The position numbers and the translations under genes were made by a program. The notes beneath the pieces were generated by a model. It made no database searches. It had not been told where the DNA came from and saw only the letters and a program-made list of their open reading frames with translations. DNA of 64,000 bases, from the NCBI GenBank assembly GCA_003134785.1, contig PLCN01000017.1, positions 248,001-312,000 of the forward strand, written 5' to 3'. This document shows, in pieces, positions 1 to 64,000 of this stretch; the stretch's first letter is position 1, and the number at the start of each line of letters is the position of its first letter. This DNA comes from Spartobacteria bacterium. Lineage in GTDB: Bacteria; Verrucomicrobiota; Verrucomicrobiia; Chthoniobacterales; UBA10450.

Positions 1-578
1 GTGCGCCGCTTCCACCAGCTCTTCACTGGCTCGAGCCCGTCGTTCACCATCAGACTGCGCCCCTGCGCTTCCAACTGCTTGCGCGCTTTGACCAACTGTT
101 CGCGCTGCCGATGAATGGCGCGCACTTGTTCTTCCTCCGGGGTGGGCACCCGCACCACCGCCAACGCCTCGCGATTACCTTCCACCAACCGATCCAACTT
201 CAGGCACAGCGCCTTGGCATCGCGCCCATCGGTCTTCACCCGCTGGTTGCGCTCATCCAACTTCTGCGGACAGACCACGTAACACGCGATCCCCAGCCCC
301 ATCAGTTGCCGCTGCAACCCAAACCCAAATCCGCACGCCTCATAAACGGCGTGGATCTCTGCCCCGCTCTTCTGCTGCCGGAGTCTGGCCGCCCAACTCA
401 GGAACGCTTTCTTCTGGAAGCGCTGCGCTGGCTTCGGGTTGCCTCCTCCTTCCTGCACCACCACCACGTAAAACTCCTGGTGCACATCGATTCCAAGCTT
501 GATTGCAACCGCGCGGGGATTAAACTCTCCGCGGGTTTCCTCGAGTGAGGACGACTCTACCTTTATGGTATTATTCAT
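1..578 (-). CDS. IS110-family transposase (DEDD recombinase), partial
   Basis: The reading frame starts at the ATG whose complement is at 576-578 and is still open at base 1, giving 192 N-terminal residues. The RuvC-like DEDD catalytic core is visible: Asp31 in LGIDVH, Glu80 in VYEACG, and Asp117/Asp120 in KTDGRDAK. It is followed by the lysine/arginine-rich helical stretch usual in the family. The C-terminal domain with the catalytic serine is outside the window. The family performs RNA-guided, cut-and-paste-like recombination. The large overlapping plus-strand ORF at 111-548 is a shadow of this gene. Confidence 0.85.
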   Translation of the reverse strand, partial: MNNTIKVESSSLEETRGEFNPRAVAIKLGIDVHQEFYVVVVQEGGGNPKPAQRFQKKAFLSWAARLRQQKSGAEIHAVYEACGFGFGLQRQLMGLGIACYVVCPQKLDERNQRVKTDGRDAKALCLKLDRLVEGNREALAVVRVPTPEEEQVRAIHRQREQLVKARKQLEAQGRSLMVNDGLEPVKSWWKRR

Positions 579-655
579 ATTGTCGGGTGTAGGTCCCAAA
601 CCCGCACCCGACAACTCCCTTCATGTCATCTATGCGATACAGACAAGTGGTTAGG
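579..655 (-). ncRNA. candidate IS110 guide (bridge) RNA region with hairpin
   Basis: Directly upstream of the transposase ATG lies a perfect 9-bp inverted repeat (TGTCGGGTG at 581-589 and CACCCGACA at 605-613) around a 15-base loop. In IS110-group elements the guide RNA is encoded in the non-coding end upstream of the recombinase gene, so this hairpin is in the right place. The borders and the RNA itself are inferred; it could equally be a translational attenuator. Confidence 0.3.
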
Positions 656-685
656 TCGGGTAGGATTCTGAGCTCGAGAAGGATC

Positions 686-1042
686 TCACTCGCCCCAGAT
701 GGCGAACTCGCCGCCGCCGGGGGCTTCGAAGTGGAAGCGGCGGCCGCCGGGGAATTCGAATATCTCGCGGGTGATCTTTCCGCCGAGACGCGCGACTTCG
801 GCGCTCATCTTTTCGAGCTCCGGATGATGAAAGACGATGAGTGGTGCGCCGGCAGCCGCGGTGCCGGTCTTTTCAGAAGCGAAGAAGCCGCCGGCCATGC
901 GGCCGTCATCGAACGAGCAATAATCCGGGCCGTAATCCTGGAACGACCAACCGAAAAGTTTGGTGAAGAAATCCTTGGTGGCGGCGAGATCTGTTGAAGG
1001 CATCTCGATGTAGTCAATGGTGTTTGGAAGAGATTTGTGCAT
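686..1042 (-). CDS. VOC-family (glyoxalase/bleomycin-resistance fold) protein
   Basis: The 118-residue product has the pattern of a single VOC module: an N-terminal IDYIEMPSTDLAATKDFFTKLFGW strand-helix, a middle GRMAGGF strand and a C-terminal FEFPGGRRFHFEAPGGGEFAIW metal-side strand. VOC proteins are small cytoplasmic metal-dependent enzymes or binding proteins, and the substrate cannot be read from sequence. It is the last gene of a leftward run and begins 8 bases after the stop of the secreted 435-residue protein. No function is assigned beyond the fold. Confidence 0.85.
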   Translation of the reverse strand: MHKSLPNTIDYIEMPSTDLAATKDFFTKLFGWSFQDYGPDYCSFDDGRMAGGFFASEKTGTAAAGAPLIVFHHPELEKMSAEVARLGGKITREIFEFPGGRRFHFEAPGGGEFAIWGE

Positions 1043-1049
1043 GGCAGTT

Positions 1050-2357
1050 TCAATTCTGGAACTGCGTCTCGAGCGCGTCGAGATAAAGTGAGATGGGATC
1101 GCGCCTCGTTTGTTCCCGTTGCGTGGCCAGCTCGGCGGCGCGCATATAATCGTCGAAGGCGCCGCTTGGCCCGCGCGACTTGGTGGCCTCGAACCAATTC
1201 ATGTAATCGTCGATCCTTTGTCTTTGAAGAGCGACGCTTCGGCGCGCCAACTTCACGCCGGCCAGCCGTTCGGCGATTCGCTTTGTTTTTCCGCGGGCAA
1301 GCAGAGAGGCAATCTCGGCATATTCCAAAATGATGGGCTGATAAATCGGATTCGCGCGGGCCGAGAGGATGCTCAACTCCCGGCTGAGCGCGACGAGTGC
1401 AGGCTTGGCGGAAGCCATTCGAATGAAATTCGCGAACTCGTCGAATGAATACCGTTTTTCAGAGCCAGCGTTGGTGATCCTGAGAAGAAGCAATTCGTCC
1501 AGGGCTCGTTCCGTTTCTTCCGCGCCAAATAATTGACAGCCCTGGCTGGTCGCGAGTTGGGCGACAAACGCAGTCCACTCCTTCTCCGCGCTGCCGTTCG
1601 CGTCGAATAGTTCGGGGAAATGCAATCGAAGATCGGTCATCGGATCATTCGAGGCGGAAGGAAGATCTGAGATAAAGCGCGCGAGACGGTGACGCCCCTC
1701 GGGACCGTGAAGAAGAAACTCCACCAGTGCCATCGAATAGGCGCGATAGAGCGAGCGGCCGGGCGCGTCGAGAACATCGGAGCGCTGCCGCAAAAAATCT
1801 GCGAGCGAAAGAATCTTCTTCGCGCTCACCGGCGCGGCCAGAATATCAACCGCCGCGGATGATCCAGAATCCGCTTGCTGCGCCGGAACTCCATCGAGGA
1901 GCCAATCGGGCGGCGACACATAGGTTGTGCCCGCGGGAACATCGGGGTGGCCGCGGTACATTCTTTCCAGGAGAATCGTGCGAAGGATTTCGCGGCGGAG
2001 TTGCGGATGGGTCACGCCCGCGGCCACGATCAGATCGAGTTGAAGTTTCAGGCCGAAGCCCGTCTGACTGAAATTCAAGGCGGCCCGCGGCGCTTCCGGC
2101 AAGTTCGCCTGCGGGTATCGCACGTTGATCACGATCGGCGTGGTCCATTCGCCGCGCTGGTCGATGAGTTGGAGAAGATCGCGTTTCGTTTGCTCGGCGA
2201 GGTCGCAAATCGCGCCGCGCAAACGGAGTTCCGGACCGTAGACGACGAACTGTCGCGAAGTGCTGACACTGCGCTCCGGCTCCGCGGCGACCATCGCCGA
2301 ATCGAAGGCGATAAAGCAGCAAAGCCCGATCAGACCAAGGCGGCAGGAGGGAATCAT
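1050..2357 (-). CDS. secreted protein of unknown function
   Basis: I place the start at the internal ATG (complement at 2355-2357) because it leads straight into a signal peptide (MIPSCRLGLIGLCCFIAFDS, then AMVAAEP); an upstream ATG at 2390 would add 11 charged residues. The mature part of about 410 residues is probably periplasmic. A segment near residues 90-160 (FSQTGFGLKLQLDLIVAAG, then a helix ending PPDWLLDG) recalls peptidase-MA-like proteins, but I see no zinc motif. The C-terminal half is helical. It sits between the zinc-ribbon membrane protein and the VOC gene. Function unknown. Confidence 0.7.
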   Translation of the reverse strand: MIPSCRLGLIGLCCFIAFDSAMVAAEPERSVSTSRQFVVYGPELRLRGAICDLAEQTKRDLLQLIDQRGEWTTPIVINVRYPQANLPEAPRAALNFSQTGFGLKLQLDLIVAAGVTHPQLRREILRTILLERMYRGHPDVPAGTTYVSPPDWLLDGVPAQQADSGSSAAVDILAAPVSAKKILSLADFLRQRSDVLDAPGRSLYRAYSMALVEFLLHGPEGRHRLARFISDLPSASNDPMTDLRLHFPELFDANGSAEKEWTAFVAQLATSQGCQLFGAEETERALDELLLLRITNAGSEKRYSFDEFANFIRMASAKPALVALSRELSILSARANPIYQPIILEYAEIASLLARGKTKRIAERLAGVKLARRSVALQRQRIDDYMNWFEATKSRGPSGAFDDYMRAAELATQREQTRRDPISLYLDALETQFQN

Positions 2358-2429
2358 TCGACTACGGCGAGAAAAATCGCAAAGCCGCACGCAAAACGCG
2401 AGCGTGAAAGAACGCGCCCGGCGTTTCGC

Positions 2430-3167
2430 CTACAGCGGCGGAGTTAGCGTCACCGTCTGCGGATGAAACTCGATCGCGGACATTTTCACGACCAACTTTT
2501 TCTCGCGCTCCAGCGCGGTCCATAGATCCCCGAAGATGGGATCGGCGAATTTCATCAACGCCGGATGAATCGGAAGGCGTCCGATGCTGCCGCCATTATT
2601 TGAAGCGATGAGTTTTCCGTCCTGCAATTTCACCAGATGCGACGTGGCCGTATACACCGAGAAGCCGAACAGGGACCGCTCGACCGTGATCCGGCAAGTG
2701 CCTTCGTCAAAATTGACCAGCGCGCGCTCGAAATTCAGCAGCTTGCTCAAGGCCGCTTGTTTGCTTCTCAAGGCGCCGCCGAGGTAAGCGGTTACCTGCG
2801 CCTCGGTGTAACTCAACGGCGCCGCGCCGTGGGTCTCCATCGCATGCTCGAGATCGAAATTTATCTGCGGCGGCAATTCGGCCTCTTTCACGCGCTGAGG
2901 AACATCCGCGGGCAGGAGCATCTGAATGAGCGCGGCCAGGAGGCAGGCGCCCAAAATCAGTTTGCAGATCTTGAAGAACATCAGCCGCGTCCGGGCGCGG
3001 TGCGGATCGAACATGGACTTCAGACGGCGATGCGTCTCCTTCGCGTCTTCGCCCTTCGGCGCGACTTTGGCCAGCGCGGACCGATCCAGGCGCGCGCCGC
3101 AATCGTGGCAATAAATGCGCTCGGGTTCGTTTTCGCGCCGGCATTCCGGACAGACCAATTTTATCAT
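2430..3167 (-). CDS. zinc-ribbon membrane protein
   Basis: The 245-residue product begins with a four-cysteine zinc ribbon (CPECRRENEPERIYCHDCG, residues 6-24). A basic stretch and one transmembrane helix follow (about residues 66-87, KICKLILGACLLAALIQML), then an extracytoplasmic domain rich in beta strands. The layout suggests an anchored protein with its ribbon in the cytoplasm. The start overlaps the stop of the FmdB-like gene by four bases (3164-3167), so the two are translationally coupled. Specific role unknown. Confidence 0.75.
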   Translation of the reverse strand: MIKLVCPECRRENEPERIYCHDCGARLDRSALAKVAPKGEDAKETHRRLKSMFDPHRARTRLMFFKICKLILGACLLAALIQMLLPADVPQRVKEAELPPQINFDLEHAMETHGAAPLSYTEAQVTAYLGGALRSKQAALSKLLNFERALVNFDEGTCRITVERSLFGFSVYTATSHLVKLQDGKLIASNNGGSIGRLPIHPALMKFADPIFGDLWTALEREKKLVVKMSAIEFHPQTVTLTPPL

Positions 3168-3523
3168 TCGGTAGTTTGCTTTTTCGGTTTCCCTTGCGCC
3201 GGCTTCGCGGGCGTGGCAGCCGGCGCCGTGCCGCTGCTTTCCTTCGCCGCGGGAGATTTTTCGCTGCTCGCTGCCGGAGCCGCTGGCGCTTCCTTCTTCG
3301 CGCCTTCCTTGTAATTGTTACTGCGGTAATCGGTGATGTAAAACCCCGAGCCCTTGAAGATCAGTCCGGCGCCAGTGCCGATGCTCCGTTTCACTTTGCC
3401 GTGGCCCCATTTTTTTTGGCGGCAAAGTTCTTTCGGACATTCTTTGAGCGGCTCATCGCGCATCGATTGAAAGGTCTCGAATGTCTTTCCGCACTTCTCG
3501 CAGGAATATTCGTAGGTGGGCAT
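3164..3523 (-). CDS. FmdB-family zinc-ribbon protein
   Basis: The N-terminus MPTYEYSCEKCGKTFE is the diagnostic FmdB/putative regulatory protein signature. A first CxxC at residues 8-11 pairs with ECPKELC near residue 30. A conserved GAGLIFKGSGFYITDY segment follows (residues 51-66), and then a low-complexity Ala/Pro/Lys tail of about 45 residues. FmdB proteins are small presumed regulators with one zinc ribbon, and their target is not known. It is the first gene of a leftward operon with the zinc-ribbon membrane protein. Confidence 0.88.
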   Translation of the reverse strand: MPTYEYSCEKCGKTFETFQSMRDEPLKECPKELCRQKKWGHGKVKRSIGTGAGLIFKGSGFYITDYRSNNYKEGAKKEAPAAPAASSEKSPAAKESSGTAPAATPAKPAQGKPKKQTTE

Positions 3524-3683
3524 AGAGCGCGCTTCCCGAAGGCGGCGAATGGTCGCAATTCTCTCTCATAAAAAGCAGAATACAAGCCAGCACGCTCTCG
3601 ACGCCTGCGTGTTCGCGGCGCGGGCGGTCACCTTGACTTTCGACTAGGCGAGCGTTAGAAGCGTCGGTCCAAATTTTTCGATT

Positions 3684-4298
3684 ATGTCTCAGATCTCTCT
3701 TCGCTCATTGGCCCTCGCTCTTACCGGCTCCGTGGCCCTCTTGCTGGGAGCATGCGAGGGAGACAATCCGAGCCTGGCCCAATCCCAATATCTCGGCGGA
3801 GTCTATGGAAACGGACCGGTCTCCTCCTCCGCTCCGCAGGATTCCGTTTCCTACTGGGACGGCGACGGCGTTTCCGGGAAGCCTTCGGTCAAGATCAAGT
3901 TAAGCGAGCAGCGCGCCTATTTTTACAAGGGCGGCCAGCTCGTCGGTATCTCACAGCTCTCCACCGGCCGCGAAGGTCTCACCACGCCGAGCGGTTCGTT
4001 CTCCATTATTCAAAAGGACGTTGCGCATGTCTCCAGCCAATTTGGCGACTACGTTGATTCCGCCGACAACGTCGTGGTTCCCAATGTGGACGTGGGTAAA
4101 GATCCCAAGCCGCCGGGCACTCATTTCAAAGGCGCGCCGATGCCTTATTTCATGCGCATCGTCGGCGGGGTCGGCATGCACGCGGGTTATCTGCCGGGCT
4201 ATCCGGCTTCGCACGGATGCATCCGGATGCCGGAATTCATGGCCGAGAATTTCTTCAAGTCCGTTTCCACCGGCACGCCGGTGTCGATCTCCCATTAG
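3684..4298 (+). CDS. L,D-transpeptidase (YkuD) lipoprotein
   Basis: The 204-residue product has a lipoprotein signal peptide with lipobox LLGAC (Cys24) and a YkuD catalytic domain. The catalytic motif is intact: a His in GMHAGYLPG and the SHGCIRMP sequence near residue 178 with the nucleophilic Cys. This family forms 3-3 peptidoglycan cross-links or attaches proteins to the wall in the periplasm. The gene stands alone, followed by aroF about 80 bases downstream. Substrate preference is inferred only from the family. Confidence 0.92.
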
Positions 4299-4378
4299 GA
4301 CCGATCAGGGGCGCGCGCGGCTCTCGGCTTGCACTTCCTGTTCTCTGGCGACATGATCGTGTTCCCGTCGCCTGTGCC

Positions 4379-5395
4379 ATGATCATCATCACCCAACCGA
4401 ACGCCACCGAGGAACAGATCGAGCGCGTCGTGGCGCGGGTGCGTGAGTTTGGGCTCGATGCGCAAATCAGCCGGGGCGCCTCTCGCGTTATTATTGGCGT
4501 GATCGGCGCGGAAGATCGCATCCGCGAAAAACCGCTCGCGGCCATGGCGGGAGTGGAGGCGATTGTGCCGTTGGAGAAGCCATACAAGCTCGCCTCCTTT
4601 GAATTTCGCGGCGTGGCCTCCCCTGTTTCCGTGGGAGGAGTGAAGATCGGCGGCGATGAGAACGTGGCTTTGATTTGCGGGCCGTGTGCCGTCGAAAGTT
4701 TGGAGCAGATTTCGTCCATCGCCCGCACGGTGAAGAAATTGGGTGCGGATATTCTTCGCGGCGGCGCCTTCAAGCCGCGCACTTCGCCCTACAGCTTCCA
4801 GGGTTTGCGCGAGGACGGCCTGCGTTTCCTGGCGGAAGCGCGACGGGAGACGGGCTTGCCGGTTATCACCGAGATCATGGACGCGAGAGACCTCGCCCTG
4901 GTAGAAAAGTACGCCGATTGCCTGCAAATCGGCACGCGCAACATGCAGAACTTTTCGCTTCTGAAAGAGGTCGGGCGGAGTCACCTGCCGGTTCTGCTTA
5001 AGCGCGGCTTCAGCGCCACGATCAGCGACTTGATCATGAGCGCGGAATACATCTTGAGTGAAGGGAACATGAATGTTCTCCTGTGCGAGCGCGGGATTCG
5101 GACGTTCGAAAACGCCACGCGCTACACGCTCGACCTGAATGCAGTTCCGATTCTGAAATCCAAGACGCATCTGCCGGTCGTGGTGGATCCAACTCACGGA
5201 ATTGGGCTCCGCGATTTCGTGCCGCAGATGGCGCTGGCCGCGGTCGCGGCAGGAGCCGATGCAGTCATGATCGAGGTGCACGATTCTCCGCAGCTCGCCA
5301 AGAGCGATGGCGAACAAGCGATCGTCCCGGATGTTTTCGCGGACCTTGTGCCGCGGCTCCGGGCCGTGGCGGAAGCGGTCGGGCGGCGGATGTAG
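4379..5395 (+). CDS. aroF: 3-deoxy-7-phosphoheptulonate synthase (DAHP synthase)
   Basis: The enzyme condenses phosphoenolpyruvate with erythrose 4-phosphate, the first step of the shikimate pathway. The 338-residue protein has an N-terminal ferredoxin-like regulatory domain (residues 1-75) and a class Iβ barrel. Visible hallmarks are [40 protein letters not shown] and VDPTHGIG. I chose ATG 4379 because it opens the regulatory domain ([10 protein letters not shown]); the longer frame from 4217 overlaps the transpeptidase gene. The domain layout suggests feedback control by an aromatic product, as in Thermotoga-type enzymes. Confidence 0.95.
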
Positions 5396-5498
5396 TCCCG
5401 CTCCTCGTGCTCGTGCTCGTGCTCGAACCCGATCGATCACGAGCAGGAACACGAGCACGATTACGAAGGTTTGAAGTTCCCGCCGATCCGGCGAAACA
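5396..5498. repeat. CTCGTG repeat with inverted repeat between aroF and mfd
   Basis: An imperfect hexamer-like repeat of ctcgtg (5405-5425) faces its complement, with an 11-bp perfect inverted repeat (5405-5415 and 5450-5460). It could act as a terminator for aroF, but no T-run follows. It also resembles the other palindromic intergenic repeats of this window. Confidence 0.5.
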
Positions 5499-8400
5499 TT
5501 GCCGGTGGAAGATTCAGCGAATGATGCCCTGCCAGCGATCGTAACCCGCACGGAATCGATCTCGCAGAAATTGCGCGAGATCGAGCAAGGGACGCGTCAC
5601 GCCGCGTTTTCGCACGTGACCGAATCGGCGCAGGCCTTCCTCGTCGCCGCGATCGCGGGAGAGATTTGGAAAACGTTCTGGGTGCTGTGTCCGAATGTCC
5701 GGTCGCAGGAATTGCTCTACGAAAGTTTGCTGAACTGGTTGCCGGACGCGCTCTTCCTGCCGGAAGCGGAGTTCGCCGCGGTCGAAAATATTTTGCCCGA
5801 TCCGGAAATCGCGGCGGAGCGGCTCGCGCTCCTGAACCGCGTTCAGCGCGAGAAAGGTCCGCATGTTATCATCGCCACTCGCGCGGCGCTTGATCAGGCG
5901 GCGCCGAATCCGGCCGCGTTGAGCTCCGCCGTGCTCGCGCTTCGCCGGGGGAAACGCGAGCCCATGGAGCGCACGCTGGAAACGCTCGTTGCCGCCGGGT
6001 ACGAACGGGCGGCACAGGTCACCACGCGCGGCCAATTCGCGATTCGTGGGGGAATTCTCGATATGTTTTCCTGGCAGGCACAGCGGCCGGTGCGCGCTGA
6101 GTTTTTCGGCGACGACGTGGAATCGCTGCGCGAATTCGATGTCGACACGCAAACATCAGTCCGGAATCTCCAGAGCATCGAAATCCTTCTCGGCGCCGCC
6201 GAAGATCAAACGGGAACTGTCCGCGACTATGTAGCAACTGGTCATCTCCGCATCGCGATCGAGCCGGAGGAAAGCGACGATGCCGAAATCCTGATCGGCG
6301 AGGGCTGGCTTGGCGGCGAAATGCCCGAGGACTTCGGAGGCGCCTTTGAAGAATGCGACATCGGAGACTTCGCGGTGGGCGATTTCATGCTGATCGAGGC
6401 GAAGCGCGCCCAGTTTTCCGCGCGACTCAGGGATTGGCGCGGGGCCGGATTTCGCCTCGTCATTTATTTCCAGACAGAAGGCGAAATCGAACGGTTCCGC
6501 GAGATCATGGGCGACGCCGTCGGTGATGCCGAGCTGGTGGAAGGAACGCTTCCGCGCGGCTTCGTTTTCCCCGACGGACATCTGGTCGTTCTTTCCGGCG
6601 CGGAATTATTCGGGCGTTATACTGCACACGGACGGCGGCGTTTGCAGCGGGCCGAAAAACTCGGCCGCAATCGGGCGCAGATCGACTTCAGCGAGCTGAA
6701 CGAAGGAGATCTCGTCGTCCACCTCGAACACGGCGTCGGCCGGTTTCTCCAGCTCATGCGCGTCCCCACCCAAAGCGGAGGAATGCAGGAAGTGCTCGCA
6801 CTCGAATTCGCGAACGACTCGAAACTCTATGTCCCGCTCGAGCAGGCGTATCTCGTCTCGCGCTATGTCGGCGTCGGGAAAAGGTCGCCGCAACTGAGTT
6901 CGCTCGCCGACGCGAAGTGGACGCGGGCCAAAAAAAATGCGGCCGCCTCGATCTTCGATTACGCAGGAAAAATGCTGGCCGTGCAGGCCGAACGCGAGAC
7001 GCAGTTGGGCCACGCCTTCAGCCCGGACACAAAGTGGCAAAGCGAATTCGAGCATTCCTTTCCCTACCGCGAAACGCCGGATCAGTTGACTGCGATCGCA
7101 GCGACCAAGCACGACATGGAATTGCCGCGTTCGATGGATCGCTTGATTTGCGGCGACGTCGGTTTTGGCAAAACGGAGGTCGCGATCCGCGCCGCGTTCA
7201 AAGCTGTGATGGAAGGCAAACAGGTGGTCGTCCTCGCGCCGACTACTGTTCTCGCGCAGCAGCATTTCGAAACGTTCCGCCAACGCATGCTTGATTACCC
7301 GGTCCGGGTCGAGATGCTCAGCCGCTTCCGGTCGCATGCCGAACAGCGGGAGGTGTTGCAGCTTTTGCGCGAGGGCGGCGTCGACATCGTGATCGGGACG
7401 CATCGCCTCATTTCCGGCGACGTTATTTTCAAAGACCTCGGCCTCGTCGTGATCGATGAAGAGCAGCGCTTCGGCGTCCTCCACAAAGAAAAATTCAAGG
7501 AGCTTTTCAAGCTGGTAGACGTCCTCACCCTTTCGGCCACGCCCATCCCGCGCACGCTTTACCTTTCGCTCGTGGGCGTGAAAGACATGTCGACGATCGA
7601 GACACCGCCGCTCAACCGCCTTCCGGTCGAAACCATCGTCTGCGGTTACGATGAGCGGATCATTCGCGATGCGATCAACCGCGAGTTGGAACGCCAGGGC
7701 CAGGTTTATCTTTTGCACAACCGCGTCCAATCGATCGAGAAGGTCCGAGATCGGATCGTGGAACTTTGCCCCGGCGCGCGCGTCGAGTTCGGACATGGGC
7801 AGATGGACGCGGATGAATTGGAATCCGTCATGGCGCGCTTCGTCGCCGGACAGATCGACGTGCTCGTCTGCACCACGATCATCGAGAGCGGGCTCGACAT
7901 CCCGAACGCCAATACCATCGTCATCGACCGCGCCGATCGGTTCGGTCTCGCCGATCTCTACCAGCTCCGCGGCCGCGTGGGCCGGGCCGAGCACAAGGCT
8001 TACGCTTACCTGATGCTCCCGCGCGAGATGATGACGGTGGGAGCCGCGCGCAAACGCATCAACGCCATCAAGCAATACAGTTCGTTAGGCGCCGGCTTCC
8101 GCATCGCCATGCGCGATCTCGAAATCCGCGGGGCCGGCAGCATCCTCGGTACCGCCCAAAGCGGCCACATTATGGCGGTCGGTTTCGAGCTCTACTGCCA
8201 ACTGCTCAAGCAGGCCGTCTCGCAGTTGAAGGGAGAAAAATCGAGAGCACGTCTGGAAGTGGAAGTGCGTTTTGATTTCGTCGCGACCAACGAAGCCGAG
8301 TTCGTGGAGCTTGGCCCGGAGGCTCGCGTGCCTGCCTTCATCCCGACAAATTACGTGGCCGATCCTGCGCTTCGGATCCAGGCCTACCGGCATCTCGCGG

Positions 8401-8675
8401 AAATCACGACACGCGAACAGTGGGACCGTTTGCGCAAAGATTGGCGGGACCGCTTCGGGAAATTTCCTGCCGCGGTTGACAATTTGCTCGTTCTCACCGA
8501 AATCAAGCTCGCTGCGGCCAAGGCTGGCGTCACCCGAGTCGAGGTGCGCGAGGGAAAATTAATGCTCACCCGCCGCGGCGATTTTATACTTGTGGGAGGC
8601 AAATTCCCTCGCATAAGTACCGATAGAATCGACCGCCAACTCACCGCAGTTTTGGAATTAACCAGGAAGATTTAA
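5499..8675 (+). CDS. mfd: transcription-repair coupling factor Mfd
   Basis: Mfd releases RNA polymerase stalled at lesions and recruits UvrA. The 1058-residue protein carries the UvrB-like N-terminal module, the CarD/RID polymerase-binding domain (LNEGDLVVHLEHGVGRFLQL, about residues 400-420), and the RecG-like helicase with Walker A GDVGFGKTE and box II VIDEEQRFG. The TRCF C-terminal domain follows, ending near LEVEVRFDF and beyond. No ATG fits the N-terminus; the start is TTG 5499 or GTG 5505. Slightly shorter than the E. coli protein (1148). The foldase gene starts 5 bases after its stop. Confidence 0.96.
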   Translation: MPVEDSANDALPAIVTRTESISQKLREIEQGTRHAAFSHVTESAQAFLVAAIAGEIWKTFWVLCPNVRSQELLYESLLNWLPDALFLPEAEFAAVENILPDPEIAAERLALLNRVQREKGPHVIIATRAALDQAAPNPAALSSAVLALRRGKREPMERTLETLVAAGYERAAQVTTRGQFAIRGGILDMFSWQAQRPVRAEFFGDDVESLREFDVDTQTSVRNLQSIEILLGAAEDQTGTVRDYVATGHLRIAIEPEESDDAEILIGEGWLGGEMPEDFGGAFEECDIGDFAVGDFMLIEAKRAQFSARLRDWRGAGFRLVIYFQTEGEIERFREIMGDAVGDAELVEGTLPRGFVFPDGHLVVLSGAELFGRYTAHGRRRLQRAEKLGRNRAQIDFSELNEGDLVVHLEHGVGRFLQLMRVPTQSGGMQEVLALEFANDSKLYVPLEQAYLVSRYVGVGKRSPQLSSLADAKWTRAKKNAAASIFDYAGKMLAVQAERETQLGHAFSPDTKWQSEFEHSFPYRETPDQLTAIAATKHDMELPRSMDRLICGDVGFGKTEVAIRAAFKAVMEGKQVVVLAPTTVLAQQHFETFRQRMLDYPVRVEMLSRFRSHAEQREVLQLLREGGVDIVIGTHRLISGDVIFKDLGLVVIDEEQRFGVLHKEKFKELFKLVDVLTLSATPIPRTLYLSLVGVKDMSTIETPPLNRLPVETIVCGYDERIIRDAINRELERQGQVYLLHNRVQSIEKVRDRIVELCPGARVEFGHGQMDADELESVMARFVAGQIDVLVCTTIIESGLDIPNANTIVIDRADRFGLADLYQLRGRVGRAEHKAYAYLMLPREMMTVGAARKRINAIKQYSSLGAGFRIAMRDLEIRGAGSILGTAQSGHIMAVGFELYCQLLKQAVSQLKGEKSRARLEVEVRFDFVATNEAEFVELGPEARVPAFIPTNYVADPALRIQAYRHLAEITTREQWDRLRKDWRDRFGKFPAAVDNLLVLTEIKLAAAKAGVTRVEVREGKLMLTRRGDFILVGGKFPRISTDRIDRQLTAVLELTRKI

Positions 8676-8680
8676 GCCCC

Positions 8681-9661
8681 ATGATTCGTCCGTTCTGCAT
8701 CGCTGCGCTGGCAGTGTTTACGATCATACTCTCCCCGCTCTGTCACGGAGCGCTCGCCGCTGAAGGTCAACAAGTCGACGGGATCGCGGCGATCGTGAAT
8801 GGAGATGTCATCACCTATTCGCAGGTGCGCGGACTTTCGGCGCCGCGGGAAAGATTATTGCGGTCTCAATTCACCGGCGAAGAATTGGCGAAACAACTCA
8901 AGGCCGCCCGGGAAGCCGCCCTGAAAGATCTGATCGATCGCCAGTTGATCGTGCAATCCTTCAAGAAGGAAAAGTTCGAAATCCCCGAGCACTTTGTGGA
9001 AGATCGCGTGAACGATATCATTCGCGAAAATTTTGGCGGCGATCGCAACACGTTTATCAAGACGCTGCAGGCCCAAAATTATACCCTGACCGAATTCAAA
9101 AAAGACGAGACCGAAAAGATCATTGTCCAGGCGATGCGCGGCAAGAACATCAAGCTCGCCACGATCATTCCGCCGGCGAAAATCGCGGAATATTACGCGG
9201 CGCATAAGGCGGAATTTACGGTGAAAGAGCAGGTCAAGCTCCGCATGATCATGATCCCGACCCACGCGGCGGAAGGGACTGCGGCGGCGCAAAAAGCGGT
9301 CGCGGAAGAAATCCTGGGCAAATTAAATAACGGCGCGCCGTTCGAGAGCATGGCGCAAATGTATTCGGAAGACAGCACCCGCGATCTCGGCGGCGATTGG
9401 GGCTGGATCGAACGCAAGACGCTGGCCGGGCCTCTTGAAAAAATAGCGTTCAGTCTTCCGGCGGGGAAGGTCAGTCACATCATCGAACTGGGGCCAAACT
9501 ATTATATCCTCAAGGTGGAGGAGAAGCGCGGCGGGGATACTCCGTCGCTGGCGAAGCTGCGACCGGAGATCGAAAAGAAGTTGATGCAGGAAGAATCGCA
9601 ACGGCAGCAGGAACTCTGGCTCGCCGGCCTCCGGCAGAAGGCTTATATCCGGACGTTTTAG
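8681..9661 (+). CDS. periplasmic peptidyl-prolyl isomerase, SurA/PpiC type
   Basis: The 326-residue protein has a signal peptide (cleavage near residue 27 after ALAAEG), a SurA-type N-terminal chaperone region beginning VDGIAAIVNGDVITYSQV, and one parvulin domain (about residues 185-285, from VKLRMIMIP through GGDWGWIERKTL to YYILKVEEKR). It probably assists outer-membrane protein folding. Only one parvulin domain is present, against two in E. coli SurA. It lies 5 bases after mfd and 75 bases before pdxA, the surA-pdxA neighbourhood seen in many Gram-negatives. Confidence 0.9.
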   Translation: MIRPFCIAALAVFTIILSPLCHGALAAEGQQVDGIAAIVNGDVITYSQVRGLSAPRERLLRSQFTGEELAKQLKAAREAALKDLIDRQLIVQSFKKEKFEIPEHFVEDRVNDIIRENFGGDRNTFIKTLQAQNYTLTEFKKDETEKIIVQAMRGKNIKLATIIPPAKIAEYYAAHKAEFTVKEQVKLRMIMIPTHAAEGTAAAQKAVAEEILGKLNNGAPFESMAQMYSEDSTRDLGGDWGWIERKTLAGPLEKIAFSLPAGKVSHIIELGPNYYILKVEEKRGGDTPSLAKLRPEIEKKLMQEESQRQQELWLAGLRQKAYIRTF

Positions 9662-9736
9662 TTCGCAGTCCGGTCTCGCACTCCTTTCGACTTCGATCCG
9701 TCTTGCGAGTCACCGCGTCGTTGATGACAATGCGCG

Positions 9737-10627
9737 ATGCGGTGTCGCATCGGCATTACCCTCGGCGATCCCGCCGGTATAGGACCGGAGATCATTCAGG
9801 CTGCGCTGGCCTCCGGACGATTGTCCCAGTCAGCGGATTATTCAATCATTGGTCAGCCAAGTAATTGCTCGTTAGGCCAACCGACTGAGGAAACCGCGCA
9901 AGCCGCCCTCGCCGCCTTGGAGGAAGGCGCCACTCGTGCAGGCCGCGGCGAAATCCACGCCATCGTCACGGGACCCATTCACAAGGCGCGGATGTACGAA
10001 ATCGGTTTCAAATTCCCAGGGCAGACGGAGTTCTTCGCCGACCGCTGCGGTGTGAAGAATTTTGCGATGCTGCTCACGGGCGGAAAGCTGACCGTGGCGC
10101 TGGTCACGACACATTTGCCGCTCCGCGATGTCGCCACCGCCTTAAGCAAGAGCGAGATTGTGCGCGTCGGTCTGCTGCTGAAAGATTTCCTTGAGCGCCG
10201 ACAAATCGCGAAACCGCGGATCGCCGTCGCTGGATTAAACCCGCACGCCGGCGAATCCGGCGCGCTCGGTCGGGAAGAGATTGAAATCATTGCGCCAGCC
10301 ATCGCCGAACTAAATTCCCCGCCACCGCTCACCGCTCACCTCTCACCAATCTTCTCCGGTCCTTTTTCCCCTGACACGATTTTCCATCACGCGGCTAACG
10401 GCGATTGGGATGCCGTGCTTTGCATGTATCACGATCAAGGTTTGATTCCATTGAAGCTCCATGCCTTCCACGAAGGCGTGAATGTCACGCTGGGTCTTCC
10501 TTATCCGCGGACGAGTCCGGACCATGGAACCGCGTTTGAGCTTGCCGGCAAAGGCCTGGCTCGCCCCGACAGTATGATCGCGGCAATCAACCTCGCGGTT
10601 GAACTCTCTCAACACACACCGGCATGA
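9737..10627 (+). CDS. pdxA: 4-hydroxythreonine-4-phosphate dehydrogenase PdxA
   Basis: PdxA oxidises 4-phosphooxy-threonine in DXP-dependent pyridoxal phosphate synthesis. Recognisable blocks are ITLGDPAGIGPEI, the metal-binding TGPIHKARM and TEFFADRCG segments, AGLNPHAGESG, YHDQGLIPLKL and GLPYPRTSPDHGTAF. At 296 residues it is about 30 shorter than E. coli PdxA; the loss lies between residues 22 and 45, where a peripheral segment of the first domain is usually found. All metal-ligand histidines I can see are kept. Its stop overlaps the next start (10624-10627). Confidence 0.93.
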   Translation: MRCRIGITLGDPAGIGPEIIQAALASGRLSQSADYSIIGQPSNCSLGQPTEETAQAALAALEEGATRAGRGEIHAIVTGPIHKARMYEIGFKFPGQTEFFADRCGVKNFAMLLTGGKLTVALVTTHLPLRDVATALSKSEIVRVGLLLKDFLERRQIAKPRIAVAGLNPHAGESGALGREEIEIIAPAIAELNSPPPLTAHLSPIFSGPFSPDTIFHHAANGDWDAVLCMYHDQGLIPLKLHAFHEGVNVTLGLPYPRTSPDHGTAFELAGKGLARPDSMIAAINLAVELSQHTPA

Positions 10628-11253
10628 AAAGCGCGCGCAAATTTCATTTCGCGCTGCTCTCCATCGTGGCGATCGTCTTCGCCTGGTCGGGCTGGCATCC
10701 GCACGATCGTTTCACCTGGTGGCTGGAAATCGCTCCCGGTCTGGCGGGGCTCGCGATCCTGATCGCAACTTATCGCCGGTTCCAACTTACCGCTTTCTGT
10801 TACGCGCTCATCGCTCTCCACATCTGCGTTCTTTGCGTGGGCGGCCACTACACTTATGCGCGCGTCCCGCTTTTCGATTGGCTTCGCCCCATCTTCCATT
10901 GGCAACGCAATCACTACGATCGGTTCGGTCATTTCCTCCAGGGATTCGTGCCGGCGATCATCGCGCGCGAGGTCATCGTCCGTCTCGACATTCTGAATCG
11001 GAAGAAATGGATTCCGTTCCTGGTCGTCTCCGTTTGTCTGGCGATCAGCGCGTTCTACGAGTTAATCGAATGGTGGATGGCGCTGGTCAGCGGCGGCGGC
11101 GCGAACGATTTCATCGGCAGCCAGGGGGACGTTTGGGACACGCAGGAGGACATGTGCATGGCGTTGATCGGCTCCGTTTGTGCGCTCCTGTTCTTTTCCC
11201 ATTTTCACGATCGCGCGCTGCGGAAAATCCGCCCAGTGGAAGGAACCCGCTGA
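10624..11253 (+). CDS. DUF2238/YjdF-like integral membrane protein
   Basis: The 209-residue product has about five to six hydrophobic helices and the family pattern HYTYARVPL, NHYDRFGHFLQGFVPAI, FYELIEWW and the acidic SQGDVWDTQEDM near the C-terminus. DUF2238 proteins are inner-membrane proteins without assigned activity. The start overlaps pdxA by four bases, and the next gene begins directly after its stop, so pdxA, this gene and the ABC-2 permease form one transcription unit. Confidence 0.82.
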   Translation: MKSARKFHFALLSIVAIVFAWSGWHPHDRFTWWLEIAPGLAGLAILIATYRRFQLTAFCYALIALHICVLCVGGHYTYARVPLFDWLRPIFHWQRNHYDRFGHFLQGFVPAIIAREVIVRLDILNRKKWIPFLVVSVCLAISAFYELIEWWMALVSGGGANDFIGSQGDVWDTQEDMCMALIGSVCALLFFSHFHDRALRKIRPVEGTR

Positions 11254-12054
11254 GTGAAAAAATACCTCACCGTCTTCAACCTCGGGCTTCAGAACACGTT
11301 CGTTTACCGCTGGAATTATTTTCTGCGCGCTGTCTTCGGATTGATTCCGCTCCTGGGAACCGTCTTCCTCTGGCGCGCCATTTTCCGCGAACCGGGCGGC
11401 GGCATGCACGGCTACACCTACGGTTCGATGATCTATTATTATTTGCTCACGATCGTCGTCTCCAACCTCGTCACGCCCACGGAAGACGAATGGCAAATCG
11501 CGTCCGATATTCGCGAAGGCCAGATCAATTCCTTCCTGACCAAGCCGGTTAATTACCTCGCCTACCGCTTCAGTATTTTCCTCAGCGGCCGTTTGGTTTT
11601 TACCGCGGTGACGATCCCTCCAATCCTCCTGATCCTTTTCTATTTTCGCGCTTACCTTTCCTTTCCTTCGAACGTGCTCACTTACATTTGCACGCTGCTT
11701 TCGCTGGTCATGGCCGCGCTGATGCAATTCTTCATCACCTATAGCCTGGCGATGATGGCATTCTGGATTCTCGAGATTTCCACCGTCGTTTTCATCGTTT
11801 ACTCGTTCGAATATTTTCTCGGCGGCCAAATGTTTCCGGTGGATATCATGCCGGCCGGCATCCAGGCGGTCATGAAATGGCTGCCATTTTATTACGAGCT
11901 ATTTTGCCCGATCGCGATTTTCATGGAACGCCTGCGCGGAGCCGAAATGGGACAAGCCCTCGCGATCCAGGCCAGCTGGGTCGTGTTGACCTGGGCCGCC
12001 GCGCATTACATGTGGAAACGCGGGCTTGGACATTATCAAGCCGTGGGCGGATGA
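11254..12054 (+). CDS. ABC-2 type transporter permease (DUF990-like, COG4587 type)
   Basis: The 266-residue protein starts with GTG immediately after the upstream TGA. It shows six predicted membrane spans, an N-terminal amphipathic stretch (VFNLGLQNTFVYRWNYFLRA) and the conserved REGQINSFLTKPVNY segment that typifies this family. Such permeases usually work as a pair with a COG3694-type permease and an ATPase. The likely partner permease is 5.5 kb away at 17596-18390, and no matching ATPase gene is adjacent to either. Substrate unknown. Confidence 0.85.
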   Translation: MKKYLTVFNLGLQNTFVYRWNYFLRAVFGLIPLLGTVFLWRAIFREPGGGMHGYTYGSMIYYYLLTIVVSNLVTPTEDEWQIASDIREGQINSFLTKPVNYLAYRFSIFLSGRLVFTAVTIPPILLILFYFRAYLSFPSNVLTYICTLLSLVMAALMQFFITYSLAMMAFWILEISTVVFIVYSFEYFLGGQMFPVDIMPAGIQAVMKWLPFYYELFCPIAIFMERLRGAEMGQALAIQASWVVLTWAAAHYMWKRGLGHYQAVGG

Positions 12055-12056
12055 GA

Positions 12057-12119
12057 TGTAGAGGCGCTTATGCCAGGCGCCTAATTGAAGGACAGGCGCT
12101 TGACACAAGCGCCTCTACA
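12057..12119. repeat. palindromic repeat of the GTAGAGGCGCTT family
   Basis: A 63-base element with perfect 13-bp ends (tgtagaggcgctt / aagcgcctctaca) and inner GGCGCC-type stems. It lies between convergent genes and overlaps the last bases of the rhodanese gene. A relative lies at 19702-19768. It may serve as a bidirectional terminator. Confidence 0.75.
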
Positions 12120-12477
12120 CCGTCGGCAAACTCGCGTCCTTCCACGCCCGCAAGCCACCAGCGAGCGAGCGGACGTTCTCATATCCCATCTCCTGCAAAC
12201 TCTCCGCCACGAGCGCGGAACGGCTCCCGCCGCCGCAATAACAAATGATCGGCTGTTTCACATCGGGAATCTGCTCTTCGATTTCCAGTTCGATCACACC
12301 GCGGCTCAGGTGCGTGGCTCCTTGCGCGTGGCCCTCGCTCCAATCGCTCTCTTCCCGCACGTCGATCAAAATTGCTTCGCCGCTTTCCGCTTGTTTGCGC
12401 GCGTCAGCCGGCGAGATCTCGGTGACGTGCTGTTTCGCTCGCGCGACAAGTTTTTGAAAGCGATTCGGCTGTTCCAT
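12115..12477 (-). CDS. rhodanese-domain protein
   Basis: The 120-residue product is a single rhodanese module. ILIDVREESDWSEGHAQGATHLSRG (residues 36-60) gives the N-terminal half, and the active-site loop with the Cys is in IICYCGGGSRSALVAESL (about 84-101). The C-terminal end is YENVRSLAGGLRAWK. Such stand-alone rhodaneses move sulfane sulfur in the cytoplasm. It faces the ABC-2 permease gene convergently. The extreme C-terminus is encoded inside the palindromic repeat at 12057-12119. Confidence 0.92.
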   Translation of the reverse strand: MEQPNRFQKLVARAKQHVTEISPADARKQAESGEAILIDVREESDWSEGHAQGATHLSRGVIELEIEEQIPDVKQPIICYCGGGSRSALVAESLQEMGYENVRSLAGGLRAWKDASLPTV

Positions 12478-12546
12478 TGCGCGAGCCTCGGGCCAACCGA
12501 ACGAAGATCAACCGAATGAAACATTGCGGCGGGGAGCGGCGATTCT

Positions 12547-12670
12547 GGGGAGCGCAGGCTGCCAGCCTGCCCGGCTCGGCAGCTTGCCGAGACGCTGTTT
12601 GGCGAGATCACGCGATAAGCTGGCGTTCGCGGTAAGAGTGTTGCCGGCAGGCTGGCAGCCTGCGCTCCCC
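12547..12670. repeat. 124-bp inverted-repeat element, perfect 25-bp ends
   Basis: GGGGAGCGCAGGCTGCCAGC at the left end (arm 12547-12571) is matched exactly by the complementary right arm 12646-12670. A smaller stem around CTCGGCAGCTTGCCGAG lies inside. No ORF of interest is present. This looks like a non-autonomous, MITE- or REPIN-like repeat between the rhodanese and caspase genes. Confidence 0.8.
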
Positions 12671-12738
12671 AGATCGAGCTTCGCCGCGCACTCGGTAATT
12701 GGTAGATTGCCGTCGCAGCCTCGAACAGGGTTTCGCGA

Positions 12739-13866
12739 ATGAAGCGTCAACTCACGATCTGGTCACTCATTCTCGCCGCCCTTCAGTTTTTCACTCCGTG
12801 CTCGGCCTCGGCCAAAGATCTCGGTTGGCAACCGGACAAGACCTGGGTCTTCGTGGTCGGCGCCTTGAATTGGAAGCACCGCGAAATGTTCGGTTCCTTT
12901 CCGGTCAAGAATCGCCGCGACGCGACGCTCGTCGATTTCTTCAAGCAAAGCGGAGTCCCGGAAACGCAGATTGTTTATCTCCAGGATAAACAGGCCACGC
13001 AACAGCGGATCGACAGCGCGTTCGCCACGGAACTGAAGAAGCTGCGATCCGACGATTTGTTGATCGTCTACTATTGCGGTCACGGCTCCAAGTCGGAAGA
13101 GGGCAACGACGTTTACCTCGCTTCCTATGATGCGGGCGACGAGGGCGTCTCGGGCTGGTCCATCAATTCGATCCCCGAGAAAATAAAATCCGACAGCAAA
13201 TGCGCGCGCGTGCTCTGGCTGCTCGACTGCTGCTACTCCGGCCAGGCCGCGCTCGCGCTGACGAAACAAAAAGGCCGTCCCGCTTACGCGTGCGTGACCT
13301 CATCCTCCGCCAGCGAATCTTCGACCGAACACTGGACTTTTTCGGATGCGCTACTCGACAGCCTCCGCGGAGTCGCCTACGTCGATCTCAATCACGATGG
13401 CTCGGTCACCCTAGCGGAATTCGCTACTCACCTCAGCGCCGATATGAGTCTTGCCGAGGAGCAGCTCTCGACTTTCGCCACGACCGAGGGGTTCGACGCG
13501 GAAATGGTTTTGGCGCGGGCCGAGCCCCTGGCTGATCCCAAAATCGGCGAGCGCGCGAAAGCTCGGGACTCGGAGGGCGGCTGGTACGCCGGTCGCATCG
13601 TTGAAGCTCGCGACGAGGAATTCAAAATTCACTTCATCGGTTACGAGGATGATGAAGACGTCTGGTTGGCCGCCGCGGACTTAAAACCGATCAAGCCAGT
13701 TCAATATGCGATCGGGACACAGGTGGAAGTGCGCTGGAAGAAGCGGTGGTATCCAGCCACGATCCTGCAAGTGAAAGACGGAATTCACCTCATCCACTAC
13801 ACCGATTACGAAGCCAAATGGGACGAGTGGGTGCCATCGAAACGAATTCGTAATCCGAAATCGTAG
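12739..13866 (+). CDS. secreted caspase-family peptidase with EF-hand and two Tudor-like domains
   Basis: The 375-residue protein has a signal peptide (residues 1-25) and a caspase/metacaspase domain (about 35-210). The catalytic His115 lies in YYCGHGS and Cys165 in LLDCCYSG. A canonical EF-hand loop at 216-227 (D-x-N-x-D-G-x-V-x-x-x-E) fits calcium control, which is known for metacaspases. Two Tudor-knot/MBT-like barrels follow at about 266-320 and 324-372, each with the GWYAGRIVEA or RWYPATILQV opening and a D/E-W ending. The Tudor-like part is unexpected in an exported protein. It is flanked by palindromic repeats on both sides and has no operon partner. Confidence 0.88.
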   Translation: MKRQLTIWSLILAALQFFTPCSASAKDLGWQPDKTWVFVVGALNWKHREMFGSFPVKNRRDATLVDFFKQSGVPETQIVYLQDKQATQQRIDSAFATELKKLRSDDLLIVYYCGHGSKSEEGNDVYLASYDAGDEGVSGWSINSIPEKIKSDSKCARVLWLLDCCYSGQAALALTKQKGRPAYACVTSSSASESSTEHWTFSDALLDSLRGVAYVDLNHDGSVTLAEFATHLSADMSLAEEQLSTFATTEGFDAEMVLARAEPLADPKIGERAKARDSEGGWYAGRIVEARDEEFKIHFIGYEDDEDVWLAAADLKPIKPVQYAIGTQVEVRWKKRWYPATILQVKDGIHLIHYTDYEAKWDEWVPSKRIRNPKS

Positions 13867-13922
13867 CGCGGAATTCTCCCCGCCCAGAGTTCAACAAAGA
13901 CCGGGGCGATTTGGATCTTCTG

Positions 13923-14011
13923 TAGCGGCAGTCTATGACCGCCGAGAGATTTGACCACGCGACAGAGCGGCAGCACGCAAAAAAGAGAACGGCGGTCATA
14001 GACCGCCGCTA
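13923..14011. repeat. palindromic repeat of the GTAGCGGC-GTCTATGACCGCCG family
   Basis: Arms of 22 bases (13923-13944 and 13990-14011) match with one mismatch. Relatives are at 44692-44753 (full) and 48661-48685 (one arm). It separates the caspase gene from the convergent permease gene. Confidence 0.75.
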
Positions 14012-14042
14012 AAGCGGAAGGCTTTCAGCCGTCCTCCAGCTT

Positions 14043-15263
14043 TCACTCGTAACGCAACGCGTCGATCGGGTCGAGCTGCGCGGCTTTGCGCGCGGGATAA
14101 AACCCAAAGAAAACGCCGACGCCTGCGCTGACGAGAAAGGCCAGGATGATCGAAGTGGGCGAAATGAGTGACGGCCAATTCTTCATCGCAGCGATTATTT
14201 TCGCGGCCGCGATGCCGGTGATGATTCCGATAATGCCGCCGACCGCACTCAGCGAAATAGCCTCAATCAAAAACTGAGTGAGGATATCGCGCCCGTGAGC
14301 GCCCACCGCCATGCGGGTGCCGATCTCGCGCGTGCGCTCGGTGACACTGACCAGCATGATGTTCATGATCCCGATTCCTCCGACAACCAGCGATATAACC
14401 GCGACGCCCGCAAGCAATGCGGTCATGGTCTCGGTTGTGGCCGTAGCCGCCGCGGCGATTTCTTCCTGGTTCCTCACGGTAAAATCATCGTCGCGCCCCG
14501 CGCGAATGTTATGGCGCTGCCGGAGCAGCTCGATGATTTGCTGCTGCGCTGGCGCCAAGTCGTGCGGGCTCGCGACCTGCGCGTTGATATTTCGGAGCGT
14601 CGTTCCTCCCCCGAGTACTCGTTTCATCGCGCTGGTGTACGGCATGATCACGATGTCGTCCTGGTCGGTCCCCTGCGAACTCAATCCTTTCGGCGTGAGA
14701 ACACCTGTGATCTGGAAAGGAACATTTTTGACTCGCAAAACCTGGCCGACGACGTCGTCGCTTCCGAAAATCTGCGTCGCGGTCGTGCGGCCAACCACAC
14801 AGACTTTGTTTGCGCTCCGCACATCCTGGTCGGTGAAAGGCGCACCGTCGGCGAGCGCCCATTGCCGAAGATCGAAATATTCGGCCGACTCGCCGTAGAT
14901 GCGGGTGAACCAGTTTTGATTTCCCGACGCGACCTGCGCGGTCGAAACCACTTCCTCGCTCACCAGCGTGACCGCCGGGATTTCGCGGCGAATGGCTTCG
15001 GCGTCGTCAATCTTGAGTGTGCCCGCTCCGCCCCAACCGGTGCGGATTCCGCTCGCCGTAGTGCTCCCGGAAAAAATCAAAATCACGTTCTCGCCCAAGC
15101 CGGCGATTTGCGCTTCCACCTGCGACTTCGCGCCGTTGCCGATGCTCACCATCGCGATCACCGCGCCGACTCCGATGATGATGCCGAGCGCCGTCAAAGC
15201 GGAGCGCAACTTGTTTCGGCGCAGAGCCCGCAGCGCGATCTTGAAGGTGGATCCAATTCTCAT
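14043..15263 (-). CDS. MacB-like ABC transporter permease (FtsX type)
   Basis: The 406-residue protein has an N-terminal membrane helix (LRRNKLRSALTALGIIIGVGAVIAM), a large periplasmic MacB_PCD domain, and three C-terminal helices with the FtsX signature (LVSVTERTREIGTRMAVGA). It is the separate membrane half of a MacB exporter, while E. coli MacB fuses ATPase and permease. It overlaps the ATPase gene by four bases (15260-15263). Together with the MacA-like adaptor it should drive export of a peptide, lipid or drug-like molecule through an outer-membrane channel that is not encoded here. Confidence 0.93.
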   Translation of the reverse strand: MRIGSTFKIALRALRRNKLRSALTALGIIIGVGAVIAMVSIGNGAKSQVEAQIAGLGENVILIFSGSTTASGIRTGWGGAGTLKIDDAEAIRREIPAVTLVSEEVVSTAQVASGNQNWFTRIYGESAEYFDLRQWALADGAPFTDQDVRSANKVCVVGRTTATQIFGSDDVVGQVLRVKNVPFQITGVLTPKGLSSQGTDQDDIVIMPYTSAMKRVLGGGTTLRNINAQVASPHDLAPAQQQIIELLRQRHNIRAGRDDDFTVRNQEEIAAAATATTETMTALLAGVAVISLVVGGIGIMNIMLVSVTERTREIGTRMAVGAHGRDILTQFLIEAISLSAVGGIIGIITGIAAAKIIAAMKNWPSLISPTSIILAFLVSAGVGVFFGFYPARKAAQLDPIDALRYE

Positions 15264-16045
15264 GTCTGGACTGTAGGCTCCATTATCTCTTGCGGAAGGT
15301 CGTTCACTTTCTGCAGTTCCGACGTGGCATCGAATCGTCGTGTGACTGCGCGGTCACTCACGATGCATCCGTCGCGCATCACCACATTGCGCCGGGCATA
15401 GGATGCGATATCGGCCTCGTGCGTCACCATGATGATGGTGATCCCCTTCTCGTTGAGCTCTTGAAAAATCCCCATGACCTCGACACTCGTCCGGCTATCC
15501 AGATTGCCGGTCGGCTCGTCGGCGAGCAGAACTTCGGGGTCGTTGATCAACGCGCGAGCTATTGCCACGCGCTGTTGCTGGCCGCCGGAAAGTTGACTGG
15601 GATGATGGTCGCCGCGGCCTTGCAAACCCACAGCCTCGAGAACGCGTTCCGCCCGGTCGCGCAATTGCGCGCTACTCATGCGTTCCGTGCTATAGAGCAA
15701 CGGCAGCTCGACATTTTCCAGCGCTGAGGTGCGCGCGAGCAGATTGAAACTCTGGAAAACGAATCCGAGCTTGCGGTTGCGAACGTCGGCCAGTTGATCG
15801 CGGCTCAAGGAGGAAACGTCTTCGCCATCCAGGAAGTAATGGCCAGACGTCGGCCGATCGAGACAGCCGAGAATGTTCATCAAAGTAGACTTGCCCGAGC
15901 CGCTCGAACCCATCAGCGCGACGAATTCGCCACGCCCAATCTCTAGCGAGACGCCGCTCACCGCATGCACGTCCACCTCTCCGGTATGGTACGTTTTCGA
16001 AACGTCCTCGAGGCGAACCGAGACGGCTGCAGAAGAATCGACCAT
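15260..16045 (-). CDS. MacB-like ABC transporter ATP-binding protein
   Basis: I start at ATG 16045 ([20 protein letters not shown]), 25 bases after the adaptor stop; the frame is open further upstream but would overlap the adaptor gene. The 261-residue protein shows the LolD/MacB ATPase set: Walker [11 protein letters not shown]-loop FQSFNLL, signature LSGGQQQR, Walker [13 protein letters not shown] and H-loop VTHEAD. It energises the adjacent permease at the inner membrane. Confidence 0.95.
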
Positions 16046-16070
16046 GAATGAAAAATGTTGTTCGAACCAA

Positions 16071-17276
16071 TCAAGGGCGCCGCGGACCGCTGCCAAACGG
16101 ATTGGTTGCGGGAGTCGAGGTGGCTCCACTGTTTTCCGTAACGCCAGTGACGACACGGTCGTCCTCCTTCAACCCTTCCAGAATTTCGGTCGCAACCCCG
16201 TCGCTGATGCCCGTCTTGATCGTCGTTTTCGTGGGCTTCGACGCGTTGGCCGGCAGGACATAAACGTTGCGCTCGATCCGTCGCTCGCGAAGCGGCGCCG
16301 GTTTGTCGGCTGGCTGACGGCGACTCGCTGATGGATCACGCTTCGGTACGGGCGTGGAAACTTCATCGGGCAGGCGAAAGCGCAGTGCGCTATTCGCGAG
16401 TTTCAAAGTGTCATCCCGGTGCGCCGAGATAATGGAAACATTTGCGGTCATGCCCGGTTTCAATTTCAAATCCGGATTGGTGACGCCGATGACGGTGTCG
16501 TACGTCACCACGTTTTGCACGGTGATCGGCGCATTGCGTACCTGAATGACCTTTCCGTGGAAAGTCTGCGACGGAAAAGCATCGACGGTGAAGTCGACAT
16601 CCTGATCGATCGTCACGCCGCCGACATCCGCTTCGGCGACGTTCGAGTCGATCTGCATTTTCGCCAGATCATTGGCGATGGTGAAAATCACCGGCGCCTG
16701 CAGGCTCGCCGCTACGGTCTGGCCAACATCGACGCTTCGCGAAATGACGATGCCATCGATCGGCGAAGTGATCGTGCAATGATCGAGATCGGCCTTCGCT
16801 TTTTCCAACGCGCCTTCCTTGATTTTCACGTTCGCCTCAGCCTGATGAAGATTCGCCATCGCTTGATCAAGGTCCGACTGCGCGGAATTTTGTTTCGCGA
16901 CGAGCGCCTGGGTGCGCACGGCATTCAAGCGCGCGAGTTCGAGCGCCGCCTGCGCATTAGCCAGGTCACCCTCCGCCTGATTGACACTCGCCTGAAAAAC
17001 CACGGGATCGATTTGCGCGATCACCTGGTTCGCTTTCACGATCGAATTAAAATCGACGAAGAGCTTCTGGATGTTGCCCGAGACCTGGCTTCCCACCTGG
17101 ACGTTCTGCACGGGATTCAATGTTCCGGTCGCAGTGACCGCTTGCGTGATCGGTCCGCGAGTGACCGCGACGGTCTGAAAACTCTGCCCGGACCCGCTCC
17201 GGTATTTGCTAAAGAGCAGCCCGCCGAGGATCACCACGACGATGCCAATGACGAGCGGGAGAGGTCTTTTCAACAT
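16071..17276 (-). CDS. MacA-like periplasmic adaptor (HlyD/RND type)
   Basis: The 401-residue protein has an N-terminal membrane anchor (LVIGIVVVILGGLLFS), a lipoyl half-motif (GTLNPVQNVQVGSQVSGNI), a long coiled-coil hairpin (about residues 95-165, with FQASVNQAEGDLANAQAAL), the second lipoyl half (ITSPIDGIVISRSVDVGQTV) and beta-barrel domains. It bridges the inner-membrane ABC pair to an outer-membrane duct. It is the first gene of the leftward macA-macB operon. A Pro/Arg-rich linker near residues 310-335 is unusual. Confidence 0.92.
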   Translation of the reverse strand: MLKRPLPLVIGIVVVILGGLLFSKYRSGSGQSFQTVAVTRGPITQAVTATGTLNPVQNVQVGSQVSGNIQKLFVDFNSIVKANQVIAQIDPVVFQASVNQAEGDLANAQAALELARLNAVRTQALVAKQNSAQSDLDQAMANLHQAEANVKIKEGALEKAKADLDHCTITSPIDGIVISRSVDVGQTVAASLQAPVIFTIANDLAKMQIDSNVAEADVGGVTIDQDVDFTVDAFPSQTFHGKVIQVRNAPITVQNVVTYDTVIGVTNPDLKLKPGMTANVSIISAHRDDTLKLANSALRFRLPDEVSTPVPKRDPSASRRQPADKPAPLRERRIERNVYVLPANASKPTKTTIKTGISDGVATEILEGLKEDDRVVTGVTENSGATSTPATNPFGSGPRRP

Positions 17277-17595
17277 TTTTGGTCAGCAACACGATGATCG
17301 GTGTTGAAGTTAATACAACCAAAGGCGCGAGTCGAAGTTGCGTGCGGTTCAAACGGATGCCGCAGTCCGCGCGCTGTCATCCCGAGCCGCGCAGACGGCG
17401 AGGGACCTCACAACTGTTATGGATCACGCTAATCGCCGTTTGTGTGATTAAATCTACGACTGTGGGGTCCCTCGCCGTCTGCGCGGCTCGGGATGACATG
17501 CTCTTCAGCACGCAATCCCGCCTTTCTTCCTCTCAATGACTGCGACAGGCTCTATAATTTGACTAACACCGCGCTTCGTCAGAGAGCATTCGCGC
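17277..17595. repeat. intergenic region with a 124-bp inverted-repeat element
   Basis: No credible gene lies in these 319 bases. At 17375-17498 there is an element with perfect 33-bp inverted ends (17375-17407 and 17466-17498, beginning TGTCATCCCGAGCCGCGCAG). It is the same total length, 124 bp, as the element at 12547-12670, but the sequence is unrelated. The region separates the divergent MacA-like and ABC-2 permease genes and must also hold their promoters, which I cannot pinpoint. Confidence 0.8.
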
Positions 17596-18390
17596 ATGCG
17601 CCGCTATTTTGAAATCTGGGGGATCATGCTGCGCAACTCGCTCATCCGCGAGCTGAGTTTCAAAGCGAATTTTATCCTTTGGATGATCGTGGAAGTGCTC
17701 TGGTTCTGCGGCCAGATCGTTTTCTTTGGCATCATTTTCGGCCAGGTGAACCAAATCGGCGATTGGTCGAAATGGGAAGTGGTCCTGCTTCTCGGCACTC
17801 ATCAAATGATCGCGCAATTATTCCAGGCTTTCTTCTTCGTGAACGTCTCCAACATCCCGGAACTGGTCCGCACCGGAAAACTGGACTCGCTGCTGGTCCT
17901 GCCGATCGATAGTCAATTTGCCGTCTCCACAAAACAGTTCGGTCTCGACAGCGTCCTCAATGCTCTTCTGGGCGGCGTGGTCGTGATCGTCGCGCTCACC
18001 CAACTTCACGTAACGCCTAGTGCCATCGCGATTTTCCTTTACGTGATCGCGCTCGGGTTCGGCGTGGCGGTGCATTACTCCATCATGCTCACTCTGGCCG
18101 CGGTCAGCTTTTGGATCGTGCGCGCGCAGGGGCTCGTTTACGGCTACTTCAATTTTCTTCAAATCGCGCGCTATCCGGATGTTATTTTTCCGCGCGTTTT
18201 TCTTTTCGTTTTCGGCTGGATCGTGCCGGTGGTGATCGTGGCGAATATTCCCGCGCGGCTCCTGATCAAATCGCTCGGGCAACCGGGATGGCTGATGTTG
18301 CACCTGGTTCTAGCCGGGTCGATTGCCTTCTGCCTCTCGCGAATCTTCTGGCGTTTTGCGCTGCGTCACTACTCCAGCGCGAGTTCGTAA
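17596..18390 (+). CDS. ABC-2 type transporter permease (COG3694 type)
   Basis: The 264-residue protein has six membrane spans, an N-terminal amphipathic start (FEIWGIMLRNSLIRELSFKANFILWMIVEV) and the TGKLDSLLVLPIDSQF segment, the counterpart of REGQINSFLTKPVNY in the permease at 11254-12054. Paired permeases of these two types normally lie side by side with an ATPase. Here they are 5.5 kb apart with the MacAB genes between, which suggests rearrangement. Substrate unknown. Confidence 0.85.
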   Translation: MRRYFEIWGIMLRNSLIRELSFKANFILWMIVEVLWFCGQIVFFGIIFGQVNQIGDWSKWEVVLLLGTHQMIAQLFQAFFFVNVSNIPELVRTGKLDSLLVLPIDSQFAVSTKQFGLDSVLNALLGGVVVIVALTQLHVTPSAIAIFLYVIALGFGVAVHYSIMLTLAAVSFWIVRAQGLVYGYFNFLQIARYPDVIFPRVFLFVFGWIVPVVIVANIPARLLIKSLGQPGWLMLHLVLAGSIAFCLSRIFWRFALRHYSSASS

Positions 18391-18518
18391 ATTGCGAGTG
18401 CGAAAAGGCCCTCGATTTGCTCGCTTTTCACGGGGAAATCTCTTCTTGCGCCCTTTGGCAAATGCCCTTAATTAAGCCTCCGCTCGCGCCCGGCAAACCA
18501 AGGGCGATACCCAAATTT

Positions 18519-19280
18519 ATGGCCAGCTCCCCGAAAAAAAAGGTTTCAAAAAAGCCTGCCAAAGCAAAAACGCAAACGAAGAAAGCTTCGCGCCCCAAGG
18601 CGTCGAAGCGACGCGTGAAGACTGCCAAGCCACCTCAGAAAGCGGCCCGCGCGGCTAAGAAACCAGCGGTCAAAAAAATTTCCGTTTCGGTCAAAAAGGC
18701 GCCGGTCCGGCCTTCAAAAACTTTGAAGGCAAACAACATTCAAAAGCACTCCGCTTCCGGCAAGACGAACAACATAATTTTACCGAACAAGAACCACAAG
18801 GAGCGGCGGCTCGACCCGTTTACTCGGGGCCAGAAAGATAAATTGCTCCAACTGCGCGACGCGATGGTGGACTCGATGGCAGGCGTGGCGAAGGACAATC
18901 TCCGTTCCCGCGCCGAGGGAAGCGAAGCCTCCGCTTTCGGAATGCACCAGGCCGATGCCGGCAGCGACGCGTACGATCGCGACTTTGCGCTCAGCCTTCT
19001 TTCGCAGGAACAGGACGCGCTCTACGAAATCGATCAGGCGCTCAAACGGATCGAGCTCGGAACCTATGGGACCTGCGAGATGTCCGGCAAACCGATCTCG
19101 CATGCGCGACTCGAGGCGATCCCGTTCGCGCGTTTCACCGTCGAATGCCAATCTCAACTGGAAAAGCAAAACAAGGCATCGCGCGTGCGGCAATCGGTCA
19201 CTTCACTCTTCGGTTTGACCGATGAAGAAGGCGCCGAAGGCGAAGAAGAAGAAGCCAAGACCGACGACAGCAAGGAGTAG
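18519..19280 (+). CDS. DksA/TraR-like protein with lysine-rich N-terminal tail
   Basis: The 253-residue product begins with about 90 residues of Lys/Ala/Pro-rich, histone-H1-like sequence. A DksA/TraR core follows (about 95-215) with the coiled-coil QKDKLLQLRDAMVDSM and SLLSQEQDALYEIDQALKRIELGTYG. The usual four-cysteine zinc finger is half lost: Cys186 and Cys210 remain, while the partner positions are Ser189 and Gln213. DksA-type proteins enter the RNA polymerase secondary channel. I prefer ATG 18519; an in-frame ATG at 18462 would add 19 residues. An acidic tail ends the protein. rpmG and rpsR follow within 4 and 6 bases. Confidence 0.85.
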   Translation: MASSPKKKVSKKPAKAKTQTKKASRPKASKRRVKTAKPPQKAARAAKKPAVKKISVSVKKAPVRPSKTLKANNIQKHSASGKTNNIILPNKNHKERRLDPFTRGQKDKLLQLRDAMVDSMAGVAKDNLRSRAEGSEASAFGMHQADAGSDAYDRDFALSLLSQEQDALYEIDQALKRIELGTYGTCEMSGKPISHARLEAIPFARFTVECQSQLEKQNKASRVRQSVTSLFGLTDEEGAEGEEEEAKTDDSKE

Positions 19281-19283
19281 TTT

Positions 19284-19457
19284 ATGGCGCAGGAAATAAT
19301 CACGCTCGAATGCACGGAAGCCAAAGCGCTCGGCGTGCCGGTTTCGCGTTACATGAGCACCCGGAATAAGAAAAGTCCGCGCACGCCCAACCGGCTCGAA
19401 AAAAAGAAATATAATCCTTTCCTGAAGCGGCATACCCTTCACCGCGAAACCAGGTAA
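19284..19457 (+). CDS. rpmG: 50S ribosomal protein L33
   Basis: The 57-residue product ([20 protein letters not shown] at the start, ending [10 protein letters not shown]) matches bacterial L33. The zinc-binding cysteine pairs of the C+ form are not kept: TECTEAK has one Cys and the C-terminal pair is absent. It is therefore a zinc-independent type. A strong AAGGAG ribosome-binding site lies at 19272-19277, inside the end of the DksA-like gene. It is co-transcribed with rpsR. Confidence 0.95.
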
Positions 19458-19463
19458 CCAGCC

Positions 19464-19703
19464 ATGCAACCGAAGACCGCCAAACGCCGCTCCGCTTTCC
19501 GCCGCGCCAACCGCACCATGCCGCGGCGCCGCATCGACATCGCCACCGAAGCGATCGACTACAAGAACCCCGATCTGCTGAAAAAATTCGTGACCGAGAG
19601 TGGCAAAATTTTGCCCCGTCGCGTCACTGGCATGCCTGCCCACATGCACCGCCGAATCACGCGCGAAATCAAGCGCAGCCGTTCGGTGCTGTTGATGAAG
19701 TAA
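19464..19703 (+). CDS. rpsR: 30S ribosomal protein S18
   Basis: The 79-residue protein carries the S18 hallmarks [26 protein letters not shown] and [12 protein letters not shown] followed by a hydrophobic LLM end. S18 binds the 30S platform with S6. It starts 6 bases after rpmG. An rpmG-rpsR pair is common in bacteria. Confidence 0.96.
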
Positions 19704-19768
19704 ATGTAGGCGCTTGTGCCAAGCGCCTGGCCGACGATCAGGCGCCTGGCACAAGCACCTCTACATTT
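19702..19768. repeat. palindromic repeat between convergent rpsR and aminotransferase
   Basis: The left arm AAATGTAGGCGCTTGTGCCA (19702-19721) and right arm (19747-19768) pair with a two-base indel. It is related to the element at 12057-12119. It overlaps the stop of rpsR and the last codons of the aminotransferase gene, so it may terminate both. Confidence 0.75.
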
Positions 19769-20958
19769 CTCTGCAGCTCGCCCGCTATTTGTCCGATTTC
19801 ATCCAGCGTGTTGTAGAAATGTGGGCTGACGCGCAGCCAGCTTCGATCGGCGCGATCGAAACGCAGTGACACGATGACGTCCTTCTTTTGAAGAGCGTCG
19901 AACAAACGATCAGCCGTGATTCGTGGATGCCGAAACGTTAAAATGCCGGAGCGATTTTTCTCCTCCTTCGCACTCAGAAATTCAAAACCACTCGGCGTGA
20001 TTTCGCGCTCGAGTGCCTGCGTCAAAGAGAGAATCCGCTCAGCAATTCGCGCCGATCCAATTTCCAAGAGCATCTCGATCGCGGCCCCCAATCCTGCGAC
20101 CGCCGCGTGGTAGTAAGCGCCCGGCTCAAACTTCTGCCCACCCGGCGCATACTTGATTTCGCGTTGCGCAATAAAATTGGGCGATTGCACATTCCATCCG
20201 CCGATCGTCACCGGACGCAGCAAATCGCGCCGGCTCTTCTTCACATACAAAATTCCTGCGCCCGATGGACCCAGCATCCATTTCTGCGCTCCGGCGCTGA
20301 GGAAATCGATTCGATCCAGCGCGATCGGAAATGCGCCGAGGGTCTGAATGGCATCGACCGAAAACAAAACCCCGCGTTCCGCGCAAAGCGCACCGATTGC
20401 TTCGAGATCGATCCGATATCCACTGCAGAAATTCGCACTCGCCAGCGCGACGAGCTTTGTCCGCTTCGTCAAAGCCCGCTCGACAATTTCCGGCGTGATC
20501 TCACCGATACGCGCCGTTTCGAGGAGGACCGCCTTTACGCCATGCCGTTCTAGCGCGAGCCAGGGGTAAACATTCGCCGGGTAATCGTCGAGATAGCACA
20601 CTACTTCGTCGCCAGCGGCCCAATCGAGGCCATTCGCAATTGCATTCAGTCCGCTCGACGTGGGGCCTGTGAACGAAATCTCGTCCAACTCCGCGCCGAT
20701 GAACTGTGCCACCGATTCGCGCGTTTTTGCGATGCGCTCCAACTCCAGATCGTACTGCCGCGCATCGCTCGAGGCGCGTTCGATCGACTCGCGCATCGCG
20801 TCGGCGACCCGTCGCGGCAACGGTGCATCCGCGGCGTGGGCGCAATAAATTTTGCGCACGCAAATCGGAAACTCGCGCCGGCGTAGCTCTTCGTCCGCGT
20901 CCAGCGCCGGGATCAGGCCTTCTTCTGCGTGCGCTCGCCTTGTTCGATTAATTTCCAA
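19738..20958 (-). CDS. class V aminotransferase-family protein
   Basis: The 406-residue PLP-dependent enzyme shows the fold-type I pattern of the NifS/CsdB class V group: SFTGPTSSGLNAIANGLDW, DDYPANVYPW, LVALASANFCSGYRIDLEAIGALC, the cofactor Asp in FSVDAIQTLGAFPI and the Schiff-base Lys in FLSAGAQKWMLGPSGAGIL. It resembles isopenicillin-N-epimerase-like or cysteine-desulfurase-like members, and the substrate is open. The start overlaps the upstream RelE-like gene by 46 bases. Its 3' end lies inside a palindromic repeat. Confidence 0.88.
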   Translation of the reverse strand: MEINRTRRAHAEEGLIPALDADEELRRREFPICVRKIYCAHAADAPLPRRVADAMRESIERASSDARQYDLELERIAKTRESVAQFIGAELDEISFTGPTSSGLNAIANGLDWAAGDEVVCYLDDYPANVYPWLALERHGVKAVLLETARIGEITPEIVERALTKRTKLVALASANFCSGYRIDLEAIGALCAERGVLFSVDAIQTLGAFPIALDRIDFLSAGAQKWMLGPSGAGILYVKKSRRDLLRPVTIGGWNVQSPNFIAQREIKYAPGGQKFEPGAYYHAAVAGLGAAIEMLLEIGSARIAERILSLTQALEREITPSGFEFLSAKEEKNRSGILTFRHPRITADRLFDALQKKDVIVSLRFDRADRSWLRVSPHFYNTLDEIGQIAGELQRNVEVLVPGA

Positions 20959-21278
20959 AATTCCCGGGCCTTGCCGAGCTGATCGTCTTCCGCCATCGGC
21001 AGTTTGCTGCGGAAAAGGAAGTCGCGAAAAGTGTTCTTGTGCAGGACGCGGTGGACGGTGATTCCCTCCGCGCGTCTTTCGAAATAAATCCGGTAATCCT
21101 TCGCGCGGTAGCGATGCAGTTTCTTTCCTTCGCGCTCGATCACTCCGAAACGGCTCGTGTCCAGGTTATCGAGGTCTTCCGGCAGGATCTGGAATTCCGC
21201 AAGCAAATCGAGCTGCAACGTTTTCGGCAGAGCCGCCATCTCCGCCGCGCTCAGTTCGTTGAAGATGATCTGGAACAT
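20913..21278 (-). CDS. RelE/ParE-like small protein
   Basis: The 121-residue product contains a core (LHRYRAKDYRIYFERRAEGITVHRVLHKNTFRDFLFRS, about residues 55-90) that looks like the RelE/ParE toxin sheet. It has an N-terminal helical extension (SAAEMAALPKTLQLDLLAEF) that is unusual for such toxins. No antitoxin gene is adjacent, so it may be a solitary, domesticated or non-toxic member. It overlaps the aminotransferase start and lies just after a duplicated fragment of the alr 3' end (21283-21316). Confidence 0.65.
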   Translation of the reverse strand: MFQIIFNELSAAEMAALPKTLQLDLLAEFQILPEDLDNLDTSRFGVIEREGKKLHRYRAKDYRIYFERRAEGITVHRVLHKNTFRDFLFRSKLPMAEDDQLGKAREFWKLIEQGERTQKKA

Positions 21279-21282
21279 CGCT

Positions 21283-21446
21283 GCTCACACATACACGCGA
21301 CGCACACGACTGCCAAGGAGCGGGGGTCTCCGTTTCTGTCCAAGGAGCGGCGGTCTCCAGTCCGCCGTTTGGGGGCGGTTTGGAAAGCGCCCTTCCTTGA
21401 CGCTTTAACTCGGCTCACACGTACACGCGACGAACGCGGTTGCCAA
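21283..21446. repeat. duplicated alr 3' end flanking a dispersed repeat
   Basis: Bases 21283-21316 repeat 21413-21446 (the last codons of alr) with 5 mismatches in 34. Between them lies a tandem CCAAGGAGCGG-GGTCTCC unit (two copies, from about 21312 and 21340) and a GGCGGTTTGG-type stem. The arrangement suggests a repeat that duplicated its target, or an old recombination at the alr end. Confidence 0.65.
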
Positions 21447-22521
21447 TCCGCGTCGTGATCTCCCATGAAATGGTGTTCGCACGATCCGCGAGTTCGGTTG
21501 CGGAAATTTCCTGATCTCCCTGGCGGCCCATTAAGACAACTTCGTCGCCGACGGCCGCGTCGCCGAGGCGCGAAACATCGATCATCATCAAATCCATGGT
21601 GACGCGCCCCAAGAGCGCGCAACGCTTCCCCCGAACCAAAACCTCTGCCTCGCAATTCGAGAGATGTCGCGGATAGCCGTCGGCATAACCGGCGGAGAGC
21701 GTGGCAACGCGCATCTCTCGCGGCGTGATGAAAGTCCGGCCATAACTGATCCCGTGTCCCGCGGGCATATCTCGAATGAGGGCAATGCGCGTCTTCCAAC
21801 TCATCACCGGCCGCAGGAGGTTTTGGAATTCAGGAAGTGGTGAAATGCCGTAGAGCATGATTCCAGCCCGCACGATGTCGAAAGGCGGATCGGCGAAGGC
21901 AAGCACGCCCGCGCTTTGCAACACGTGAGCCTTGTAATCGCCCGGAAACTCCGCGCGCAGTTTCTTTACGAGTTCGGCAAATTCCGCCAGCTCTGCGCGA
22001 GTGAAATCCGCGTCGTCGTTCGAGACCGGTAGATGCGTGGAAAGACTGTGAATCTTTATGTTCGGCAACGCTGCCACCTTTTCGAAAAGCGCCACTGCTT
22101 CGGCTTGCGGAACTCCCATTCGCCCCATGCCGGTGTCGATGACGAAATTGATCAGAATAGGCGTTCCCTTCGCGGCGCGATCGAACTGCTGCGCTTCCTC
22201 GAAGGTAGAGATGGACGGGATGAATCCGCCTTCAACGATGGGCACGATTTCCCCAGGCAAAGCCGGACCGAGAATGATGATTGGATGCCAGGCTTCCCGG
22301 CGCAGAATCGCGGCCTCTTCAAAATTCGCGACGCCGAAAATTTGCGCATCCTTTGCCAGCGCTTCGGCCACTCCAACCATGCCGTGTCCGTACGCGTTCG
22401 CTTTGACGACGGCGAGTAGCTGCACATCGGGTCCAAGTTTCTCGCGCACCACAGCCGCATTATTCCGCAGCGCACTTCGATCAATTTCGGCCCAGCATCG
22501 GTACGTTGTCGCGGAGTTCAT
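21415..22521 (-). CDS. alr: alanine racemase
   Basis: Alanine racemase interconverts L- and D-alanine for peptidoglycan. The 368-residue protein has the PLP lysine in AVVKANAYGHG (about residue 40) in the barrel and the C-terminal beta domain with AGYADGYPRHLSN, followed by MDLMMIDVS. The ATG overlaps the tsaB stop by four bases (22518-22521). The last codons (VRRVYV) are duplicated downstream. Confidence 0.96.
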   Translation of the reverse strand: MNSATTYRCWAEIDRSALRNNAAVVREKLGPDVQLLAVVKANAYGHGMVGVAEALAKDAQIFGVANFEEAAILRREAWHPIIILGPALPGEIVPIVEGGFIPSISTFEEAQQFDRAAKGTPILINFVIDTGMGRMGVPQAEAVALFEKVAALPNIKIHSLSTHLPVSNDDADFTRAELAEFAELVKKLRAEFPGDYKAHVLQSAGVLAFADPPFDIVRAGIMLYGISPLPEFQNLLRPVMSWKTRIALIRDMPAGHGISYGRTFITPREMRVATLSAGYADGYPRHLSNCEAEVLVRGKRCALLGRVTMDLMMIDVSRLGDAAVGDEVVLMGRQGDQEISATELADRANTISWEITTRIGNRVRRVYV

Positions 22522-23144
22522 CGATTGATCCCGGTCACAATAGGAGCTTTGGGGACGGTAATATGCGGCCCGCGAAGATAAATCGGTTCCAATGAGTGGG
22601 AATCGGGAATTTCTTCAATCTGATCGCGCGCGAGTTCCGCCAGGCGATGCGCAGAAGGAAAGGCAAGGAGTGCCTCGGGGAATTGCGGCAGAGGCGCCGA
22701 GGCGTAAATGGGCCAACGCGATTCCGAGATTCTTCGTTGCACCTCGGCGGCTGCCTGCAGGGAAGGTCCTTCCAGCAGCCGGCCGTCACGCACTCGCGCA
22801 AAGAAAAAGGTTTGCCGCTTCGCATCGCCGATCACGCAATACTCGCCGGCCGCGGGATCGATCGCGCAAATGGAGTGAATCCCGATCAGTTTCGCGCCGG
22901 ACGCCGCACGAAGACCAAACGCGGTCGCAATCGCGATGCGCACTCCCGCATAAGAACCAGGACCAAGGCCGACGACGATCGCAGCCGGTGCGCCGAACTC
23001 GCGTGAGCAAAGCTGCAAATTTTCGAAGAACAAACCGGAGTGTTTTCGATCGTTGGCGAAGGAGCGGACAAACGGATCGCGATCCTCTTCGATCCAGGCA
23101 ACGCTCCCCTGCCCGCTGGAAAGTTCCAGCGCGAGAATTTTCAT
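22518..23144 (-). CDS. tsaB: tRNA N6-threonylcarbamoyladenosine synthesis protein TsaB
   Basis: The 208-residue protein, started at ATG 23144 (MKILALELSSGQGSVAW), has the ASKHA fold marks of TsaB: FFENLQLC, VGLGPGSYAGVRIAIATAFGLR and a degenerate second half. TsaB is the scaffold for TsaD in t6A synthesis at tRNA position 37. The frame remains open upstream to 23246, but ATG 23144 overlaps the tsaE stop by exactly four bases, which supports this choice. Confidence 0.94.
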   Translation of the reverse strand: MKILALELSSGQGSVAWIEEDRDPFVRSFANDRKHSGLFFENLQLCSREFGAPAAIVVGLGPGSYAGVRIAIATAFGLRAASGAKLIGIHSICAIDPAAGEYCVIGDAKRQTFFFARVRDGRLLEGPSLQAAAEVQRRISESRWPIYASAPLPQFPEALLAFPSAHRLAELARDQIEEIPDSHSLEPIYLRGPHITVPKAPIVTGINR

Positions 23145-23557
23145 TGCGGCCGTCCCTCTCGAATCACCCGAGTGTTTTCGCCCTTGAACTCGAAGGAAAA
23201 CCACTTCGCCTCCTTCGGGATGAGGTCGACGTAACGGTCGGCCCATTCGATCAACGAGACGCCGTCACCGAAAACGTACTCGTCGAATCCCAGTCGCAAA
23301 ACGGCTTCACTGCGATCGAGCCGGTAAAAGTCGAAGTGGTAAACCGGCAGCCGGCCGCCCTCGTATTCGTGCACGAGAACGAAAGTCGGACTCGTCACTT
23401 CCGCCGGGCTTTCCAGACCTGCGACGAAGCCTTTCACGAATTGCGTTTTCCCGCCGCCGAGATCTCCGGTCAACGCGAAAACATCGCCGCGGCGCGCGCT
23501 CCGCGCGTAATTGCGCCCGGCGGCGATCGTCTCTTCTGCGCTATTGGAAATGAGCAT
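23141..23557 (-). CDS. tsaE: tRNA threonylcarbamoyladenosine ATPase TsaE
   Basis: The 138-residue P-loop ATPase has Walker A GDLGGGKTQFVKG (about residues 32-44), the SPTFVLVHEY switch and the LIEWADRY motif typical of TsaE. It works with TsaB and TsaD in t6A formation. Its first codons overlap the thiL 3' end (23541-23557). Confidence 0.95.
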   Translation of the reverse strand: MLISNSAEETIAAGRNYARSARRGDVFALTGDLGGGKTQFVKGFVAGLESPAEVTSPTFVLVHEYEGGRLPVYHFDFYRLDRSEAVLRLGFDEYVFGDGVSLIEWADRYVDLIPKEAKWFSFEFKGENTRVIREGRPQ

Positions 23558-24428
23558 AGCCTCGCCATTTTAGATTTTGGATTTTGGATTTTGGAATTAA
23601 GCGACCAATGCGAGTAAGCGGCACCTTTGAGAATTGCTTCCGCCAGCGCGTTGGCAGCGCGCGCGCGTTTGCAGGAGAAATGGCAAAGAGCAATTCGTAG
23701 TCTTCGCCATCTGAAATCGCCTGCTCAGTAGTGCAGCCGCGATTTAAGGGCAAGGCCACCTCGTCCACTTCAAACCCCACATGGCTGGCCCGCGCGAGGC
23801 GCGGCAGGTCGGCGCCCAAACCGTCGCTCAAATCCATCATCGCATGAATCGAAAAGTGTTTGGTGAGCCAACGCGATTCCTCTATTCGCGGCGTAAACTT
23901 CAGATGCCGGCCGCGGAGCGATCCGCCCAACCGGCCCGTCACGAATAATTCGTCTTTCGCTTTTCCTCCGCTCTGGCCAACCCATCGATGCTTCTCCACG
24001 AAACCGGTCACGCTGACAGAAATCACGGCGGGACCCTTGATGTTGCTCGTCTCGCCGCCGACGATCGTTACATCGAACACGCGCGCGGCCTTCTCCAATC
24101 CGCGATAAACCTGCTTCACCCAATCGAGCGTCTTGTGCGCGGGAACAATCATGGTGACCAGTGCGAACTGCGGGACGCCGGACATTGCCGCGAAATCGCT
24201 CATCGGCCGGGCCATCGCTTTCCAACCGACAAAAGCGGGCGGGCTCTTTGCCGTGAAATGAATTCCTTCCACCACGCAATCGGTTTTGAGCAGTTGGAGT
24301 TTGCTCTTACCGGGCGCTTCTACTACGGCGCAGTCGTCGCCCGCGCCCAGCACGACCGAACCGTTGCTTGGAAGATTCGGTAAAAGCTGCGCGAGCAACC
24401 GGTCTTCACCGAGCGCTGCCAGCTTCAT
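23541..24428 (-). CDS. thiL: thiamine-phosphate kinase with repeat-encoded C-terminus
   Basis: ThiL phosphorylates thiamine monophosphate to the active diphosphate. The 295-residue protein shows GAGDDCAVVEAPG, DCVVEGIHF, ARPMSDFAAMSG, TIVGGETSNIKGPAV, MDLSDGLGADLPR and SDGEDYELLFA. The last 15 or so residues (from IPKSKIQNLK) are read from a TTTTGGATT tandem repeat at 23567-23598, which has replaced or extended the normal end. The start overlaps the CPBP gene stop by four bases. Confidence 0.93.
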   Translation of the reverse strand: MKLAALGEDRLLAQLLPNLPSNGSVVLGAGDDCAVVEAPGKSKLQLLKTDCVVEGIHFTAKSPPAFVGWKAMARPMSDFAAMSGVPQFALVTMIVPAHKTLDWVKQVYRGLEKAARVFDVTIVGGETSNIKGPAVISVSVTGFVEKHRWVGQSGGKAKDELFVTGRLGGSLRGRHLKFTPRIEESRWLTKHFSIHAMMDLSDGLGADLPRLARASHVGFEVDEVALPLNRGCTTEQAISDGEDYELLFAISPANARALPTRWRKQFSKVPLTRIGRLIPKSKIQNLKWRGYAHFQ

Positions 24429-25237
24429 TGGGGAAAAATCTCGGGGAAGGCAAGCGCGGTCAGGGCGAGCGCGTTAAAGAGCGCATGCATCGTCATGGAA
24501 ACAAGAATGGAGCCGGTCCATTCGTAAGCGATCGTGAAACAAATTCCGAGGATGAAGAGCGGCGCCAACGACGGAAGATGCGCATGCACGGCGGCGAAAA
24601 GAAGAGCGTTGATCACCAGGGCGACGCCGTAGCCGAAGTATCGCTTCATCACGCCATACAAAAAAAACCGAAAAAGAAATTCCTCGGCGATCGGTGCCAG
24701 CATTACCGCCAGCAGGATGATCAGGACGCGCTGCTTCAAAGAGGTCGAGGCGTTAAACAGCTCGACGATTCCCTGCTTCTCCGGAACGCCACGCAACAGA
24801 CGTTGCGTCACCGCCTCCGCGAGAAAGATCATTGGGTATGCGGCCAGCATCAAAACCGCTCCGGTCGCCACCGCGCGTCCGAACCCAATCTTGGATAATC
24901 CGCCTAACGAATTGAAGTTAAGCCCGCGCAAATGCAGAAACGTTGCGATGACGAGTAACACTCCAATCGTAAGCAGGGCGCCCGCGACGAGATCGCGGCT
25001 GCGCATGCTAGTGGCGTCGTGAGAAGCCGGCACCACGAGATTAAGCATAAGATAACAGGCGAGAAGGCCCGCCAGAATCGCCTCAGGCCAGCCAAAATCG
25101 CGGAGCGGAATCGCGGCGGGTTCCGGCACGCGAGCGCGGATTTGCCGGAGGAGTGAGACGTAGATGTAGACCGCGCCGATCAGAAACAACGCGTAGATCG
25201 CAGCGGAGAGCGCTGGCAGAAAACCGTCGAACGCCAT
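24425..25237 (-). CDS. CPBP-family intramembrane glutamic endopeptidase
   Basis: The 270-residue protein has about eight membrane helices and the three CPBP (Rce1-like/Abi) motifs: EEFLFRFFLYGVMKRYFG with the catalytic Glu pair, AAVHAHLPSLAPLFILG, and the final MTMHALFNA. It probably cleaves within the inner membrane; the substrate is unknown. It is translationally coupled to thiL, and the SppA gene lies 15 bases upstream. Confidence 0.9.
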   Translation of the reverse strand: MAFDGFLPALSAAIYALFLIGAVYIYVSLLRQIRARVPEPAAIPLRDFGWPEAILAGLLACYLMLNLVVPASHDATSMRSRDLVAGALLTIGVLLVIATFLHLRGLNFNSLGGLSKIGFGRAVATGAVLMLAAYPMIFLAEAVTQRLLRGVPEKQGIVELFNASTSLKQRVLIILLAVMLAPIAEEFLFRFFLYGVMKRYFGYGVALVINALLFAAVHAHLPSLAPLFILGICFTIAYEWTGSILVSMTMHALFNALALTALAFPEIFPQ

Positions 25238-25252
25238 GGTCCGACGCTTTCC

Positions 25253-26260
25253 CTAAGGAGCGTAGAAGCTCGGCAGAAAATAAGCGCGGCCCGTCTCGAG
25301 CTGAGGGACGAGCTGCTTCGGCAACGTCAGTTCGATCTTCGAATTGCTCGAGCTGCTGAAGGCGCGGAAGAGACGACCGAACGAAAAGGGCGGCCCGTAT
25401 TTCACGACGGTAGCGTCGGACGCGTTCCCGAGTTCCTTCGCTTTTCCGAACGCGTCTTCGATTTGCCCGAGGCCGTCGATCAATTTGTTATCGAGCGCGT
25501 CCTTGCCCGAAAGGATGCGTCCGTCCGCGACGGTGTTCCGCAAAACGTCCGCCGGCACATTGCGCTCCTTCGCCACGATCCCCAGGAACTTTTCATAGGT
25601 TTTCATGACGAAGCTCTGGACGTACTCGCGCTCTTCCGGTGTGACGGCGCGGGCGCCGTTGAGCATGTCCTTGAACTTCCCGCTTTTGAAAACGACGGAG
25701 GCGAGACCGATTTTGTTGAAGAGTTGCTCGTAGTTCAACGTTTGGATGATCACGCCAATGCTGCCGGTGATCGTGGTCTCATTCGCCATTAAATATTTTC
25801 CGCCGCACGCGACGTAATAGCCGCCGGACGCCGCGAGTGAATCCATGTAAACAACCACCGGTTTCTTCGCGCGGGTCTTGACCGCCCAATTGTAAATGAC
25901 ATCCGAGGCCGTGACTTCACCTCCCGGCGAATCGATCTCGAGCACGACCGCGCGAACGTGCTCATCGTCGCGCGCCTGCTGAAGCGCCAGCTTCATATCG
26001 TCCACCATGGAATCGCCGACGTTGCCGGGGAGCGACGAACTGATCAGTCCGCGGAGCGTGATCACCGCGATCTTGTCACTGCTGCCTTTGCGGCCGTGTT
26101 GCACGATCGTCTCGCGGAACGAAGGAGTCGGTTCTTCCTGGCGCGAACTGCCACTGACTCGGCTGAAAACGGCGGCGATGAGAATGAAATTCGTGAGCAC
26201 GCTGGCGCAAAGCGCGACGAACAAAAAGATGCTCAAGCAGCCGAGTTTCCGATTAGCCAT
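25253..26260 (-). CDS. sppA: signal peptide peptidase SppA, short (36K) type
   Basis: The 335-residue protein (start ATG 26260, MANRKLGCLS) has an N-terminal membrane anchor (residues 7-30) and a ClpP-fold S49 domain. Landmarks are VLEIDSPGGEVTASDVIY, the nucleophile Ser in DSLAASGGYYVACGG, the general-base Lys in GKYLMANETTITGSIGVI and VADGRILSG. It degrades leftover signal peptides or regulates membrane proteins as a homotetramer or homooctamer. It heads the leftward sppA-CPBP-thiL-tsaE-tsaB-alr operon. Confidence 0.93.
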   Translation of the reverse strand: MANRKLGCLSIFLFVALCASVLTNFILIAAVFSRVSGSSRQEEPTPSFRETIVQHGRKGSSDKIAVITLRGLISSSLPGNVGDSMVDDMKLALQQARDDEHVRAVVLEIDSPGGEVTASDVIYNWAVKTRAKKPVVVYMDSLAASGGYYVACGGKYLMANETTITGSIGVIIQTLNYEQLFNKIGLASVVFKSGKFKDMLNGARAVTPEEREYVQSFVMKTYEKFLGIVAKERNVPADVLRNTVADGRILSGKDALDNKLIDGLGQIEDAFGKAKELGNASDATVVKYGPPFSFGRLFRAFSSSSNSKIELTLPKQLVPQLETGRAYFLPSFYAP

Positions 26261-26312
26261 GCCGGGGAAATGTGCGGAGAACGGAGATGCGCACAAGGGA
26301 ATTCCCCAATGG

Positions 26313-26400
26313 GGAGATGGAGTAATGGAGTGCTGGAGTGGGAGAGCGGGAACTGCTGCTTGCCTCCATTACTCCACTACTCCAGTTCACCCATTCCTCC
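26313..26400. repeat. GGAGTAATGGAGT purine-rich inverted repeat
   Basis: Purine-rich repeats of the kind GGAGATGGAGTAATGGAGTG face their complement CTCCATTACTCCACTACTCC near 26372. This is a simple-sequence palindrome upstream of sppA, of the same style as other repeats in the window. Confidence 0.5.
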
Positions 26401-26429
26401 GCTGGCCCGGAAGGTGCTTTTTGGAAATC

Positions 26430-26630
26430 ATGAACAACATCGGCCATCTCCCGCTGAGCGAGACCGCGCGAAACGCGGGCAAGACAAAAGCTCGCCGCGG
26501 CCGCCCCCGCAAGAACAGCGCGCAAGCTATTGTGCGCGAGCCGGCAGCCATCGGTACGCTCACGCGCACGAAGAGTTTATTGCTCGCCGCCTTGCGCGTG
26601 TGGGAACTGAAACATCGGATTAGCGACTAG
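26430..26630 (+). CDS. small basic protein with an AT-hook-like motif
   Basis: A 66-codon frame from ATG 26430 reads MNNIGHLPLSETARNAGKTK and continues with ARRGRPRKNS, an AT-hook-like RGRPRK core, and a C-terminal helix. The product is strongly basic and might bind DNA. It has no homologue I can name and only a weak AAGG upstream, and the frame is part of a longer spurious ORF, so it may not be a gene. Confidence 0.35.
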   Translation: MNNIGHLPLSETARNAGKTKARRGRPRKNSAQAIVREPAAIGTLTRTKSLLLAALRVWELKHRISD

Positions 26631-26777
26631 CGGGTGGCGCCGGGGATTGTTGAAGAGTTAAAGCGGCAGCATTCTTGGATCACAGGCTTCAACGCTTCAA
26701 ATTCAGCCCAAAAACGCGGGAGGGACCTCAGTGTCCCGACGACGATCGCGGCACTGAGGCCGCTCCCACATTACGCT

Positions 26778-27125
26778 TCATCTCTTCACCGACTCGACCT
26801 TCACAAAAATCGTTTTCGGCGCCGCGGCGAAATACTTGAACAGCGCCGGGCAAAGCCACCCTTCCATCTTGAAGCGGTCGTTGTAATACCAGTTCCCGCC
26901 TGACTCTTCCCGTTGCCATTCCAGCCTTTCGGCGGCACCGGGAAACGGCGCGGCGCTAAAAATCGCGCGAAATCCCAGATCGGCCTCCGGAATTTCCGCG
27001 ACGAGGCGATCGATCAGCGTATCGATGCCGGCAACGAAAGGCTCGCGTGATAGGCCGACTCCCGGATCATCGAAGACCCACATGCCTTCATATTTGTAAG
27101 GAACGATGACGAAGAGCGAATTCAT
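26778..27125 (-). CDS. DUF6717-like protein of unknown function
   Basis: From ATG 27125 the product is 115 residues (MNSLFVIVPYKYEGMWVFDD and on). It has conserved-looking blocks GLSREPFVAGIDTLIDRL and WYYNDRFKMEGWLCPALFKYF. The pattern fits small uncharacterised proteins of the DUF6717 type. There is no signal peptide and no membrane span. A TTG at 27191 could extend it by 22 unlikely residues. It stands alone. Confidence 0.7.
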   Translation of the reverse strand: MNSLFVIVPYKYEGMWVFDDPGVGLSREPFVAGIDTLIDRLVAEIPEADLGFRAIFSAAPFPGAAERLEWQREESGGNWYYNDRFKMEGWLCPALFKYFAAAPKTIFVKVESVKR

Positions 27126-27241
27126 CGGCGGAACGCTCCGAGTTGTCCCATGGCAAAGCAAGTCAGGCGGCCCGCGGAAAGCGATGAACAATTCCTCTCA
27201 ACGACGGCGCAGGATGGCCACAAACCTGCTGCCATGGACAT

Positions 27242-29248
27242 GTGATTATCGACCAAAAAAATCCCTTTCGTTACTTGTCCGCTTTCTCGAAGAACATCTT
27301 ACTGCGGCCTGCGCTCCGGTTCGCGACAATTGTCTTGTTGGGATCAACATTGCTCGTTGTGCCTCTGCGGGGTGCAACGATTGAGACGATGACATCGCTG
27401 ACTCAACCACTCCGCACTCTTCCACAGGTGCGGTTTTCAAACGGAACGTTTTACGGCACCGTTTTTGGCGGCTTCAACGGAGATTTAGATCATGGATCTG
27501 TCTATCAACTGGGTCCCAATGGCTCCCTCACCACACTTTATCAGTTTCAAGCTCTTACCCCGGACGAAGCGAATCCGACCGTTCTGATCGGAGCTGCGGA
27601 TGGGAACCTTTACGGCGCGACCGCGCCTAGAGCCGTCGGTGATTTGAATGGGATGATCTTCAAGCTCACTCCGACAGGAACGTTCACGCCGCTGTTTCGA
27701 TTTGCGGATAGCAAAGGGACGCACGCGATCAGTCTGATCCAGGGAACGGACGGCAACTTTTACGGCACAGCGGCCGGCGACTCGAGCGGCGGTTTTTTCA
27801 ATCACCTGGCTGCCATGCACAACGCCGGAATATTTTTTAAACTTACTCCGGCAGGTGCGTTCACGGTCCTCTACAGCTTCACGGGTGGAGCGGACGGAAG
27901 TTTGCCTAACTCATTAGTTCAGGGAAAAGACGGGAATTTTTACGGCAGCACGCTGTATGGGCCTGAGACGCCGCCCAATGTTTTTAACGGCTACGGAACG
28001 GTCTTCAAATTCACGCCCGCGGGTGCACTGACGACATTGTATTCGTTTACTGGCGCTGGCGACGGCGGCAATCCTGGCAAAGTCGTCCAAGGAAGCGATG
28101 GCAATTTGTACGGCGTTGCCAGCTTCCCAACGATCGGCACGGTTTTCAAAATCACGCCAGCCGGTCAACGGAGCACTCTGTTTAGTTTGCAGGGCGCCAA
28201 CGGCACTGATTCCTCCAAGTTAACCCTGAGTACAGACGGCGATGTCTATGGCGCCACGCCCGATGCTGGGATCCCGAAAGCCGGAAGCATCTTCAGGATC
28301 AATCCGGCCGGACAAGTGACCACTTACATTTTCGATGGCGAAGGGACCGGCGGCCATCCGAGTCAGTTATTCGAAGGCGAAGAGCACAATCTCTACGGAG
28401 CGACCGAGACAGGCGGCGGCTCAAATCAAGGCACCATCTTTCGATTGAACATGGCTCCGCCGCGGAACCTGCTCAACATTTCAACCCGAGCGCAGGTGTT
28501 GACGGCCGACAAAGTGTTGATCGCCGGGTTCATCATCACCGGGAGCGATCCAAAGAAAGTGATCATTCGCGGGATAGGTCCTTCCCTCGCTGGCGTCGGC
28601 ACTGCCCTCCAGGATCCCATTCTTGAGTTGCATCAAGGCGGCGCAACGCTCGCGACCAACGATGACTGGAAAGAGCATCAGGCGGAAGTGGAAGCGACGA
28701 CTATTCCGCCCACGAACGATCTCGAGTCGGCCATAGTAGCCACGCTGGCCCCGGGTGCATATACCGCCATTCTTTCGGGAAAGAACGACGGCACCGGAGT
28801 CGGCGTTGTGGAAGTGTACGACCTGGCGCAAGCGGCCAACTCGAAGCTCGCGAACATCAGCACGCGCGGACTTGTCGACAACGGCGAAAACGTCATGATC
28901 GCTGGATTGATCGTGGACGCCGGCGCGGGCGGCGGCGGAAACGCCAGAGTGATTCTGCGTGCACTCGGCCCATCGCTGAGCGCTTCCGGTATCCAAGGTG
29001 CGTTGTCCGATCCGGAGTTAGAGCTGCACGACGCCAGCGGCACCACGATCGCTTCCAACGATAACTGGAAAATTCGTCCCGACGGCAGCAGTCAACAGGG
29101 TGAAGTTGAAGCAACTTCGATCCCGCCCACGGACAGTTTGGAATCGGCGCTCGTGCAGACTCTTCCGCCTGGCAGTTACACGGCGATCGTGCGCGGCGCG
29201 AACGACTCCACCGGCGTCGCCACCGTGGAAATCTACAATCTTCAGTAA
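27242..29248 (+). CDS. secreted GloVer-type tandem-repeat protein
   Basis: The 668-residue product starts with GTG and has a signal sequence ending near residue 45. Residues 50-410 hold about seven repeats of roughly 50 residues. Each has a DGNLYG-T-like strand and a GTVFKITPAG---TLYSF strand; this is the choice-of-anchor GloVer repeat described in Gloeobacter and Verrucomicrobia and is propeller-like. The C-terminal part has two copies of a 125-residue module (about 412-535 and 537-668), each opening NISTR and ending GVG/GVA-VEVYDL or VEIYNL. It is a likely cell-surface or secreted protein with unknown ligand. Confidence 0.88.
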   Translation: MIIDQKNPFRYLSAFSKNILLRPALRFATIVLLGSTLLVVPLRGATIETMTSLTQPLRTLPQVRFSNGTFYGTVFGGFNGDLDHGSVYQLGPNGSLTTLYQFQALTPDEANPTVLIGAADGNLYGATAPRAVGDLNGMIFKLTPTGTFTPLFRFADSKGTHAISLIQGTDGNFYGTAAGDSSGGFFNHLAAMHNAGIFFKLTPAGAFTVLYSFTGGADGSLPNSLVQGKDGNFYGSTLYGPETPPNVFNGYGTVFKFTPAGALTTLYSFTGAGDGGNPGKVVQGSDGNLYGVASFPTIGTVFKITPAGQRSTLFSLQGANGTDSSKLTLSTDGDVYGATPDAGIPKAGSIFRINPAGQVTTYIFDGEGTGGHPSQLFEGEEHNLYGATETGGGSNQGTIFRLNMAPPRNLLNISTRAQVLTADKVLIAGFIITGSDPKKVIIRGIGPSLAGVGTALQDPILELHQGGATLATNDDWKEHQAEVEATTIPPTNDLESAIVATLAPGAYTAILSGKNDGTGVGVVEVYDLAQAANSKLANISTRGLVDNGENVMIAGLIVDAGAGGGGNARVILRALGPSLSASGIQGALSDPELELHDASGTTIASNDNWKIRPDGSSQQGEVEATSIPPTDSLESALVQTLPPGSYTAIVRGANDSTGVATVEIYNLQ

Positions 29249-29381
29249 GCGCGAAAGCAGCGAGATCGCGCTCTTCGTCGAGCTCGCACGCCGTCAGCGA
29301 CAACGAAATTCGGCGCGACCGCACAAACTGATTTGCTGTAGCTTGAGCCGGCAATACTCTCTAGCGACTGATTGCGTTTGA

Positions 29382-29455
29382 GCGCCCATAGCTCAGCCGG
29401 ATAGAGCATCGGATTTCTAATCCGACGGTCGGAGGTTCGAGTCCTCCTGGGCGCG
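29382..29455 (+). tRNA. tRNA-Arg (anticodon UCU)
   Basis: The 74-base cloverleaf is complete. The acceptor stem is GCGCCCA (29382-29388) with TGGGCGC (29448-29454) and discriminator G. The D-arm is GCTCAGCCGGATAGAGC, the anticodon stem TCGGA/TCCGA has loop TTTCTAA (anticodon TCT at 29416-29418), and the T-arm carries GGTTCGAGTCC. CCA is not encoded. Confidence 0.97.
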
Positions 29456-29491
29456 TTGTTCAATTAACAAGCTAGCGATGATTGTTGCCGC

Positions 29492-29611
29492 GCGGTTTGA
29501 GACAAAGTGCCAACGGTTTGAGAACAACACTTCCAACACTGTGCCAGAGAAGGTCTATAGAAAGTCGCGGAAATTCTGTTCTCACACCCCTGTCACTTTG
29601 TCTCAAACCGC
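29492..29611. repeat. 120-bp inverted-repeat element with perfect 18-bp ends
   Basis: GCGGTTTGAGACAAAGTG at 29492-29509 is matched exactly by its complement at 29594-29611. A second, imperfect GGTTTGAGAAC/GTTCTCAC pair lies inside. There is no ORF within. It sits just downstream of tRNA-Arg and looks like a MITE- or REPIN-like element. Confidence 0.75.
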
Positions 29612-29704
29612 ATGGCAGCTTTCACTGAGTGACTTAGCGAATCAGGCACGGCGGACACATTTCCGCGTCTTGTTATTTGCACGGAAATACATGACGATTT
29701 GCCT

Positions 29705-29929
29705 GTGAGCACGGTTGCTGAAATCAAAGAAGCGATCGCCCGGTTGTCGCCACAAGAATACTGCGAGTTGCTGACCGAGCTTTTTCCGCACGCCGATGAC
29801 GAGTGGGACAAGCAGATGAAGGCCGACTTCGCATATGGCAAGATGGACTGGCTGACAAAAGAAACCGACGCCGCGATTCGCGAAGAAAAAACGATCCCGC
29901 TTGAGAAAATTCTCGCGGACGAAGAGTGA
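29705..29929 (+). CDS. antitoxin-like protein of a RelE-type module
   Basis: From GTG 29705 the product has 74 residues (MSTVAEIKEAIARLSPQEYC at the start) with an acidic, helical C-terminus (LTKETDAAIREEKTIPLEKI). This is the usual build of small antitoxins paired with RelE/ParE toxins. Its stop overlaps the GTG of the following toxin remnant by four bases (29926-29929), the coupling typical of toxin-antitoxin operons. Without a full toxin it is probably an orphan. Confidence 0.7.
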   Translation: MSTVAEIKEAIARLSPQEYCELLTELFPHADDEWDKQMKADFAYGKMDWLTKETDAAIREEKTIPLEKILADEE

Positions 29930-30039
29930 CGAGCCGGACGACCGCTCGTTTCTGGGACTGCTATCGCAAACTTCCGCAGGAAATTCGCCACCTTGCGCGG
30001 AAGAATTACGCTCTTTGGAGCGATGAGGGTGAATATTAG
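29926..30039 (+). pseudogene. truncated RelE/ParE-type toxin
   Basis: The frame from GTG 29926 gives only 37 residues (MTSRTTARFWDCYRKLPQEI, then RHLARKNYALWSDEGEY) before TAG 30037. The sequence matches the start of RelE-type toxins, where the phrase F-W-x-x-Y-x-x-L-P-x-x-I-x-x-x-A-x-K-x-Y-x-L-W is normally followed by about 55 more residues of catalytic sheet. Those are absent. A 17-bp direct repeat begins at 30042, marking a probable deletion or insertion border. Confidence 0.7.
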
Positions 30040-30076
30040 CTACTGAGTGACTTAGCGATTAGGAACCCATCACCCG

Positions 30077-31135
30077 TCATTTCTTCCACTTCCGCTCGTG
30101 ATCGAGCAGCCATTTTTTTCGCCAGAGTCCGCCGCCGTAGCCGCAGAGCGATCCATCTGCGCGAATGACACGATGACAGGGTATGATGATCGAGAGCATG
30201 TTCGTGCCGTTGGCGCGGCCGACAGCGCGACGCGCGTTCGGAATGCCGAGGCGTTCCGCCATCCAGGAATAGGAACGCGTCTCGGCTGTCGGTATCGAGC
30301 GCAAGAGCTCCCAGGTGCGCATCTGGAAATCCGAGCCGATCGGCGCGAGCGGAATATCGAACTCGAGATTTTCGCCGGAAAAATAGCGAGCCAACTGTTG
30401 GCGAATCGCGTCGAGGTATTGGTGCTCGCCGGGGACGACATTGGTTTTTAATCGCTGGCGCAGAGTTGCCAATTCATTTTCCAGCGCACGCCGGTCCGCG
30501 AACTCGAGCAGACGCAATCCGTTATCGTCCGCGACGGCTAGCATTGCGCCGAGAGGAGTGTCGATTCGTTCGGCAAACATGCAGGCGCGCGATTTGGCTG
30601 CCGTCGGCGGATCGCCGAAAATGCGAGTGAAAGCTTCGCGAAAGCCGCTGGCCGATTCGAACCCGCTGCCATTTTGCGCTTCATCCACGCGGCCGCCTTT
30701 GCGCACCTCGCGCAACGCGAGCCCCATCCGCCGCGCGCGGTGATAGGCCTGGAACGTCATTCCGTAATGACGCTTGAATTGCCGGCGCGCGGTCGACGGA
30801 TCGATCGAGAGCGCGGCGAGTTCCTTGTCGGTCAGCCGCCCGCCCGGAGCGCGTTCGACTTCCGCGCGCAATTGTTCGATCAACTTGGGCGGTCGCTCGC
30901 CCGGGTCCATCGGCCGGCAGCGCAAGCACGGCCGGTAGCCGCCATGCAACGCTTCACTCGGCGTCGCGAAAAAATCGACATTCATCCGCGCGGGTTTCTT
31001 GGCCGAACAAGTCGGGCGACAAAAGATCCCTGTCGTGCGCACGCCGACGAAAAAGATTCCTTCGAAACTCGAATCGCGATTGACCAACGCGCGATACATC
31101 GTGTCGGAAGGGGGCAGAAGTTCCATCGCTTTCAT
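30077..31135 (-). CDS. ada: Ada: methylphosphotriester sensor and O6-methylguanine-DNA methyltransferase
   Basis: The 352-residue protein has all three Ada parts. The N-terminal zinc domain has Cys39, Cys43, Cys70 and Cys73 (GIFCRPTC and RPCLRC), where Cys39 takes up methyl groups from phosphotriesters. An AraC-type helix-turn-helix region follows (about 105-175). The O6-methylguanine methyltransferase domain has the acceptor Cys in IIPCHRVIRADGSL. Alkylation probably switches it into an activator of its own operon. The start overlaps the stop of the DUF1203 gene by four bases. Confidence 0.95.
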   Translation of the reverse strand: MKAMELLPPSDTMYRALVNRDSSFEGIFFVGVRTTGIFCRPTCSAKKPARMNVDFFATPSEALHGGYRPCLRCRPMDPGERPPKLIEQLRAEVERAPGGRLTDKELAALSIDPSTARRQFKRHYGMTFQAYHRARRMGLALREVRKGGRVDEAQNGSGFESASGFREAFTRIFGDPPTAAKSRACMFAERIDTPLGAMLAVADDNGLRLLEFADRRALENELATLRQRLKTNVVPGEHQYLDAIRQQLARYFSGENLEFDIPLAPIGSDFQMRTWELLRSIPTAETRSYSWMAERLGIPNARRAVGRANGTNMLSIIIPCHRVIRADGSLCGYGGGLWRKKWLLDHERKWKK

Positions 31136-31599
31136 ATGCGTTCAACCTCCATCGTGTAGCAACCGTGGCTGACGCTGCGGACGTGAACAAAAGCAGTTTC
31201 AGGCCTTTGCAGAAACCTTTCAATCACGGCTTCGGGCCCCTCCCCGTTCGCCACCTCGGCCGCGATCATGTCGTGCTGCGAATTGTAGGCTCGTAGGACG
31301 CGGCCCTCTCGAAATTCCAGCGGAAATTCGTCAGTCGCCGCGTACCGCGCGCAAGGTTCTGCGTGGACGAAGATCGGGCCACTTTCTGAGTAAGGCCGGC
31401 CCGGCGCGATGGCGGCGTAGGGAAACAGGATCATGCGTTCGCCAGGCTGTGCCCAGCGGAGGCAATGCCGACAGGGAAATCCTCCCGGCGAATCCGCCGT
31501 GATGACGGCGTGATCTGACGCGCCCGCCTCCGCCTCACGGCGAGCTGCCTCGGCAATTTCGGTGTGAATCGGAACGATTCGAAAGCTCGAATTTTTCAT
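31132..31599 (-). CDS. DUF1203 family protein
   Basis: The 155-residue protein shows the DUF1203 layout: PCRHCLRWAQPGERMILFPYAA, GPIFVHAEPCARY, EFPLEFREGRVLRAYN and a C-terminal VSHGCYTMEVER strand. The family has no proven activity. It is the first gene of a two-gene unit with ada (four-base overlap), so it may belong to the alkylation response here; that is inference from position only. Confidence 0.85.
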   Translation of the reverse strand: MKNSSFRIVPIHTEIAEAARREAEAGASDHAVITADSPGGFPCRHCLRWAQPGERMILFPYAAIAPGRPYSESGPIFVHAEPCARYAATDEFPLEFREGRVLRAYNSQHDMIAAEVANGEGPEAVIERFLQRPETAFVHVRSVSHGCYTMEVERI

Positions 31600-31756
31600 G
31601 GCTCAAGCCTAAGCGTCATACGCGACGTGACGCATCCACGGAATTCGGGCAGCGAATTCTTCGGGTCGGCTCCGAGAAATTGAAGGATTCACGGCTGTCT
31701 GCGTCGATTATCGTTCGGCGCGCACGCGAGTTGCCGTTGAGCGCCGAACCTAAAAG

Positions 31757-32116
31757 ATGAAATTTTTCCGGCTCCCGCTTTTCCTTATCACGTTCGTCGC
31801 GTTCGCCAGTCCGTCGAAATCGGCCGAGTCACTCGACCAAACCATCAACTATCTGATTGATTACGTCGTAAACTCGAAGGCGACATTCATCCGCAACGGC
31901 ACCTCTCACACGCCCGCCGAAGCAGCCGACCATATCAAAGCGAAGTACGCGCATTTCAAAAAGGACATCACGACTCCGGAAGATTTCATCCGGCTGTCCG
32001 CGTCAAAAAGTATTCTGAGCGGCAAGCCTTATCTCGTCCGCCTCCCGGATGGTAAGGAGATGCATCTCGACGCGTGGTTGACCGATGCTTTAAAGCAACA
32101 TCGGAGCCATTCATAG
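31757..32116 (+). CDS. secreted DUF5329-like protein
   Basis: The 119-residue product has a signal peptide (MKFFRLPLFLITFVAFASPS, cleavage near residue 23). The mature domain contains TFIRNGTSHTPAEAADHIKAK and SASKSILSGKPYLVRLPDGK-like phrases found in DUF5329 proteins. Probably periplasmic, function unknown. It lies 17 bases before the phospholipase D lipoprotein gene and is probably co-transcribed. Confidence 0.8.
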   Translation: MKFFRLPLFLITFVAFASPSKSAESLDQTINYLIDYVVNSKATFIRNGTSHTPAEAADHIKAKYAHFKKDITTPEDFIRLSASKSILSGKPYLVRLPDGKEMHLDAWLTDALKQHRSHS

Positions 32117-32133
32117 AGCGGTCGAAAAGCAAA

Positions 32134-33414
32134 ATGTCTCATCCGCGTTCTCCGAGAATCCATCAAAACTGCCAGCGTCTTGCCTGCGCCTTTCTCCTTT
32201 GGTGTCTGAGCAGCTGCACGATAGGAGGGAAACGCATTACCGAGGAAGTGGCGCCACTTTATTCGGCGGCATCCCCCGAGTTCCGGCAATCGAGCGGCGC
32301 ATTGCTCGGAGGGAATTTCGTGCCCGGCAACAGCATCATCACTCTCGTAAATGGCGATCAAATTTTTCCGGCAATGCTCAAAGCCATCCGTAGCGCCCAA
32401 CGCTCGATCGATTTCGAGACGTATGTATTCTGGGACGGCGACATCGCGCGCGAATTCTCCGAGGCGCTCGCGGAGCGGGCCCAGGCCGGCGTGAAAGTAA
32501 ACGCGATTCTCGACGCACAGGGCACGAGCAAAATGGGCTCGGAGAATCTTTCGCGACTCCAGAGCGCCGGCGTCAATATCGAGAAATATCATTCCATTTT
32601 CTGGTGGGACATTCGTCGGTTCAACAATCGAAGTCACCGCAAGTTGTTGATCATCGATGGCAAGATCGCGTTCGTTGGCGGCGTCGGCATCGCCAACGAA
32701 TGGACCGGAAACGCACAATCGCCGGAGCATTGGCGCGACAATCACTATAAGGTCGCCGGCCCGGTGGTCGCACAGATTCAGGGGATTTTCATGGAGAACT
32801 GGCTGAAGACCCGGGGAGTCATGCTGCACGGTTCTGAATATTTTCCGCCGCTGGCCGCAGCCGGACCTTATCTCGCGCAAGGATTCAAGAGCTCTCCGCG
32901 CCAAGGCGATAATAGCATTCGCCTGATGTATCTGCTGGCAATTGCCTCGGCTCAGAAAACTCTGAGGATCGAGAACGCGTATTTCCTTCCCGACGACCTG
33001 ACGCGGAAGGAACTGATGGCCGCCGCGAAACGAGGAGTAAAGGTCGAAGTCGTCATGCCGGGCCCGCACATCGATCAGAAGTTAGTGCGCGCGGCCTCGC
33101 GCCGGCACTGGCCGGAACTCATCAAAGCCGGAATCAAACTCTATGAGTATCAACCGACAATGGTGCACGTGAAGTTGATGATCGTGGATGACACTTTCGT
33201 TTCCGTTGGTTCGGGAAATTTCGATGACCGCTCCGTTCGGCTGAACGATGAAGCGAACCTTGATGTTTTGAATCGAAGCTTTGCCGCGACCCAGACTCGC
33301 CTCTTTGAAATGGACAAGCGCCAGTCGCGAGAACTAACGCTGAACGACGCCGGCAAGTTGAACCTGGTGGATCCCATTCAGCATGCCGCCAGCGTCGCTT
33401 CGCCGGAGCTTTGA
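32134..33414 (+). CDS. phospholipase D/cardiolipin synthase-family lipoprotein
   Basis: I start at ATG 32134 (MSHPRSPRIHQ), which gives a 426-residue protein with a lipoprotein signal peptide (lipobox LSSC, about residue 28). Two HKD motifs are present: SHRKLLIIDGKIAFVGGVG (about residues 168-187) and MVHVKLMIVDDTFVSVGSGNFDDRS (about 345-369). The spacing fits cardiolipin-synthase-like PLD enzymes, but the lipid anchor instead of two N-terminal helices points to an envelope PLD acting on the periplasmic side. The frame extends upstream over the DUF5329 gene but has no better start. Confidence 0.88.
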   Translation: MSHPRSPRIHQNCQRLACAFLLWCLSSCTIGGKRITEEVAPLYSAASPEFRQSSGALLGGNFVPGNSIITLVNGDQIFPAMLKAIRSAQRSIDFETYVFWDGDIAREFSEALAERAQAGVKVNAILDAQGTSKMGSENLSRLQSAGVNIEKYHSIFWWDIRRFNNRSHRKLLIIDGKIAFVGGVGIANEWTGNAQSPEHWRDNHYKVAGPVVAQIQGIFMENWLKTRGVMLHGSEYFPPLAAAGPYLAQGFKSSPRQGDNSIRLMYLLAIASAQKTLRIENAYFLPDDLTRKELMAAAKRGVKVEVVMPGPHIDQKLVRAASRRHWPELIKAGIKLYEYQPTMVHVKLMIVDDTFVSVGSGNFDDRSVRLNDEANLDVLNRSFAATQTRLFEMDKRQSRELTLNDAGKLNLVDPIQHAASVASPEL

Positions 33415-33429
33415 TTCGCAGCAGCGCGG

Positions 33430-34002
33430 TCAGCCTTCGCGGACCAAATCAGCCGGTTCGTTGACACTGCGATAGAATCCTTGCGCTTCTACCTCAACGT
33501 TCAGCGTCTGAATCGTGCCGGCCCTGGCCAGATTTCGGGCCAGCGTTTGCAGGGAGAAATTGCTGCCCGCGAGTGCCGTGGCAAAATCCGCGACGGCCTC
33601 CCGCGGGTAGACCGCGGCCAGCGGTTCGGCGCGATCATTCACTACCGGAACCACGCCGCGTCCAGCTATTGCGAGGCCACAAAGAAAACGCATCTGCTCA
33701 CTCGTCATGAACGGCATATCGACTGCCAGCGCGACGAGGTGCGATGTTTGCATTCGTTCCAAAGCTTTCGTTAGGCCACTGAGCGGGCCGCGGGATGGCG
33801 GCCTATCCAAAATCAACTCCGTGTCGAGCGGCAGCCAGGAAGGCTCGTTGCGGACGGAAACGAAAATCTTCTCCGGGCCGAGATCTCGTAGAAGCTCGAT
33901 CTGTCGTTGCCAAAGCGGCTGGCCGCGAAAAACAATCTCCGCCTTGTCCCGGCCCATCCGCCGCGACTCGCCGCCAGCGAGCAGGACCGCGGTGAGAGTC
34001 AT
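33430..34002 (-). CDS. mobA: molybdenum cofactor guanylyltransferase MobA
   Basis: The 190-residue protein has the nucleotidyltransferase start LLAGGESRRMGRDKAEI, then LILDRPPSRGPLSGL and the metal-binding VALAVDMPFMTSEQ. MobA links GMP to molybdopterin to form the bis-MGD cofactor precursor. It lies back-to-back with fdhD (59 bases apart), which also serves bis-MGD enzymes; no molybdoenzyme gene is in the window. Confidence 0.93.
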   Translation of the reverse strand: MTLTAVLLAGGESRRMGRDKAEIVFRGQPLWQRQIELLRDLGPEKIFVSVRNEPSWLPLDTELILDRPPSRGPLSGLTKALERMQTSHLVALAVDMPFMTSEQMRFLCGLAIAGRGVVPVVNDRAEPLAAVYPREAVADFATALAGSNFSLQTLARNLARAGTIQTLNVEVEAQGFYRSVNEPADLVREG

Positions 34003-34061
34003 GCCGCAATGCTATCACTTGGGCGCCTCGCCGCATCGGCCTTTCGTGCGATGATTCTTCT

Positions 34062-34904
34062 ATGAGCGCGTTGGGAGCTGAGGAGCAAGGAATCGGCGCC
34101 GGAAGCGTTATGCGCCGCAAAGCGGACGGCGGTTATGAATGCGTGACGGATGAAGTCGCAATCGAGGAGCCGCTGGAAATTCGGATCGGCCAGGATCCGC
34201 TTGCGGTCACCATGCGCACGCCGGGCAACGATGAGGAGCTGGCGGCCGGCTTTCTTCTTTCGGAGGGAATTGTGCGCGCGCGGAGCGATCTGCGAGAGAT
34301 CGCGCCGTGCACATTGCCGGCTTCGCTTGGCAACGTTCTCAATGTCACGCTGGCGGCTGCGGCAAAATTCACTCCGGCAGCGGCGCATCGTTTCGGGACG
34401 ATTTCCACGAGCTGCGGGCTGTGCGGAAAGACGAGTATCGAATTCATTCGCCAACAATTTCCGCCGATTGACTCAACGATTGCGATCCGAATCGAAGCGG
34501 CGAAACTTCTCGCACTGCCTGAACGTCTGCGCAGTGCCCAGGGGAATTTCGCTCGGACCGGTGGAATTCACGCCGCTGCTATCTTCGATCTCGAAGGCAA
34601 GCTGGTTGTATTGCGCGAGGACATTGGTCGCCATAACGCGGTCGACAAAGCGATCGGCCGCGCGTTCCTCGATGATCTCCTGCCGCTGAGAAACCACATC
34701 ATGATTGTGAGCGGACGGTCATCGCTCGAGATCGTGCAGAAAGCGCTTGCGGCTGGAATTCCGATCGTCGCCGCCGTTTCCGCACCGTCGAGTCTTGCGG
34801 TAAACTTCGCCCGCGAAAGCAATCAGACACTCATCGGCTTTCTCCGCCCGCCCACTTTCAACGTGTATTCGCACATCGAACGCGTCGCCTTCGATCCTAA
34901 ATAG
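34062..34904 (+). CDS. fdhD: sulfur carrier protein FdhD
   Basis: The 280-residue protein shows FdhD motifs: AIEEPLEIRIG, RTPGNDEELAAGFLLSEGIV, the CxxC in TSCGLCGKTSIE (about residue 130), FARTGGIHAAAIFD, VLREDIGRHNAVDKAIG and SGRSSLEIVQKAL. FdhD passes sulfur from a cysteine desulfurase to the molybdenum cofactor of formate dehydrogenase. It diverges from mobA, so the two may share a promoter region. Confidence 0.94.
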   Translation: MSALGAEEQGIGAGSVMRRKADGGYECVTDEVAIEEPLEIRIGQDPLAVTMRTPGNDEELAAGFLLSEGIVRARSDLREIAPCTLPASLGNVLNVTLAAAAKFTPAAAHRFGTISTSCGLCGKTSIEFIRQQFPPIDSTIAIRIEAAKLLALPERLRSAQGNFARTGGIHAAAIFDLEGKLVVLREDIGRHNAVDKAIGRAFLDDLLPLRNHIMIVSGRSSLEIVQKALAAGIPIVAAVSAPSSLAVNFARESNQTLIGFLRPPTFNVYSHIERVAFDPK

Positions 34905-34973
34905 GGACGTTTCTCCCAAATCGACTTTGCGACCTTGACGATGAATCGAACGCCTCGGAACGGCGTCCCTACC

Positions 34974-35447
34974 TTACCAGCGATGAAACGCGGGATGACC
35001 TTCTTTCACAGCGACGAATGTGCCACGGCAGGTCGCGCAAACTTTTCCACCGCCGGTCAGTGTTCCTTCCACCGTGGCGCGATCGCCGGTTGACTCCACG
35101 ACTTTGGCTGAGAGGAAAACGGACGCGTTCGTCGGCGTGGGACGCAAGAGCTTGATCGCGTAATCCGCGGTGACGGTACATGGCGTCCGGTCCGCGCCGG
35201 ATTTGTTCATCAGAAAAAAGGCCGCGGTCCAATTGCAATGGCAATCGAGCAGCGCGCCGATAATGCCGCCGTTCAAGACTCCGGGGAAAGCTTCATAGCG
35301 CGTTTCCGGTTTCCATTCCGCGACAACTTCCTCGCCGCGCGGAAAACTTCGGATGTGAAGTCCATCGGGATTTGCTGGCCCGCAACCAAAGCACGCGTTC
35401 GTCGGCGCGTATTTTTCCTGCAACGATTGGGTTTCTGCGGCCTCCAT
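34974..35447 (-). CDS. PaaI-type hotdog thioesterase
   Basis: The 157-residue protein shows a hotdog-fold acyl-CoA thioesterase pattern. ACFGCGPANPDGLHI is at the N-terminus, FPGVLNGGIIGALLDCHCNWTA forms the central helix with the catalytic region (about 55-76), and VTADYAIKLLRPTP and VCATCRGTFVAV form the sheet. It is the last gene of the prpD-prpB-prpC unit, 6 bases after the prpC stop. That suggests a role in releasing stalled CoA esters during propionate breakdown (inference). Confidence 0.85.
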   Translation of the reverse strand: MEAAETQSLQEKYAPTNACFGCGPANPDGLHIRSFPRGEEVVAEWKPETRYEAFPGVLNGGIIGALLDCHCNWTAAFFLMNKSGADRTPCTVTADYAIKLLRPTPTNASVFLSAKVVESTGDRATVEGTLTGGGKVCATCRGTFVAVKEGHPAFHRW

Positions 35448-35453
35448 CGATCG

Positions 35454-36593
35454 CTACGCGCCGTTGGCCGCTGAGCCCGGGTACGGCCGCAATTGCGGGC
35501 CGGTGTAGAGCGAACGCGGACGGATGAGGCGATTATGATCGTGTTGTTCGATCACGTGCGCGCACCAACCCGCGACACGCGAAACGGCAAAGATCGGCGT
35601 GTTCAATTCCGGTGGAAATTTCAGCATGGTGAAAACCGGCGCAGCATAGAGATCGACATTGGCGCAAAGTTGTTTCTCGCGCTCCATCGTCTTCTCCAGG
35701 TTTTCGCAGATCGGCACCCATTGCTCCTTGCCCAGGCGTTTCCCGAGATCGCGCGCGATCTCGCGCATGATCGGCACGCGAGAATCGCCGGCTTTGTAGA
35801 CCCGATGACCGAAGCCCATGATCTTCGCCTTCTTCGCCAACTGCTCCATCAGCCAGCCCTCGGCGCGATCGGGCGTCTTGATATCGTCGAGCATCTTCAT
35901 CGATTCTTCGTTCGCTCCGCCGTGCAACGGACCCTTCAGCGTTCCGCAGGCGGAAGTGACGGCGGCGTACATGTCCGCCAGGGTAGAGGCGGTCACGCGC
36001 GCGGCGAAAGTGGACGCGTTGAATTCGTGATCGGCGTAAAGAATGTAAATCGTGTCGAGCATCCGGATCTGCCACGCCTGCGGCACGGCTCCGGTCAGTT
36101 TGTAGAAAAAATTCCCGGCGTGTGTCAGGTCGGGCTTATCGGAAATGAGATCCTGTCCCTGCGAAATGCGCCATCCATCCGTGATCAAGGTCGAGACGCG
36201 GGCGATGAGCCGGATCGCCTTGCGCACGTTCGCGGCGTGCGAGTGATCATTAAGATCACGATCGAAAGGGGCGAGCATCGAAACGCCGGTCCGCAACATA
36301 TCCATCGGGTGCGTGTTCTTCGGCATGAGCCGCAACATTTCCAGCACCGGCTCGGGCAACGCGCGTTCAGCCGCGAGCGCCTTCGAAAAATTCGCCAGCT
36401 GTTCGACGGTCGGCAGCTCTCCGTTAAGCAAGAGATAAGCGACTTCCTCGAAGTTGGCTTTGCTCGCCATCTCGTGGATGTCGTAGCCGCGGTACATCAA
36501 ACCGGCGTTCGGATCGACCCAACAGATTTCCGTTTCCCCCGCGACCACACCGGCCAGGCCAGGGCTGTAAGGAGGCTTTGTTTCAGTGCTCAT
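35454..36593 (-). CDS. prpC: citrate/2-methylcitrate synthase
   Basis: The 379-residue protein is a short-form (type I) citrate synthase. The catalytic residues are seen in GPLHGGANEESM (His), GFGHRVYKAGDSR (His) and NVDLYAAPVF (Asp), and the CoA/oxaloacetate region ends with a C-terminal Arg cluster. Position between prpB and a thioesterase in one operon favours 2-methylcitrate synthase (propionyl-CoA plus oxaloacetate). Sequence alone does not exclude citrate synthase activity, and no other full citrate synthase is in the window. Confidence 0.92.
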   Translation of the reverse strand: MSTETKPPYSPGLAGVVAGETEICWVDPNAGLMYRGYDIHEMASKANFEEVAYLLLNGELPTVEQLANFSKALAAERALPEPVLEMLRLMPKNTHPMDMLRTGVSMLAPFDRDLNDHSHAANVRKAIRLIARVSTLITDGWRISQGQDLISDKPDLTHAGNFFYKLTGAVPQAWQIRMLDTIYILYADHEFNASTFAARVTASTLADMYAAVTSACGTLKGPLHGGANEESMKMLDDIKTPDRAEGWLMEQLAKKAKIMGFGHRVYKAGDSRVPIMREIARDLGKRLGKEQWVPICENLEKTMEREKQLCANVDLYAAPVFTMLKFPPELNTPIFAVSRVAGWCAHVIEQHDHNRLIRPRSLYTGPQLRPYPGSAANGA

Positions 36594-36662
36594 ACGTTTC
36601 TTTTCAGAATTTTGTGCGCCTCAACATGAACGAGGAATAACGAACGTCCAATGCGACGCGCA

Positions 36663-37577
36663 CTAACTCTCTGAAGTTGGACGTTGGACGTTGGACGTTG
36701 GACGTTGGACGTTCTCCCCTCTGCTGTATCCCGGCCAGCTTTCAGCGGCCGGATCGTAATCAAGCGTCTCGTAAAGTTCCTTCCGCGTTTGCATCTTCTC
36801 TACCCAATCGTTTTGGGTGCCCGATTTCTTGAGGGCCCGGAAAAATTCGTCAGTTGCCTTCATCGAAATGCGGAAGGCGCTCTGCGGAAAGATGACCATG
36901 CAATAACCGAGATCGTCGAGTTCCTGCACACTGAGCAACGGGCTCTTGCCGAACTCGGTCATGTTCGCGAGGAGCGGGACTTTAACTTCCCGGGCGAAAT
37001 CCCGAAATTCTTCTTTCGTCAGCAGCGCCTCGGGAAAAATCGCATCCGCGCCGGCCGCGACGTAGGCGTTCGCGCGTTTCACTGCGCCGTCGAAATTTTC
37101 CAGCGACCGCGAATCGGTTCGTGCAATCACCAGAAGATCTCGATCGCGTTTCGCGGCGACGGCCGCGCGAATCTTTTCGACCATTTCTTCCGTCTCGACC
37201 AAACGCTTCCCGGCGAGATGCCCGCAACGCTTCGGAAATTCCTGGTCTTCGAGATGACAACCAGCCAAGCCTGCGCGTTCCAATTCGTAGATCGTTCGGC
37301 CGATATTTTCCGTGCCGCCAAAGCCAGTGTCCGCATCGACGATCGCCGGAATCTTGACGGCGTGCGCGATGAAACCGGCCAGCATGGCCACCTCGGTCAA
37401 GGTGAGCAGACCGACGTCCGGCAAACCCGCCGTGGAGTTCGCAAGGCCGGCGCCGCTGATATAGACGGCGTCAAATCCCGCGCGTTCCACCTGCCGCGCC
37501 ATTGAAGCGTTCGGCACGCCCGGCATCGCCACGGCGCCTTTTGCCATCAAACTCCGCAGTTGAGCAGCCTTCGTCAT
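36663..37577 (-). CDS. prpB: 2-methylisocitrate lyase with repeat-encoded tail
   Basis: The 304-residue protein belongs to the isocitrate lyase/PEP mutase group: VYISGAGLANS, ADTGFGGTENIGRTIYELE, the KRCGHLAGKRLV active-site loop, VIARTDSRSLENFDGAVKRA and NMTEFGKSP. It splits 2-methylisocitrate into pyruvate and succinate. The last 18 residues (ENVQRPTSNVQRPTSES) are read from a GTTGGAC tandem repeat at 36676-36713 and are not part of the family's fold. It starts 10 bases after prpD. Confidence 0.94.
   Translation of the reverse strand: MTKAAQLRSLMAKGAVAMPGVPNASMARQVERAGFDAVYISGAGLANSTAGLPDVGLLTLTEVAMLAGFIAHAVKIPAIVDADTGFGGTENIGRTIYELERAGLAGCHLEDQEFPKRCGHLAGKRLVETEEMVEKIRAAVAAKRDRDLLVIARTDSRSLENFDGAVKRANAYVAAGADAIFPEALLTKEEFRDFAREVKVPLLANMTEFGKSPLLSVQELDDLGYCMVIFPQSAFRISMKATDEFFRALKKSGTQNDWVEKMQTRKELYETLDYDPAAESWPGYSRGENVQRPTSNVQRPTSES
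36676..36713. repeat. GTTGGACGT tandem repeat inside the prpB 3' end
   Basis: A 9-base unit (gttggac plus gt or cg steps) is repeated about four times. It is read in the minus strand as NVQRPTS repeats at the C-terminus of PrpB. The same repeat occurs at 45383-45420. Confidence 0.85.
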
Positions 37578-37586
37578 TTCGCGGAA

Positions 37587-38984
37587 CTATCCGGGCATCT
37601 TGGCCAGTTTCATCAATTCGTTAGGGCTTTCCGCCTCATCCAATTTCCAGCCCGCGGCCACAATCTTCCACGCGCCTTCTTCGCCGAGCGCGGGCACGAC
37701 CAGCGCGTTGAATTTTCCCTCCAGCTGCTTGTCACTGACCGGATTCAGCGCATTGCCTAACGGATAATCCACCCGCTTCGTCAAGGTCCGCCCGTCTTTC
37801 AGCGTCACGTGGACGATGTTGGCCACGGCCTTCGCGTAGAGCGAACTCAATTCCGCATTGCGCTGCACGGTGACGTTTTCGAGAAATTTCCAGATCGCCG
37901 GATCCATGAAACGCTCGGGCAAAAATTGCTTTTCGGTTACTTCGCCGTCGATCAACGCGATGCTCGTGATGTAAGGCAGACTGTGGTCAGCCGTCTCGCG
38001 CGTCTCGGGTTTCCACTTTTCGGGTTCGCTTCCGATGATATCGACCGAGGCGTCGTGGCTTTCGATTCGCACCGATTTGATCTTCGCCGGATCGCCGATC
38101 TCTGCCCGCAGGAACATGGCCGCCTCGATCGCGCTCTGGCTGTGGTATTCGGCCGGCCAATATTTGATGCTCGTTCTGAGAATCATCGCGGCCGTGCCTT
38201 CGTTCAGGTTCTTCTCGCCAGGTCGCTTGACGAAGACTTCGCCGACGTTGCCTAACGACACGCCCAATTCTTTTTCGAAACCCATTTGTCCTTCGAAGAT
38301 GGGCGCGGGACCAGTCATGCCCGCGCGCGCGAGCAGTGCTGCATACACGCCATGGCGGGCGGCGTTCGCAAAGGCGACGCCTTTCCAATGGGAGAGCTCT
38401 CCGACGCGCGCCTGCCGGAACGCCGCGCAATTTACGCCAGCGATATTGACGGCGTGCCGCGTCTTTTCCGCGTCGAGTTTCATCAGTCGGGCGGCGGCCA
38501 GCGCAGTGGAAAATGCTCCGTAAGTAGGATGATCCCAACCCTTGGCCCGAATGCTGGCGGCATCGCAGAAGCGGCACTGCACTTCGTAAGCGAGGGCGAT
38601 CGCGCTGATTAACTGGCGGCCGTTCGCGCCGACGCTTTCCGCGACAGCCAGCGCCGCGGCGATGTTATCACTCGGGTGCGCCGGCTCTTTCGAAAGATAG
38701 GTGTCGTTGTAATCAAAATAGCGAATGCAACAGCCGGTCGCGAAGGCAGCCCAATCCGGCGGCACCCGCAGGTCGGTCCCGATCATGGTGGCGCCATTCT
38801 TCGCCGAAAAATCGGAAGCGACTTTGCGCGCGATGACGCACGGCTCTTCGTTCCAGGCGCCGAGCGCGCAACCGAATGAATCGATCACACGTCGCTTCAC
38901 CTCATGCACGACTTCAGGCGAAAGATCTTCGTAATTCAGCGAACAAGCGAATTCGGCGAGACGATGAGCGAGTGTCTTAGACAT
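37587..38984 (-). CDS. prpD: 2-methylcitrate dehydratase (MmgE/PrpD family)
   Basis: From ATG 38984 (MSKTLAHRLAEFACSLNYED) the protein has 465 residues. The frame extends upstream to 39161 but would run through a palindromic repeat. PrpD family marks are RRVIDSFGCALGAWNEEP, RYFDYNDTYLSKEPAHPSDNIAAALAVAE, GWDHPTYGAFS, KYWPAEYHSQSAIEAA and ETADHSLPYITSIALIDG. It dehydrates 2-methylcitrate to 2-methylaconitate. First gene of the prpD-prpB-prpC-thioesterase operon. A second family member is at 61490-62923. Confidence 0.93.
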   Translation of the reverse strand: MSKTLAHRLAEFACSLNYEDLSPEVVHEVKRRVIDSFGCALGAWNEEPCVIARKVASDFSAKNGATMIGTDLRVPPDWAAFATGCCIRYFDYNDTYLSKEPAHPSDNIAAALAVAESVGANGRQLISAIALAYEVQCRFCDAASIRAKGWDHPTYGAFSTALAAARLMKLDAEKTRHAVNIAGVNCAAFRQARVGELSHWKGVAFANAARHGVYAALLARAGMTGPAPIFEGQMGFEKELGVSLGNVGEVFVKRPGEKNLNEGTAAMILRTSIKYWPAEYHSQSAIEAAMFLRAEIGDPAKIKSVRIESHDASVDIIGSEPEKWKPETRETADHSLPYITSIALIDGEVTEKQFLPERFMDPAIWKFLENVTVQRNAELSSLYAKAVANIVHVTLKDGRTLTKRVDYPLGNALNPVSDKQLEGKFNALVVPALGEEGAWKIVAAGWKLDEAESPNELMKLAKMPG

Positions 38985-39033
38985 AAAGTGAGCCTGCAAT
39001 CTGGCGATGAATCGCGCGGCGGCAACCGATCCC

Positions 39034-39157
39034 GAACGGAACTCTTCTGTAGCCGCCGCCCTGTGGGCGACGTAGCGCCGCGGCGGAAGCGACGAATCTA
39101 CCCCGGCGCTTCGCACAGCGAAGCGGCTACAGAAGAGCCAGCGTTCCGTTCGGAATG
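39034..39157. repeat. palindromic repeat upstream of prpD and the CoA-transferase gene
   Basis: The left part GAACGGAACTCTTCTGTAGC and right part (GCTACAGAAGAGCCAGCGTTCCGTTC, about 39127-39155) form long arms with an inner GGCGCTTCGC-type stem. It occupies most of the space between the divergent prpD and CoA-transferase genes, so their promoters must lie at its edges. Confidence 0.65.
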
Positions 39158-39204
39158 ACAAACCTTTTTTGATTCGTCCAATTCGTGGTTAAATCTCTTT
39201 TCAC

Positions 39205-40560
39205 ATGAGCAAAGTCTATCCCAACGCCACAGCGGCACTGGCCGGCCTCCTTCACGACAACATGACGATCGCCGCGGGCGGATTCGGGCTATGCGGCATC
39301 CCGGAAAATCTCATCGCCGCCCTGCACGACAGCGGTGTGAAAGGCCTCACCATCGTCGGCAATAATGCAGGTGTGGATGGCTTCGGCATGGGCGTTCTGC
39401 TCACCACACGCCAAGTGAAGAAAGTCATGGCCTCCTACGTCGGCGAGAATAAGGAGTTCGAACGCCAGGTGCTCAGCGGCGAGCTCGATCTCGAGCTCAT
39501 TCCGCAAGGCACGCTCGCCGAGAGGTTGCGCGCAGGCGGCGCGGGCATCCCGGGATTTTACACTCGCACCGGTTTCGGCACCAAATTGACCGAGGGCAAG
39601 GAGACGAAAGTTTTCGACGGCAAGGAATACGTCCTCGAACCGGGGATCACAGCCGAGGTCTCGCTGGTAAAGGCGTGGAAGGGAGACAAATCCGGCAACC
39701 TCATTTTTCGAAAAACCTCCCGGAACTTTAATCCGATGATCGCCAGTTGCGGCAAGGTCTGCGTGGCCGAGGTCGAGCAACTCGTCGAGGTCGGCGAGCT
39801 GGATCCCGACCAGATTCACACACCGGGCATCTTCGTTGATCGCATCATTCAAGGCCCAAGCTACGAAAAGAGAATCGAATTTCGCACCGTGCAAGGCAGC
39901 ACGGCGGCGAAAAAAGAAAATCCGATCCGCGATTTGATGGCGAAGCGCGCCGCGCAGGAATTGCGCGACGGCTATTACGTCAACCTCGGCATCGGCATTC
40001 CAACGCTGGTGGCCAATTACATTCCCGAAGGCATGAACGTCACGCTGCAATCCGAGAACGGTCTTCTCGGCATCGGTCCGTTTCCGACCGAGGATCAAGT
40101 AGACGCCGACCTGATCAACGCCGGCAAGCAAACCATCACGACGAGGCCGGGCTCCGCTTTTTTCTCGAGCGCCGACTCGTTCACGATGATTCGCGGCGGG
40201 CACATCGATCTGGCGATTCTCGGTGCCTTCGAGGTGACGGACAAAGGCGACATCGCGAATTGGATGGTCCCCGGCAAGATGGTCAAAGGACCTGGCGGGG
40301 CGATGGATCTGGTCGCAGGGGTAAAGCGCGTGGTGGCCGTGATGGAGCACTGCGCGAAGGACGGCAGCCCGAAGATTCTCAAAGAATGCACCCTGCCGAT
40401 CACGGGCTTGGGAGTCGTCAACCTCATCATCACCGATTTGTGCGTCTTCGAGGTGAAGCAAAGCGGCGGGTTAGTTCTCACCGAGCTCCATCCCGGCGTT
40501 ACCGTGAACGACATCCGCGCCAAGACCGGTGCACCATTCGACATCGCCTTGAAGAATTAA
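39205..40560 (+). CDS. 3-oxoacid CoA-transferase, fused A and B subunits
   Basis: The 451-residue protein joins the alpha subunit (about 1-225; [28 protein letters not shown]) to the beta subunit (about 235-451; [19 protein letters not shown]). The catalytic Glu is in [14 protein letters not shown]. Separate ScoA/ScoB subunits are usual in bacteria, and the fused form resembles animal SCOT. It moves CoA between succinyl-CoA and acetoacetate or a similar 3-oxo acid. It is divergent from prpD and stands among other acyl-CoA genes. Confidence 0.93.
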
Positions 40561-40574
40561 AGGCGGTTAGGGCT

Positions 40575-40910
40575 CTAACTCTCAAAATAGAGATGATAAG
40601 GCCTGGCGCAGCCGGGATTAAACTGCCGGCGACAGTGCGGACAAACTGAGTCGCAAGCGAGATACTCGCAGATTGTTAACTGATGCCCGCAGCCGCCGCA
40701 CAAAATGGCCGACGCGTCGAATTCTTCCTTTGACCAAACTTCCGCCGCGTGTCCGGCGAGTTCGGCGTGGCATTCATGACACGGAAACCATTTTCCGCAG
40801 CACTTGAATTTGATCGCGATGATATCGCGTTCGTCGTGATAATGAGCGCACCGCGTTTCCTCATCTACGTTCAAACCGGTGACGCTTGTGCCATGGACAA
40901 CAACGGTCAT
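40575..40910 (-). CDS. CHY-type zinc-finger protein
   Basis: The 111-residue protein (ATG 40910; an ATG at 40946 would add 12 residues) is built from CHY zinc-finger ligands: RCAHYHDERD, FKCCGKWFPCHECHAE, ILCGGCGHQLTICEYL and CPHCRRQFNPGC. Small bacterial CHY proteins resemble yeast Hot13; the function is not proven. It follows the MFS gene by 37 bases and is probably co-transcribed. Confidence 0.88.
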   Translation of the reverse strand: MTVVVHGTSVTGLNVDEETRCAHYHDERDIIAIKFKCCGKWFPCHECHAELAGHAAEVWSKEEFDASAILCGGCGHQLTICEYLACDSVCPHCRRQFNPGCARPYHLYFES

Positions 40911-40947
40911 CGGAACCTGCCCGTCGTGCTCTCGAGGCTGGCGCACC

Positions 40948-42231
40948 TCATGCCGCAGGCTCTCGCGGGCAGAGCAGCACCAGGACCGACGCGATCGTCC
41001 AGCACACGATCATGAAGATAAAGCCACCGCGAAAGGAGCCGGTCCGCTGGCTCAGTTCGCCTATGATTTTGGGGCCGAAAAATCCACCAATGCTGGCCGT
41101 GCAATTGATAAACCCCACCGCCGCGGCTGCCGCGGAAGAGGATAAAAATGAACTCGGCAGAGCCCAGAACGACGGCAGATACGCAATCGTGCCGAAGACG
41201 ACCAGCGAAAACACCCCCACGAGCATCGCGTTCGAAGGCGGGAGAAAGAACCACGCGCCCAGCGCCGCCGCCGAGGTCAATTGCGGTATGGCAAAATGCC
41301 AGCGGCGCTCGCGCGTTCGATCGGAGTTCCAGCCTAGTAAGAGCATTCCCACAAGGCCCGCGAGAAACGGAATCGCGCCGATCCAGCCCACGCGCTCTGT
41401 ACTCCAGCCGGTGAGGCGCTGAAGCATGGTCGGCATCCAGAACCAAAATGCGTACCCACCGCTATAGCAAAAGAACAGCCCGACGGTGAGCAGCACTACC
41501 CGCCGATCGCGGAGCGCTCGCCAAACCGTAACGCGATCCTGGTTTGCTTTGGCGTGCCGCTCTTCCGCAAGACGAGCAGCCAGCCAATCGCGTTCGTCAA
41601 CCCGCAACCATCGCGCTTCGTTAGGCCGATCGGGCAGCACGAACAGGGTAGCAATTCCGAGCAAGACCGCGGGCACGCCTTCCAACAAGAAGAGCCATCT
41701 CCATCCCGGAATACCGAGCCAGTGAATACCCAGAATTTTTCCGGCAATGGGCCCCCCGAGAATATAGGCAATCGGGATAGCGGACATAAACCGCGCCATC
41801 GCCTTGGCCCGGTCCGGGTAGATGAACCAGTGCGAAAGATAAACAATCACGCCGGGAAAGAAGCCTGCCTCCGCCGCGCCCAGCAGGAAGCGCGCGCCGT
41901 AAAGCTCCCCCGGAGTGCGAACAAAACCTGTGAGTGTTGTTAGTGCACCCCACGTTATCAGGGTTATCGCCAGGAGGAGCCTGGCGCTCCAGCGTTCCAC
42001 CAGCAGCGCCCCTGGAATCTGCAGTGCGAAATAGCCGATGAAGAAGATACCGCTCGCCGTGCCAAAAACCGAGTCGGTGAGACCCAGGTCGCCTTTCATC
42101 CCCAGCGTCCCGTAGGCGATGTTCGTGCGATCGAGATAGTTCGCGACGTAGAGGAGAAAAAGAAACGGCAGGAGACGTGCCGCGATTCGCGTGCGCGCAC
42201 TTGCCCCGGCGCCTATTTGCGGTGAAACCAT
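40948..42231 (-). CDS. MFS transporter, anion:cation symporter type
   Basis: The 427-residue protein has 12 predicted helices. Its start (LLPFLFLLYVANYLDRTNIAYG), GARFLLGAAEAGFFPGVIVYLSHWF and SAIPIAYILGGPIAGKILG are characteristic of the ACS (GudP/TtuB-like) branch, which takes up organic anions such as tartrate or hexuronates. The substrate here is unknown. Given the surrounding carboxylic acid genes, an organic acid is plausible but unproved. Confidence 0.9.
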   Translation of the reverse strand: MVSPQIGAGASARTRIAARLLPFLFLLYVANYLDRTNIAYGTLGMKGDLGLTDSVFGTASGIFFIGYFALQIPGALLVERWSARLLLAITLITWGALTTLTGFVRTPGELYGARFLLGAAEAGFFPGVIVYLSHWFIYPDRAKAMARFMSAIPIAYILGGPIAGKILGIHWLGIPGWRWLFLLEGVPAVLLGIATLFVLPDRPNEARWLRVDERDWLAARLAEERHAKANQDRVTVWRALRDRRVVLLTVGLFFCYSGGYAFWFWMPTMLQRLTGWSTERVGWIGAIPFLAGLVGMLLLGWNSDRTRERRWHFAIPQLTSAAALGAWFFLPPSNAMLVGVFSLVVFGTIAYLPSFWALPSSFLSSSAAAAAVGFINCTASIGGFFGPKIIGELSQRTGSFRGGFIFMIVCWTIASVLVLLCPREPAA

Positions 42232-42337
42232 GTTCGTGCGCAGAATAATGTGGGGGCCGTCACGCTCACAATGCGAATCCCGCCGTGGCCGTTTCGAATA
42301 GTTAGCGCAGCCGAGCGATCAGCCACATAATTCCCTC

Positions 42338-42772
42338 ATGGGCACCCTTTTTTCCGCTTCTGTGTTCCGGCGAATTGTTCTCGCGACTTCTCTGCTGCTG
42401 GCTGCTGGTCTCGTCGTTCGTGCCGCTGATGCTCCGAATTGGGCCGGCGAATACCGCGCTGAGAAATTCCTTAATGGCCGGGCAGTCTTTCAATTAACCA
42501 TCGAAAAATCCGGCAGTTCGATCCAGGTCACGTTCGATGGCGCCTACATCGATGGCCACGGCGCTGCGCCGGAAGGTCAGGGACCCGCCAAGATTTCCGG
42601 CAGCACTCTTCAATTCAAATTCGAAGACAGCTTCAGCAATTCCGGCACTGGCACGATTACGCGTGCCGGCGATGATATTCTCGTTTCCATCACTCCGACC
42701 CACGTCGCCGAGCCACGCTGCCTCGCCTTCTACGGCAAGAACATGCGGCTGAAACGCGTGACGAAGAAGTAG
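42338..42772 (+). CDS. secreted protein of unknown function
   Basis: The 144-residue product has a signal peptide (cleavage near residue 30 after VVRAADAP). The mature domain is about 110 residues and beta-rich (FQLTIEKSGSSIQVTFDGAY, LQFKFEDSFSNSGTGTI), reminiscent of small lipocalin-like or calycin-type folds. Probably periplasmic. It stands alone between the MFS and mutase genes. Confidence 0.7.
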   Translation: MGTLFSASVFRRIVLATSLLLAAGLVVRAADAPNWAGEYRAEKFLNGRAVFQLTIEKSGSSIQVTFDGAYIDGHGAAPEGQGPAKISGSTLQFKFEDSFSNSGTGTITRAGDDILVSITPTHVAEPRCLAFYGKNMRLKRVTKK

Positions 42773-42796
42773 GCCCCTCCCACTTTCAGCCGCCCG

Positions 42797-44644
42797 CTAC
42801 ACCATCGGGCGAAAATGGCCGACGATTTCCTGCAGCCGGCCGGTGATCTGGCCTAACGAGCACACTTCCACGACCTCGATCAGCGTCGGGAAGCAATTCT
42901 CTCCGCTCTCCACCACCTCGGCCAACTTATCGAGCGCGCGTTTCGCCTTTTCGGCGTTTCTCTTTTTGAACTTCGCCAGCCGATCAACCTGAAGCTGTTT
43001 TTTGGCGCGCGGCGTGCGCACCATTTTCACTTCCGGCATTTCGTCCTTCAGGTCGTTATACTTGGTCAACGCGATGATGGGGCGGGTACCGTTGTAAATT
43101 TGTTCTTCGTAACGATGAGCCGCATTTTGGATCTGGCTCCGTTGATAACGATGTTCGATCGCCGGCAACACACCGCCGAACTCTTCGATCTGCCGGAACT
43201 CTTCGAGCATCGCCGCTTCCACCGCGCGTTCGACTGCTTTCATGCCAGGCGAACCGCTCAGCATGTTCATGGTGTGTTTGAAGATGCCGGATTCATCGAG
43301 CAGGATGGCCTGCCCATGCGCGGCGAGGCGAATCCACTCTTCGCTCGGCGTCGTAAACGGTTCGTCGGCGCTGTTCGAATGGCAGGAGTTCGTGCCGTTC
43401 ATGTAGGCGAGCATTAACTCCGCCGCCGTGCGCGTGAGATTGTTTTTGAATTCCGCCGCGACCAGCGAACGGCCGCTCGTCTGCGTATGCAGTTTGAACA
43501 TTTGTGCTTTCGGGCCTGCGCCGAAAACATCGCGCATGCCAATGGCCCAGATGCGGCGCGAGACGCGCGCGAGCGCGATGTATTCGACATCGAGACCGCA
43601 ATCCAAAAAGAACGAGAGACGCGGCCCAAATTGATCGACCGGAATCCCGCGCGCGGCGAGCATCTCGGCATAAGCGAAACCGTTCGAAACCGTGTAGGCC
43701 GCCTGCTGCACCGGAGTCGCGCCTGCTTCGCCGATGTGATAGCCGCTGATCGACACTGGATACCAGCGCGGCATTTCCTTCGTGGTCCATTCGATCATGT
43801 CGCAGAGGAAACGCAGCGACGCTTCCGTGGGAAAAATCGTTTCGTTCTGCGCCTGCACTTCTTTGAAAATATCGGCCTGGATGGTCCCGCGCAGATTCGG
43901 AACCACGTTCGGACCGAAACGCTTTTTCGCCGCCGCGATGTACATCGCCATGATGATCGGCGCCGGGCCGCTGATCGTCATTGACGCGGAAAAAGCAGAG
44001 GAGCCCATGTCGAAACCGTCGTAGAGACGGACCATATCTTCGTAGGTGTCGATGGCGAGGCCGCCTTCGCCAATCTTGCCGAAGACCCCTTCCGCATCGC
44101 TGTCGATTCCGTAAAGCGTCGGGCCGTCAAACGCCGTGCTCAGACGTGCGCTGCGTTGATGACCAGTCAGAAAATGAAAGCGCGCGTTCGTGTCTTCCGC
44201 CAGGCCGAGTCCGGAAAAAAGTCGCGTGGGTTCCTCGACTTCAACCGCTTTTGGCGCGGCGGCCTTCGCGCCATTTTTCCCATTCTTCTTGTGGCCATTC
44301 TTGCCGTTCTTTCCAACCCTCCCGTAGCTGCCGGCTTCCAACTCGCGCAACGGCTCGAGATACATTTCGCGATACGCGCCATTGGTGAAGGGAAACTCGC
44401 CCGGCAGGCCTTCGCCTAACAAGTAGCGGGTGATCTCGCCGGCTTCGTCGATTTCCGGCAGGGCAAGACGTGGCAGTTTCAAACCAGTCGGCGCCGTCCC
44501 GATCGGCGTCTTCGACTTCACATCATTCCAGCGATCGACCATTTGCTGACCGAATGTCTCGTCGGTCCGCGCTCGTTTTACCTCTTTGAGAACGAACTCA
44601 TTGTAGTTCTCAACCGCTTCGACCACCTGTCCCAGTTTGCTCAT
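42797..44644 (-). CDS. acyl-CoA mutase substrate-binding subunit (IcmF/methylmalonyl-CoA mutase-like)
   Basis: The 615-residue protein is the TIM-barrel part of a B12-dependent acyl-CoA mutase. Matches to IcmF-type enzymes are FPFTNGAY, EDTNARFHFL, DGPTLYGIDSD, VFGKIGEGGLAIDTYEDM, SASMTISGPAPIIMAMY, PVSISGYHIGEAGATPVQQ and FKLHTQTSGRSL. It lacks a cobalamin domain, which is in the upstream gene at 44749-45915. Residues about 101-138 form an insert rich in Gly, Lys and Asn (GKNGKNGHKKNGKNGAK) not found in relatives. The substrate may be isobutyryl-, methylmalonyl- or another acyl-CoA. Confidence 0.9.
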   Translation of the reverse strand: MSKLGQVVEAVENYNEFVLKEVKRARTDETFGQQMVDRWNDVKSKTPIGTAPTGLKLPRLALPEIDEAGEITRYLLGEGLPGEFPFTNGAYREMYLEPLRELEAGSYGRVGKNGKNGHKKNGKNGAKAAAPKAVEVEEPTRLFSGLGLAEDTNARFHFLTGHQRSARLSTAFDGPTLYGIDSDAEGVFGKIGEGGLAIDTYEDMVRLYDGFDMGSSAFSASMTISGPAPIIMAMYIAAAKKRFGPNVVPNLRGTIQADIFKEVQAQNETIFPTEASLRFLCDMIEWTTKEMPRWYPVSISGYHIGEAGATPVQQAAYTVSNGFAYAEMLAARGIPVDQFGPRLSFFLDCGLDVEYIALARVSRRIWAIGMRDVFGAGPKAQMFKLHTQTSGRSLVAAEFKNNLTRTAAELMLAYMNGTNSCHSNSADEPFTTPSEEWIRLAAHGQAILLDESGIFKHTMNMLSGSPGMKAVERAVEAAMLEEFRQIEEFGGVLPAIEHRYQRSQIQNAAHRYEEQIYNGTRPIIALTKYNDLKDEMPEVKMVRTPRAKKQLQVDRLAKFKKRNAEKAKRALDKLAEVVESGENCFPTLIEVVEVCSLGQITGRLQEIVGHFRPMV

Positions 44645-44691
44645 ATCAATACTCCGTTAGAAGCGCTCCCCCGAGCGCCACGATACTCTTC

Positions 44692-44753
44692 TGTAGCGGC
44701 GCTCTATGGGCGCCGAACATTTTAAGATTCGGCGGTCATAGACCACCGCTACA
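44692..44753. repeat. palindromic repeat of the GTAGCGGC family between the two mutase genes
   Basis: Arms 44692-44717 and 44728-44753 pair with several mismatches. It is related to 13923-14011. The right arm overlaps the stop codon region of the cobalamin/G-protein gene. Confidence 0.7.
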
Positions 44754-45915
44754 ACCTTCTGTCTTCCGTCAACAAATCGCACAACTCGTCCACACCTGCA
44801 TCGCGATGCCGGTTCGCCACCGTGGAAACAAGAATCTGCGATCGCTTGTTCTGATCCAGCCGGCTTCCGATTTCAGAAGTCGCCGTGCGCGCGCGTTCCT
44901 GGTCGCTCTTATTCACGACGACGATGTCGGCGAGATCGAGCATGACGATCTTCTGCAATTGCAGCCGGCTGCCGTAATCCGGATTCATCACCAAGACGGT
45001 TTTGTGGACCAGCCCGGTCTGAAATGGCATCGCTTCCTGGCCTGTGCCAACCGTTTCGATAATCACGTAATCGAAGCCGGACTGTGCGAGCAGCATCAGG
45101 CAATCTTCAGTCGCGGGAGAAAGCCCGCCGGCTTGTCCGCGGGTGGCCATGCTGCGCATGAAAACGCGTTCGTTCTGTGAATTGATCATCGTCGCGCGAT
45201 CGCCGAGCAACGCGCCCGCGCCAACCACGCTCGGATCATGCGAGAGAATCGCGATGCGCGCCTTCGGTTCGCGATGGAGAAGACGCAACACAAGCTCGTC
45301 GATCAACGTCGTCTTGCCCGCTCCTCCCGGCCCCGTAAAACCGAACACGCGCGTTCCAGTTTTCTTGCTCCCTTGTCTTCCTTTGGACGTTGAACGTTGA
45401 ACGTTGGACGTTGGACGTTTCCCCTTCTTCCCCGCATATCGGTCCTCAATCTCCGTCAACTTGCGCGCCAATTGCATATCGGCACTAGGCTTGCGCCCGC
45501 GAAACGGTTTGTGCGTTCCACCGTAATGTTTGTGGACGTAGTCGACCATGTCCGCCAACGACGTGCCTGCGAAAAAAATCTTGTCGATGCCGTTCTTCCG
45601 CATAATCACGTCGTCATTGCCCGTGATCGTCCCGCCGCCGCCGCCGAAAACTTTGATGTAATCAGCGCCTTGTTTCTTCAAGAGCCTTGCCACTTCGGAA
45701 AAAAACTCGACGTGCCCCCCGTTATAACTCGAAATCCCCAGCGCCTTCACATCTTCCTGGATCGCGGCGCGCACCATATCCGTCGCGTAACGATGATATC
45801 CCAAGTAAACCACCTCGATTCCGTGCCGGATAAATTCGAGATTGATCGTATTGATGGCGCTGTCATGTCCATCGCAAATCGGAACAGCAGTGAGAACTCG
45901 GATCGGAGCGGCCAT
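44749..45915 (-). CDS. cobalamin-binding/MeaB-like G-protein fusion (N-terminal half of an IcmF-type mutase)
   Basis: The 388-residue protein joins a B12-binding Rossmann domain (residues 1-135; base-off ligand His in CDGHDSA, VFGGGGGTI) to a MeaB/ArgK-type GTPase (about 188-388; P-loop GFTGPGGAGKTTL, SHDPSVVGAGALLGDR, TVGTGQEA and NKSD). This is exactly the N-terminal two-domain order of IcmF; the mutase domain is the next gene, 104 bases on. The G domain would load and repair cobalamin. Residues about 166-180 in the linker come from a GTTGGACGTTGAAC repeat. Confidence 0.92.
   Translation of the reverse strand: MAAPIRVLTAVPICDGHDSAINTINLEFIRHGIEVVYLGYHRYATDMVRAAIQEDVKALGISSYNGGHVEFFSEVARLLKKQGADYIKVFGGGGGTITGNDDVIMRKNGIDKIFFAGTSLADMVDYVHKHYGGTHKPFRGRKPSADMQLARKLTEIEDRYAGKKGKRPTSNVQRSTSKGRQGSKKTGTRVFGFTGPGGAGKTTLIDELVLRLLHREPKARIAILSHDPSVVGAGALLGDRATMINSQNERVFMRSMATRGQAGGLSPATEDCLMLLAQSGFDYVIIETVGTGQEAMPFQTGLVHKTVLVMNPDYGSRLQLQKIVMLDLADIVVVNKSDQERARTATSEIGSRLDQNKRSQILVSTVANRHRDAGVDELCDLLTEDRRL
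45383..45420. repeat. GTTGGACGT/GTTGAACGT tandem repeat inside a coding linker
   Basis: About four units of the same 9-base repeat seen in prpB. It is read on the minus strand as RPTSNVQRSTS between the cobalamin and G domains, in frame. Confidence 0.85.
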
Positions 45916-45978
45916 GGAGTTTGAAATCTTAGCGGCAATCGCTTGTCGAGCAATGCCGTTTCAGCCTAACGTCCGCGC

Positions 45979-46497
45979 ATGAGCGCATCGGGTTCCACCC
46001 TGACGGCCGAGAAGTCGCGCGCTTTTCCAGCCATCGCTTGGGCCACATTGATCGTCGGAATTTTGGACATCAGCTCTGCGTTCATTCTTTCGTATCCGAA
46101 AGGCGTCGGTCCAATTCGCGTTTTGCAAGGAGTCGCCGCGGGTTTGGTCGGCCGTGAATCGGCGATCAAGGGCGGCCTGGCGATGGCCGGGTTGGGACTC
46201 GCGATCCATTTCTTTATTGCCTGTGTTGTTGCCACTGTTTTCTACGGGGCGAGCCGCAAACTTGTTTTCCTCACGCAGCACCCGGTCATTTCGGGATTAC
46301 TGTACGGAGTGGTCATTTATGGTTTCATGTATTGGATCGTCATGCCTCTCGCCTATCCTATTGTGCATCCTTCCGCCTCGCGAGATGTGACCGCAGTGTG
46401 CGTGCACATGTTCTTAATCGGACTGCCGATTGCACTGATCGTGCGCCGGTATTCCCGCCCTCAACCCTCAACTCTCAACCCTCAACCTCCTCGATGA
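45979..46497 (+). CDS. hypothetical membrane protein with repeat-encoded tail
   Basis: The 172-residue product has four hydrophobic helices: AIAWATLIVGILDISSAFIL, AMAGLGLAIHFFIACVVATVF, GLLYGVVIYGFMYWIVMPLA and VCVHMFLIGLPIALIVRR. It belongs to a group of small uncharacterised inner-membrane proteins. The final residues (PQPSTLNPQPPR) come from a CTCAACC-type simple repeat at 46459-46491. Its stop overlaps the FabG start by four bases (46494-46497). Confidence 0.78.
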   Translation: MSASGSTLTAEKSRAFPAIAWATLIVGILDISSAFILSYPKGVGPIRVLQGVAAGLVGRESAIKGGLAMAGLGLAIHFFIACVVATVFYGASRKLVFLTQHPVISGLLYGVVIYGFMYWIVMPLAYPIVHPSASRDVTAVCVHMFLIGLPIALIVRRYSRPQPSTLNPQPPR

Positions 46498-47249
46498 GTG
46501 ATCCTTTGGATTTCACCGGCAAAACCGTGCTTGTTACCGGCAGTTCGCGCGGCCTCGGCGCGGAGATGATCAAAGCGTTCGGCAAACGCGGCGCGCAATG
46601 CATCGTGAACTACGTCGCCGACTCCGCCGGCCAGAATAAATCGGATGCGGACGCGGTGGCGAAGGAGTTGAATGAACCGCTCCTGATCGAGTGCGATGTG
46701 ACCAGCCCCGATCAAGCCGACGCGATGATGAGGACGATCGGCGAGAAATTTGGCGGCCTCGACATTCTGATCAACAACTCCGGCATCATTCGCGACCGCA
46801 CAATCAAGAAACTGACGCTGGAAGATTTCGAAAGCGTGGTACGCGTGAACCTGACCGGCACTTTCAACGTCACGCAAAAAGCCGCGGCCATTCTGCGCAA
46901 AGATGGCCGGATCGTGAATTTGTCATCGGTCAGCGGACAAATGGGATTGTTCGGCCAGGCGAATTACTCCTCGAGCAAGGCCGCGATCATCGCACTAACG
47001 AAAGTCTCCGCGCGTGAATTTTCGCGGCAGAACATCACCGTGAATGCGATCGCGCCCGGCTTCATCGATGTCGGCATGAGCAAGGGGATGCCCGACGAAG
47101 TAACCGCCAACTTCATCAAGCAAATTCCGCTCGGCCGCCTGGGCGACGCAGAAAACATTGTCGACGCCGCGTTGTTCCTCTGCTCGCCCATGGCGTCGTA
47201 TATCACCGGCCACGTCCTCAACGTGAACGGCGGATTTTATATGGGCTAG
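46494..47249 (+). CDS. fabG: short-chain dehydrogenase, 3-oxoacyl-ACP/acetoacetyl-CoA reductase type
   Basis: The 251-residue SDR has the cofactor motif TGSSRGLGAEM (about residues 14-24), NNSGIIRD, the catalytic Ser-Tyr-Lys in LSSVSGQMGLFGQANYSSSKAAI, and the IAPGFIDVGMSKGMPDE loop. It reduces 3-oxoacyl thioesters with NADPH, as FabG or PhaB. The nearby thiolase and CoA-transferase genes favour a CoA-ester role (inference). I start at ATG 46494, which overlaps the membrane protein gene by four bases. Confidence 0.9.
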   Translation: MSDPLDFTGKTVLVTGSSRGLGAEMIKAFGKRGAQCIVNYVADSAGQNKSDADAVAKELNEPLLIECDVTSPDQADAMMRTIGEKFGGLDILINNSGIIRDRTIKKLTLEDFESVVRVNLTGTFNVTQKAAAILRKDGRIVNLSSVSGQMGLFGQANYSSSKAAIIALTKVSAREFSRQNITVNAIAPGFIDVGMSKGMPDEVTANFIKQIPLGRLGDAENIVDAALFLCSPMASYITGHVLNVNGGFYMG

Positions 47250-47251
47250 GC

Positions 47252-48061
47252 CTACTCGATCGCGTGGACGATGTAGGTGCCGGCTTGTTTATCGTCCTCC
47301 AGTTTTAGAAGGCCGCGCTTCTGCGCTTCGAGAAGGAGTTCGTTGAACGCGCGGAACCCATGGGCGCGCTCGTTAAAACCGGGATTCTGGCGTTTGATCG
47401 CCTGCTTCACCAGCGAGCCGCGGATTGGATAATCCTCGCCCCTCTCAGAACGGAGCGCTTCCAAAGTTTTCGTGAGTAGATCGAGAGCCCCGTCGATGGA
47501 AGGTCCGCCGCCATGATCTCTGTCTGGGGCGGGTCTCGCGTTACGCGTGCTGGGCGCGACGCTGGGACGCTTCTTCGCCGGCTCGACGCGGACGAGATCG
47601 TCGTAATAGATAAACTCGTCGCAATTGCTAATGAAAAGGTCGGAGGTCGACTTCTTGACGCCGATCCCGATCACGGTCTTGGCGTTCTCGCGCAGTTTGC
47701 TGACGAGCGGAGAAAAGTCCGAGTCGCCACTGATGATGACAAAAGTGTCCACGTGGCTCTTGGTATAACAGAGGTCGAGCGCATCGACCACCATGCGAAT
47801 ATCGGCCGAGTTTTTGCCCGACTGGCGCACGTGCGGGATCTCGATCAGCTCGAACGCCGCCTCGTGCAATCCGCGCTTGAAGGTCTTGTAGCGATCGAAA
47901 TCGCAGTAGGCTTTCTTGACGACGATGTGGCCTTTGAGCAACAGACGCTCAAGCACCTTCCGGATGTCGAACGCGGGAAATTGGGCTTCAAGCGCGCCGA
48001 TGGCGATATTTTCCAAGTCGAGGAAGACGGCCATCGTGGCGTCGGAATCGGGAGCGCTCAT
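47252..48061 (-). CDS. NYN-domain nuclease-like protein with OST-HTH/LOTUS domain
   Basis: The 269-residue protein (ATG 48061; ATG 48073 adds 4 residues) has a PIN-like NYN domain in residues 1-155 with the acidic residues MAVFLDLENIAI, SADIRMVVDALDL and IISGDSDFSPLV. A Pro/Arg-rich linker leads to a LOTUS/OST-HTH domain (about 190-269; YPIRGSLVKQAIKRQNPGFNE, FNELLLEAQKRGLL). NYN-LOTUS proteins are thought to act on RNA. It converges with fabG, 2 bases from its stop. Confidence 0.9.
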   Translation of the reverse strand: MSAPDSDATMAVFLDLENIAIGALEAQFPAFDIRKVLERLLLKGHIVVKKAYCDFDRYKTFKRGLHEAAFELIEIPHVRQSGKNSADIRMVVDALDLCYTKSHVDTFVIISGDSDFSPLVSKLRENAKTVIGIGVKKSTSDLFISNCDEFIYYDDLVRVEPAKKRPSVAPSTRNARPAPDRDHGGGPSIDGALDLLTKTLEALRSERGEDYPIRGSLVKQAIKRQNPGFNERAHGFRAFNELLLEAQKRGLLKLEDDKQAGTYIVHAIE

Positions 48062-48222
48062 GAGAGCCTGCACGGTAGCGACATCGCGCCTGCGAGACAG
48101 CGAAATGTTAAAACTTCGAAGCGCGTCCCGCCAGGAACTTAGGAATGCTGGGCCCAGTCATTCTCATCACCGAGTCCAGCGTTGAAACGCCGGGCAAAAC
48201 AACGTGAATTTCGCCCGTCACC

Positions 48223-48639
48223 GTGTCCGGTACGGGAGCTGCTGATTTATCTCTTATGCAGCTAACTCAACCACCTCTGCGCACGGTCTTCCTACCAAAA
48301 AACATTTCCCAAAAGCCTCGATCAAAAGTGACGACGCCCGACCAGTTCCGGATGTCGAGCTACGCGGTCGATGAGATCAATGCCTACGTTGCCATCCGGG
48401 ACATTGCCCTGGCTGAAGCGGAGAAAATCACGAGCCCAGTGAACCTGGAACGCGTCCGCATCGCGAATGAGTTCGTCGAAAATTGTTTGAAGCCGGCGCG
48501 GCCGCCTTACGAAGCGCAGCATTTGCCAGCCGCCGACGCGGTCCGCGAGCGCATGCGTTGCGAGACAGTGAAGGTCCGCCTTGCTCTGCTCCGTTCGCAC
48601 ATGGACGCCGTGTCACGCGAACACGCGCACGCGGCGTAA
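48223..48639 (+). CDS. hypothetical protein
   Basis: The frame of up to 138 codons (ATG 48223; a second ATG at 48256) codes for a mostly helical, soluble product with DEINAYVAIRDIALAEAEKI and VRERMRCETVKVRLALLRSH. I recognise no family. Codon use looks like its neighbours, with G/C-rich third positions. One arm of a GTAGCGGC-type palindrome follows at 48661. Confidence 0.5.
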   Translation: MSGTGAADLSLMQLTQPPLRTVFLPKNISQKPRSKVTTPDQFRMSSYAVDEINAYVAIRDIALAEAEKITSPVNLERVRIANEFVENCLKPARPPYEAQHLPAADAVRERMRCETVKVRLALLRSHMDAVSREHAHAA

Positions 48640-48660
48640 GCGGGGTTCCCTGCAAACAAC

Positions 48661-48685
48661 GTCGGCAGTCATAGACCGCCGCTAC
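48661..48685. repeat. solitary arm of the GTAGCGGC palindrome family
   Basis: GGCAGTCATAGACCGCCGCT (from 48661) matches one arm of the elements at 13923-14011 and 44692-44753, without a partner arm nearby. Confidence 0.6.
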
Positions 48686-48694
48686 AGGCAAGCC

Positions 48695-49933
48695 CTACTC
48701 GCGGCCCCAAATCATGGCGACCGAAGTCGTGAGGCTGCCGCCCATATTGAAGGTGAGGAATCTTTTCACGTTCTCAATCTGCCGGGCGCCGGCTTGATTG
48801 GTAACTTGCTGATAGGCGTCGAAGACCTGGCGCACGCCGGTCGCGCCGACTGGATGACCGTCGCCGATCAAGCCGCCGCCCGTGTTGACCGGAATCTCGA
48901 AGTCGATCTTCCCGCTCACATGTTCGCCGCGAACTTGGGGCAGCGCCGTCGCGCCGCTCATCGCCAGCTCAGCTCCCTTGCCGGGTTCGGCCATGCCTAG
49001 AATTTCGTAGGCGATAATCTCAGTGATCGAGAAACAATCATGCACTTCCGCCCCCTGCATGTCGCGGGGCTTTAGGTTTGCCATCGAGAATGCATTCGTC
49101 GCGGCTTTCCGCGCCGTCGAAAATGTCGGAGCGTCCTTCTTCTCGAGCGCGAGGTAATCAGTCGTGTGACCGAACCCGAGCAGACGCGCCAGCTTCGATT
49201 TGTCCCGGCCAATTTTCTTCAGGTATTTCTCCGAACAGAGAACGAGCGAGGCGGCCCCGTCAGTGATTTGTGAGCAATCGGAAACTTTAAGCGGCGGCGC
49301 GACGCTCGGATTCTTGTCGGATACTTGGGACGCGCAATCGTAAGTCAGGTCCGCCTCGCGCATCTGCGCCAGCGGATTCAGTTTGGCGTGCGCGTAATTC
49401 TTATACGCGACCTGCGCCAGGGCATTTGGGGAAACTCCATATTTATCGATGTAAATTTGCGCGATTTTGCCGAACAATTTCGGGAACATGAAGTCGCCGT
49501 ACTCCGGTTTCTCGATGTGATAATCCGCCGCGGCGCCGAGAACATCGGAGCCATCCAGCGACGACATCGTCTTCTGTTGTTCGGCGCCAACGACCAGGAC
49601 GACATCGTAAAAACCACCCATGATCCATTGCGAGGCGAGCAAAACCGAGAGCGCGCCGGAAGCGCATGCGGCCTCGGTGTGCATGGTGGGAATGCCGTGC
49701 AGCTTCGGATCGATCTCCGGCAGAAACGCACCAAGATGAAGCTGCTTGGTAAACTGGCCCGCGTTGAAGTTGCCGACCGTACCGGCGTTGATTTCGCCCG
49801 GGTCGATTTTCGCATCGTCGATCGCCTTCCGGCCGGATTCCGTAATCAGATCGCGGATCGTTTTGCCTTCCTTCTTTAGGTTGCGCTTAAAATCGGTTCG
49901 GCCGCCGCCGAGAATGTAGACTGGTTCGTTCAT
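48695..49933 (-). CDS. thiolase (acetyl-CoA acetyltransferase, SCP-x-like branch)
   Basis: The 412-residue protein shows thiolase landmarks: the nucleophilic Cys in HTEAACASGALSVLLAS (about residue 91), NPSVAPPLKVSDCSQITDGA, EVHDCFSITEIIAYE, and the His in GGGLIGDGHPVGATG. The HDCF and GHPVGATG pattern puts it in the SCP-x/acetyl-CoA acyltransferase branch rather than PhaA. It cleaves or condenses 3-oxoacyl-CoA. It matches the acyl-CoA theme of the region. Confidence 0.92.
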   Translation of the reverse strand: MNEPVYILGGGRTDFKRNLKKEGKTIRDLITESGRKAIDDAKIDPGEINAGTVGNFNAGQFTKQLHLGAFLPEIDPKLHGIPTMHTEAACASGALSVLLASQWIMGGFYDVVLVVGAEQQKTMSSLDGSDVLGAAADYHIEKPEYGDFMFPKLFGKIAQIYIDKYGVSPNALAQVAYKNYAHAKLNPLAQMREADLTYDCASQVSDKNPSVAPPLKVSDCSQITDGAASLVLCSEKYLKKIGRDKSKLARLLGFGHTTDYLALEKKDAPTFSTARKAATNAFSMANLKPRDMQGAEVHDCFSITEIIAYEILGMAEPGKGAELAMSGATALPQVRGEHVSGKIDFEIPVNTGGGLIGDGHPVGATGVRQVFDAYQQVTNQAGARQIENVKRFLTFNMGGSLTTSVAMIWGRE

Positions 49934-49997
49934 AAAATTCCTTGCAGAGTCTGATAATCGCCCGCAGTGCCGGAACGTTCAACTGCGTCCGCACTTT

Positions 49998-50243
49998 TCA
50001 CGCTAGAGAGTCAGCGGAAATCGGCGTTCTCGAAAGCGTCTGCCAGGTAATTTTACCGCAGCGTGGACACTTCATGACTCGGCCAGGCGTGCCTGCGGCT
50101 TTCCAGCGAACCCCGCCGAGGTCCCACACTGAGCAAGTATGTCCGCATGGGCAGGTGTAAATCCATTCCCGCGATTCGGCTTCCATCGATTTCGCTGAAG
50201 CGCCCGGCAGCACTGCCAGCAAGAGTTTCTGGATGAAAGACAT
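49998..50243 (-). CDS. small zinc-ribbon protein
   Basis: From ATG 50243 the product has 81 residues: a short hydrophobic start (MSFIQKLLLAVLPG) and a zinc ribbon with ligands in YTCPCGHTCSVWDLGG and MKCPRCGKITWQ. The long loop between the Cys pairs (about 24 residues, with GTPGR) resembles small uncharacterised ribbon proteins. Function unknown. It diverges from the SucC-like gene, 80 bases away. Confidence 0.65.
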   Translation of the reverse strand: MSFIQKLLLAVLPGASAKSMEAESREWIYTCPCGHTCSVWDLGGVRWKAAGTPGRVMKCPRCGKITWQTLSRTPISADSLA

Positions 50244-50323
50244 TGATTCATTATATCTTTTCAAGGTTCCGATCCGCAAACGGTTTTGAAAGTTGGTCAG
50301 GATCATGGGAATAGCAGCCAGCC

Positions 50324-51907
50324 ATGGCACGACTGCACGAATATCAAGGCAAAGCCATTCTCGCCGCCAACGGATTTAAAATTCCACGAGGCCGCGCCGC
50401 GTCCACCGCTGATGATGCGGTGGCGGTGGCCAAGGAACTGGCTGGCGGCAAGAAAGGCACCGAAGTGGTCATCAAGATTCAAGCCTGGACCACAGGCCGG
50501 GCCGGTATCGGCGGAGTGATGTTTGCCAAGAGACCGGACGATGTTCGCGGCCATGCGGCGCGCATGCTGGCGATGAAAGTCGGACAGTTTCCAGTCGAAG
50601 CCGTTTTGGTGGAAGAGAAGATCGCGATTGAGCGGGAGTTCTTTCTTTCGTTCGCCATTGATGACTCCGCTCGCGCGCCAGTAATTATATTCGCTGCCGG
50701 CGGCGGCAGTGGAATCGAAGAGCGCGCCGCCTCGACGCGGCGCATCGCGTGCGATGTAAAACGCGGGCCATTGGATTCGGCGGTTGGCGAAGCCGCCACT
50801 TCGTGCGGGCTTTCACAGGCGCATGCAGCGCAACTCGTCGAGTCGATTCAAAAATTATTTGGCGCCGCGCGCAGCGTTGAGGCCCGGTCGCTGGAGATCA
50901 ATCCACTGGTGCTGACCAAGGATGGTCAGTTCGTCGCCGCCGATTGCCGCATCACGATCGACGATTACGCCGTAGCGCGACATCCGGAACTGAATATCGA
51001 AATCGCACGCGAGTTCGATCATCCGCCCACGGCTTTGGAACGCGTGGCCTACGCCGCCGAACAAAGCGATCATCGCGGCACATTTTATTTCGCACAGTTG
51101 GCGACGACGGCCGCGAAGGATTCCAAAGGTCTGGTTGGCTTTCACGGCGCGGGCGGCGGCGGATCGATGATGTCAATGGACGCCATCGTGAATGAGGGAT
51201 TCACCATCGCCAATTTCACCGACACCAGCGGAAATCCATCCGCATCCAAAGTGTATCGCGCCAGCCGAATCATTCTGGCCCAGCCCGATATTGTTGGTTA
51301 TTTCGGTTCCGGCTCCGGCGTCGCGAGCCAGGAACAATATTGGTCCGCGTATGGATTGGCCAAAGCATTCTGGGAACTCGACCTGGATATTCCCGCGGTG
51401 ATTCGTTTGGGCGGCAACACCGAGGATCGCGCCGTGGACATTTTGCGACGCATGTCCGGTCTGCTTCGCGCACCGGTCGAGGGCTATCGCAAGACCGACG
51501 CGCCAGCCATGATCGCCGGGCGCTTCGCGGAACTTGTTGCGAGCGCGAGTGGCGCCAAATGGAAACCGCGCGCTCCGCGCGTGCCGAAGTTCGTCAAGGA
51601 TCCAGCGGCCACCATCCTTCCCGTGAAAAGCGGTCGCGTATGGATTGACACCGCGAAGTGGCCCGAAATTCGCCGCGCCGTAGAGACGCATTCCGGCGGA
51701 TTAGTCGTGGATCGTTCGGGCGCACCCGCAGCGTCGCTGGCCAGCGAGGAGTTCGCGAATAAGGATTCCGAGTTGCTCGCGTGCGATGTCGAGTGTCGAC
51801 TCGCCGGCGTCGAAGGCTTCTATCTTGAACTTGAAATTCCTGGGCTGAACCAACTGGGGGACGAAGCTACCGCGCGTGCGCCCGGCATGGCGGAGGGCTC
51901 GCGTTGA
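50324..51907 (+). CDS. SucC-like subunit of an ATP-citrate-lyase-type enzyme
   Basis: The 527-residue protein starts like succinyl-CoA synthetase beta (MARLHEYQGKAILAANGFKI) with an ATP-grasp domain to about residue 235. A SucC/citrate-binding-type domain follows (GLVGFHGAGGGGSMMSMDAI, GYFGSGSGVASQEQYW, AVIRLGGNTEDRA). The last 110 residues form an extra domain that standard SucC (388 residues) lacks. The presumed partner, a SucD-lyase fusion, lies after a vapBC insert. Together they match the two-subunit plan of ATP-citrate lyase. Whether the acid is citrate, homocitrate or 2-methylcitrate is open. Confidence 0.75.
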   Translation: MARLHEYQGKAILAANGFKIPRGRAASTADDAVAVAKELAGGKKGTEVVIKIQAWTTGRAGIGGVMFAKRPDDVRGHAARMLAMKVGQFPVEAVLVEEKIAIEREFFLSFAIDDSARAPVIIFAAGGGSGIEERAASTRRIACDVKRGPLDSAVGEAATSCGLSQAHAAQLVESIQKLFGAARSVEARSLEINPLVLTKDGQFVAADCRITIDDYAVARHPELNIEIAREFDHPPTALERVAYAAEQSDHRGTFYFAQLATTAAKDSKGLVGFHGAGGGGSMMSMDAIVNEGFTIANFTDTSGNPSASKVYRASRIILAQPDIVGYFGSGSGVASQEQYWSAYGLAKAFWELDLDIPAVIRLGGNTEDRAVDILRRMSGLLRAPVEGYRKTDAPAMIAGRFAELVASASGAKWKPRAPRVPKFVKDPAATILPVKSGRVWIDTAKWPEIRRAVETHSGGLVVDRSGAPAASLASEEFANKDSELLACDVECRLAGVEGFYLELEIPGLNQLGDEATARAPGMAEGSR

Positions 51908-51955
51908 GCGCGCTACCGAAATTGATCGTTTTCCGATTATGACTACTGTGACCAC

Positions 51956-52210
51956 ATGACCGCAACCTTGCGAGAAACGAAGGCGAAACTGTCGGAAATG
52001 GTAAAACGCGCCAGCCAGGGAGAAGAAGTAGTCATCACCGTCCACGGCAAGGAAGTGGCGAAGCTGGTCGGAGTTCCCAAGATTCCAAGGAAAATCGACA
52101 AGAAAAAATGGCTCGCCAAACTGGCCCGCCTGCGCAGGCAAACTTCAACCGGCCGCATTGGGATAACGGCACAGGAAATCCAGGATGAGATTCGGGCTGA
52201 TCGTGTTTGA
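51956..52210 (+). CDS. vapB: Phd/YefM-type antitoxin (VapB partner)
   Basis: The 84-residue protein has the Phd/YefM N-terminus (ATLRETKAKLSEMVKRASQGEEVVITVHGKEVAKLVGV), which binds operator DNA, and a basic then acidic C-terminus that would cover the toxin. It overlaps the toxin frame by four bases (52207-52210). The pair is placed between the two subunit genes of the lyase, 48 bases after the first. Confidence 0.88.
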   Translation: MTATLRETKAKLSEMVKRASQGEEVVITVHGKEVAKLVGVPKIPRKIDKKKWLAKLARLRRQTSTGRIGITAQEIQDEIRADRV

Positions 52211-52659
52211 CGGAAATGTTCTGGGATACCTCTGCCGTAATAAAATTGTACGTGGACGAGCCCGAGGCCGGCCCCGTTAGAACGCTGGCGCAAACACCCG
52301 AGAGCTTGCTCATTTCTGTTTTCACGGTGCACGAACTTCACTGCGGATTACACCGGAAAGAATTGGCCAAGGCATTGAACCCTGGGATGGCCGAGGTGCT
52401 GTTCGAGGAGTTTCGAAATGAGATCAGAGCCGAGTTTTTCAGGCCGATCACATACAATGCGCGGGTCGAGCAACATGCCTTGGAGATAGTTCGAAGATGC
52501 TATGTCGCCGAGAAGCCCGTCTTTCTTCGCGTCTTGGATGCTTTGCAGTTGGCGAGTGCACTTACCGTCGGAGCAACGGATATCGTCTCTACAGACACAC
52601 GCATGCGGCAAGCCGCGTCACTCCTCGGGATGAAAGTGTTTCCACAAACGAACGGCTAA
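52207..52659 (+). CDS. vapC: PIN-domain ribonuclease toxin VapC
   Basis: The product (150 residues from TTG 52207, or 147 from ATG 52216) is a PIN nuclease with the acidic set: Asp in MFWDTSAVIKLY, Glu in FTVHELHCGLH, Asp in RVLDALQLASAL and Asp in IVSTDTRM. VapC toxins cleave specific RNAs such as tRNA or rRNA. The stop is followed at once (52660) by the ATG of the SucD-lyase gene, so the module is wedged into the operon and may be read with it. Confidence 0.9.
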   Translation: MTEMFWDTSAVIKLYVDEPEAGPVRTLAQTPESLLISVFTVHELHCGLHRKELAKALNPGMAEVLFEEFRNEIRAEFFRPITYNARVEQHALEIVRRCYVAEKPVFLRVLDALQLASALTVGATDIVSTDTRMRQAASLLGMKVFPQTNG

Positions 52660-54372
52660 ATGGCAATTTTGATCGACGAAACGAAGCGCGTTTTGGTGCA
52701 AGGCATCACGGGTCGTGAAGGCCAGGCGCGGACGCGGCTGATGCGTGAGTACGGAACCAACGTGGTCGCGGGCGTGACGCCGGGCAAAGGCGGGCAGACC
52801 GTACTTGGCATACCCGTATTCAATGCGCCGCGGGATGCGGTGAAAGCTTTGGGCAACATCGACATCTCCGTCGTTTTTGTTCCCGCTGCCGGCGTGAAGG
52901 ATGCGGCCATTTCCGCGATTGAGGCGGGCATCAAACTCACGGTGCTGGTGCCCGATCGCGTGCCGGTGTGGGACGCGATGGAGATCGCAGCGGCGGCGAA
53001 ATTGAATGGCGCGATGTTCGTCGGGCCCAATACCCTTGGCGTCTTGAGTCCGGGCAAGGCCGTGGTTGGCATGATCGGTGGCCGCGCCGAAAGTGCGAGA
53101 CAATGGTTCAAGCCCGGCATCCCCACAGGCGTGGGAGTGATTAGCCGCTCCGGCGGCATGGCTTCGAGCACCGGCTACTACCTCGGACAAGCGGGCGTGC
53201 GCATTTCCACCATCGCGCACATTGGCGGCGATGCGGTTCTGGGAATTCGCATTCCCGATGCGGCGCTGATGTTTGAAGCCGATCCGTTCACTGAAGCGAT
53301 CGTGATCTTTGGTGAAATTGGCTCGTCGCAGGAAGAGGAATTGGCGCAACTTATTCGCGATCGAAAAGTCACCAAGCCGGTGATTGCATACATCGGTGGC
53401 AAGGCGGCGCGCGAAGGCACGCGCTTCAGTCACGCGGGAGCGATCATCGAAGGTGGCCGCGGCACGCACGCCGGCAAAGTGAAGGCGTTGCGCGAGGCCG
53501 GCGCTACTGTCGTCGATGCGTTTGGGGAATTGCCGAACGCAGTCGTTGATATTCTTAAACGCACAAACGGAAAGAGTCTCATGAGTGAAACCGACAAGAA
53601 TGCCGTCTGGAACACGGCCGTCACGCGCATTGAGCCCAATCGAGTCGCGGTGCGCGGATACGACATCGCCGAACTGATGGGACGCTCGTCATTCGGCGCC
53701 GCGGTACATTTGATTTTGACCGGCGAATTACCGTCGCCCGCTATCGGACGTTTGATGGATGCGATCCTGGTGGCATCGATCGACCATGGCGCTACGCCAC
53801 CAAGCGCACTATCGGCGCGAACCGTCGCCTCCACCGGCGCCTCGTTGAGCGCATCGGTCGCCGCCGGCATAATGTCGATCAATCGCCATCATGGCGGCGC
53901 CATCGAAGATTGCGCCCGGCAATTGAAAAAGATCGCCGATCGCGCCACAAGTGAATCGATTTCTATGGATGAAGCGGCCACGCGCACGCTCGCGGCGATG
54001 AAAGAAGCGGGAGATCGCATGCCAGGATTTGGTCATCGTTACCACACCAAGGATCCGCGCACGGCGCGACTATTCGAGCTGGCGCGCGAAGCCGGCGTGG
54101 ACGGAGCGCATATGCAAGCGGCGCGGGCCGTTGAAAAATCTTTCGCCGATGCGAAGAAACCTCTCCCCATCAATGTGGACGGCGCTATCGGCGCCATCCT
54201 GGCCGATCTGGGAATGAATCCCGCAGCCTTCAACGGCATTTTCATGATCGCGCGAACGCCCGGACTCGTGGCGCATGTCATCGAAGAGCAATCTCGCGAG
54301 AAACCGATGCGCCGAATTGATCCCGTCAAACACGGCTATGACGGACCCGCACCCCGGAACGTGTCGAAATAA
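52660..54372 (+). CDS. SucD-citryl-CoA-lyase fusion (ATP-citrate-lyase-type large subunit)
   Basis: The 570-residue protein joins a SucD-type acyl-CoA synthetase half (residues 1-305; VLVQGITGREGQARTRLM, GPNTLGVLSPGK, phosphohistidine His258 in FSHAGAII) to a citrate-synthase-fold domain (308-570). The lyase catalytic triad appears kept: His410/411 in INRHHGGAI, His459 in GFGHRYHTKDPR and Asp507 in PINVDGAIGAI. This order is that of the ATP-citrate lyase subunit carrying citryl-CoA lyase. It would cleave an activated citrate-like acid to acetyl-CoA and an oxo acid, or run in reverse. Confidence 0.78.
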   Translation: MAILIDETKRVLVQGITGREGQARTRLMREYGTNVVAGVTPGKGGQTVLGIPVFNAPRDAVKALGNIDISVVFVPAAGVKDAAISAIEAGIKLTVLVPDRVPVWDAMEIAAAAKLNGAMFVGPNTLGVLSPGKAVVGMIGGRAESARQWFKPGIPTGVGVISRSGGMASSTGYYLGQAGVRISTIAHIGGDAVLGIRIPDAALMFEADPFTEAIVIFGEIGSSQEEELAQLIRDRKVTKPVIAYIGGKAAREGTRFSHAGAIIEGGRGTHAGKVKALREAGATVVDAFGELPNAVVDILKRTNGKSLMSETDKNAVWNTAVTRIEPNRVAVRGYDIAELMGRSSFGAAVHLILTGELPSPAIGRLMDAILVASIDHGATPPSALSARTVASTGASLSASVAAGIMSINRHHGGAIEDCARQLKKIADRATSESISMDEAATRTLAAMKEAGDRMPGFGHRYHTKDPRTARLFELAREAGVDGAHMQAARAVEKSFADAKKPLPINVDGAIGAILADLGMNPAAFNGIFMIARTPGLVAHVIEEQSREKPMRRIDPVKHGYDGPAPRNVSK

Positions 54373-54414
54373 TGGGCGATGTCGCTTTACTGCCGATTTC
54401 AGAAACGGAAAAAT

Positions 54415-54690
54415 ATGAAGGAAGAAAAAATACTCACCAAGCATCCCTTGGGTAAGAGCGGGAAAAATATCGACAAGCAAAAATACGAAACGCTCAAGAA
54501 GTCGATCCTATCCGCCTTGCAAAACAAAGAACTCACTCACACCGAATTATTCGACCGGCTGAACAAGAGCTTAAAGGGCAAGTTTTCAGGGAATATCAGT
54601 TGGTATGGAGAAACCGTTAAGCTCGATTTGGAAGCTAGAAAAACAATAGAACGAACCTCGGCGAAACCTCCAACATACCGGTTGAAATGA
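54415..54690 (+). CDS. DUF6958-like small protein
   Basis: The 91-residue basic protein (ATG 54415) has a winged-helix look: KYETLKKSILSALQNKELTHTELFDRLNKSL, then SWYGETVKLDLEARKTIERT. It fits small uncharacterised DUF6958-type proteins, which may bind DNA. It has lower GC than the flanking metabolic genes, so it is probably acquired. Its stop overlaps the HD-domain gene start (54687-54690). Confidence 0.7.
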   Translation: MKEEKILTKHPLGKSGKNIDKQKYETLKKSILSALQNKELTHTELFDRLNKSLKGKFSGNISWYGETVKLDLEARKTIERTSAKPPTYRLK

Positions 54691-55295
54691 GCACGATGAC
54701 AACAACACAACGCAGCACTTACGGCGTGAACGAAATCGCGGAACTCTTTCCCAGCTTGCTGAAGATCAAGGATGAGTCGCTGCGCGAAAAGGTGGCGGCC
54801 GTCTGGAACGAAGCGATCACCACGGGCTGCGGCGGCAAAGGCTGGACCTTCGACGAGCTGCGCGCGGTCAAGTTCACCCTGCTGGCCGGCGACATCGATA
54901 TGAAGTTCGTCGAGCATCTGAACTCCTGCGCGCTGCAATGCATCGCGATCGCGGATGTGCTGGAAAGTTCGTTTCGCTGCGACATCCCCGTTCAGCGCGA
55001 CTTTCTCATTGCCGGCGCGCTCCTGGCCGATGTGGGCAAGCCGCTGGAGTTCGACAAGGACGCATCAGGCAAAGTGATTCAGGGCACCTTCGGGCAGCAG
55101 GTGCGACATCCATTCACCGGCGTCGCGTTGGCCTACAAGCACGGCATTCCAGGCGAAGTCATGCACATGATCGCGACGCACAGTCACGAAGGCGACAAAA
55201 TGGAGCGCTCCATCGAATCAATCATTTTTCATCACGCCGATTTCGTGGACTTCGATATCGCCAAGCTTCTTGGCAAGCGCGCCGCCAAGAAATGA
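54687..55295 (+). CDS. HD-domain-like protein
   Basis: The 202-residue protein carries an HD-type helical domain (about residues 75-200; FLIAGALLADVGKPLEF, HPFTGVALAYKHGIPGEVMHMIATHSHEGD, IIFHHADFVDFD). The classic His-Asp pair is altered to Ala-Asp (LLADVGK), but later His residues that could bind metal remain, so activity is uncertain. It is coupled to the DUF6958-like gene and sits between two tricarboxylate genes. Confidence 0.75.
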   Translation: MSTMTTTQRSTYGVNEIAELFPSLLKIKDESLREKVAAVWNEAITTGCGGKGWTFDELRAVKFTLLAGDIDMKFVEHLNSCALQCIAIADVLESSFRCDIPVQRDFLIAGALLADVGKPLEFDKDASGKVIQGTFGQQVRHPFTGVALAYKHGIPGEVMHMIATHSHEGDKMERSIESIIFHHADFVDFDIAKLLGKRAAKK

Positions 55296-55332
55296 CGCGC
55301 TGGATAAACCTGATCTATTCATTACACACCCC

Positions 55333-56145
55333 ATGATTGATATCACAAAGCTAGAGGCCAGCAGTCAATTAACGACGGTCAATCCGTCAGATAACATTTT
55401 TACGGAACTCGGTCGAAATACCTATACGTATCTAGATCTCCTCTCCGAATTGATTGACAACAGTTTGGCCGCCAAGAGCGCCGATTCTATACTAAATGTC
55501 AGCATCGACCTTTTTGTCGACGGCAATGGGAAAGGCGTGCGATTTGTTATTCAAGATGATGCCGTCGGCATTTCGGCGGATAGCCTTGGGCTAGCGATCA
55601 CTCCCGCTGGCCAGCAAGCGAAGGACTCTTTGAATGAGCACGGCTTAGGAATGAAACAGGCTGTCTCCGCTCTTGGAAAATTAGAATACTTAGCTACAAA
55701 AACTGAGAGTGACCAAAGGGCCCGCGTAATCAAGGAATTCAAGTTTGGAGATATTCCCACTTACACATGCGATTTCGATAGAGATCACGGCACAGAGATT
55801 TCGATCGTGGAGCCAAAACCTATCTTGGTTACCCACGCGCCCACGATTACAAGAAGCATTGTTCCGCAGCTTGGCGCTCGATACAGACGGTTTCTGAAAC
55901 CTGACAACAAGAAACTGAATCTTACGCTATCTCTTCGGTCTGCCGAGAAGCCAAGACTCCCATTAAACGAGTGGAAAATAGAGGAGGTAAAACCAGTATA
56001 CTTTCACCCCTCCAGCCGGTCGAATGAACCTGTAATCTCTAAACATGAGATTGTGGGCAATGGATGGTCGGCCCGGTTGACGTTTGGATACTCGCCAAAT
56101 CGGCCAGAAGAGTATGAGGAACTAGGCCTAGAAGCTGGGAGATAA
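55333..56145 (+). CDS. GHKL (Hsp90-like) ATPase-domain protein, C-terminally broken
   Basis: The 270-residue frame from ATG 55333 has the Bergerat ATP-binding motifs: LLSELIDNSLAAKS (N-box), IQDDAVGISADSL (G1 box) and LNEHGLGMKQAV (G2 box). After about residue 265 the frame ends, and a C-terminal piece continues in another frame (56136-56369), indicating an internal deletion or frameshift. Relatives of this kind carry a C-terminal nuclease-like domain and occur in defence or restriction-type loci. Low GC and a rare-codon look set it apart from its neighbours. Confidence 0.75.
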   Translation: MIDITKLEASSQLTTVNPSDNIFTELGRNTYTYLDLLSELIDNSLAAKSADSILNVSIDLFVDGNGKGVRFVIQDDAVGISADSLGLAITPAGQQAKDSLNEHGLGMKQAVSALGKLEYLATKTESDQRARVIKEFKFGDIPTYTCDFDRDHGTEISIVEPKPILVTHAPTITRSIVPQLGARYRRFLKPDNKKLNLTLSLRSAEKPRLPLNEWKIEEVKPVYFHPSSRSNEPVISKHEIVGNGWSARLTFGYSPNRPEEYEELGLEAGR

Positions 56146-56369
56146 AGGCTGCTCAAGCCGCCGCAAACGATGTCTACCAACTATTCATGTATCTCGATGT
56201 GGGTAATATCAAAAAGGGGTATCTGATAGCTCCTAGCTTCACTACCGGAGCGACGGTCGCCGCCGAGCACGTTCAAAAAGCGCACGACAAGCAAATCGTT
56301 CTCACTCCCTTCACAGATGTTCCAATCACAGACGCTCCGACGGATGCGGAACGTGAAGAATTCTACTAG
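56136..56369 (+). pseudogene. C-terminal fragment of the GHKL ATPase gene
   Basis: In the frame starting TGG 56136 the reading WEIKAAQAAANDVYQLFMYL and on to TAG 56369 is open. It has an E-x-K plus DVYQL look of a PD-(D/E)XK-type nuclease end. It has no start of its own except an ATG at 56187. That frame is closed at 56115-56117, so it must have been joined to the ATPase frame by a deletion, or by a sequence error near 56118-56145. Confidence 0.55.
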
Positions 56370-56386
56370 AGCGAAACGGAATTGAT

Positions 56387-58372
56387 ATGGGCCTCACGCT
56401 CGTCGAGAAAATTGCCGCACGACATGCTGATGGACTCGCCGCCGGAACCGTGGTGCGCGCTGGAGATTTCGTTTCGATTCGGCCGCGCCATGTCATGACG
56501 CATGATAATACCGGCGCGGTGATTCCGAAGTTCAAGCAGATCGGCGCCACGGCGATCGCGGATCCGGCGCAACCGGTGTTCGCCATCGATCACGACATCC
56601 AAAACGTCACGCCGAAGAACCTGGAAAAGTACGCGAAGATCGAGGCGTTCGCCCGAGAGCACGGCATCGATTACTACCCTCCGGGCACGGGCATTTCGCA
56701 TCAAGTGATGGTGGAACAGGGTTACGTGGTTCCGGGCGCCCTCGTGGTGGCGAGCGATTCGCACTCCAATTTATATGGCGCTGTGGCAGCGCTCGGCACA
56801 CCCGTGGTGCGAACCGATGCCGCGAGCATCTGGGCTACTGGAGTCACATGGTGGCAGGTTCCAAAGGTGGCGAAGGTGGTATTGAAGGGAAATCTTTCCG
56901 CCGGCGTCACCGGCAAGGATGTCATCATTGCTTTGTGCGGCCTCTTTAACAAAGACGAGGTGCTCAACCATGCGGTTGAATTCATGGGCGATGCGGTGGC
57001 GAATCTTCCCATGTCCGCGCGCATGACCATCGCCAACATGACGACCGAGTGGGGTGCACTGGCGGGCGTGTTTCCGTTCGATGAAGTGACGGTGAATTAT
57101 TTGCGCTCACGCGTCGGACAGTTCACTAATCCCGGGCGGCCGGGCACGCGCGGCCCGAAGAGTCGTTCCGGCTACACGAACGCCAAGATTGATAAGTGGT
57201 GGAGCGATCGCGCCAACTTGAGCGCCGACGCGGACGCCGATTACGCCATCGAGCTTGAACTCGATTTGGCGACGGTGGTTCCGCACGTGTCCGGTCCCAA
57301 TGAAGTGAAGACCATGGTGTCGCTTCCGGAGATGGAGCGGAAACATGTGCCCATTCAGAAGGCGTATTTGCTCTCATGCGTGAACGCGCGCCTGGAGGAT
57401 TTGCATGACGCCGCCGAAGTGGTGCGTGACCGCGGTGGGCGCGTTGCCGCGGGCGTCGAATTTTATTTAGCCGCCGCTAGCGCCGAAGTGCAAGCCAAGT
57501 CGGAGTCCAATGGTGATTGGCAAACTCTGGTGAATGCGGGCGCCATTGCGCTGCCGCCCGGTTGCGGGACATGCATTGGCCTGGGTCGCGGTCTCGTAGG
57601 CAAAGGCGAAACGGCGATCAGCGCGACCAATCGCAATTTTAAAGGACGCATGGGCGACCCCGATGCGCTGGTCTATTTGGGTTCGCCCGCCGTCGTGGCC
57701 GCCAGCGCGCTGGCTGGATTTATCTGCGCGCCACAGACATTCGTCGATCGCCCTGCAGGCACTGCCATTCGGCGCGCCAAGAGCAAACCGCCGGAGGCCG
57801 TTTCGGTGGAGATCATCGCCGGTTTTCCGCCCAGCGTCACCGGTCGCGTTCTGTTTGTTGATAAAGACAATTTGAACACCGACGGGATTTACGCCGGCAA
57901 ACACACCTACCGCGACGACATGACTCCGGAGCAGATGGCGGCGGTGACGTTTGAAAATTTCGATCCGAACTTCAACACCATCTACCACAACGGCGACGTC
58001 GTGGTCGGCGGACTGAACTTCGGAACCGGATCCAGCCGTGAGCAAGCGGCCACGGCGCTGAAGTTCAAGGGCGTTCCCTGCGTCATCGCCAGCAGCTTTT
58101 CCGAAACCTACAAACGCAACGCGTTCAACAACGGCTTCGTCGTGTTCGAGTGCCCTGAGTTGGTGACTCACTTGCGCGAGACGCTGACGAATCGCACGCC
58201 TACCACAGTAGCGCCGGAGATCACGATTGATTACAGCAAATCCATCCTGACCATCGATGGAAAATCATTCGCCTTCCCACCGCTGAGCCCGGCGGCCCAG
58301 GAATTAATCGTGGCTGGCGGCGCGGAAAATCTGGTCGCTTCTCGGCTTCGCGCGAAGTCTTCCTCCGGGTAG
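56387..58372 (+). CDS. aconitase-family hydro-lyase, homoaconitase-like
   Basis: The 661-residue protein has the iron-sulfur ligands Cys331 (YLLSCVNARLED), Cys393 and Cys396 (PPGCGTCIGLG), and the swivel-domain active site GTGSSREQAATALKFKG (547-563). The phrase LNTDGIYAGKHTYRDDMTPEQM (from about 496) is like the NTDGIYPGK segment of fungal homoaconitases rather than the usual AcnA/AcnB text. Domains 1-3 and the swivel are in one chain. It would isomerise a citrate-like acid (citrate, homocitrate or methylcitrate). Cluster position between the lyase pair and the dehydrogenase supports a linked pathway. Confidence 0.88.
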   Translation: MGLTLVEKIAARHADGLAAGTVVRAGDFVSIRPRHVMTHDNTGAVIPKFKQIGATAIADPAQPVFAIDHDIQNVTPKNLEKYAKIEAFAREHGIDYYPPGTGISHQVMVEQGYVVPGALVVASDSHSNLYGAVAALGTPVVRTDAASIWATGVTWWQVPKVAKVVLKGNLSAGVTGKDVIIALCGLFNKDEVLNHAVEFMGDAVANLPMSARMTIANMTTEWGALAGVFPFDEVTVNYLRSRVGQFTNPGRPGTRGPKSRSGYTNAKIDKWWSDRANLSADADADYAIELELDLATVVPHVSGPNEVKTMVSLPEMERKHVPIQKAYLLSCVNARLEDLHDAAEVVRDRGGRVAAGVEFYLAAASAEVQAKSESNGDWQTLVNAGAIALPPGCGTCIGLGRGLVGKGETAISATNRNFKGRMGDPDALVYLGSPAVVAASALAGFICAPQTFVDRPAGTAIRRAKSKPPEAVSVEIIAGFPPSVTGRVLFVDKDNLNTDGIYAGKHTYRDDMTPEQMAAVTFENFDPNFNTIYHNGDVVVGGLNFGTGSSREQAATALKFKGVPCVIASSFSETYKRNAFNNGFVVFECPELVTHLRETLTNRTPTTVAPEITIDYSKSILTIDGKSFAFPPLSPAAQELIVAGGAENLVASRLRAKSSSG

Positions 58373-58483
58373 CGCACGCGCCTCGCGTGCTGGTCTCGGC
58401 GACTCGCCGAGACGAACTTTGATCGTGTTGCACGGAAATCATTCGGCGAGGCGCCGAACGCGAACACGCGAGGCGCGTGTGCT
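58371..58483. repeat. palindromic repeat overlapping the hydro-lyase stop codon
   Basis: Arms of 19 bases (58371-58389 and 58465-58483) pair with one mismatch. Inner stems GTCTCGGCGACTCGCCGAGAC-like and TTCGGCGAGGCGCCGAA are present. Its first bases are the last two of the stop TAG (58370-58372). Confidence 0.75.
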
Positions 58484-58541
58484 CCCCAGAATTAATCCGG
58501 GCTGCTTGCACGTCACAACGCTCCTCGATAAAGTCGCGACC

Positions 58542-59696
58542 ATGGCTAAATACAAAATCGCGTGGATGCCGGGGGACGGAGTTGGCAATGATGTCATGGA
58601 GGCCGCGCGCATCGTACTGGATCGGATGAAACTCGACGCCGAGTATGTGCCTTGCGACATCGGCTGGGATTTTTGGTGCAGGGAAGGCAACGCACTTCCG
58701 GATCGCACCGTGAAGGCCCTCAAGGAAACCACCTGCGGTCTCTTCGGCGCGATCACGAGCAAGCCGCAAAGCGAAGCCAAGGAGGAACTGATTCCAGAGC
58801 TCAAGGACAAGGGGCTGGTTTACTTCTCGCCGATCGTGAAGCTGCGCCAGATGTTCAACCTGCATACCAACATGCGGCCGTGCAAGAGCTACCCCGGCAA
58901 TCCGCTGAATTATCGCGGCACTAAAGTCGCCAATCCTAGCGGCGAGGACATCGCGATCGATCAAGTCGTGTTCCGCGAAAATACCGAAGGCATGTACGGC
59001 GGCGTCGAGTTTTTCCCGTTGCCGGAGCCAGTTTACACGGCGCTCTGCGCCAACCCGAAGATGAAGCCGTGGAAAGACAAAGCCGGCCTCGAAAACATCG
59101 CGCTCTCCACCCGCATCGTGAGCACGCAAGGATGCACGAACATCTGCAAACAAGCCTTCGAGTTCGCCAAGAAAACCGGACGCAAACGCGTCACGTTGAT
59201 CGAGAAACCGAATGTGCTGCGCGAAACCGGCGGCCTGATGATGCGTTGCTTCAAAGATGTGGCCAAGAGTTACCCGGACATCCGCGCGGATGACGCGAAC
59301 ATCGACGCCATTTGCATGTGGATGTTCAAGAACCCGCAGGATTACTCCGTACTTGTGGCCGAGAATATGTTCGGCGACATCGTTAGCGATCTGTGCGCCG
59401 GCCTGATCGGCGGCCTTGGCTTCGCCTCCAGCGCCAACCTCGGAGACAGTTACGCCGTTTTCGAACCGACGCACGGATCGGCGCCGAAGTACGCCGGCCA
59501 ATACAAGGTAAACCCAATCGCCATGTTCCTGACCGTCAAGATGATGCTGGACTGGCTCAAGGAAACCGAAATGGCCACGAGTCTGGAAACCGCCGTCGCC
59601 CGCGTCATCGCGGAAGGCCGCGTGCGCACCTACGACATGGGCGGCCAAGCATCCACGCTCGATATGGCCAAAGCTGTGGCCGACTACGCCAGTTGA
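58542..59696 (+). CDS. isocitrate/isopropylmalate-family dehydrogenase (NAD-IDH type)
   Basis: From ATG 58542 (MAKYKIAWMPGDGVGNDVME) the protein has 384 residues. Family marks are NMRPCKSYPGNPLNYRG, FRENTEGMYGGVE, EKPNVLRETGGLMMRCF, metal-binding DAICMWMFKNPQDYSVLVAENMFGDIVSD (in pieces) and FEPTHGSAPKYAG. It oxidises and decarboxylates a 2-hydroxy-3-carboxy acid: isocitrate, or possibly homoisocitrate given the homoaconitase-like neighbour. The C-terminus (DMGGQASTLDMAKAVADYAS) has a decayed second copy at 60361-60429. Confidence 0.88.
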   Translation: MAKYKIAWMPGDGVGNDVMEAARIVLDRMKLDAEYVPCDIGWDFWCREGNALPDRTVKALKETTCGLFGAITSKPQSEAKEELIPELKDKGLVYFSPIVKLRQMFNLHTNMRPCKSYPGNPLNYRGTKVANPSGEDIAIDQVVFRENTEGMYGGVEFFPLPEPVYTALCANPKMKPWKDKAGLENIALSTRIVSTQGCTNICKQAFEFAKKTGRKRVTLIEKPNVLRETGGLMMRCFKDVAKSYPDIRADDANIDAICMWMFKNPQDYSVLVAENMFGDIVSDLCAGLIGGLGFASSANLGDSYAVFEPTHGSAPKYAGQYKVNPIAMFLTVKMMLDWLKETEMATSLETAVARVIAEGRVRTYDMGGQASTLDMAKAVADYAS

Positions 59697-59780
59697 TAAA
59701 TCATAGACGCCTGCTGGCGCTGTCCTGGTTCGTTTCCTGAGGAGACTCGTGATCAAACCGCGTTAATGCAGTGAAGTGCA

Positions 59781-60068
59781 ATGCACGTCATTACAAGGAA
59801 GCGGTTGAACGAGTTCGCGGAAAAGTATCCGGACGCGAGATCGTCTCTCGCGCATTGGTACGCGATCATGCGGAAAAGCCCCTTCGCGAATTTCGTGCAG
59901 TTGCGGGCAACTTTTCCGCACGCTGATCAAGTGGGAAAGTTCACTGTCTTCAATATCGCCGGTAACAAAGTTCGACTGATCGCGGCGGTGCACTATAATA
60001 GAAACAAGATTTACATCCGCCACGTGTTGACCCATCAGGAATACGACACGGGCACCTGGAAGAAATAA
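59781..60068 (+). CDS. higB: HigB-type mRNA interferase toxin
   Basis: The 95-residue protein matches the HigB branch of RelE toxins: MHVITRKRLNEFAEKYPDAR, LAHWYAIMRKSPFANFVQLRATFPHADQV, FNIAGNKVRLIAAVHYNRNKIYIRHVLTHQEYD. HigB cleaves ribosome-bound mRNA. The toxin gene comes first, as is typical of higBA. The antitoxin starts two bases after its stop. The module sits directly downstream of the dehydrogenase gene. Confidence 0.93.
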   Translation: MHVITRKRLNEFAEKYPDARSSLAHWYAIMRKSPFANFVQLRATFPHADQVGKFTVFNIAGNKVRLIAAVHYNRNKIYIRHVLTHQEYDTGTWKK

Positions 60069-60069
60069 C

Positions 60070-60297
60070 ATGTCGATTGCTGAGCTCGAAAAAGTGACAA
60101 AGGCGTGGCCACCGATCTCCCGCGCGGTGCGTGTGCCTCACAGTGAAGGCGATTACCGAGAACTCGTCGAATTGCTCGATCGTGTCACCGATGCAGTTGG
60201 CGAGGATGAAAATCATCCGTTGGCTTCGTTGATGGATGTGCTCGGGGTTCTCATCGAGAAATACGAGGATGAGCATGTCGCAGAGCTGACGGATTGA
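60070..60297 (+). CDS. higA: HigA-like antitoxin, short form without HTH
   Basis: The 75-residue protein covers the N-terminal HigA text (DYRELVELLDRVTDAVGEDENHPLASLMDVLGVLIEKYEDEH) but ends at VAELTD. Full antitoxins of this type go on with a HTH_XRE DNA-binding domain. The loss of the HTH would remove autoregulation but may leave toxin binding. Downstream sequence turns into a copy of the dehydrogenase 3' end, so truncation during insertion is plausible; HTH-less members also exist naturally. Confidence 0.8.
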   Translation: MSIAELEKVTKAWPPISRAVRVPHSEGDYRELVELLDRVTDAVGEDENHPLASLMDVLGVLIEKYEDEHVAELTD

Positions 60298-60360
60298 ATC
60301 GCGGAAGCCAGGCATTCTCGCGCGCGATCTGGCAGTCCCGCGCGACCGTAAGCATTGCCG

Positions 60361-60429
60361 AGATATCGCGGACGGCCGCCTTCGCACCTACGACATGGCA
60401 AAGGCCGTCGCAGACTACGCCAGTTCATA
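60361..60429 (+). pseudogene. decayed copy of the dehydrogenase 3' end
   Basis: The text ATCGCGGACGGCCGCCTTCG through to TAA 60427-60429 translates as IADGRLRTYDMAKAVADYASS. It matches the end of the dehydrogenase (VIAEGRVRTYDM---MAKAVADYAS) with ten residues (GGQASTLDMA part) deleted. It lies 665 bases downstream, after higBA. It is a partial, diverged second copy and not a gene. Confidence 0.8.
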
Positions 60430-60609
60430 AACCAACAGAACTGAGACAGGTATTGGGACAAGTACGTCCCCACCGTCGTGGAACTTAAAACTCAATACCA
60501 AATTCTAGATTCTAGATACTCGATTGCTTATCAATCCGTGTTATCCGCGTAATCCGCGGTTAAGTTGATTAGCATTGACGCCTAACGACATTTCTGCCGG
60601 AATCGCCGC
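60430..60609. repeat. intergenic region with short repeats
   Basis: Bases 60430-60609 hold no gene. They contain TTCTAGATTCTAGATACTCG-like and ATCCGTGTTATCCGCGTAAT-like repeats that look like dispersed simple sequences. The promoter of the following secreted-protein gene should lie here. Confidence 0.4.
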
Positions 60610-61077
60610 ATGATGAAAACTCGAATTGCACTAGTAAGTGTGGCCCTGTCGTTTGTCGCGGCAGCAGCTTGTTTTGCGGCCAACCCTCAGATCGGCACGT
60701 GGAAGCTCAATGAGGCGAAATCGAAGATCCCGGCGGGGATGGGCAAGAACACGACAGTCACTTATGCGGAACAGAAGGACAAAATTAAGGTGACGGTGGT
60801 CGGCGTAGACAAGGATGGGAAACCGACGCACAGCGTTTGGGTCGGCAAGTTCGATGGGAAATCTTACCCGGTGAAAGGGAACCTGCCTTATAACTCCGTC
60901 GCCTATAAAATGGTAAATGATCGGACTAACGACATCACTACGTGGAAGGATGGCAAAGTCGTTTGGTCGGGCAGGATTGAAGTTGCCAAAGATGGCAAAT
61001 CGCGCACGGTCACCATCAACGCGACAGACGACAAGGGGAAGAAGGTCAAAGGTAAGGCTGTTTACGACAAGGCCTAG
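60610..61077 (+). CDS. secreted protein of unknown function
   Basis: The 155-residue product has a clear signal peptide (MMKTRIALVSVALSFVAAAA, cleavage near residue 24). The Lys-rich beta domain contains GTWKLNEAKSKIPAGMGKN and KVKGKAVYDKA, which recall secreted lipocalin-like proteins of Verrucomicrobia and Acidobacteria. It is probably periplasmic. It stands alone. Confidence 0.75.
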   Translation: MMKTRIALVSVALSFVAAAACFAANPQIGTWKLNEAKSKIPAGMGKNTTVTYAEQKDKIKVTVVGVDKDGKPTHSVWVGKFDGKSYPVKGNLPYNSVAYKMVNDRTNDITTWKDGKVVWSGRIEVAKDGKSRTVTINATDDKGKKVKGKAVYDKA

Positions 61078-61140
61078 GTAGAGCCGCGACCTTGTAAACA
61101 TTGCGCCGCTTCAGCTCGGCGAAGAAGTTGCGCGGGTTCA

Positions 61141-61371
61141 TCAGGGACTCCGGGAAAAGAGCCTCGCCACCAGCTGCTGGAAACGCGGCTCTCCGCGCAG
61201 CGGATCAAACAGCGGGTCCACCTTCCGGTCCATCCGCCGCCCAGTCTGCGGAGTGATCGATTGCTCAGGCGCCACATCGTCCTCGCGCTTCAGGCCCTGC
61301 GGCGTTAATTCGAAAACCCAGCTCAAGATCACCGCGGGAACGAACCCGATCGCCAGCGTTGCTTGTGCCAT
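61141..61371 (-). pseudogene. remnant of a TolB/TPR or adenylate-cyclase-like membrane protein
   Basis: The 76-codon frame begins with a membrane helix and the phrase LSWVFELTPQGLKRE, which in family members is the single transmembrane start (FELTPEGLKR-type) of long TolB/TPR proteins. It then goes to DPLFDPLRGEPRFQQLVARL, which is the usual C-terminal end of such proteins. The several hundred residues normally between are missing, so this looks like an internal deletion product. Confidence 0.6.
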
Positions 61372-61489
61372 ACCGTCAATTTATGAGCAAGGCTGGCGTT
61401 GCTCCAAATTGGGCGAATCGCGCGATGGAACCGGCTTGAAAATCTGCGCAGCCCGATCAAAGTCATGAACCCGCAAAGATCCACATCTC

Positions 61490-62923
61490 ATGGCACACCA
61501 ACCAACTGAATCAAAACGTCTCCTGTCACACATCATCGCCGACTGGGCTTGCGCTCTGAAATATGAGCATCTATCCGCAGCGGCGATTCAAGCGGCGAAA
61601 TTATTCTGGTTCGACTCCATCGGCTGCGCACTCGGCGGCAGTCAACAAGATGACGCCAAAATCTTGCTCAAGCATTACCGCGCCATGGGTGGCGACAACG
61701 GCGGCGCCACCGCGTTCGTCTCCGGCTTCAAGACCAATCCGGTGGATGCGTCGTTTTTGAATGGCCACATGATCCGCGCCATGGATTACAACGACATTTA
61801 TTGGAAGGCTGATCCATGCCATCCGAGCGATCTCATCGCCGCGGCGCTCGCCTTGTGCGAGAGCGAAGGCCTCAGCGGCCAAGACTTAATTCTCGCCACC
61901 ATCATTGCTTACGAAATCGAAATGCGTCTTTGCGAAGTAGGCCGGCCAGGCGTGCGCGAATACGGTTGGCATCACGCCACCTTGAGCGCGTTCGCGGCGC
62001 CGATCGCGGCGGGGCGAGTGTTGAATCTCACGCCAGCGCAGATGGTGTCCGCCATGGGCATCAGCGCGTCGCGCACCTTTTGTCCGGGCGCGGTCACGGC
62101 GGGCAAGTTGACCAACATGAAGAACACGGTCGATCCGTGGGCGGGACGCATGGGCGCCGAGAGCGCGCTGCTGGCGCGCGAAGGATTTTCCGGTCCAGAG
62201 CACATCATCGACGGCAAGGAAGGTTTGTTCGCTGTCTTTCATCATGTGCAATACAAGGGCGAACCGGCCACATTCGACGGCGAAGCGTTGGTTGCGGATC
62301 TGCCCAACTCCGCCAAGTCGCACTACCGCATTCTCGATTGCGGCATGAAGAGTTTCCCGATCGAAGCGCTCAGTCACGCGCCGCTGACGGCCATGATGAA
62401 GACGGTCAAGGAACACAACATCAAGGCCGCCGACGTGAAGGAAATCAAAGTCGAAGTGATCGCGCGCGCTGCCGACATTTTGGGCGATCCTCACAAGTAT
62501 CGGCCGGACTCCAAGGAAACCGCCGATCATTCCCTGCCCTTTTGCATGGCGGCCGGGTTGGTCGACGGCATGGTGACGCCGCTGCAATTCAAAGAAGAAC
62601 GCGTGCTCGACAAGGCGCTTATCCCAATCATGGACAAGGTGAAAGTTGTGCCTAACCAAGAGTTCGAAGCGCTTTTTCCCAAGTTCCAGCCGAGCCGCGT
62701 GACTATCACCACCAACAGCGGCCAGTCACATTCCACGCGCGTCGATGTTCCCAAGGGCGATCCACGCGATCCCATGACTGAGGAAGAAATCGCGGTGAAA
62801 TTTACGGCGCTCGGCGGCGAAGTCATCGGCAAGGATCAATGCAAGAAGTTGCAGAGCTTCATCATGAGCCTTGAGACAGCCAAAAATCTTGGCGGCCTCT
62901 TTGAGCTAACGACAGCTCGCTAA
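61490..62923 (+). CDS. MmgE/PrpD-family protein (second paralogue)
   Basis: The 477-residue protein is a PrpD-fold enzyme: FWFDSIGCALGGSQQDDAK, HMIRAMDYNDIYWKADPCHPSDLIAAALAL, GWHHATLSAFAAP and ETADHSLPFCMAAGLVDG. It is clearly related to the prpD at 37587-38984 but differs throughout, so it is a paralogue and not a recent duplication. The family includes 2-methylcitrate dehydratase and cis-aconitate decarboxylase. Position beside the lyase, hydro-lyase and dehydrogenase suggests it works on a tricarboxylate. Confidence 0.9.
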   Translation: MAHQPTESKRLLSHIIADWACALKYEHLSAAAIQAAKLFWFDSIGCALGGSQQDDAKILLKHYRAMGGDNGGATAFVSGFKTNPVDASFLNGHMIRAMDYNDIYWKADPCHPSDLIAAALALCESEGLSGQDLILATIIAYEIEMRLCEVGRPGVREYGWHHATLSAFAAPIAAGRVLNLTPAQMVSAMGISASRTFCPGAVTAGKLTNMKNTVDPWAGRMGAESALLAREGFSGPEHIIDGKEGLFAVFHHVQYKGEPATFDGEALVADLPNSAKSHYRILDCGMKSFPIEALSHAPLTAMMKTVKEHNIKAADVKEIKVEVIARAADILGDPHKYRPDSKETADHSLPFCMAAGLVDGMVTPLQFKEERVLDKALIPIMDKVKVVPNQEFEALFPKFQPSRVTITTNSGQSHSTRVDVPKGDPRDPMTEEEIAVKFTALGGEVIGKDQCKKLQSFIMSLETAKNLGGLFELTTAR

Positions 62924-62953
62924 GCCTCGAAGCCGTTACGACGAGCCCGAAAG

Positions 62954-63121
62954 TAGCCCAGCGTTTTAACGCTGGGTTTGATGAAATTATGGATCGAGTC
63001 CCGTCAGGGACGAAAAACGCGTTCATCACGAGCGACATGACTTTGTGAAGGGATTTCTGCCGTCCCTCTCGGGACTTGAGAATACATTTTTCTCTTTACC
63101 CAGTGTTGAAACGCTGGGCTA
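62954..63121. repeat. 168-bp element with TAGCCCAGCGTT inverted ends
   Basis: Perfect 12-bp terminal inverted repeats (62954-62965 and 63110-63121) and inner hairpins AACGCTGGG/CCCAGCG and GTCCCGTCAGGGAC. Typical of the palindromic repeats of this genome. It fills the gap between the PrpD paralogue and the acyl-CoA dehydrogenase. Confidence 0.75.
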
Positions 63122-63154
63122 TTTTCGGTTTGACTGAATTGGATAGATAACTCG

Positions 63155-64000
63155 ATGCCAACATTCGACGCCGCTGATTTCTACAATCTCGAAGAATTAC
63201 TAACGACGGAAGAGCGTCGCATTCGAGATACCGTTCGCTCCTGGGTGCAGGAACGCTTTCTGCCAGTCGTGGTGCCACTCTACCGCGATGGTACCTTCCC
63301 CATGGAACTGGTGCCGGAAATGGCGCGGCTCGGTGTCTTTGGACCAAGCATCAAAGGGTACGGCTGTGGCGGACTGGGAAGTGTCGCCGCTGGGTTGATG
63401 ATGCAGGAGCTCGAACGCGGCGACAGCGGACTACGCACCTTCGCCTCGGTGCAGGGATCGCTCGCCATGATGGCGATCAATTTGTTCGGCTCGGAGGAGC
63501 AAAAAAATCTTTGGCTTCCTGCGATGGCGCAAGGCACGAAGCTCGGTTGCTTTGCGCTGACGGAACCCGACTTCGGCTCGAATCCTGGCGGTTTGCGCTG
63601 TCACGCACGCAAAACCGCCGACGGATATCGGCTCAGCGGCGCGAAGAAATGGATTGGCAACGGCACCATCGCCGACGTCGCGGTGGTTTGGGCCAAGGTC
63701 GAGGGCGAAGCTGGCGTCGACCCCGCAAGTGCCGGCGCGATTCGTGGATTTCTGATCGAGAAAGGCATCCCCGGTTTCACGTCGTCGCTGATCGAGGGCA
63801 AACTCTCTTTGCGGGCCGCGTTGACGGCGACGCTCGCATTCGACGACTGCGTCATACCGGCGAGCGCGTTGTTGCCGCAAAGCGCCGGAGTGAAATCGCC
63901 GCTCTTGTGTCTCAACCAGGCCCGTTACGGAATCGCGTGGGGCGTGATCGGTGCGGCGATGGCGTGTTACGACGAAGCGCGGCAGTACGCAATGAGCCGT
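63155..64000 (+). CDS. acyl-CoA dehydrogenase, glutaryl-CoA dehydrogenase-like (partial)
   Basis: The frame from ATG 63155 (MPTFDAADFYNLEELLTTEE) is open to the end of the window (282 residues seen). It has the ACAD fold: GYGCGGLGSVAAGLMMQELERGDSGLRTFASVQGSLAM (in pieces), FALTEPDFGSNPGG and LSGAKKWIGNGT. The SGLRTFASVQ phrase is like the RxxxSVQ signature of glutaryl-CoA dehydrogenases. The catalytic Glu lies beyond the window. It would oxidise glutaryl-CoA or a related acyl-CoA with FAD. Substrate unproved. Confidence 0.88.
   Translation, partial: MPTFDAADFYNLEELLTTEERRIRDTVRSWVQERFLPVVVPLYRDGTFPMELVPEMARLGVFGPSIKGYGCGGLGSVAAGLMMQELERGDSGLRTFASVQGSLAMMAINLFGSEEQKNLWLPAMAQGTKLGCFALTEPDFGSNPGGLRCHARKTADGYRLSGAKKWIGNGTIADVAVVWAKVEGEAGVDPASAGAIRGFLIEKGIPGFTSSLIEGKLSLRAALTATLAFDDCVIPASALLPQSAGVKSPLLCLNQARYGIAWGVIGAAMACYDEARQYAMSR

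Follow-up and report, generated by a model that had tools for sequence, protein, structure and literature searches.

A predicted exported caspase-fold protein with an EF-type loop and two Tudor-like barrels in Chthoniobacterales

The window analysed here, a stretch of 64,000 nucleotides from a Spartobacteria bacterium assembly, encodes a caspase-like protein in which a signal-peptide-like N-terminus, a caspase-fold domain, an EF-type loop lying within that domain, and two Tudor-like barrels are joined in one chain. The combination of signal-peptide-like start, caspase domain, EF-type loop and paired barrels is confirmed as an observation.

Gene, domain layout and relatives

The gene occupies positions 12739-13866 (+), where an open reading frame running from ATG to TAG encodes 375 amino acids plus stop. 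Its standing as a real gene is supported by the open frame, by orthologues and by purifying selection. It provides both the sole Tudor-knot match and the sole C14 match in the 4.39 Mb genome assembly. An initial annotation, made from the letters alone, had proposed a signal peptide, caspase residues His115 and Cys165, an EF-hand-type loop at residues 216-227 and two Tudor-knot/MBT-like barrels, and this layout holds up. The two catalytic residues lie in YYCGHGS (His115) and LLDCCYSG (Cys165), the loop reads DLNHDGSVTLAE and has the canonical 12-residue form between helices, and the barrels are supported by Pfam matches and an AlphaFold2 model. The N-terminus is signal-peptide-like as judged from composition only.

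The signal-peptide-like segment, residues 1-25 (12739-12813, +), has a basic n-region followed by a hydrophobic stretch and, in most of the ten sequences compared, an A-x-A-like end. Its composition is consistent with a signal in 10/10 sequences, and it evolves much faster than the remaining protein (Nei-Gojobori). These features suggest that the caspase-like protein is exported. Attachment as a lipoprotein through Cys21 was considered and rejected, because FTPC departs from the typical lipobox and the relatives do not conserve the Cys.

Orthologues with the same layout are present in six of the seven other genomes of the genus and in two genomes of another genus in the family; one more occurs in a genome of another family in the order, at 38-39% identity. 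All parts of the protein are kept in the nine relatives, including the one at 39% identity. The named relatives are Spartobacteria/Chthoniobacterales and Verrucomicrobia metagenome-assembled genomes. When substitution rates were estimated by the Nei-Gojobori method, the caspase part gave dN 0.07-0.21, dS 1.2-1.5 and dN/dS of about 0.06-0.15 (against L002, L004 and L008), and the barrels gave dN 0.10-0.14, dS of about 1.1-1.2 and dN/dS 0.09-0.12 (against L002 and L004); for the barrels against L008, dN was 0.32 and dS was saturated. The low dN/dS values therefore mark a maintained gene under strong purifying selection, as opposed to a chance reading frame.

Among 388 sampled Verrucomicrobiota genomes, 63 contained a C14 match and three a Tudor-knot match, the three being the two sampled caspase-Tudor carriers and one short broken frame. 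The caspase-Tudor architecture is therefore rare in the phylum. Scans of viral collections, run both with the full-length protein and with the barrels by themselves, returned no relatives, and none were found in phage records. Plasmid records yielded no full-length relative, the matches consisting of caspase-only proteins and two Deinococcus Tudor-only proteins. A scan of genome contigs with two short peptide patterns, of a kind that would miss distant relatives, recovered no orthologues beyond those already known.

Caspase domain, EF-type loop and Tudor-like barrels

The caspase-fold domain extends over residues 30-262 or thereabouts (12826-13524, +) and contains catalytic His115 (13081-13083) and catalytic Cys165 (13231-13233). 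It is defined by its Pfam C14 match, by model superposition and by invariant motifs. Peptidase_C14 (PF00656) scores 28.4 bits against a cut-off of 21.4, and the C14 profile matches 10/10 sequences at E values up to 0.01. The GHG and D-C-C-[YH]-S-G motifs, with H115 and C165, do not vary among the ten sequences. For the NCBIfam model NF047832 (caspase, EACC1-associated type) the score is 68.1 bits, below its curated cut-off of 140.

A full-length AlphaFold2 model built from the ten sequences has a pLDDT of 76, with poor loops at residues 42-53 and 115-129; pLDDT falls under 50 in the latter, that is, around His115. Residues 33-260 of the model superpose on legumain, caspase-3/6/8, MALT1 and metacaspases with Z 13.5-15.8 and rmsd 3.0-4.1 Å over about 180-195 residues, and the predicted alignment spans the p10-equivalent region of caspase-6, up to caspase-6 residue 290. 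A candidate S1 acid is Asp163, which precedes the catalytic Cys by two residues and corresponds in the alignment to the Asp of the equivalent motif in metacaspase MCA2; Asp61, just ahead of where the alignment begins, is a possible second one. Meta- and orthocaspases cleave after basic residues (PMC5756287, PMC6426788), and the sequence points to a similar P1 preference here. We infer that the protein belongs to the prokaryotic C14 group of caspase-fold cysteine proteases and acts by proteolysis.

The EF-type calcium loop DLNHDGSVTLAE, residues 216-227 (13384-13419, +), lies in the C-terminal half of the caspase domain, where the model places it between helices 200-209 and 225-239. Loop positions 1, 3, 5, 6 and 12 (D, N, D, G and E) are invariant in 10/10 sequences, and the other loop residues vary. 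Pfam EF-hand models score just 12-13 bits where their cut-offs are about 25, and for this reason we speak of an EF-type loop and not of an EF-hand domain. Since the loop is also single and unpaired, its calcium affinity may be low; any calcium dependence of the protein is a prediction from its sequence. Loops of this type occur at the same place after the catalytic Cys in two of 17 other verrucomicrobial caspases, a sample biased to the best-scoring caspases, namely L043 (ADHDNDGRVSLTD) and L048 (VDANEDGYVTLTE), and the EF-type loop thus recurs within the caspase family. An EF-hand motif has been described in seven archaeal orthocaspases (PMC6426788), and characterised orthocaspases autoprocess without calcium (PMC5756287).

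Tudor-like barrel 1, residues 268-320 approximately (13540-13698, +; model strands 272-311), matches the Pfam MBT model at 27.4 bits (cut-off 22). Barrel 2, residues 325-371 (13711-13851, +), matches both Tudor-knot (36.2 bits, cut-off 20.8, E 5.6e-9) and Agenet (32.5 bits, cut-off 27, E 1.2e-7). Structure prediction of this region had been suggested in the initial annotation as a check on the barrels, and AlphaFold2 applied to residues 262-375 alone returned two of them with a mean pLDDT of 84.6; their relative orientation in this model is not to be trusted (pTM 0.54). Barrel 1 superposes on Tbtudor (VIA Z 10.5) and on MRG2, SMN and PHF20 (about 9.4-9.7). Barrel 2 superposes on the UHRF1 TTD (Z 10.2), with a range of 9.8-10.2 for UHRF1 and MRG15 together, and also matches PHF1 and FXR2. 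The top superpositions, barrel 1 with Tbtudor and barrel 2 with the UHRF1 TTD, have rmsd 0.9-1.7 Å over 54-55 residues, and the full set has Z of about 9-10.5 and rmsd mostly 0.9-2.2 Å over about 50-56 residues. When both barrels were compared together with a solved tandem Tudor, the superposition was poor, with a Foldseek rmsd of about 10-15 Å.

In a profile alignment with Tudor 1 of PHF20L1, residues Y24, Y29, F47, W50 and Y54, which we take to be its cage positions, align on W333, Y338, Y354, Y357 and W361 of barrel 2. All five positions in barrel 2 are therefore aromatic by this alignment, and a fold lacking an aromatic cage, which the initial annotation had named as grounds for abandoning its reading, is not what is found. 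W333, Y338 and Y354 are invariant in 10/10 sequences, whereas Y357 is replaced by F in one sequence and W361 by D in one, the other nine keeping Y and W; all five cage aromatics are kept in nine of the ten and four of the five in the 39%-identity relative. Barrel 1 has a partial cage of Y283, F299 and Y302; its two remaining cage positions are S278 and E306, where more distant relatives carry W and D. Modified basic side chains are the likely ligands of the barrels.

Chromosomal site and proposed mechanism

Throughout the genus the caspase gene has a rhodanese gene on one side and the end of a MacB-type permease/ATPase/HlyD set on the other, and the adjoining genes encode a SurA-like PPIase, PdxA, a DUF2238 protein and an ABC-2 permease. 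In a second genus it is found at the same site in the opposite orientation. At the site corresponding to 12477-14043, no caspase lies between adjacent rhodanese and MacB genes in the family genomes L062, L063, L065, L067-L072, L075, L078 and L080, and in L082, from the genus itself, both the rhodanese and the caspase genes are absent. As the gene is missing from many close relatives, its function is dispensable, and we regard it as an old but dispensable occupant of one conserved chromosomal site. The genes to either side are on the opposite strand, so the caspase gene is a solitary one with no identifiable operon partner; no nearby partner, substrate or regulator gene points to one pathway.

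The gene is also flanked by one element from each of two genome-wide palindromic repeat families. In the inverted repeat at 12544-12673, a GCAGGCTGGCAGCCTGC palindrome is enclosed by 28-nt arms of perfect complementarity. The core of this family (with GCTCC) is present in 82 exact genome copies, most of them paired minus/plus at a spacing of about 100 bases, and the pattern read backwards has 0 copies in the genome; the family resembles REP-doublet (REPIN-type) elements. The second inverted-repeat family (GGCGGTCATAGACCGCCGCTA), represented at 13920-14014, has 132 exact genome copies, many of them in minus/plus pairs some 40-70 bases apart, and its reversed pattern likewise has 0 copies.

The reading that we favour, and consider probable, is that of a Sec-exported C14 caspase-fold protease which cuts after basic residues, is stabilised by calcium and is kept by its barrels on peptides whose basic side chains are modified. 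The protein would be exported unfolded via Sec, and in the calcium-rich periplasm or outside the cell its EF-type loop would bind calcium and so stabilise the active fold. The His115/Cys165 dyad would then cleave after basic residues, with the Tudor barrels holding the protease on peptides that carry modified basic side chains. The support computed here comprises the gene, the architecture, the model fold, the conserved dyad, the EF loop, the cage and selection; for the architecture and the proposed ligand we follow Kaur et al. 2018 (PMC5906684).

One step of this scheme could differ while the remainder stands, in that the EF-type loop may be a structural part of the caspase fold and no calcium switch. 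Outside the cytoplasm there is usually enough calcium for such a loop to stay occupied, the Pfam EF-hand scores fall below cut-off, and the loop recurs in two of the 17 other verrucomicrobial caspases. Set against these points is the invariance of every coordinating position in all ten sequences while other loop residues vary, and we judge a purely structural role to be quite possible, though short of an even chance. The barrels might similarly be plain protein-protein or intramolecular modules, masking the active site until cleaved, for example, with no recognition of modified side chains in a protease otherwise as proposed. We find this somewhat doubtful, as the conservation of the barrel 2 cage exceeds what the fold core needs, but it draws on the lack of aromatics at two cage positions of barrel 1 in the genus, on the poor joint superposition with a solved tandem Tudor (in a model whose orientation, at pTM 0.54, is untrusted) and on the precedent of orthocaspase MaOC1, which is active only once its p20 domain is cut free (PMC5756287).

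A more radical departure would make the protein an immunity or self-killing protease of the abortive-infection type, like many bacterial caspases. A weak match to the PADLOC model 'caspase' PDLC02987 (40.5 bits) and the patchy presence of the gene at one chromosomal site would fit such a role. It is nonetheless very improbable, since a signal-like N-terminus takes the place of a cytoplasmic sensor, no partner defence gene is found among neighbours encoding the PPIase, PdxA, DUF2238, ABC-2 permease, rhodanese and MacAB-like proteins, and phage records and viral collections hold no relatives.

The exported, barrel-held protease that we favour also has a more specific form, which we think unlikely: a calcium-gated extracytoplasmic enzyme whose full cage would recognise methylated lysine or arginine in secreted or murein-linked peptides and steer the cutting to them. 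If true, bacteria would possess, outside the cell, an equivalent of a methyl-mark reader joined to a protease. According to a published hypothesis, the histone-mark readers of eukaryotes arose from secreted bacterial barrels that bound modified peptides (PMC5906684), and the literature searched contained no test of this ancestry on a protein. The caspase-Tudor family offers a small single-copy case of 375 residues in which the cage is complete, the catalytic domain can serve as readout and an EF-type loop is built in, and its chromosomal site lets close relatives with and without the gene be compared.

Comparison with known systems

In the classification of Kaur, Iyer, Subramanian and Aravind (2018, PMC5906684), 'chromo-like' takes in Tudor, MBT, Agenet and Tudor-knot. 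The paper describes bacterial chromo/Tudor-like domains as consistently located in secreted proteins, counts fusion to a caspase-like peptidase among their commonest architectures, lists EF-hands among the linked domains and proposes methylated-lysine-like moieties in murein or matrix peptides as ligand. The initial annotation had called the export of Tudor-like domains odd and the combination new; neither view survives this report, in which consistent secretion and the common caspase fusion are already described, and its suggestion of a cell-wall or surface ligand for the barrels agrees with the prediction made there. Our protein shares with the fusions of Kaur et al. a caspase-like peptidase and tandem chromo-like domains in one chain, and also the retention of a subset of cage aromatics, here five of five in barrel 2 and three in barrel 1; the composition of its N-terminus would fit the signal peptide of those fusions. 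The fusions named there come from planctomycetes, cyanobacteria, bacteroidetes and chloroflexi, whereas ours is verrucomicrobial, although the supplement of that paper may list relatives. Their EF-hand is a further linked domain, and here the EF loop lies inside the caspase domain.

With orthocaspases and prokaryotic metacaspases (C14; PMC3501461, PMC5756287) the protein has in common the caspase fold, the His-Cys dyad and the acid before the catalytic Cys. Extra C-terminal domains are common in that group too, and N-terminal helices that are possibly signal peptides are known from it, but the usual extra domains are different (WD40, TPR, FGE-sulfatase and NACHT), and the word Tudor is absent from PMC3501461. 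Archaeal orthocaspases likewise pair a caspase homologue with an EF-hand motif; Tudor barrels go unmentioned in the corresponding text of PMC6426788, which also gives no position for the motif. The Deinococcus agenet-domain proteins WP_027462321.1 and WP_225523872.1 share a signal-like N-terminus followed by two Tudor/Agenet-like repeats and differ in having no caspase domain and another C-terminal part. In the plasmid records, loci L026:2375-3202 and L027:2099-2968 are Deinococcus genes for proteins with a signal-like N-terminus, two Tudor/Agenet-like repeats and a C-terminal part of no assigned family, one of them annotated 'hypothetical protein'.

The protein thus joins a kind already on record, that of secreted bacterial caspases carrying chromo-like barrels. 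Added here are a Chthoniobacterales branch, from a phylum unnamed in the text of the key section of PMC5906684, the placement of the EF loop within the catalytic domain, and a constant chromosomal site at which the gene is present, inverted or absent.
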